Shown one piece after another: positions 1 to 25,896 of a stretch of DNA of 25,896 bases. The notes below the pieces were generated by a model. It did not search any database and was not told where the DNA came from. It saw only the letters and a list, made by a program, of their open reading frames with translations. The position numbers were made by a program, and so were the translations under genes. Every line of letters starts with the position of its first letter. Positions within the stretch are counted from its first letter, which is position 1. Source of the DNA: a virus; the IMG/VR virus record IMGVR_UViG_3300020596_000498, positions 1 to 25,896 of that record. The stretch is one strand, 5' to 3'.

Positions 1-1
1 T

Positions 2-49
2 CCCGCGGAGGGTTTAGAAATCGAAATTTTTGACGCAAGGGGCGTGTAG
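2..49 (+). CDS. Possible 3' end of an upstream gene (partial)
   Basis: Reading from base 2, the frame is open for 15 codons (ending in EIFDARGV) and stops at the TAG at 47-49. It would be the C-terminal tail of a gene that begins before the window. In HK97-like phages the gene before the small terminase is often an HNH nuclease, but nothing in these residues identifies one. The other forward frames hold earlier stops. The remaining 29 bases up to the terminase start show no clear promoter or Shine-Dalgarno. The fragment is too short to be certain that it is coding. Confidence 0.3.
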   Translation, partial: PAEGLEIEIFDARGV

Positions 50-78
50 CGACCGCTCCGCGCCGGTACTCTGTTGTC

Positions 79-600
79 ATGGGGAGACGTGGACCGCCAA
101 AAAAACCGACCGAATTGAAGCTTCTGCAGGGATGTCCAGGGGGGAAGCATAAACTGAGCAAGGTCGAACCCATGCCGCCGAAGGTTCGAAAGGCAAAAGC
201 TAAGTTCCGTCTCGGAACGCGTGGTCGAAAGCTGTGGCGCGACCTTTCCCAGCAACTCGAAGCGACCGGCATTCTGACCACCCTCGACCTTCATGCGCTT
301 TCGCGTCTCTGCTATCTCGTTCAGGAGTGGGAAACGCTGCTTGCGTACATCGAAGAGCACGGGCGAAGCTACGAGATTTACTTCGAACAAACCGAACAAG
401 AAATAAAGGCGGGTTCTGCTCAAAGGCTGAAGAAGATTTGCCAACGCCCCGAAGTGATTCTGATGAATCAGCTCGGAAAAGAGATCAACAGACTTGAGCA
501 ACAATTCGGCTTGACTCCTTCCACTCGTGCAAGTTTTGGAATCACGCATGCGCTGCCCGGCGTCAAGAAGGACGAGACGGACGACAAACTTTTCGGTTGA
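79..600 (+). CDS. Terminase small subunit, P27 family
   Basis: This 173-residue protein should recognise phage DNA and recruit the large terminase to start packaging. The N-terminus (GRRGPPKKPTELKLLQG, residues 2-18) is the hallmark opening of P27-type small terminases. It is followed by a basic stretch and an alpha-helical region with the pattern LWRDLSQQLEATGILTTLD (residues about 52-70), where this family describes the gap between last helix and next gene in the packaging unit. Length is typical. The ATG at 79 is chosen because the family motif begins directly after it; there is no clear Shine-Dalgarno. The large terminase starts three bases after the stop, which supports the call. The C-terminal residues GVKKDETDDKLFG are polar and probably flexible. 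Confidence 0.9.
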   Translation: MGRRGPPKKPTELKLLQGCPGGKHKLSKVEPMPPKVRKAKAKFRLGTRGRKLWRDLSQQLEATGILTTLDLHALSRLCYLVQEWETLLAYIEEHGRSYEIYFEQTEQEIKAGSAQRLKKICQRPEVILMNQLGKEINRLEQQFGLTPSTRASFGITHALPGVKKDETDDKLFG

Positions 601-603
601 TCT

Positions 604-2286
604 GTGTTGTGGGATGGAGACCCGAAACATTGGGGTAAGGGGCATTACCGTGACGTACCAATTTCTCGGTTCGTTAAGCTGTGCCGCGAAAGACAGCAGC
701 GTGATTTGCAGCGGTGGATAGACCGCGACCCGAGTTTCCCTTTCTACTTCGACATGGAAGCCGCCGACAGGGCGGTCTGGTTCATTTCACAGCTTCGACA
801 CACTGACGGCGACTTCGCCGGCCAGCCTTTTATCCTTTCTGACTGGCAGGAGTGGGACATCGTTCGTCCGCTCTTCGGCTGGAAATGCATGGACGGCACG
901 CGTCGCTTCCGAAAGGCATACAACGAAATATCGCGCGGGAACGGCAAATCGATGCTCGTCGCTGCCATCGGTACGTACATGTTCATTGCGGACAAGGAGT
1001 ACGGCGCACAGGTTTACACGGCTGCGACGAAAGAAGAGCAAGCAAAGATCGTCTGGGGCATGGCGCGAAAGAGCATGGAGCTATCGCCTACCCTCCGATC
1101 GAAGTTTACCGGTTTCAAAAATAGCCTTTACAATGATCGCCTTGGCTCAATTTTCCGGCCGCTTGGACGTGACTCTAAAACGCAGGACGGCTTTCGCGTT
1201 CACTGCGGAATCATCGACGAGTACCACGCGCACGACACTGAAGCGATGCTCGAGGTGCTGTCGTCCGGATCGGTCAAATGCCGCCAGCCACTGATCTTAA
1301 TTATTACCACGGCCGGCTTCAACGTATCGGGTCCTTGCAAAAAGGAGAGCGACTACGCGACGCGCCTCCTCGAGGGAGCTGTTCAGAACGAGCGCTACTT
1401 CACTTTCGTTGCAACGGTCGATGACCCGGAGAAATGGGAAGACGAAGCCGAGTGGTATAAGGCTAATCCTAATTTGGGGATCAGCGTTTACCTCGATACG
1501 TTCCGCACCGAGTTCGAGGAAGCCACGCAAAAACCGAGCAAGCGTGCGTACTTCAAAACGAAGAACCTCAACATTTGGACCAACGAATCCACTAAATGGA
1601 TCCCGATTTCGCGCTACTCTGAGTGCGACGGCGAGGTTGACTGGGAGAAATTTCGCGGCCGGCGCTGCTTTGCGGGGTTAGACCTTGGCATAACTCGCGA
1701 CATTTCGGCCTTCGTGATGGCGTTTCTCGGCGATGAAAAGCCCGAACCGTATGTGTATTTGAAAGCGATGTACTGGATCGCTAAGGACGGAATGATGGAG
1801 CGCTACAAAACGGATGGCGTTCATTATCCGCAGTGGGAAGAGGAAGGCTGGATTACAGCCACGCCTGGAGAAACCACGCGCTACGACATCATCCGTAAGG
1901 ACATCGGTGACCTTTCCGAGCTGTACGATATCAAAGAAATCGCAATCGACCGCGCCCACGCACACCAGCTCATGCAAGAACTAGCCGACGACGGTTTCGA
2001 TATTGTGAAACACCCACAAACGATGATGGCGATGGCATTTCCCTGCAGGTCGTTCGAAGAGCTCATTTACTCCAAGCGTCTACGTCACGGCAACGACCCA
2101 GTGCTACGATGGATGGCGAGCCATGCCGTTGTTGTAACCGACGGAAATGGAAACATGAAGCTCATGAAGGATAAATCGCCGGACCGAATCGATGGTGTGG
2201 TCTCCGCTGTAATGGGAATCGGCCGTCTACTGATTGCTCCGGACCCTCGCAGCGTTTACGAAGTGAGACCACTCAGAGCGTTCTAA
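604..2286 (+). CDS. Terminase large subunit (packaging ATPase and nuclease)
   Basis: The 560-residue protein is the packaging motor that pumps DNA into the prohead and cuts it at the end. The ATPase part holds a Walker A-like loop, SRGNGKSM, at residues 110-117 and a Walker B, IIDEYHAH, at 203-210. The RNase H-like nuclease part holds FAGLDLGITRD (Asp360), EIAIDRAHAH (Asp449) and DRIDGVVSA (Asp530), the spacing expected for three metal-binding acids. Size and motifs match the Terminase_1 (phiE125/HK97-like) group. The start is GTG at 604, with TTG three bases on as an alternative; no good Shine-Dalgarno precedes either, so translation may be coupled to the small terminase, whose stop is three bases upstream. 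Confidence 0.95.
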   Translation: MLWDGDPKHWGKGHYRDVPISRFVKLCRERQQRDLQRWIDRDPSFPFYFDMEAADRAVWFISQLRHTDGDFAGQPFILSDWQEWDIVRPLFGWKCMDGTRRFRKAYNEISRGNGKSMLVAAIGTYMFIADKEYGAQVYTAATKEEQAKIVWGMARKSMELSPTLRSKFTGFKNSLYNDRLGSIFRPLGRDSKTQDGFRVHCGIIDEYHAHDTEAMLEVLSSGSVKCRQPLILIITTAGFNVSGPCKKESDYATRLLEGAVQNERYFTFVATVDDPEKWEDEAEWYKANPNLGISVYLDTFRTEFEEATQKPSKRAYFKTKNLNIWTNESTKWIPISRYSECDGEVDWEKFRGRRCFAGLDLGITRDISAFVMAFLGDEKPEPYVYLKAMYWIAKDGMMERYKTDGVHYPQWEEEGWITATPGETTRYDIIRKDIGDLSELYDIKEIAIDRAHAHQLMQELADDGFDIVKHPQTMMAMAFPCRSFEELIYSKRLRHGNDPVLRWMASHAVVVTDGNGNMKLMKDKSPDRIDGVVSAVMGIGRLLIAPDPRSVYEVRPLRAF

Positions 2287-2317
2287 CGTATTGGAGCGCT
2301 CGGGGTCGTCTGTAACA

Positions 2318-3889
2318 ATGCCGCATATGAAGTTGATCAACCAAATCATGCGAAACGTTTTTAGACGTGCGAGCCATACTGAGAGCGGTGTTGTTTGGGG
2401 TCCCGTCCGAAATTCAGCTTCAGGGCGGGTAGTTAACGACAAGGAAGCGCTGAAAGTATCTGCAGTTTTCGCCTGCATTCGAATCCTAAGTCAAAGTATC
2501 GCCTCGCTCCCGCTGATTCTATACAAGCGCACCGAGGAGGGCGGGAAACAGCGCAGCGTCGAAAACCCGCTTTACTGGGTACTGCACGACCAACCGAATC
2601 AAATACAAAGCAGCTTTGATTTTTTTGAGTATGTGGTCGGCTCTCTTTGCCTGCGTGGCAATTCTTATGTGCAGAGAATACTCAACGGTGCCGGTCAGGT
2701 TTCCGAGCTTTGGCCACTCCCCACCGAGGCGGTCACGGTCAAAATAACGCCGACTGGGGAGAAGTATTATGTCTATTCTCGAAACGGCGTGCAGAAAGTC
2801 TTTGGTGCCGACGAAATAATTCACTTCAAAGGATTATCCTCAGACGGGCTCGTAGGCTTATCTCCTATCGACTCAGCGCGGGAGAGTATTGGGGTGGCTC
2901 TAGCTACCGAGGAACACAGCGCGCGCTTCTTCTCCGAAGGTGTCTCTCCGACGGGTGTTCTTGAGCATCCTGGGGTTTTGACGGACGCCGCAGCAAAGCG
3001 AATCCGAGACTCGTTCCAAGAGCGGTACGCCGGCAGCGGTAATTCCGGCAAGACCATGCTACTTGAAGAGAACATGAAGTGGCACCAGGTCGGATTAACT
3101 AATGAGCAAAGCCAATTCCTCGAGACGCGAAAGTTCCAAACCACCGAAATAGCCCGTTGGTTCGGCGTCCCTCCGCACATGATTGGAGACCTGGAACGCG
3201 CGACCTTCAGCAACATAGAACATCAGGCGCTTGAATTTGTTACGTTCTCGCTGCGCCCGTGGCTCGTTCGTATCGAGAGAACCTTGATAAATGCTCTCTT
3301 CACCGCCGAAGATCGCAGGAAGTATGTGCTTGAATTCCTCGTCGACGCGCTTTTGCGAGGGGATATAAAAACCCGATACGAGGCTTACCAGATCGCGCGC
3401 AACAATGGCTGGCTCAACGTTGATGAGATTCGCCAGAAAGAGAACATGAATCCTCTGCCGGATCAAATCGGGCAGAAATACCTTCAACAGCTCAATATGA
3501 CCGAGCTGGGTAAGGAACCCGATCCAGCAAAAGAAGGAACGCCAGCAAAAACTCGGGCGAAGAAAGACCCGGAAGAGGTGGATCGCGCGTTTCGCGGACT
3601 TCTTAGTGAGAGTCTACCGCGTTATGTGCGTCGGGCCCGCAAAGACTCGGCGCCGGCGCTATTCGAGCATGTGAACGAAACCGTTCAGGGAATTGTTCGG
3701 TGCTTCTTCACTTCAAAGGGGAGGGAGGACGCTGATGTGCTCGCCCTTCGCGTGACAAACGGCTTCGTCGATGAGTGGATCGGCCAACGCGATGCAAGCG
3801 GCTCGGAAGAAACGGAGGAACAGGAGACTCTAAGGAGAGTTGAGCGGCTAATGGAGCTTTGCGGTAAGGAGATCACCATTGAAAACTGA
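2318..3889 (+). CDS. Portal protein, HK97 family
   Basis: The portal forms the dodecameric ring at one capsid vertex through which DNA passes. The core matches the HK97 portal family: KVSAVFACIRILSQSIASLP near the N-terminus, then NPLYWVLHDQPN, the region SSDGLVGLSPIDSARESIG, and the segment TTEIARWFGVPPHMIGDLER typical of the clip and stem region. After about residue 410 a charged, probably flexible C-terminal extension of roughly 110 residues follows. The open frame reaches back to a TTG at 2291, but ATG codons at 2318 and 2327 give the usual family start; 2318 is a compromise and 2327 is equally possible. The stop at 3887-3889 overlaps the prohead protease start by 11 bases. Confidence 0.93.
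   Translation: MPHMKLINQIMRNVFRRASHTESGVVWGPVRNSASGRVVNDKEALKVSAVFACIRILSQSIASLPLILYKRTEEGGKQRSVENPLYWVLHDQPNQIQSSFDFFEYVVGSLCLRGNSYVQRILNGAGQVSELWPLPTEAVTVKITPTGEKYYVYSRNGVQKVFGADEIIHFKGLSSDGLVGLSPIDSARESIGVALATEEHSARFFSEGVSPTGVLEHPGVLTDAAAKRIRDSFQERYAGSGNSGKTMLLEENMKWHQVGLTNEQSQFLETRKFQTTEIARWFGVPPHMIGDLERATFSNIEHQALEFVTFSLRPWLVRIERTLINALFTAEDRRKYVLEFLVDALLRGDIKTRYEAYQIARNNGWLNVDEIRQKENMNPLPDQIGQKYLQQLNMTELGKEPDPAKEGTPAKTRAKKDPEEVDRAFRGLLSESLPRYVRRARKDSAPALFEHVNETVQGIVRCFFTSKGREDADVLALRVTNGFVDEWIGQRDASGSEETEEQETLRRVERLMELCGKEITIEN
3866..3871 (+). promoter_or_regulatory. Shine-Dalgarno that fixes a TTG start for the prohead protease
   Basis: AAGGAG lies seven bases before the TTG at 3879, inside the end of the portal gene. 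The next in-frame alternative would lose conserved N-terminal residues of the protease, so this site decides the start and shows that a rare TTG codon is used. Confidence 0.75.
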
Positions 3890-4487
3890 AATTCGTCACT
3901 TCCCTATAGAAGAATTGCGAGTCGAAGAGGTCGAAGGTAAGCGAGTTATCGCCGGATATGCCGCCGTTTTCAATAAACTGTCGGTGGATTTAGGCGGTTT
4001 CGTTGAAAGAATCTCCAAGGGTGCTTTTCAAGAAAGCATCAAATCTGCCGATGTTCGGGCCCTTTGGAGCCACAATATCGACATGCCTCTCGGCCGGACC
4101 GCGAACAAAACCCTTACATTAACCGAGGATGAGCACGGACTTCTCTTCAAACTTGAGCTGCCGGACACCAACGTCGGTCGTGATGCGTTCACTTCTATCA
4201 AACGTGGGGACGTTAGCGGCATGAGCTTTGGTTTCAGAGTACCTGCCGGCGGTTCTGTTTGGGAGCGAGGCAAGGAATCTGGACCGCACACCAGAACGCT
4301 CTTGAAAATCGATTTACTTGAGGTGTCTCCCACCGCTTTCCCTGCCTATCCCGGAACGGAAGTCAGCACGCGCGACGCACGAAGCGTCTTGCAAGAAGCG
4401 GAAGAGCTCTGGGCGAAGGAATCTCCACAGCATTCCACCGATTCATTGCGGACACGCCAACTTCGCGCGGAAGCTCCGATCATCTAG
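3879..4487 (+). CDS. Prohead maturation protease, HK97 gp4-like (Peptidase S78)
   Basis: This 202-residue serine protease should digest the scaffolding delta domains of the capsid protein inside the prohead. Family landmarks are IAGYAAVFN (residues 24-32), LWSHNIDMPLGR with His65, GDVSGMSFGFRV with Ser113, and LLEVSPTAFPAYPGTE with Glu148. A His/Ser/Glu set at about these positions is known for the HK97 enzyme; assigning these exact residues is by pattern. The start is TTG, supported by AAGGAG seven bases upstream, and it overlaps the end of the portal gene. Its place between portal and capsid is the standard HK97 order. The last 35 residues are less conserved and polar. Confidence 0.93.
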   Translation: MKTEIRHFPIEELRVEEVEGKRVIAGYAAVFNKLSVDLGGFVERISKGAFQESIKSADVRALWSHNIDMPLGRTANKTLTLTEDEHGLLFKLELPDTNVGRDAFTSIKRGDVSGMSFGFRVPAGGSVWERGKESGPHTRTLLKIDLLEVSPTAFPAYPGTEVSTRDARSVLQEAEELWAKESPQHSTDSLRTRQLRAEAPII

Positions 4488-4630
4488 TTTGCAAACGTAT
4501 TGTTGATTCCCCACCTCACCCATCAAACTCGTCGCAGGATGAAGACGAGAGTGCGCGACCAAGTGCGCGCATGCTCCCTGCTCCAAGCAGCAGACCGTCG
4601 AGTTCAATAATTAACTATTGAGGTATTTAT
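4488..4630 (+). other. Gap between protease and capsid genes
   Basis: This 143-base gap is one of the longest non-coding stretches among the phage genes. It holds a possible small hairpin at 4528-4549 (stem CTCGTC/GACGAG, 10-base loop) and two copies of GTGCGCG. There is no T tract, so it is not a clear terminator. A TGAGG Shine-Dalgarno at 4619-4623 precedes the capsid ATG. No promoter could be recognised by eye, though a gap in front of the most heavily made protein is a natural place for one. Confidence 0.35.
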
Positions 4631-5854
4631 ATGAAGAACTTGCAGGAAATGCTTGAGGAGCGGAAGCGCATCTCTCTGGATATGCGCGCAATCCTTGAGA
4701 AGGCCGACGAAGAAGCCAAAGGTGTCTTAAGTGACGATCAACGCGCGAAATACGACGAACTCTTCGGGGAAACCGAGAAGATTCGCGAGCGCGTAGAGCG
4801 TGAACAGAAGCAAGCTAACATCGAGAGGGCTTTAGAGCAGCCGCTCACACAGCGCGCCGATGTTTCAACCGCAACAACCACCGAAAACGGAAAGAAAGCA
4901 GAGCGAGGAATCGAACTGCTCCGTAGTTATATCCGCGGCGGTTTTGGTGGGATGAATGAGCTCGAACAGCGTGATCTTCAGGCCGGAAGCCTTGTCGAAG
5001 GTGGATCGTTCGTTGCCCCGCAGGAGTGGGTAAACGAAGTAATTAAGGCCGTCGATAACGCGGTGTTCATCCGCAAGCTCGCTCGTGTGTTCAAGCTCGC
5101 CCAGGCGGTTAGCTTAGGCGTTCCGACGCTGACAGCCGACCCTTCGGACGCGGATTGGACGACCGAGCTCGCAATGGGCAACATCGACACCACGATGAAG
5201 ACCGGAAAGCGTGAGCTTAAGCCGCAACCGATGGCAAAGCAGATCAAGGTTTCGAACAACCTTATCCAGCACTCGGTAGTCAACGTTGAGTCGTTGATCG
5301 CAGAGCGTTTTGGATACGTGTTCGGAATCACCGAGGAAAAGGGTTTCTTGCTTGGAAACGGTGCTCAACAGCCGCTGGGATTGTTCACTGCAAACGCAGC
5401 GGGCATCTCGACTGGCCGCGACGTCTCCACGGATAACACCACCACGGCGATGACCTTCGACGGATTGAAGAACGCTCTCTACAGCTTGAAGGTGCAGTAC
5501 CAAGCGAAAGCTCAATGGTTGCATAGCCGAGATGGCGTGAAGCAATTGTCGAAAATCAAGGACACCACGAACCAGTATATCTGGGAACCGTCGGTTGTCG
5601 TTGGAGCCCCAGACATGCTTCTCGGACGTCCGGTAAACCAGAGCGAGTACGTTCCAAGCGTGTTCACCACAGGTCTCTACGTGGGAATGATCGCCGACTT
5701 CTCGCAGTACTGGATCGCCGAAACCCTGAACTTCTACATACAACGTCTCGTCGAGTTGCATGCTCTGACCAACCAGGTCGGATTCATCGCTCGCGCTGAA
5801 GTAGACGGTATGCCGGTTTTGGAAGAAGCCTTCGCTCGTATCAAGCTCGCTTAA
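4631..5854 (+). CDS. Major capsid protein, HK97 gp5-like
   Basis: This 407-residue protein builds the icosahedral shell. Residues 1 to about 75 are strongly charged and predicted coiled coil (LQEMLEERKRISLDMRAILE, then repeated Glu/Lys/Arg), matching the delta domain that acts as built-in scaffold and is removed by the protease encoded upstream. The HK97-fold body begins around residue 110-125 (LEQRDLQAGSLVEGGSFVAP, residues 111-130) and carries family patterns such as KQIKVSNNLIQHSVVNVESL and GFLLGNGAQQPLGLF. The cleavage site is probably between residues 80 and 120 but cannot be fixed by eye. The ATG has TGAGG at 4619-4623, seven bases upstream. There is no sign of an inserted domain. Confidence 0.96.
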   Translation: MKNLQEMLEERKRISLDMRAILEKADEEAKGVLSDDQRAKYDELFGETEKIRERVEREQKQANIERALEQPLTQRADVSTATTTENGKKAERGIELLRSYIRGGFGGMNELEQRDLQAGSLVEGGSFVAPQEWVNEVIKAVDNAVFIRKLARVFKLAQAVSLGVPTLTADPSDADWTTELAMGNIDTTMKTGKRELKPQPMAKQIKVSNNLIQHSVVNVESLIAERFGYVFGITEEKGFLLGNGAQQPLGLFTANAAGISTGRDVSTDNTTTAMTFDGLKNALYSLKVQYQAKAQWLHSRDGVKQLSKIKDTTNQYIWEPSVVVGAPDMLLGRPVNQSEYVPSVFTTGLYVGMIADFSQYWIAETLNFYIQRLVELHALTNQVGFIARAEVDGMPVLEEAFARIKLA

Positions 5855-5897
5855 TAACGAGTCTTGGTCTGACGTCTAGAAAGTTAATGGAGAAAGT

Positions 5898-6299
5898 ATG
5901 TTTGATAAACACAACGAGATCGACGTAAAGCGGGCAATCTCGCCTGTTTCCGTCGCCGACAATACCGCGCAAGTAAGCCAGATCATCGACACCTCGGGGT
6001 ATAATGCCCTTGAGTTCTTGATCGCGACTGGCTCGCTTGGAGATGCCGATGCAACCTTTGCTGTAACCGTAGATCACGGCGACGCTGCAAACTTATCAGA
6101 TGCCGCCGCAGTGCCGGCCGCTGATTTGCTCGGCACCTTAGCCCAAGCAAGCTTTATCTTCTCGGACGATGATACGACCAAGAAGATCGGCTACAAGGGC
6201 GCGAAACGCTATGTCCGATTGACGATTACGCCGTCGCTGAATGCCTCGGCGGCTGTTCTTTCGGCTGTCGCGATGCTCCAACGGGCAGCGGTGTCATAA
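5898..6299 (+). CDS. Small phage protein after the capsid gene (possible head decoration protein)
   Basis: This 133-residue protein has no catalytic motif. It is rich in small residues and predicted beta strands, with a pattern seen in phage proteins placed directly after the capsid gene: an SVADNTAQVSQIIDTSGYNA opening, a middle segment with ADATFAVTVDHGD, and a YVRLTITPS motif near residues 106-114. The position, the abundance expected from a good GGAG Shine-Dalgarno at 5889-5892, and the terminator that directly follows suggest co-expression with the capsid, as for decoration or head-fibre proteins. That role is inferred; a neck function is possible. It is not a paralogue of any other protein in the window that I can see. 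Confidence 0.7.
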   Translation: MFDKHNEIDVKRAISPVSVADNTAQVSQIIDTSGYNALEFLIATGSLGDADATFAVTVDHGDAANLSDAAAVPAADLLGTLAQASFIFSDDDTTKKIGYKGAKRYVRLTITPSLNASAAVLSAVAMLQRAAVS

Positions 6300-6315
6300 G
6301 TTAACAGCTGAGTTA

Positions 6316-6349
6316 GCCTGCGGGTGCAGTTTGGCCCGCAGGCGTTTTT
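6316..6349 (+). terminator. Rho-independent terminator after the capsid block
   Basis: A perfect 9-bp stem, GCCTGCGGG (6316-6324) pairing with CCCGCAGGC (6335-6343), has a 10-base loop and is followed by GTTTTTC. It lies 16 bases after the stop of the post-capsid gene and 19 bases before the next start. It should end or attenuate transcripts from the packaging and capsid genes, so downstream tail genes need read-through, antitermination or another promoter. Confidence 0.85.
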
Positions 6350-6367
6350 CCTTTCGCGAGTTCAATT

Positions 6368-6613
6368 ATGAGAATCAAACTATTTGTAGACGTTGCATGT
6401 CCCGAGGGACCTTTTAAGGCCGGGCAGATCGTCGAATTGCCAGAGCACATGGCCGACGCCTTAGTGAACGCCAAATACGCCGAGGCGTTCGAAGAGGCTG
6501 CTCCGTTGGTGGGTGGCGAGTCGTCGATTGCCGTAGCTGAAGGTGGAACTCCTACCGAAACAGCAGAGGCTCCTGCGGCTGGGAAATCTAATCGGAAGCG
6601 TCGCGGACAATGA
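6368..6613 (+). CDS. Small acidic phage protein, function unknown
   Basis: This 81-residue protein has a compact N-terminal half (MRIKLFVDVACPEGPFKAGQ) with the pattern 'hydrophobic strand, K/R-x-G-x-x-V-E-L, Ala-rich helix' seen in very small phage proteins between capsid and connector genes. The C-terminal half is low-complexity and Ala/Glu/Thr-rich, ending in the basic NRKRRGQ. The ATG at 6368 follows the terminator by 18 bases; the only Shine-Dalgarno candidate is a weak GCGAG. The stop overlaps the next start as ATGA, so the two are translationally coupled. No function is assigned; a connector accessory role is a guess from position. Confidence 0.7.
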   Translation: MRIKLFVDVACPEGPFKAGQIVELPEHMADALVNAKYAEAFEEAAPLVGGESSIAVAEGGTPTETAEAPAAGKSNRKRRGQ

Positions 6614-7203
6614 GCTTAATTCTCGTTTCGGGACCAGCCGCCGATGAATTGCCGGTTTCTTTGCAGGAGATTAAGGATCACTGCAGAGTCTCCGGCGATG
6701 ATGACGATACCTATCTCGGAAGCCTCCTGAAGGTTGCGAGCACGATCGCTGAAGATATCACACGCCGCCGTTTTCTCACGCAGACCTGGGACTATTTCCT
6801 CGAGGACTGGCCTTGTTCTAGTTACCTCGAGATTCCCTACCCAAAACTTCAATCTGTGACCACCGTAAAATACAAAGACGGCGCGGGCGCGCTGGTCACC
6901 TGGTCAAACTCAGAATACGAGGTGGATGCCAACGCGCACGTGGGCTCTGTTCGCCTTAACCCTGGTTTCACTGCTTGGCCTAGCCTCTATACAAATTCAA
7001 CGGTCGACCGCGTTCAGATTAGGTTCGTTTGCGGATACGGCGCCGCGACGTTGGTGCCCGATCCGATCAAGCACGCGATTAAATTCCTCGTGGCCCTTTG
7101 GTACCGGGACCGGGAGCCGGTCGCCCTGGGCATGGCCGTGAACAAAATCCCGCTAACCTTCGATCTTCTTCTCGCTCCGTACCGAATTTATAATTTCGCT
7201 TGA
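6610..7203 (+). CDS. Head-tail connector, gp6-like (phiE125 gp8 family)
   Basis: This 197-residue protein should form the ring under the portal. The N-terminal pattern VSLQEIKDHCRVSGDDDDTY followed by LGSLLKVASTIAEDITRRRF is the classic helical opening of the gp6/gp8 connector group (SLxExKxHLRV, DDDxYL, AxxxxExxTxR). The middle has LEIPYPKLQSVTTVKYKDG, and the end has DPIKHAIKFLVALWYRDREP, where the final helix normally lies. Length fits the phiE125 gp8-type group, which is longer than minimal gp6 proteins. Its ATG overlaps the previous stop by four bases, and the head closure gene follows at once, matching the usual gene order. Confidence 0.9.
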   Translation: MSLILVSGPAADELPVSLQEIKDHCRVSGDDDDTYLGSLLKVASTIAEDITRRRFLTQTWDYFLEDWPCSSYLEIPYPKLQSVTTVKYKDGAGALVTWSNSEYEVDANAHVGSVRLNPGFTAWPSLYTNSTVDRVQIRFVCGYGAATLVPDPIKHAIKFLVALWYRDREPVALGMAVNKIPLTFDLLLAPYRIYNFA

Positions 7204-7211
7204 GGTTAGCG

Positions 7212-7532
7212 ATGGGGTACAACGCCGGCGCACTCGATCGAAGAATCACAATCCTCTCATTCACTGAAACCATAAGCGCTTCTCGCGAAGTACTTCAGGC
7301 ATTTACTACTTTGGCCGTGGTCCATGCCGAATATAGGCCACTCAATTCGACAGAACGTTTCGGTGCTAACGCCGTCCGCGCTGAAAGGTCATGTAAATTT
7401 CGGATTCGATACCGCGACGACGTTACCCAGTTGATGCGCGTTCAATACGGGACGGAGATCTACCGGATCATTGCGATTAACGAAGTTGAGCGTCGCATGG
7501 GCTTGGAATTGACCTGTGAGGCGGTGCAATGA
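7212..7532 (+). CDS. Head closure protein (SPP1 gp16 / HK97 gp7-like)
   Basis: This protein of 106 residues caps the connector and plugs the head after packaging. The opening NAGALDRRITILSFTETISA and the later RYRDDVTQLMRVQYGTEIYR, followed by IIAINEVERRMGLELTCEAV, are the standard layout of the phage head-tail joining family (LDRRIxI; IRYRxxVxxxMRVxYxGxxYxI). The ATG at 7212 is preferred over the TTG at 7200 because a GAGG Shine-Dalgarno (7202-7205) sits six bases before it and because family members start with a few residues before LDRR. The stop overlaps the start of the gp10-like gene as ATGA. Confidence 0.9.
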   Translation: MGYNAGALDRRITILSFTETISASREVLQAFTTLAVVHAEYRPLNSTERFGANAVRAERSCKFRIRYRDDVTQLMRVQYGTEIYRIIAINEVERRMGLELTCEAVQ

Positions 7533-7975
7533 GCAATGACGGGCCGAAGGTAGATGCCTCCCACCTCAAGAACGCGCTCCGTGAACTCGGCGCTAAGGGG
7601 GCAAAGAAGGCGCTACAAAACGTCTTCAGAAAGTACGTCAAAGAGATCCGAAACAAAGCACTCGCGAAGGTTCCAGTCAAAACCGGAAAGCTGAAAGATT
7701 CTTTGAAAGTAAAACTTAAATTCAACAAGACCGGATACATTCAAGCGCTAGTAACAGCCGGGAGTAATGTCTTCGATAAGAGCGAGCAGAAAAAACTTGG
7801 GCATAGGGGAGCCTTCTACGCTGGCATGCAGGAGTACGGGTTCACGGACCGCGGCGGCAAAGAACACGAAGGTAAGTATTTTCTAGCGGAGGCGCTCGAG
7901 GAAGTGACCCCGGCGATCGAAGAGGGAATAGCCAAAGAGCTCGAAACCGAAATCGAGAGGTTAAAGAATGCCTAG
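7529..7975 (+). CDS. HK97 gp10-like neck or tail protein
   Basis: This 148-residue protein belongs to the HK97 gp10 type, which lies at the head-tail interface. Diagnostic segments are an amphipathic N-terminal helix (SHLKNALRELGAKGAKKALQ), ALAKVPVKTGKLKDSLKVKL with the invariant V-x-T-G-x-L-x-x-S pattern at residues about 50-59, and YAGMQEYGFTDRGGKEHEGK near the end, where the family carries a 'hxEfGT' region. The C-terminus is a charged helix. The gene overlaps its neighbours by 4 bases upstream and 8 bases downstream. The protein is very Lys-rich, which is normal for the family. Confidence 0.88.
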   Translation: MSNDGPKVDASHLKNALRELGAKGAKKALQNVFRKYVKEIRNKALAKVPVKTGKLKDSLKVKLKFNKTGYIQALVTAGSNVFDKSEQKKLGHRGAFYAGMQEYGFTDRGGKEHEGKYFLAEALEEVTPAIEEGIAKELETEIERLKNA

Positions 7976-8375
7976 TATTTACGAAGCTCTGGCAGGGATT
8001 GTACTAGCCGATGCCACCATTGCGGGGCTCATCGGAACCCGCATCTACCACGAGAAATCCCCGGACCGCCCAACTTTTCCCAGCATAGTATTTGAAGAGG
8101 TCGGTAACAGAGCCGCTCAATCACGGGACGGATTCTCCGCGCTTCGCTTCGCAGATTTCATTTTCAATATCTACGTCGACGAGGGCTCGAAATCGACTAA
8201 CGGCGAAACTCTAAAAAATAAATTGCTTCGCGTCCTCACCGGCATGCAAGGGTCTTACTCGGGAGTGGATATTCATGGAATATCGTTCGAGGACGACAAT
8301 ATGTCCTGGCTCGACGCCGATCAGGTTTGGGCGATCGAGCAGAGTTATTTAGTTCAATACATTCAACCCGACTAG
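7968..8375 (+). CDS. Tail completion protein, DUF3168-like
   Basis: This 135-residue protein matches the DUF3168 type, a tail terminator or completion protein that joins the tail to the head. The patterns are SIYEALAGIVLADATIAGLI at the start, GTRIYHEKSPDRPTFPSIVF (positions about 23-42), which is the family's R-I-Y...P-Q-x-x-x-x-P-x-I-V stretch, and a middle ADFIFNIYVDEG segment. The ATG overlaps the gp10-like gene by eight bases. The tail tube gene follows after nine bases, as expected. Confidence 0.87.
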   Translation: MPSIYEALAGIVLADATIAGLIGTRIYHEKSPDRPTFPSIVFEEVGNRAAQSRDGFSALRFADFIFNIYVDEGSKSTNGETLKNKLLRVLTGMQGSYSGVDIHGISFEDDNMSWLDADQVWAIEQSYLVQYIQPD

Positions 8376-8379
8376 GAGG
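8374..8379 (+). promoter_or_regulatory. Very strong Shine-Dalgarno before the tail tube gene
   Basis: AGGAGG, continuing into GA, lies five bases before the ATG at 8385 and begins within the stop codon of the previous gene. It is the best ribosome site I noticed in the window and fits the high copy number of the tail tube protein. Confidence 0.8.
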
Positions 8380-8384
8380 GAACC

Positions 8385-9161
8385 ATGCCATCTTCAGCAG
8401 TAGCAGGATATAGAGCCAAACTTAGGCGCGGCGACAGTGGCGTTGGTGCCTCAGTTATCGCATCGCGGACCATCGGAACAAGCAACTCGCAGATTAAATT
8501 TTATGCTGCCCTTGCGGGTGCTGCAGGGAATAGCCTGCTCACCGAAATAGTGGTGGCCGGACTCAGTACGGCCTTGACGGTCGTCATGGGGACCAACAAG
8601 GTTACTGTTAACTCAGCGACCGACGGCGCTGGCGCGGCGACATCTAAGATCAACGACATCATCGCGAAGTGTTATCAGACGGCAGGCTTCGATGCATTAT
8701 TCGACGCTGATTCTGGTGCCGGCAACGGTACTGGTACGCTGGCTGCAGCGGCCGCTCTTGCCAACTTGGCCAGCGGTTCAGACGGTGGTGAAGCGTTCGT
8801 GACGATAGCGGAGGTTAAGGGGCTCGGTGGACCAAACCAAAGCATGTCCCCAATCGAAGTGACCAATGTAGATTCTGCCGGATGGCGTGAGTTCATCGGT
8901 GGCTTGAAGGATGCTGGAGAGGTTACTTTTCAGATTAATTTCATTCCGAATTCGTCTCAGCACCGCCAACTCTTGGCGGACCTGGGTACAGATCCAGCGC
9001 CGCAAATCAACTACCGCATCGAGTTCAACAACACGGCGGGATCGATTCTTCTCTTTCCGAAATGTCTCGTGACCAATTTCAGCGTGACGGAAGAGCTTGA
9101 AAGCTCCGTGATGGCGAGCATCACATTGCGTCCTTCCGGACAACCTACTTGGACGGTGTAG
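8385..9161 (+). CDS. Major tail (tube) protein with an inserted domain
   Basis: This 258-residue protein should stack into the tail tube. The parts at residues 1-18 (SSAVAGYRAKLRRGD) and about 134-258 (EAFVTIAEVKGLGGPNQSMS, VTNVDSAGWREFIGGLKDAG, then the FNFIP-like QINFIP) form the usual siphophage tail tube. Between them, residues about 25-133, lies extra sequence with its own beta-rich, Ala/Gly-rich pattern (SNSQIKFYAALAGAAGNSLL, later TVNSATDGAGAATSKINDII). I recognise this pattern from other phage structural proteins, where it appears as a separate module. The insert falls in the loop before the first tube strand. Normal relatives are about 140-150 residues, so this one is much longer. 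Expression is likely high. Confidence 0.88.
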   Translation: MPSSAVAGYRAKLRRGDSGVGASVIASRTIGTSNSQIKFYAALAGAAGNSLLTEIVVAGLSTALTVVMGTNKVTVNSATDGAGAATSKINDIIAKCYQTAGFDALFDADSGAGNGTGTLAAAAALANLASGSDGGEAFVTIAEVKGLGGPNQSMSPIEVTNVDSAGWREFIGGLKDAGEVTFQINFIPNSSQHRQLLADLGTDPAPQINYRIEFNNTAGSILLFPKCLVTNFSVTEELESSVMASITLRPSGQPTWTV

Positions 9162-9164
9162 CGC

Positions 9165-9503
9165 ATGAGTGACAATGAACTCTGGCCGACAGTCGAAGTC
9201 GAGTGGGAAGGGAAAAAGTATACCTGTAACCTCGATTTCGGCTGGGCTTATCGCCTGGACGTTAAATGCGGCGTCAACGTTCTCGACTTTGGTAACCTCA
9301 CCGAAAAAGCACAGGGTCCCAAGGATTACGTAGGCTATGTATTTGCCGCTCTCAGCGAGCACCTACCACAGCTCACGCCCGACCTCGTCGCTAGCAAAAA
9401 AGGTAAGGCTGTGGTCGCTGAAGGAATCAAGATTTTCGCCGCGTTCATCGCCACACTGGCTCCAGCAGACGCAAAAAAAAAGAGCGAGCCGGTAGTCCCC
9501 TAA
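9165..9503 (+). CDS. Tail assembly chaperone, short form (lambda G-like)
   Basis: This 112-residue protein is the upstream product of the tail assembly chaperone pair, which coats the tape measure during assembly. It starts three bases after the tail tube gene. The sequence VEVEWEGKKYTCNLDFGWAY and the following VKCGVNVLDFG recall the chaperone family opening. The end carries nine A residues in a row (9473-9481) that contain the heptamer A AAA AAG in the zero frame (9476-9482). Most ribosomes should end at the TAA at 9501-9503; a fraction should slip to the -1 frame and make the long form. Position just before the tape measure and the slippery site are the main evidence. Confidence 0.85.
   Translation: MSDNELWPTVEVEWEGKKYTCNLDFGWAYRLDVKCGVNVLDFGNLTEKAQGPKDYVGYVFAALSEHLPQLTPDLVASKKGKAVVAEGIKIFAAFIATLAPADAKKKSEPVVP
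9476..9482 (+). other. Programmed -1 frameshift site (A AAA AAG)
   Basis: The heptamer matches X XXY YYZ, the classic bacterial -1 slippery sequence, and is read in frame as A AAA AAG in the short chaperone gene. The -1 frame stays open from here through 9826 with no stop. No strong downstream hairpin was seen by eye. Confidence 0.85.
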
Positions 9504-9829
9504 AGCACTTTGATTGGGCCGGGATGTGGGCTGTTGCCGTCTACGATCTCGGCCTTTCAACGGAACAATTCTTTCAGCTTAATCTTCGAAAATTCAATGC
9601 GCTCGTGGAGCGATTCGAGAGCGAGCAAGAGCGTGCCGACTTTCGTGCCGCGCAAATCTGCTCAGTTGCTGCGAACATCATGGGCAAAAAAGAGGACGGG
9701 ACACCATTCGGTCCCGGAGATTTCTTCCCCTCATTGAGAAGCGTTGATGGGACCAATCGTCGAGAGATGAGCGGGGAAGAAATCATGAACGGCCTGCTGA
9801 TGCTCTATCCACGCGATAACCCGCACTAA
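9482..9829 (+). CDS. Tail assembly chaperone, frameshifted extension (lambda T-like part)
   Basis: After a -1 shift, translation continues as ERAGSPLKHFDWAGMWAVAV and runs to the TAA at 9827-9829. The resulting fusion would be about 221 residues (106 from the first frame plus 115). The second part has the pattern YDLGLSTEQFFQLNLRKFNA, in which the 'F-W-x-L-T-P-R-x-F' type segment is typical of the T domain in lambda-like and rhizobial phages. An ATG at 9524 could in principle start a free protein, but it has no usable Shine-Dalgarno and lies inside the conserved part. The T domain normally binds the tape measure, which follows the IS element and one small gene. Confidence 0.85.
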   Translation, partial: ERAGSPLKHFDWAGMWAVAVYDLGLSTEQFFQLNLRKFNALVERFESEQERADFRAAQICSVAANIMGKKEDGTPFGPGDFFPSLRSVDGTNRREMSGEEIMNGLLMLYPRDNPH

Positions 9830-9858
9830 ATCAATTACTTATCAGGTAAGCCGTAAAA

Positions 9859-9878
9859 CCTAGCCCTTTAGGGCTAGG
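9859..9878. repeat. Left-end hairpin of element 1
   Basis: CCTAGCCC and GGGCTAGG form a perfect 8-bp stem around TTTA. Structures like this are recognised by TnpA on single-stranded DNA. The outer edge overlaps the tnpA stop codon (9874-9876). Confidence 0.88.
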
Positions 9879-10287
9879 ATATAAGGCTTTGATTGTTAAT
9901 ATATTCTTTTAGCACTTCCAACGAAGCTCCTCCACAACTCCCGACGAAGTAGGAGGGACTCCAAAGATGTTCTCTGTGAGTCGTACCTTTTAAAGCTGGA
10001 TAGTCCCTTCTCAGTAATCTACTACTTACTCCCTTAAGGCTATTAACTAGAGAGGAAAGAGAATGTTTTGGTGGATATTCCACATGCAGATGAACATGAT
10101 CACCTTCACCGTTACACTCAATAAGCTCAGCCTCGAACTTGTCACAAACATCGGCAAAGATATCTTTCATCATTGCAACGTGTTTCGCCTCAAATACTTT
10201 ACGCCTGTACTTGGTAACAAACACCAAGTGACAGTGAAGGGCATAGACGCAATGATTACTTATCTTAATTTTAGTTGACGTGCTCAT
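9874..10287 (-). CDS. tnpA: Y1 HUH transposase TnpA of IS200/IS605 family
   Basis: TnpA cuts and rejoins single-stranded IS ends. The HUH motif is His64-Val-His66 in the segment EGDHVHLHVEYPPK, and the nucleophile is Tyr129 in EVLKEYINNQ. Further family patterns are HLVFVTKYRRKVF (residues 20-32) and VNSLKGVSSRLLRRDYP. At 137 residues it has the normal full length. The start is taken as the ATG at 10285-10287 (MSTSTKIKIS); an earlier in-frame ATG at 10317 would add ten residues that lie within the other gene's leader. It is divergent from tnpB with only 22 bases between the starts. The dimer should act on both ends of this element and perhaps on element 2, whose right end is nearly the same. 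Confidence 0.95.
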   Translation of the reverse strand: MSTSTKIKISNHCVYALHCHLVFVTKYRRKVFEAKHVAMMKDIFADVCDKFEAELIECNGEGDHVHLHVEYPPKHSLSSLVNSLKGVSSRLLRRDYPALKGTTHREHLWSPSYFVGSCGGASLEVLKEYINNQSLIS

Positions 10288-10309
10288 TGACCTAGCGTAC
10301 ATTTGTATA

Positions 10310-11386
10310 ATGGCCAAGTCAATGAAAACTTTTCAGTTTAGAATTAAAGACAGTAAGTGCTTTAAGCAACTAGAAAAACACGCTAGTGCTGTAAATTTTG
10401 TCTGGAACTATTGCAACGACATCTCTCAGCAATCGGCTAAAAAAAGAGCATCTGGATCAAATAACAGGTGGATATCTGAATTTGATCTAAATTACCTGAC
10501 CGCAGGAACATCTAAAGCTTTAGGGCTAAACGCTACCACTATTCAAAGCATTGCTGGCGAGTTTGTAGACAAGAGAAACGCTAGAAAGAGACCTCGCTTA
10601 AAGTGGAGATCGTACAAGAAAAACCTCGGATGGATACCTGTAAAAGCTGGCGGTATATCCTTCAAAGACGATAGCTTTAAGTATTGTGGTAAGGCGTATC
10701 GTTTCTGGAAGTCCAGAAAAATTGAAGGTAAGGTTAAGACTGCATCAATCACACAGGACGCTCAAAAGCGATGGTACGTCAACGTAACCTGTGAAATACC
10801 AGAATGTGACACAACTAAATCCACATCAACAATCGGTGTAGATTTAGGTCTCAAGGATCTAGCTGTTTGCTCAGATGGTTGCATCATTGAAAACCCAAGA
10901 ACACTAAGAAGATATGCCGATAAACTGGCAGTAGCTCAAAGAGCAAAGAAGAGAAAACAAGTTACAAAAATTCACGCAAAGATTAAGAACGTGCGTAAAG
11001 ATTTTCTGCACAAAGCTTCTACGGCACTCGTCACGAAGCACAAACAAATTTTCGTTGGTAACGTGAGCAGCTCCAAACTCGTAAAAACCAAAATGGCGAA
11101 ATCCGTTTTGGATGCAGGATGGAGCATGTTCAAGACAATGCTTAAATACAAATCCATTAGGATTGGTGTTGACTACCAAGAGACCGACGAAAGGTACTCT
11201 ACTGTCACTTGCTCAGATTGCTTCGCAAGAAGCGGCCCGAGTGGACTAAGTGCTTTAGGGATTAGGGATTGGGTATGTTCAAAGTGTGGTAGTCAGCATC
11301 TACGAGATGTAAATGCAGCCAAGAATATTCTCAATTTCGCTCTGGGACATCAGAGTCAGTCAGTGGAATCCCCTGCCTTTAGGTAG
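10310..11386 (+). CDS. tnpB: TnpB, RNA-guided nuclease of IS605 family, atypical RuvC-II
   Basis: TnpB proteins use an RNA made from the element's right end to cut matching DNA next to a short motif. From the ATG at 10310 the protein is 358 residues; ATG at 10322 is another option. RuvC-I is IGVDLGLKD (Asp178) and RuvC-III is LRDVNAAKNI (Asp333). A zinc ribbon is formed by Cys301, Cys304, Cys323 and Cys326. At RuvC-II, where most TnpBs read 'IEDL', this one has QIFVGNVSSS, with Gly250 in place of Glu. A Glu-rich stretch, YQETDERYST, just before the zinc ribbon offers Glu294 as a possible relocated acid. The stop codon lies inside the right-end hairpin, as is usual. Confidence 0.94.
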   Translation: MAKSMKTFQFRIKDSKCFKQLEKHASAVNFVWNYCNDISQQSAKKRASGSNNRWISEFDLNYLTAGTSKALGLNATTIQSIAGEFVDKRNARKRPRLKWRSYKKNLGWIPVKAGGISFKDDSFKYCGKAYRFWKSRKIEGKVKTASITQDAQKRWYVNVTCEIPECDTTKSTSTIGVDLGLKDLAVCSDGCIIENPRTLRRYADKLAVAQRAKKRKQVTKIHAKIKNVRKDFLHKASTALVTKHKQIFVGNVSSSKLVKTKMAKSVLDAGWSMFKTMLKYKSIRIGVDYQETDERYSTVTCSDCFARSGPSGLSALGIRDWVCSKCGSQHLRDVNAAKNILNFALGHQSQSVESPAFR

Positions 11387-11419
11387 GGGAGGATGTCAAC
11401 CTTCTTTACGCCTGTTCAC
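11280..11419 (+). ncRNA. Putative omega (guide) RNA of element 1
   Basis: In IS200/IS605 elements the guide RNA comes from the 3' end of tnpB plus the right end, and the guide is the first 16 to 20 bases beyond the element. Here that would place the scaffold over about 11280-11399, including the 11370-11389 hairpin, and the guide at 11400-11419. The 5' limit is a guess. The family mechanism is established; that this copy is expressed is inferred. Confidence 0.4.
11370..11389. repeat. Right-end hairpin of element 1
   Basis: CCCCTGCC and GGTAGGGG pair around TTTA with one G-T wobble. GAAT (11366-11369) lies directly before it, and the element ends with TCAA ten bases after it. The tnpB stop TAG is within the right arm. 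Confidence 0.88.
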
Positions 11420-11428
11420 GGTGAACGC

Positions 11429-11896
11429 ATGAAAAACTATCAAATAATCTTAAGCCTCGTGGGCGTTGCGCTTGTGGGTGTTTTTTTGATTCTTTTTTAC
11501 GACGGCTACATCGGCTTCCGGAAAATGCAGGATCGGATTCGGGCCGCTGACTCACGAAGCCGCAAAGCAATTACATTGCAGTTCGTAGAGAAACTCGCAG
11601 CAAGAGATCCGGTTGAGAGTACCACATTCCAACTCCAGGAACTTTCGAAGTGCATAGCCGTGTATAAGCAAGTGCACGGAGTATTCCCGTCAAAAGTTTC
11701 TGATGTGCACCATCTCACCCTTGAGGGCAACTGCGGCTTTCTAATGAGAGATGTCGACGCGTGGCAGACACCGATCGAGTTCACTCACGGCGACGGAACC
11801 TTTCAATTGGCTAGCCTTGGGTCGGACCGAAAACCCGGCGGGGAAGGCTTATCGCAAGACATCATCATCTCGCGCTCAATTAAAGCAAACGAATAG
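11429..11896 (+). CDS. Membrane-anchored GspG-like (pseudopilin-like) protein
   Basis: From the ATG at 11429 this protein has 155 residues. Residues about 5-24 (QIILSLVGVALVGVFLILFY) form one transmembrane helix. The C-terminal half resembles the globular domain of type II secretion GspG: LSKCIAVYKQVHGVFPSKVS, then RDVDAWQTPIEFTHGDGTFQ, then LASLGSDRKPGGEGLSQDI, which parallels 'DPWG-x-P-Y-x-Y ... S-x-G-x-D-x-x-x-G-G-x-G-x-x-x-D-I'. No prepilin peptidase site (Gly-Phe-x-x-x-Glu) is visible. Two cysteines could form a disulphide. GGTGA lies four bases before the ATG; an ATG at 11393 inside the IS is ignored. Finding it between tail chaperone and tape measure is unusual. Function unknown; a moron or host-surface role is possible. 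Confidence 0.75.
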   Translation: MKNYQIILSLVGVALVGVFLILFYDGYIGFRKMQDRIRAADSRSRKAITLQFVEKLAARDPVESTTFQLQELSKCIAVYKQVHGVFPSKVSDVHHLTLEGNCGFLMRDVDAWQTPIEFTHGDGTFQLASLGSDRKPGGEGLSQDIIISRSIKANE

Positions 11897-11925
11897 GGGC
11901 TTTTAGTTCCCGTTGCTACGATTAA

Positions 11926-11942
11926 CTCGATTAAACATCGAG
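11926..11942. repeat. Small hairpin before the tape measure gene
   Basis: CTCGAT (11926-11931) and ATCGAG (11937-11942) form a perfect 6-bp stem with a 5-base loop, 13 bases before the tape measure ATG. There is no T tract. The purine-rich GAGAAG next to it is the only ribosome-site candidate, so the fold could affect initiation. This may also be chance. Confidence 0.35.
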
Positions 11943-11955
11943 AAGCTCGCAGCGC

Positions 11956-14724
11956 ATGAAGAAGAAGGGGTCCAAAGAATACCTAATGTGGGTGGAACTC
12001 CGTGGAACGACGGAGAAATTCTCCCAGGACATGAATAAAGCCGTAGGCCAAGTTACTAGGGCCGAACAGCAAATTACAGGGCTCGCTCGAAACATCCAGA
12101 AGGTATTCCACGCCGCATTAGTCATTGGCGGCGTTGCGGCAATTAGCAAACTGACGTCGCAGCTTGGGAAACTCGCCGAGCAGGGGGAAGTTGCTGGTTC
12201 GATAGCAGATGGGTTCCACCGTCTAGGCGGCAGTTCAGTAGAAATCGAGAAGGCCAGACGTGCAGTGCTCGGCATGGCCGACTCTTACGACCTGATGCAA
12301 ATAGCGAACAAAGGTCTCATAGCCAACCTTCCAGGATGGAATGAATCGTTCGCCTCGATAGCAGATTTGGGAGCGCGGGTTGCAGATGTCCTGAACCAAG
12401 ACACGACACAATCAATCGAGCAGCTTTCAGACGCAATCATTCGTGGCCAGTCGAAAGCTCTCATACCCCTCGGCTTCACATTCACCGACACCGCGAACAA
12501 AGCACTAGTTTCTGCCGAGGCGCTGAGACAACTGCCGGAAGTTCTTTCACGTCTTGCTCCCGCCACCGACTCGGTTGCCAACGCGCAGACTGCGTTTAAC
12601 AAGGCGCTGGGCGAGGCAGTTAAAGAAGTTGGTATCGCGATCAACGAGAACGAAACGCTTATACTCGCGTGGCGCGAGCTGGAGGCAGCGGTCAAATCCA
12701 TCGATTGGAAGGCCATTGGCGACGATATCGCGTCCACTGCAGGGATATTCGCGAATCTTACAAGCACAGTGCTACCGCACGTAACAGCAGCCTTCCAAGG
12801 TTGGGCCTACGAAGTCGATAAACTCTTCGGGAACGGGGCGAGCGGTCAGCAGAAGCGTCTCCTCGACGAGATCCACCATCTCGAGGGAAACTTAAAATCT
12901 CTCGATTCTTGGAAACCTGCAAACCTTGTCGCATGGCTAATCGGTCAGCACGGGAGCACAAGGGACACGACTCTTCAGCAACTTGAAGCCAAGCGCAAAG
13001 CTCTTCTTGAGATCGTCCACGCAACGAACGCCTTCGATGGAGGTCCTAGCAATGAACCCAACTTCAAGCCCCTCCTGGGGGCGGACCCGGAGGAAGCGAA
13101 AAACAAGGGCCGACAAGTCGTCAAGGATGTCAAAGAGGCACAAAAGGCTGCGGCAGTTGAGGTTAGCGACGAGTGGGCTGAGCAGCAGAAGAGAGCCCAC
13201 CGAGAATCGGTTCAATTCTGGGAAAGCACATTCCAGAATGCGATCACCGGCATGACATTCGATCTCGAGGATGCGTTAAAGCAAGCCGCTGTAGGATTTG
13301 CATCCGAGATGGCAGCCTCGTTTACTGGCTTGAGTTTCGAAGGTGGCATTAAGGGCTTCGGATCCAAACTCGCCGAAAGCATTTTCGGTACTGGTGCGGG
13401 ATTGCTAGGACGACCCGAAGGCGTCGCGGGCCCTCTCATGGAAAACGGATCGTTCATGGGGATGGGGGCCGCCATTAGCTCGTTCGTTCCAGCCGCGGCC
13501 GCAGCAGTAGGTACGTATCTCGCCGGACGATCACTCCAAGACTTGATCCACGGTAAAACCGACAATTCGCTGCAGGGTATCGCTGGTCGCGCGCAGCTAG
13601 CTATTTTATCCAGCGGGGTCTCTGAAGTCGCTCGACTGTTCTCGGCGTTCGGCGGATCCAATGCTGGACACGATGCACGTAAAAACGTGGCAGGCTTCAT
13701 TGAGAATGCGACCGGGAAAGATTTTAAGGTCGGTGCGTCATCGAAGTTCGATACCGATGATGGCTTCGCCGCGCTCCGCAAACTCGACAAAGAGACACAG
13801 GATTTTTTCAAAGGGTTCGGGCAGGTTCTGACATCGGTTGTCGGAGTCGGTTCAGATGCCTCGGAGCAGATTGCTTCGCTCTTGGTTGAGAACACCGACG
13901 GTAGCGTTAACAAAGCGAAGGCGATGTGGAAGAGCCTCGGAATGAGCTTTGAGGATGCGCAGGAAAAAATAATCGCGCTCGGTATCGAAGCCGGAAAAAC
14001 GTGGGATCAAATAGAAGGCGAGATTGCTGCAGCGGAGCGTTTATCAAGACCCGGTCGTGATGGCAAGGGAGACTACGTCGGCGCTTTCCAGGACATCATC
14101 GACAGCAATGCGAAAGGTATGGAGGCCACGAACGCGGTCGTCTCGAACGGCATTGAGGCTGCAGAGAAGCAATTCAAAAACTTCGAGGAATGGAAAGCAG
14201 CACTCAAGACCCAGTTTGCTCCAGAGCAAGTTGATATTTTCTTCCAAGCTTTATCGCAGCGCGGCGTAACTAATTTTGACCAGCTCGAGAACGCATCCGT
14301 TCGGACATCGGGAGCAATTATCGCGGATATGAAGAATCTCGGGTTCGCGTTCGAGGACGTCACTGCGAAGATTAAAGAGGCAGAACTCGCGATGCGCGAT
14401 TTAACCAGCAGCTCTCCAAATAATGTTGAAGGCGTAGATATTCCAAAGTTCGGGAAAGGCGGCATTGTCACACGACCCACACTCGCGATAGTCGGCGAAG
14501 CTGGCCCTGAAATAATCATGCCGATGAACAAACTTTCCGGAGCGAACCCGGCCATGCGCGCTGCCGGCGGCGGGGGCATGGTAGTCAACATCGACGCTCG
14601 AGGGGCTGCGCCCGGTGTCGACCAAGCAATTCTCCGAGCAATGCGCGAAGTAAGCGAAGCCTCAGTCGCACGCGGAATAAATAACTTTGTGCGAACGCAG
14701 TCGCGCGGAGGACGCGGAGTATGA
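11956..14724 (+). CDS. Tail tape measure protein
   Basis: The 922-residue protein sets tail length and lines the tube. The start (VELRGTTEKFSQDMNKAVGQ) is typical of tape measures that open with a short beta segment and then long helices rich in Ala, Glu and Lys. A hydrophobic Gly/Ala-rich segment occurs around residues 500-525. Near the C-terminus lies the common tape measure motif FGKGGIVTRPTLAIVGEAGP followed by EIIMPM (ending at residue 857). By the usual 1.5 angstrom per residue the tail would be roughly 140 nm long. No lytic transglycosylase or peptidase domain is evident. The ATG at 11956 has only a weak ribosome site. The stop overlaps the next gene as ATGA. Confidence 0.93.
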   Translation: MKKKGSKEYLMWVELRGTTEKFSQDMNKAVGQVTRAEQQITGLARNIQKVFHAALVIGGVAAISKLTSQLGKLAEQGEVAGSIADGFHRLGGSSVEIEKARRAVLGMADSYDLMQIANKGLIANLPGWNESFASIADLGARVADVLNQDTTQSIEQLSDAIIRGQSKALIPLGFTFTDTANKALVSAEALRQLPEVLSRLAPATDSVANAQTAFNKALGEAVKEVGIAINENETLILAWRELEAAVKSIDWKAIGDDIASTAGIFANLTSTVLPHVTAAFQGWAYEVDKLFGNGASGQQKRLLDEIHHLEGNLKSLDSWKPANLVAWLIGQHGSTRDTTLQQLEAKRKALLEIVHATNAFDGGPSNEPNFKPLLGADPEEAKNKGRQVVKDVKEAQKAAAVEVSDEWAEQQKRAHRESVQFWESTFQNAITGMTFDLEDALKQAAVGFASEMAASFTGLSFEGGIKGFGSKLAESIFGTGAGLLGRPEGVAGPLMENGSFMGMGAAISSFVPAAAAAVGTYLAGRSLQDLIHGKTDNSLQGIAGRAQLAILSSGVSEVARLFSAFGGSNAGHDARKNVAGFIENATGKDFKVGASSKFDTDDGFAALRKLDKETQDFFKGFGQVLTSVVGVGSDASEQIASLLVENTDGSVNKAKAMWKSLGMSFEDAQEKIIALGIEAGKTWDQIEGEIAAAERLSRPGRDGKGDYVGAFQDIIDSNAKGMEATNAVVSNGIEAAEKQFKNFEEWKAALKTQFAPEQVDIFFQALSQRGVTNFDQLENASVRTSGAIIADMKNLGFAFEDVTAKIKEAELAMRDLTSSSPNNVEGVDIPKFGKGGIVTRPTLAIVGEAGPEIIMPMNKLSGANPAMRAAGGGGMVVNIDARGAAPGVDQAILRAMREVSEASVARGINNFVRTQSRGGRGV

Positions 14725-15335
14725 CGATTTCCTTTCCGCTTACGATGCCAACTGTGCCGGGCCCAGTCTCTCTCGAGTGGCTCATGGACACACGCATCGC
14801 GCGCGCTGAATCAACGTTCACCGGACTAGTGCAAAAGCAGAAGCACGCTGCGCAGAAGTGGTACGTGAACATAACCCTCCCTCCTATGAGCGGCGCGAAC
14901 GCAGCGGAGTGGATCGGTTTCCTTTTGTCGCTTAACGGTCCGGAAGGAACCTTCCTGCTCGGCGATAACCTTGCAAAGACGCCTCGAGGCGGCGCGGGCG
15001 GAGCTCCAAAGATAAACGGCGCCAGTCAGGTCGGAGGTGCACTTATCACAGATGGATGGGACGCTTCGCAAACAGGCATTCTCAAAGCTGGAGATTTTAT
15101 TCAGCTCGGCACGCGGCTCCACCGCATAAAAAAAGACGCAGATTCTGACGGCAGCGGCAACGCTACTCTCGATATTTGGCCAGACATTCGAAGCCCGTCG
15201 CCGGCAGACGATGACACCATCATCACGCAAGGGTGCAAGGGAATCTTCGAACTCGTGGAGAACTTTACTGCGCTCTACAAATGGGACGCTAGCAAGGTAT
15301 ACGACATTGCCTTCCAAGCGGTTGAGGCGCTCTAG
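14721..15335 (+). CDS. Tail-tip protein (distal-tail-like), phage conserved
   Basis: This 204-residue protein follows the tape measure. Patterns such as AAQKWYVNITLPPMSGANAA, EWIGFLLSLNGPEGTFLLGD and LKAGDFIQLGTRLHRIKKDA match a conserved tail family whose members place 'W-x-v-x-l-P-p-m' and 'G-D-f-i-q-i-g' in these positions. The domain resembles the DUF2460-like or distal tail group that forms the ring at the tip between tube and hub; that fold assignment is by pattern and position. The ATG overlaps the tape measure stop by four bases. It should interact with the next protein and the large hub. Confidence 0.78.
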   Translation: MTISFPLTMPTVPGPVSLEWLMDTRIARAESTFTGLVQKQKHAAQKWYVNITLPPMSGANAAEWIGFLLSLNGPEGTFLLGDNLAKTPRGGAGGAPKINGASQVGGALITDGWDASQTGILKAGDFIQLGTRLHRIKKDADSDGSGNATLDIWPDIRSPSPADDDTIITQGCKGIFELVENFTALYKWDASKVYDIAFQAVEAL

Positions 15336-15337
15336 CG

Positions 15338-15961
15338 ATGACGAGAGCACTCTCGGCCGGGCTGATTTCCGAACTCACGGCCTCGCTGTGCAGACCCATC
15401 ATGTTATTCGAAGGCGTCTTCGAATCCCTCACGCTCAGACTCTCCACTGGTAACGGCGACATTTCGTGGAACGGAGAAACGTGGCTGGGTAATGGCTGGC
15501 TACGCGAATGGAGCGGACCTCAAGAGTCGGATGATTTCGCCAAGAATAATCTTGAAATTATTTTAACTGGTGTACCCGAACTGATGCTCGCGCTGATCAT
15601 GGCTGGCATCAAGCAGGGCGCGGCCGGGAAGTTTTATTTCGGAATGCTCAACGCCGCCGGCGCAGTGATCACATCGCCATATTTACTTTTTGAAGGGAAG
15701 CTTGACGTGCCGGTTCTCGATGAAGGCCAAGAGGATTCTCAAATCACTCTCACGTATGAAAACGAGTACACGTCCGTCAATCGTTCAAAGGAATCGCGGT
15801 GGGAGCCAGAAACACAGAAGATGTTCTACCCCAGTGACCTCGGGTTTCAGTACGTAACAGCAACGCAGGAGTGGAACGGAACCTGGGGTCCGAAGAAGCA
15901 GGAGCCCCGAACGAAAAATAAATCTACAAAGCCCAAGAAAAAGCGCGGAAGTAAAACGTGA
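15338..15961 (+). CDS. Tail-tip protein, conserved, with basic C-terminal tail
   Basis: This 207-residue protein starts two bases after the previous stop. Its pattern is that of a widespread siphophage tail family lying before the J-like hub: 'RLSTGNGDISWNGETWLGNG' near residues 34-53, a middle ITLTYENEYTSVNRSKESRW region and FYPSDLGFQYVTATQEWNGT near the end. These correspond to the 'G-x-G-x-i-x-w-n-G-x-x-W-x-G' and 'y-P-G-D-x-G-F' marks of that group, related in order to the DUF2163-like proteins. The last 25 residues (KKQEPRTKNKSTKPKKKRGS) are strongly basic, unlike the rest. No enzymatic motif is seen. Role in the tail tip is inferred from order. Confidence 0.75.
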   Translation: MTRALSAGLISELTASLCRPIMLFEGVFESLTLRLSTGNGDISWNGETWLGNGWLREWSGPQESDDFAKNNLEIILTGVPELMLALIMAGIKQGAAGKFYFGMLNAAGAVITSPYLLFEGKLDVPVLDEGQEDSQITLTYENEYTSVNRSKESRWEPETQKMFYPSDLGFQYVTATQEWNGTWGPKKQEPRTKNKSTKPKKKRGSKT

Positions 15962-18900
15962 CTGCATTAACTCTTAAAGAGCTTACCACCAAGTATCCCG
16001 TAAAAAAGGAGGAGGTGCAGCGCTATATTCGTAAGCACAAGCTCAGGAACACACATTCAGTGCGAGTGCGTGTGCGTGAAAGGCTAGCGGCGCGTAAGGC
16101 TTCGCAAGAAACCGGACGCGAGTACTCGTACAAGTCAGCAAGCGCTCCGTGGCAGGTGATTTATGGAAAGGCGCGCCTTGGGGGAATGTTTGCGTTCATT
16201 CATTCCACGGCGAACAACCTCAATTTGAACCTCGTGCTGCTGCTCGCCGGTCACGAAATCGAATCTATAGACCGAGTTTTCTTAGACACTGATGAGGTGC
16301 TTTTCGGCGCCTCTCCTGATCCAAGATGGTCGACGCAATTCAAAGTGGCCGACGGAACTCTTCGCACTGCCAGCCACAAAGTGTTCATGGCCGCTGGTCT
16401 TGGCGCACCGGGGCAAGCCGCGCAGGGAGATCTGATAGGTCAGTCCCCGGACAAGTGGACGGCCGCTCATACCCTTTCGAACCACGCGTATGCGTACCTG
16501 ATTCTCGTTCACGATGCGGCGTTGTTTCCCGATGGCCTGCCCGAAATCGGGTTCGAGGTGAAGGGAAAGAAGTGTTACGACCCGCGCTCTACGCTCACAG
16601 TGTGGACGGACAATTCTGCTCTTATCTGGGCGGACTTTTTAATGGACACGAAGATCGGCTTCGGCGTTCCGTTCGCTAAAATTGATATGACGCAGCTTTC
16701 TGCTGCGGCGAATATCTGCGACGAAACCATAACGCTGCAGGGCGGGGGAACCGAGAAGCGATACACGTTCAACGGGTACTTTGATACCTCAGAAGACCAA
16801 GAGTCGATTCTCGAACAAATTACACAAGCAATGAGCGGAGTCTCTATTTTTAGTGGTGGACTCTGGAAGATTAAACCGGGAGCGCACACCTCGTCGGTGG
16901 TAACTCTCACGGATGACGACTGGCTATCGCCGCTGCAGGTTCAAATCAAAGCTCCACGCTCAGAAAACTTCAACGCGATCAAGGGCACGTATGTAGCCTC
17001 TGACAGGAATTGGGAGGAGCGAGAGTTTCCGCTCGTGAAGAATGATTTTTACAAGGCTCAAGATAATAACGAGCTTGTAATTGAGGACATCCAACTACCG
17101 TTCACAATTTACCCGGCGGCCGCGCAACGCATCTCCAAGATTGAGCTCGAGGATGTTCGCCAAGGAATTACTGTGGCCGGCAGAGCAAAGCTAAAAGCGT
17201 TTCAAGCTGAAGTCGGTGACACGGTCGACATCACGCGTGCGCGGTTCGGATGGAGTGCAAAACTCTTTCGAGTACTTGAGTGCGAGCTCACTATCGAACT
17301 GGACGATTACAACGCTCCCGTTTTCGGCGTCGAGCTACTGTTGAAGGAAACCGCTGCAGGAATCTGGAACTGGAATAATGGCGAAGAAACAAATATCGAC
17401 CTCTCGCCAAACACAAATCTCCCGAGCCCCTTTAATGTCGCAGCGCTTACCGGCCTTACCCTATTAAGCGGAACCACTGAGCTCTACATTCGATCCGACG
17501 GCACCGTATTCTCTCGCATCAAGGTTTCTTGGACACCGATCACTGACGCATACGTAACGTCCGGCGGCCGCGTCGAGATTCAGTACAAACAGACCGCGGT
17601 CGTAGATTGGAGTAACGCCACGCCTGTTAACGGCGACCAGTCGTTCACTCACATTCTTGATGTGCAAGATGGCGCTGCTTACGACGTCAGAATACGCGCC
17701 GTCAACGCAGCGCAAATTCCGAGCGCTTATAGTTCTGTTAGCGGGCATGTCGTCATCGGGAAAACGGCGCCTCCATCTCAAGTTGAGCAACTCTACGCGC
17801 AGCTTGCCGGCTACAGCATCATTCTTTCATGGCCGGCTATAATGGATCTCGACGCGGACCTATATGTGCTGAAAGTGGGTTCACCGAGTGATAGCTGGGA
17901 AAATGCGGTTTTCATCCAAGAGGTCCGAGGAACGACATACACCTACGACCTTCAAGAAGCCGGAACGTACCGATTCTTTATTAAGGCAGTAGATACATCC
18001 AGAAACTCGAGTATCTCCGCGCAGGTCGTAAACGTCATTATCGGCGCGCCGTCACAGGTGAGCGTAAGCCAAACGATATCGGGTCCAAATGTTGTCCTTG
18101 CGTGGAGCGAGGCGGTGAGTAATTTCGCAATTGCTCAATATGAAATCACTGCCGGCGAGGTTTACGAGACTAGTACTCCTATCGCCAGTGTGAACGGCAC
18201 GACTCACACGCGGAAGGTCGACTGGGGTGGAGTCCGGCGCTTTTGGGTCGCCGCGCGCGACGTAGCGGCAAACCTTGGCCCTGCGGGCAACGTAGATATC
18301 ACGATCGTCATTCCAACCGCCGTGCAGGCATTAATCGCAACACCGATCGACAACAACGTTAAGCTAATCTGGGAAGGCCCCACGTTCGCGACGTTGCCCA
18401 TAGAGCGTTACGAAATTAGCAGGGGGGCGACGTATGCCGGTGCCGTTCTTTTGGGCGAGGTGCGCGGAACTATCGCCGTATACCCTGAACTGACAGCGGG
18501 AACATACATCTATTGGCTCGTCCCTTTCGATACGGCCAACAACGCCGGTCACGAAAAGGGCGCGAGCGCAGTAGTAACGGCACCGCCGGATTATCAGTTG
18601 TTAGATGACCAAGAGCTCGATCCGAGTGACGGCACTTTCTCAAACGTAATTATTCAAGACGACATTATTCAGATTTCGAACGTGGTCGTTAACCCGATAG
18701 AAATTCAGGACATCATCGCCAACCCTGGAATGGGGCTGCAGACAACGCAAAAAAGCTTGGCGCAGCTCAACGCAGAGGTCCCGCCGAAAAACCCACATGG
18801 GCTGCCCTCAGAGGCGGAAGTGTTTCGAATTCAGTGGCCCGAGATTAATACCGGGAACGCAAGCTATGACTGGACCATCGTGGACGCGATGGTGCGAAAC

Positions 18901-20829
18901 GCGCGAACATCAAATCAGCGGATTACCTGCCGCATAATAACAAACGACGAGGCGAACAATCCGTCGGGAAGCTGGTGGCTGCAAGCCTTCGCGGGCGTCG
19001 CTGGGAGCGGCACGCCTGGCTGGATCTATAAGGCGATTGACGACGGTGGCCTGATAGATCAATGGGCACCGGACTTTGTAAACACGGTCGTCCGCACGAA
19101 GTTCCAAGACTTTCTCGCAGCTCTTGCAGCACATGAAATTGACGGCATTCGGTTCGATACGCATCCGAACATCGCCGTGTGGGACACGGGCGTGTGGGGA
19201 CTCTATGCCGAGAACCATTTCAGCGGCGCGATGATTTCTCCCGCGTATACCACAGAGGTTCCGGAGCCGAGCCAATCTACCCAGGAATGGATAGTTGATC
19301 AAATCTTCGCGACCTTCTCCACCAAGGAAATAATTGCCGTCGTCGATTCCCTCCTTACGCTCAACTACACCGTAAACACGAAGGGCGGCGGTGTGCGTGC
19401 CGACGGCGTCGGGAATCCGTGGCATATGAACGAGCTCTACGTCGACCGCTACGCAGAAGCGAACCTCGCCAACGCGTGGCAATTTGCGAATGTTGAGTTC
19501 GAGCCCTACGGAACAATTCAGAGTTGGGTCAGCAACGGTTGGGACGTTCAAGGCATTCTGAACTGGATGCTCGACCGCCACATCATGGCATTCAACTCAA
19601 AGAACAGCGCGTTTAACCCTCCGGCGGCTGTGGTGAACATGTTCATCGAGTTTGTCCGACGTATGGGATACCGGCACGTAATTCGTTCTCTGCAGCACGC
19701 GCAGACTATAAACGTGAACTCGTCCTCGCCGTTTATCATGCAATGGAAGAATGCCGGCGTCGCGCGTTCGCACTACGGCCACAAAGTCGCGCTCAAATTT
19801 GCGAAGGCGAACGGACCGGAACATGTCGCGCTAGGAGAGGCGGCAAGCTTTCTCCCCGGCGACTCCGAGATCATACAAAACGTTACGCTGCCGACTTATC
19901 TCACATCCGGCACCTACACCGTATCCGCCGGCGTCGTTCATCCAACCACGAGAGACACCGAGGTTAAGCTCGCTATTTCCGGTCGCGACACTCAAGGCTG
20001 GTATCCGCTCTCGAGCATTCAAGTGGTGAATGCGTCGCCTCAATTCTCGCCACTAAAGTATCCATCAATCGGGATCAAGGGAGCTTATTTTGTTGCGAGT
20101 GCCGGCACGATCGTAACCAAGGCGACCCAAGCTGCGGCAACGTGGGACGACGTACTAGAGGAATGGCAAGACCAGACGGGGAATAGCCGACACCTTGAAA
20201 TGCTCACGGCTACTAAGAAGCCGCAGCTCAAGCAAACTACGATTAACTCGCTGGCCGGAATTCTCTTCGACGGCACCAACGACTTGTTCCTTGGCAATAC
20301 TCAATTCAGAAACATGCTCTCAAAAGTTGCGAGAGCGAAGATTTTCATGGTGATGCGCTGCCTCACGCAGAACAACGATAACCATATTCTCTCATTCGGC
20401 GGCCGCGCCCGAATGCTTGACTTCGGGACAGCCCCGACCATGAACTACAATATCGGTGGTCGCCGTCTCGATGCCGATTCTTTCTACAGCCAGTCCAGCG
20501 TGGTCACACATGGTAACAACGTGACCCAGTTACGAACGTTAGATTTCAACTGGGGTGGCCACTCAATGGATCTCTTTATCGATGGCTCGAAGGGCACGGC
20601 GGTCGTAACCGTTCCGAATTGGTTAACTGCCGGTCAAACCTCCGACACCGATATAGCGTGCGGAGTGGGGGCGAACTCCCTCGGTGCCGCAGACTTTACC
20701 AATATGTGGCTCTGCGAATTTATCATCGCGGTCCAGGAGTCGGCGACCGATCCGTTCCTTAGCACGGCCGATGTAAACGAAATCGAGTCAGCTCTTGCAT
20801 CGAAATACGGACTAACCATAGCGCCCTAA
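15958..20829 (+). CDS. Tail hub/receptor-binding protein (J-like) with FN3, glycosidase-like and LamG-like domains
   Basis: This 1623-residue protein is the likely host-recognition protein at the tail tip. Residues about 60-490 are the J-like hub (SAPWQVIYGKARLGGMFAFI; ALIWADFLMDTKIGFGVPFA). About 495-875 hold some four fibronectin III-like modules. About 920-1230 look like a TIM-barrel glycoside hydrolase of the DUF4874/DUF4832 kind (NPGMGL; FRIQWPEINTGNASYDWTIV; EIDGIRFDTH), and 1250-1356 its beta-sandwich partner. About 1365-1623 resemble a LamG/concanavalin-like lectin (EEWQDQTGNSRHLEM; ILFDGTNDLFLG). Candidate acids are Glu962, Asp1062, Asp1067 and Glu1180. The GTG start overlaps the previous stop. 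Residues 1-55 form a basic extension. Together this suggests capsule or surface polysaccharide binding and cutting; activity is inferred. Confidence 0.85.
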   Translation: MTALTLKELTTKYPVKKEEVQRYIRKHKLRNTHSVRVRVRERLAARKASQETGREYSYKSASAPWQVIYGKARLGGMFAFIHSTANNLNLNLVLLLAGHEIESIDRVFLDTDEVLFGASPDPRWSTQFKVADGTLRTASHKVFMAAGLGAPGQAAQGDLIGQSPDKWTAAHTLSNHAYAYLILVHDAALFPDGLPEIGFEVKGKKCYDPRSTLTVWTDNSALIWADFLMDTKIGFGVPFAKIDMTQLSAAANICDETITLQGGGTEKRYTFNGYFDTSEDQESILEQITQAMSGVSIFSGGLWKIKPGAHTSSVVTLTDDDWLSPLQVQIKAPRSENFNAIKGTYVASDRNWEEREFPLVKNDFYKAQDNNELVIEDIQLPFTIYPAAAQRISKIELEDVRQGITVAGRAKLKAFQAEVGDTVDITRARFGWSAKLFRVLECELTIELDDYNAPVFGVELLLKETAAGIWNWNNGEETNIDLSPNTNLPSPFNVAALTGLTLLSGTTELYIRSDGTVFSRIKVSWTPITDAYVTSGGRVEIQYKQTAVVDWSNATPVNGDQSFTHILDVQDGAAYDVRIRAVNAAQIPSAYSSVSGHVVIGKTAPPSQVEQLYAQLAGYSIILSWPAIMDLDADLYVLKVGSPSDSWENAVFIQEVRGTTYTYDLQEAGTYRFFIKAVDTSRNSSISAQVVNVIIGAPSQVSVSQTISGPNVVLAWSEAVSNFAIAQYEITAGEVYETSTPIASVNGTTHTRKVDWGGVRRFWVAARDVAANLGPAGNVDITIVIPTAVQALIATPIDNNVKLIWEGPTFATLPIERYEISRGATYAGAVLLGEVRGTIAVYPELTAGTYIYWLVPFDTANNAGHEKGASAVVTAPPDYQLLDDQELDPSDGTFSNVIIQDDIIQISNVVVNPIEIQDIIANPGMGLQTTQKSLAQLNAEVPPKNPHGLPSEAEVFRIQWPEINTGNASYDWTIVDAMVRNARTSNQRITCRIITNDEANNPSGSWWLQAFAGVAGSGTPGWIYKAIDDGGLIDQWAPDFVNTVVRTKFQDFLAALAAHEIDGIRFDTHPNIAVWDTGVWGLYAENHFSGAMISPAYTTEVPEPSQSTQEWIVDQIFATFSTKEIIAVVDSLLTLNYTVNTKGGGVRADGVGNPWHMNELYVDRYAEANLANAWQFANVEFEPYGTIQSWVSNGWDVQGILNWMLDRHIMAFNSKNSAFNPPAAVVNMFIEFVRRMGYRHVIRSLQHAQTINVNSSSPFIMQWKNAGVARSHYGHKVALKFAKANGPEHVALGEAASFLPGDSEIIQNVTLPTYLTSGTYTVSAGVVHPTTRDTEVKLAISGRDTQGWYPLSSIQVVNASPQFSPLKYPSIGIKGAYFVASAGTIVTKATQAAATWDDVLEEWQDQTGNSRHLEMLTATKKPQLKQTTINSLAGILFDGTNDLFLGNTQFRNMLSKVARAKIFMVMRCLTQNNDNHILSFGGRARMLDFGTAPTMNYNIGGRRLDADSFYSQSSVVTHGNNVTQLRTLDFNWGGHSMDLFIDGSKGTAVVTVPNWLTAGQTSDTDIACGVGANSLGAADFTNMWLCEFIIAVQESATDPFLSTADVNEIESALASKYGLTIAP

Positions 20830-20950
20830 TTTGACATACTCCCCCTCTTTTAAGAGGGGGATTCTAGGTGAGAATATTTATGCAATTACACACAAACATT
20901 ATCAGAGCTAAGTTTGACGCTTCTACCTTGATTGCCTCGAAGAACCGAAG
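20815..20950 (-). ncRNA. Putative omega (guide) RNA of element 2
   Basis: By analogy with element 1, the right end of element 2 (on the left in this orientation) should give a structured RNA containing the hairpin at 20842-20860, with a guide read from the phage sequence just outside TCAA, roughly 20811-20830 on the minus strand. Limits are approximate and expression is inferred. Confidence 0.33.
20842..20860. repeat. Right-end hairpin of element 2
   Basis: On the + strand CCCCCTCTT, a short loop and AAGAGGGGG form a stem of about nine pairs. ATTC on the inner side is GAAT on the minus strand, and the outer side runs through TATGTCAA, read on the minus strand. This is the same plan as in element 1. 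Confidence 0.8.
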
Positions 20951-22064
20951 TTCTCTTTGGTCTTACGCCAAGTCCACGTCCTTTCACGGTATGTCCTACC
21001 GCAAGAATGTTTTTAGCTGCATTGACATCTCTGTCATGCAGCTTCTTACACTCTGGACAAGTCCACTCTCTGATGTCGAGAGGAAGTTTTTCCACAATGT
21101 AAGAACATTCATTACAAGTCTTAGAGCTTGGAAAGAATCTGTCTATTACCGCCAGTTCCTTACCATACCACTTAGCCTTATATTCGAGCATGTTTCTAGC
21201 CATATCAAAGGAAGCATCAGACAAACTTCTAGCAAGCTTTCTATTTCTGACCATTCCTCTGACATGCAGATCTTCTATGCAAATGGTGTCGAATCTCTTG
21301 ACCATATCCAAAGAAAACTTATTAAGGTTGTCTTTCCTGCAATTTGCAACATGCTCGTGTATCCTTGCTACTTTAATCTTTTGAAGTTTCCATCTATTAG
21401 AGCCTTTAGTTCTTCGACTAAGAATCTTTTGAGCTTTTGCAAGCCGACTAAGATTAGCAGCAAGATATCTAGGGTTAGAGATGGTTTCTCCATTAGACAA
21501 AGTAGCGAGTCTATTGATCCCAAAATCAATCCCTATACTCTCGGTAGTTTTTGGAAGGGCTATTTTATCGGGTTCGTCCAGGCACAAAGTGACAAAGTAC
21601 TTTCCACTACAGCTCTTGGTTATCGTAACCGTAGTAGGAATACTCTGAAACACTCTGCTCCAGACAACCTTTATTTGCCCAACCTTACTAAGAGTAAGGA
21701 TCTTATTTTGAGAATTGTATTTGAACGCCTTGCTCGTGTACTCAGCGGATTGCTCACCGGACTTTTTCTTAAATCGAGGATACTTAGATCGCTTATCAAA
21801 GAAATTAACAAAGGCTACTTGAAGATGTCTTATAGCTTGCTGAGGGGGAACACAGGAGTTTTCAAGCGCCCACACAGTTCTATGTCTTTCCCTTGTCCAC
21901 TCAGCAGAAGCTTTATGGTAGTTGGGTTTTCCACCCTCTTTGAAAGTTCTCCCCCACCAATTAAGCGCGAAATTGTAAGCATACCGAGAGACTCCAAAAT
22001 CTTTAGAGAGAGCAATCCTTTGTTGCTCGTTGGGGTAGGCTCTAAATGTATATCTTACTTTCAC
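20886..22064 (-). CDS. tnpB: TnpB, RNA-guided nuclease, IS1341-like lone copy
   Basis: This 392-residue TnpB is complete and shows the canonical triad: Asp180 in SIGIDFGINR, Glu264 in DTICIEDLHVRGM, and Asp346 in LHDRDVNAAKNIL. The zinc ribbon is Cys317, Cys320, Cys336 and Cys339. The N-terminus VRYTFRAYPNEQQRIALSKD is the usual helix-turn-helix opening. The start is GTG at 22064; the AT-rich leader on its 5' side (22065-22139) has no clear Shine-Dalgarno and only a weak -35/-10 pair (TTGCAC and TACATA, 15 apart). A 438-residue open frame on the other strand covers the same stretch and is taken as a shadow. It is only distantly related to the first TnpB, so the two were not made by one duplication. 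Confidence 0.94.
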   Translation of the reverse strand: MKVRYTFRAYPNEQQRIALSKDFGVSRYAYNFALNWWGRTFKEGGKPNYHKASAEWTRERHRTVWALENSCVPPQQAIRHLQVAFVNFFDKRSKYPRFKKKSGEQSAEYTSKAFKYNSQNKILTLSKVGQIKVVWSRVFQSIPTTVTITKSCSGKYFVTLCLDEPDKIALPKTTESIGIDFGINRLATLSNGETISNPRYLAANLSRLAKAQKILSRRTKGSNRWKLQKIKVARIHEHVANCRKDNLNKFSLDMVKRFDTICIEDLHVRGMVRNRKLARSLSDASFDMARNMLEYKAKWYGKELAVIDRFFPSSKTCNECSYIVEKLPLDIREWTCPECKKLHDRDVNAAKNILAVGHTVKGRGLGVRPKRTSVLRGNQGRSVKLSSDNVCV

Positions 22065-22139
22065 AAGTTAAGTATGTACTTTGTGACTTGTTTGTGCAAT
22101 AGTTTTTTATTAACTTTTTTGAAAAGGACGGTTTTTCCT

Positions 22140-22159
22140 CCCCTACCTAAGGGAAGGGG
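22140..22159. repeat. Left-end hairpin of element 2 that resembles a right end
   Basis: On the minus strand CCCCTTCC and GGTAGGGG pair around CTTA with one mismatch. Read over 24 bases (22136-22159) it is identical at 22 positions to the right end of element 1 (11370-11393). The bases before it (GGAGA) and frame (LETPSLR then stop) look like a tnpB gene end. No gene body is attached. Confidence 0.7.
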
Positions 22160-22180
22160 TCTCCAAACCGAAGATCTGCG

Positions 22181-22903
22181 ATGACGCAGAAACCTCGAAT
22201 CATAGCACCGGTGTTCAGGGAGAAGTGGGGACAACACTATTCGTCTCGCGGGTGGAACAACGACAGCGCTGCAATCAACGCTGGATATCCCGTTTTCGCT
22301 CAACCCACGGCGTTCTTTGGAACCTGGGAGAAGGTGATCGATTACGGGACGGTCGTAAACGCGAGCCTTATTCGGCTTAGTTTTGTCCGACGCGACGTTT
22401 TTGGCAGCCTGGTTCTTAAGGTTAAGCTCGCGTATTCCACTGACAGCATCTCGTGGACCGAGCAAACGGACGTAATGCAGATTTACGGTGTTAACTTTCG
22501 ATACGTAAGGGTGCGCTTCGAGTTCGGCAATCTCCCTTCTGGAACTCCGATGGGACTACTCCTTGCGATTACCGTGGAAGCCGGTGGCGTTTCTTCAGAC
22601 AAGGACATTCTAAGCCTTGAGGACATTCGCGTGCGACTAGACGTCAAGGAAATAGACGACGGCGGAATGATGACTGCAAACGCCTCGGACGTTTCAGGTA
22701 CGCATGTTAATTTCAACAAAGTGTTCGTTGACGTGCGGGACTTAGTCCTCTCGCCAATGGGCCGCGACGCATTCAACCTGCCGTTTCAGTACGCAGTAAT
22801 ATTTGTTGATGCACCGAATCCGACTGGGTTTGAAGTGTTTGTTTGGGACAGCGCGGGGGTACGAGCCTCGCCGACCTGCTCATGGAGAGCGAAGGGAGTT
22901 TAA
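22181..22903 (+). CDS. Phage tail protein, conserved, function unknown
   Basis: This 240-residue protein lies between the hub gene and the collar fibre. It has an all-beta look, with a lectin- or discoidin-like pattern in the first half: WEKVIDYGTVVNASLIRLSF, LKVKLAYSTDSISWTEQTDV and FRYVRVRFEFGNLPSG, in which a measured deviation, a shift and an end strand follow each other as in galactose-binding-like domains. The second half (VNFNKVFVDVRDLVLSPMGR and FQYAVIFVDAPNPTGFEVFV) is less clear. The ATG directly follows the left end of element 2 and has only a weak GAAG before it, so the insertion may have removed its original leader. A tail-tip or fibre-attachment role is inferred from order. Confidence 0.72.
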   Translation: MTQKPRIIAPVFREKWGQHYSSRGWNNDSAAINAGYPVFAQPTAFFGTWEKVIDYGTVVNASLIRLSFVRRDVFGSLVLKVKLAYSTDSISWTEQTDVMQIYGVNFRYVRVRFEFGNLPSGTPMGLLLAITVEAGGVSSDKDILSLEDIRVRLDVKEIDDGGMMTANASDVSGTHVNFNKVFVDVRDLVLSPMGRDAFNLPFQYAVIFVDAPNPTGFEVFVWDSAGVRASPTCSWRAKGV

Positions 22904-23974
22904 GTGGTCGACTGGAATAAGCCTGATATCGATGATTTTCGTGATGACGTTCTCGACTTTTTGAACGATAAAATCGAACACGTCGCGAAGCAAGACTACG
23001 GCTCAGACACGAACATTCCAGTCGGCTCCCGACGAAGGAACCCTGGCACGGGATACCCGGAGTCATGGAACGGGACCGTCTGGACCGTTGAGTCATGGGT
23101 CCAAACTATTCTGGACCATATCGCAAACGTAGCTCTTCACTCCGGCGTCCCCGTCGGCGCGATGATCGAGTGGGGCGGAACAATAGCACCGCCTCCTTCA
23201 GGCTGGTTGGTTTGTGATGGTACCGCTATCTCTCGCGCGACTTACTCAGCTCTTCACACTGTGCTTCAAACGGCCGGCTACCCATTCGGTGCCGGAGATG
23301 GTTCTACAACTTTCAACCTTCCCGATTTCCGCGGCAAGAGTCCGTTGGGTAAAGCTGCCTCGGGAACCGGTAACACGCTGGGCCAAACCTTTGGTGCTCT
23401 CGATCATTCGCATTCGATGCCGAACCATATCCATGCAATCGCTGCTCATTCACACGCGATGGATCACCGCCACCAAGGTGGCTCACACCTACATGCTCAA
23501 ACAGCGCATCAGCATGGCGTGGCTGGGCATTATCACGATGCCCAGGGTGCGGGTGCCACCATAAACATCAATGGCGCGGGCTCTCACAGTCACAACATCC
23601 AGACTAACCAAACCGGGGGGTCAGGGAACGCAAATCGAGCGCTGCAAGCTACCAACACGCAGCTCGATAACATGACGACCCTCAACGATGCTTTGTCGAA
23701 TCACGTTCACCCACATGGAAACGTAGTCGGTTCTGTTGGAAATCGTTCTGGGAACGTAAACGGCGATGCAGCCTTTAACACCGACAACGGAAACTCTGGA
23801 TCAGTGAATACCGCCGCGGCTGGTGTTGTAGATACGACAAATATTTCAGCAAACGTTTCTGGGTCCGGAGTGAATACCGCCGCAGTTGGCCTCTCTACGA
23901 ACCTCGACGGAGCGACGACAACTGGAACGAATAACCACCGCTGCTTAACAGTCCACTACCTGATCAAAACGTGA
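22904..23974 (+). CDS. Collar-domain tail fibre with nine His-x-His motifs
   Basis: This 356-residue protein has a phage tail collar domain at about residues 80-145 (VPVGAMIEWGGTIAPPPSGW, LVCDGTAISRATYSALHTVL, FNLPDFRGKSPLG). Downstream it carries nine His-x-His motifs: 168-170, 175-177, 182-184, 188-190, 195-197, 202-204, 209-211, 228-230 and 267-269. In T4 gp37 such motifs hold metal ions along a trimeric needle, so a metal-stabilised trimeric tip is likely here. Residues 270-345 are Asn/Gly/Ala/Thr-rich and probably a beta-helical or repeat shaft. The start is GTG with AAGGGAG five bases before it (22892-22898). The first 75 residues probably attach it to the tail. Confidence 0.9.
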   Translation: MVDWNKPDIDDFRDDVLDFLNDKIEHVAKQDYGSDTNIPVGSRRRNPGTGYPESWNGTVWTVESWVQTILDHIANVALHSGVPVGAMIEWGGTIAPPPSGWLVCDGTAISRATYSALHTVLQTAGYPFGAGDGSTTFNLPDFRGKSPLGKAASGTGNTLGQTFGALDHSHSMPNHIHAIAAHSHAMDHRHQGGSHLHAQTAHQHGVAGHYHDAQGAGATININGAGSHSHNIQTNQTGGSGNANRALQATNTQLDNMTTLNDALSNHVHPHGNVVGSVGNRSGNVNGDAAFNTDNGNSGSVNTAAAGVVDTTNISANVSGSGVNTAAVGLSTNLDGATTTGTNNHRCLTVHYLIKT

Positions 23975-23981
23975 GGAAGTT

Positions 23982-24614
23982 ATGAAGTTCAGAAGTTTAC
24001 TATCCTTAGTACTTGTCGCTCTCATTCCGCTTAGGACTTTCGCCGCGGACAATATCGCGGTGTCGCCAGGCTCGGGTGCCGTGGTCGCCGCTGATGAGCG
24101 TACCCGAAATGGCATCGTTGAAAAGCAGCAAGTCGTGGTCCTCGGACTCGGGGCTGAAGGTACGCACGACGGGTTCGCGCTCATGGGGCAACAGACGATG
24201 GCGAACAGCCTCGCATGCGTGCTCCCCTCTGATCAGACCGGAATTCCACATAAAGCTGCCGCCACCGGAGGCTACACGCCTGGCAAGCTAATCTCTGCTG
24301 GGTCGACGAACGCCACCAACATCAAGGCTTCAGCCGGCACGCTCGGGTTTTTGACTGTAGGAAACATCAACGCAGCTCAGCGGTATCTGAAATTCTATAA
24401 CAAAGCTTCCGCTCCGACTGTAGGAACGGATGTCCCCGTGCTGGTGTTCATTGTTCCAGGAAACACGGCAGGCACTGGATCTAATGTTCCGATTCCAGCA
24501 CCCGGTATTAATTTCTCCACGGGCATCAGCTTCGCAATTACGACCGGCGTTGCAGATAACGACACTGGCGCTGTCGCCGCCAACGAAATCACCGTGAACT
24601 ATGGCTACAACTAA
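23982..24614 (+). CDS. Exported phage-type beta protein with signal peptide
   Basis: This 210-residue protein opens with a clear Sec signal peptide: MKFRS, a hydrophobic run SLLSLVLVALIPL, then TFA before ADN, giving a likely cut after Ala21. The mature part matches a small phage protein seen near tail fibre or head genes, with TNATNIKASAGTLGFLTVGN, RYLKFYNKASAPTVGTDVPV, NFSTGISFAITTGVADNDTG and AVAANEITVNYGY as recognisable blocks. The family's role is not established. A virion part would normally not be exported, so its location is puzzling. The ATG has AGGAAG as Shine-Dalgarno at 23974-23979. Its stop overlaps the next gene by 14 bases. Confidence 0.75.
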   Translation: MKFRSLLSLVLVALIPLRTFAADNIAVSPGSGAVVAADERTRNGIVEKQQVVVLGLGAEGTHDGFALMGQQTMANSLACVLPSDQTGIPHKAAATGGYTPGKLISAGSTNATNIKASAGTLGFLTVGNINAAQRYLKFYNKASAPTVGTDVPVLVFIVPGNTAGTGSNVPIPAPGINFSTGISFAITTGVADNDTGAVAANEITVNYGYN

Positions 24615-25896
24615 GCTGCTTAAGCTTCTTGGGGTGTCTCTAGTTTTGCTACTAGCGCCGTCGCTCGCCTTCGCTACGCCGCAGAATTACACGGGCTTTG
24701 AGCTCGGAGTTACGAGTACCGCGGCTGAATCAAATCTAAACGGAGGCACCTTCTCCATTCAGGGCACTACCAAGCGGACCGGTGCTTTTGCCCTAGAAAC
24801 TAATCCCACCACAACGGCAGTCGGGTGGTGGGGCTATGCATTAAACGGTACAAATGGCGTCCCGACGACATTCTCACTCTCTGATATCTATGTGCGCTTT
24901 GCCTTTCGCTATGCGACTAAAGCCTCGAGTAACTCCGAGGAAATATTCGGCATCAGAAGGTCCGCAGGTGAGCAGGCAACTCTGCGTCTGAACAGCTCGG
25001 GGTTCATAGAATTGTATCAAGACGGTGCCACGACACTGGTGACCACCGGAACCGCAGCGCTCAGTGCTGGAACTTGGTATTTCATCAAGGTAAGAATTCA
25101 AACAAGCGCCACTGGAGCGTATACCGTCGGTCTTTACGACGCGAGCTGTACCTTGACTGAGAACCTCACCGGCACAGCAAACTTTGGAACAGCAAATTCG
25201 GAAGGGGTACGGTTCGGCAAAATTACAGATCGAAACGGCAACACCGTTGATTATTTCTATGACGATGCTTTAACCGACAACGCTTCCATGCCGGACTGCG
25301 GAGCAAACTTGGCGATGCTTCCTGACGGGGCGGGTTACTCGACTCAATGGACTACGGGCACGAGCAACCTTTTTAGTGCTGTCGACGAAATTCCCGTTGA
25401 TGATAATACGAGCTACATAAAGAGCGCGAGCGGTGCCGGCGACGTCAGTTCCTTCACTCTACAGAATACCGGAACGGTTGGTATCAGTGGAGTGATCAAT
25501 GGCGCAAAAGCCTGGGCATATACCCGCGAAGATACGACGGTCACGAGTGCCACGAAGGTACGAATTAGACTTGCCGGAGTGAATCTCGATAATACGACCG
25601 GCCGCAACGGGACGACCGCGTATAGCAGTATTATTAAAATAGCCCCGACAGATCCCAGCAGCAACGCTTGGACGACTTCAAATCTGGATTCAACAGAGCT
25701 CGCCGTAGTCGAGGGTAATGCCGTCGCCGTGAGAGCTTCAACACTTGCAATGATGGTCGATTTTACGGTGCCAACCGCCACACCCACGGCGACACCTACT
25801 CCGACCCCAACCGCCACACCCACGGCGACACCTACTCCGACCCCAACGCCGACGAACCCCCCAGGCGGATCGTCGGGAACCGGAACGTTAAGCATG
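24601..25896 (+). CDS. Secreted LamG-like protein with Pro/Thr linker (runs off the window)
   Basis: This frame is open from the ATG at 24601 to the window end (432 codons). A signal peptide is plain: KLLKLLGVSLVLLLAPSLAF, then Ala before TPQ. Residues about 30-230 resemble a LamG/concanavalin-like beta sandwich: FSIQGTTKRTGAFALET, IYVRFAFRYATKASSNSEEI, LSAGTWYFIKVRIQTSATGA and GNTVDYFYDDA. Residues about 235-385 are a second beta-rich part of unknown type. Residues 391-418 are a Pro/Thr linker made of two exact 36-base copies plus part of a third, followed by NPPGGSSGTG. The protein would continue beyond the window, probably into another domain. It overlaps the previous gene, so it belongs to the same transcript. 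Function unknown; a surface-binding or surface-modifying role is a guess. Confidence 0.8.
   Translation, partial: MATTKLLKLLGVSLVLLLAPSLAFATPQNYTGFELGVTSTAAESNLNGGTFSIQGTTKRTGAFALETNPTTTAVGWWGYALNGTNGVPTTFSLSDIYVRFAFRYATKASSNSEEIFGIRRSAGEQATLRLNSSGFIELYQDGATTLVTTGTAALSAGTWYFIKVRIQTSATGAYTVGLYDASCTLTENLTGTANFGTANSEGVRFGKITDRNGNTVDYFYDDALTDNASMPDCGANLAMLPDGAGYSTQWTTGTSNLFSAVDEIPVDDNTSYIKSASGAGDVSSFTLQNTGTVGISGVINGAKAWAYTREDTTVTSATKVRIRLAGVNLDNTTGRNGTTAYSSIIKIAPTDPSSNAWTTSNLDSTELAVVEGNAVAVRASTLAMMVDFTVPTATPTATPTPTPTATPTATPTPTPTPTNPPGGSSGTGTLSM
25771..25853 (+). repeat. Tandem 36-base repeat encoding a PTATPTATPTPT linker
   Basis: Two exact 36-base copies (25771-25806 and 25807-25842) and part of a third follow each other in the reading frame of the last gene. 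Each encodes the 12-residue unit PTATPTATPTPT. Exact identity at all bases, including third positions, suggests recent slippage or unequal exchange. Confidence 0.9.

Follow-up and report, generated by a model that had tools for sequence, protein, structure and literature searches.

Phage morons and membrane exclusion proteins have been described before, and the closest counterpart of the gene considered here is gp15 of phage HK97, a single-helix membrane protein that, according to two papers, blocks the DNA entry of superinfecting phage (PMC10883804; PMC4737114). In the HK97 record this gene is annotated as a "moron product"; the frameshifted tail protein flanks it on one side and the tape measure gp16 on the other, a putative terminator follows it, and the hydropathy profile of its 62 aa shows a single N-terminal helix. 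Comparable by description are TP-J34 Ltp and Sie2009, phage-coded, membrane-anchored exclusion proteins that block DNA injection, of which Ltp targets the tape measure (PMC10883804); these differ from the protein analysed here in their Gram-positive hosts and in their domains. Phages that block type IV pili also exist (PMC11436027). A phage protein with a GspG or T2SSG domain in an exclusion role was not found in the literature searched, many subscription journals being outside its coverage, and a GspG domain in such a role appears to be new within that literature.

The gene lies in a window of 25,896 bases, the whole stretch of DNA that was analysed, which is an IMG/VR virus record and probably a fragment; the gene order is terminase, portal, capsid, tail tube, chaperone, tape measure and tail tip. 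It occupies positions 11429 to 11896 on the plus strand, with an intact frame, and codes for 155 aa with a single N-terminal membrane helix followed by a GspG-like domain of the T2SSG family. These coordinates, taken over from a sequence-only reading of the same DNA, are correct: the ATG at 11429 has, four bases 5' of it, a GGTGA (11420 to 11424, plus strand) that is likely to act as a good ribosome-binding site. A 167-aa frame can be opened at the ATG 11393, but this codon falls inside the right end of an IS200/IS605 element and is probably not the genuine start. The N-terminal helix that had been claimed is borne out by hydropathy over residues 6-24 (11444 to 11500, plus strand; mean Kyte-Doolittle 2.83), and we infer a topology in which this helix spans the inner membrane and the domain is exposed to the periplasm.

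The resemblance of the C-terminal part to GspG is above chance. Pfam T2SSG scores 27.5 bits (E 3.3e-6, gathering score 21) over residues 62-145 (11612 to 11863, plus strand; stretch 74-157 of the 167-aa frame, profile positions 11-105 of 108), and hhalign against a profile of nine GspGs gives 97.5% (E 6e-12) over residues 59-147. In blastp against the frames of 159 loci, mostly fetched for T2SSG proteins and including some GspG loci found with the same query, the best matches are true GspGs at about 31-33% identity (E down to 2e-10, against 0.16 at best for the reversed-sequence control), whereas the cellular T2SSG proteins without a prepilin start match more weakly. Alignments also show a loop, SLGSD...QDI (11825 to 11860, plus strand), whose aspartates D133 and D144 have the same spacing, 11, as in Vibrio vulnificus EpsG (3gn9); a calcium role may be assigned to them by analogy with the E. 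coli pseudopilin 3G20, in which the corresponding aspartates bind calcium (PMC3396595). With the GspG core and both aspartates kept in the aligned sequence, the periplasmic domain probably still folds. A single-sequence fold reached a pLDDT of 53, and the fold search made from it was discarded as meaningless. A three-sequence model of the domain is fair (pLDDT 69, pTM 0.61) but leans toward the GspG fold because its alignment includes the GspG domain of another virus contig, L126, described below; type IV pilins and EpsG make up the top seven of its 19 structural neighbours, at weak Z scores of 2.6-4.1, and Foldseek found no match to it at E 0.001.

A pseudopilin requires a prepilin peptidase site, with a glycine before the helix and a glutamate at +5. 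A motif scan for this site (G|xxxxE) found none anywhere in the product, while the same scan was positive in 75 of the 80 T2SSG loci from 100 Pseudomonadota genomes, the negatives being L196 and L199 (a +5 Glu without the G), L202 (contig end), L208 (a broken lipoprotein frame) and L210 (probably spurious). The GspG equivalog model of NCBIfam, TIGR01710, gives 22.4 bits, far under its cut-off of 88.85. There are no T2SS genes beside the gene either, its neighbours being tail genes and the IS. The proposal of a GspG-like pseudopilin therefore stands for the domain family, since Pfam T2SSG is above its cut-off, and is not supported for a pseudopilin in the strict sense: the product resembles GspG in its globular domain, its aspartate loop and, presumably, the periplasmic side on which the domain lies, but is without the peptidase site, the +5 Glu, the T2SS operon and an equivalog score that would pass. 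Since the site and the +5 glutamate are lost, a fixed membrane protein that does not enter a pseudopilus is to be expected.

The neighbours are those named by the sequence-only reading, which had placed the gene between a tail chaperone and a tape measure. Upstream, on the plus strand, lies a chaperone pair of the lambda G/T type, with a G-like part at 9165 to 9503, assigned on Phage_TAC_11 (15.4 bits, below the cut-off of 27.8), its position and the A-run at its end, and a T-like part at 9524 to 9829 (Phage_tail_T, 31.4 bits, cut-off 25.9). The run of nine A at 9470-9503 closes the G-like part and the T-like part is in the -1 frame; a programmed frameshift as in lambda G/GT is likely at this overlap. 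Downstream, 59 bases from the accessory gene, the ORF at 11956 to 14724 (plus strand) is called the tape measure because of its length, its place and the tape measure annotation found at the same place in Roseobacter phages; Pfam and PHROG scans of it returned nothing significant.

That this slot does not normally hold such a gene is also supported, as there is no membrane ORF between chaperone and tape measure in any of the nine related slots compared, and L010, L016 and L022 have them directly adjoining or overlapping. The nine slots come from 14 loci, from which L011, near-identical to L010, and L012, L013, L014 and L019, which have no tape measure ahead of the marker gene in the stretch, were left out. 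A GspG HMM had no match in 1.6 Mb of related virus and prophage sequence (100 loci), Pfam T2SSG had none in 11 related virus records, and the domain of the product has no match among phage protein families. The GC3 of the gene is 0.56, with 0.57-0.66 in the structural genes measured and 0.41-0.47 in the IS genes. Inserted between genes that are adjacent in related phages, 11429-11896 is an accessory gene and, by definition, would count as a moron. Unlike HK97 gp15, it was found to have no terminator separating it from the tape measure, and the four promoter-like sites in the region equal the count expected by chance and all lie inside the IS. No repressor or integrase was seen among the ORFs scanned in the window, the record being a fragment.

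Directly behind the T-like chaperone frame, within the tail operon, sits an IS200/IS605 element (9839 to 11399, no strand assigned, inserted after TTAC) that is absent from the sequence-only description. It consists of TnpA at 9874-10317 on the minus strand (Y1_Tnp, 142.6 bits) and TnpB at 10280-11386 on the plus strand (OrfB_IS605, 56.9 bits), and its ends, which we take to lie at about 9839 and 11399, were read with the rules for IS605 ends. By these ends, about 38 bases would separate chaperone and accessory gene if the element were removed, and the element stops about 29 nt upstream of the ATG 11429. The best plasmid match of TnpA is from Deferribacter (62.7%). As judged from GC3, the IS is a separate event and not part of the accessory gene; the idea that it was the carrier that brought the gene in was rejected, because the gene lies outside the inferred end and has a phage-like GC3. 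A second TnpB-like ORF, recognised by reading at 20886-22064 (minus strand), has no obvious TnpA and a GC of about 0.40 and lies between tail genes, so that a single structural operon carries two insertions of this sort. At the end of the window, tandem 12/36-base repeats (25771-25853) fall in an ORF at 25413-25895 (minus strand) and encode GVGVAVGV-type repeats.

Close relatives of the product were found neither in viral contigs, nor in genome contigs, nor in 198 Nitrospirota genomes. The phage collection gave no real match (best E 1 among the 106 records admitted at E up to 10), and the plasmid collection gave five weak ones, four annotated as GspG and one unannotated. The tape measure has no relative in the viral contigs and a single weak one in the phage collection, and the relatives of the terminase in genomes belong to several phyla, at 32-42% identity (80 loci retained of 245). 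Two "Acinetobacter phage MD-2021a" records, the sole GenBank phage records with a GspG, were not accepted as carrying phage genes, because in the record examined, a 220-kb contig (L106, CAKLQH020000005.1), the neighbours round GspG are chromosome-like (priA, corC, lnt). PADLOC reported nothing for the product, and the EexN family lipoprotein model NF033894 did not match it at E 1.

Alignments led by GspG brought to light two further virus contigs with a T2SSG domain, L126 and L133, a number that is a lower bound since the viral scans used short patterns. The first codes at L126:9812-10447 for an EexN-GspG fusion lipoprotein of 211 aa that passes two curated models at once, the EexN family lipoprotein NF033894 (45.9 bits, cut-off 33) and the GspG model TIGR01710 (135.3 bits, cut-off 88.85), on a contig that carries terminase, portal, head and anti-repressor genes. 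The GspG portion of the fusion shares 82% identity with GspG from Burkholderia arboris, a protein with a normal GFTLIE start and, by reading, T2SS-like neighbours, and the prepilin site is lost in L126. The second, at L133:7659-8189, is a membrane-anchored T2SSG protein (32.1 bits, cut-off 21) whose gene directly follows a CI-like repressor and precedes an integrase, an interval that is a usual location of prophage-expressed genes; an ORF with an SNase domain and a small signal-peptide-like ORF adjoin it. On a Paraburkholderia plasmid, moreover, an orphan GspG-like gene (L128:2827-3291) encodes a membrane helix without a prepilin site; it passes TIGR01710 and stands away from T2SS genes, next to HTH and sialidase genes. 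All four proteins carry a GspG domain on a non-prepilin anchor. The window product matches those of L126 and L133 weakly in blastp (E 0.007-0.008 as single comparisons). With the L126 protein it shares a phage-coded GspG domain on such an anchor, but the latter has an EexN-family lipoprotein anchor and a domain close to Burkholderia GspG, and it lies outside the tail slot.

Domains of this family on non-prepilin anchors also occur in cells. Six of 20 hand-picked Nitrospirota loci (L256, L257, L258, L260, L261 and L262) code for proteins 358-410 aa long that end in a T2SSG domain and have no prepilin site; they resemble the window product in having the domain behind a membrane segment, and differ in their length, in a cytoplasmic N-terminal domain, which we take to be DUF4388-like, and in a different type of loop. 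The prepilin motif is present in 12 of the 20, a proportion that is not a rate because the loci were hand-picked and nearly all were low scorers, and the remaining eight comprise the six long proteins, L249, cut at a contig end, and L255, which is unclear. One Pseudomonadota T2SSG locus has a lipoprotein-like frame, broken in the assembly, and a control of 61 Chloroflexota genomes contained no T2SSG. Since cells also hold such proteins, a T2SSG domain without a prepilin start does not by itself mark a phage protein; the unusual features here are the place in the tail operon and the presence in independent phages.

Taken together, these comparisons lead us to favour, at somewhat less than an even chance, the reading that the product is an envelope exclusion moron of the gp15 kind built from a GspG domain. 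Held in the inner membrane by its N-terminal helix, with the GspG-derived domain standing in the periplasm, it would act in the envelope of an infected or lysogenic cell and block the incoming DNA of a later phage, for example through contact with the entering tape measure or with those components of the host envelope on which that tape measure relies. The exclusion activity, its timing and its target are what we infer from these likenesses. Among the roles suggested by the sequence-only reading (an effect on host secretion or pili, a block of superinfection, a membrane-linked part in tail assembly or DNA entry), the block of superinfection has the best support, all of it indirect, from the gp15 slot, the EexN-GspG fusion of L126 and the repressor-integrase context of L133, while the effect on secretion or pili is a rival and the tail-assembly option is little supported. 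With gp15 the product shares the slot and the single N-terminal membrane helix, and gp15 is a moron too; but exclusion was tested for gp15, to which our product is likened by place and build, and the 62 aa of gp15 hold no folded periplasmic domain comparable to T2SSG. As the two have no sequence similarity (blastp E 21), the likeness is one of place and build and not of kinship.

Other observations speak against exclusion, above all the likely timing of expression. With no terminator before the tape measure and no promoter-like site other than those within the IS, the gene may be expressed only late, together with the tail genes, a pattern that fits exclusion more poorly than prophage expression would. 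The proteins of L126 and L133 are encoded outside any tail slot and have nothing but the domain in common with the window product, cells hold T2SSG on non-prepilin anchors as well, and PADLOC is blank.

A decoy function, in which an uncleavable GspG-like protein binds the assembly platform or the pseudopilin partners of the host T2SS or type IV pili, jams the fibre and so alters secretion or removes a receptor, would account for several of the same observations. Within the compared set, true GspGs are the nearest matches of the domain, with cellular non-prepilin proteins behind them; the aspartate loop is kept; the window product, L126 and the orphan plasmid protein L128 have all lost the prepilin site; the L126 domain is very near a Burkholderia GspG; and a block of type IV pili by phages is documented in the literature cited above. 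An identity of about 31-33% to any GspG, however, is low for a binding mimic, and the sequence of the GspG membrane helix, through which pseudopilus subunits contact one another, is not kept. We regard a decoy as unlikely.

Distinctly unlikely is a captured host gene without a phage function, decaying in an insertion-prone region beside an IS. It would agree with there being one known example and no close relative in the viral, phage, plasmid and genome collections searched, and with an IS ending about 29 nt from the start codon, but not with an intact frame, a good ribosome-binding site, the retained loop residues and the occurrence of this kind of protein in two other phages. Very unlikely is a membrane-linked component that is produced along with the tail and serves assembly or DNA entry: the gene does lie on the same strand in the tail operon, 59 bp from the tape measure and with a phage-like GC3, but the nine related slots without a membrane protein imply that a tail of this type can do without it, and no phage family matches its domain. 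That the product is a true GspG pseudopilin, entering the pseudopilus of the host and altering what it carries, is extremely improbable, for the Pfam T2SSG match and the kept core are outweighed by the missing peptidase site and +5 glutamate and by the low TIGR01710 score.

The exclusion reading can be carried one step further, to the possible, though rather doubtful, proposal that phages and plasmids repeatedly put a GspG domain on fixed anchors, be it a helix, a lipoprotein or EexN, and that these proteins would form an unrecognised class of envelope exclusion proteins, of which 11429-11896 would be one placed in the HK97 gp15 slot. If this is true, a fold of the secretion systems would have been turned several times into a phage weapon or shield, and the slot between chaperone and tape measure, so far represented by one HK97 gene, would become a wider place to seek exclusion genes. 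The EexN-GspG fusion offers a connection between entry exclusion in plasmids and exclusion by phages that can be put to the test.
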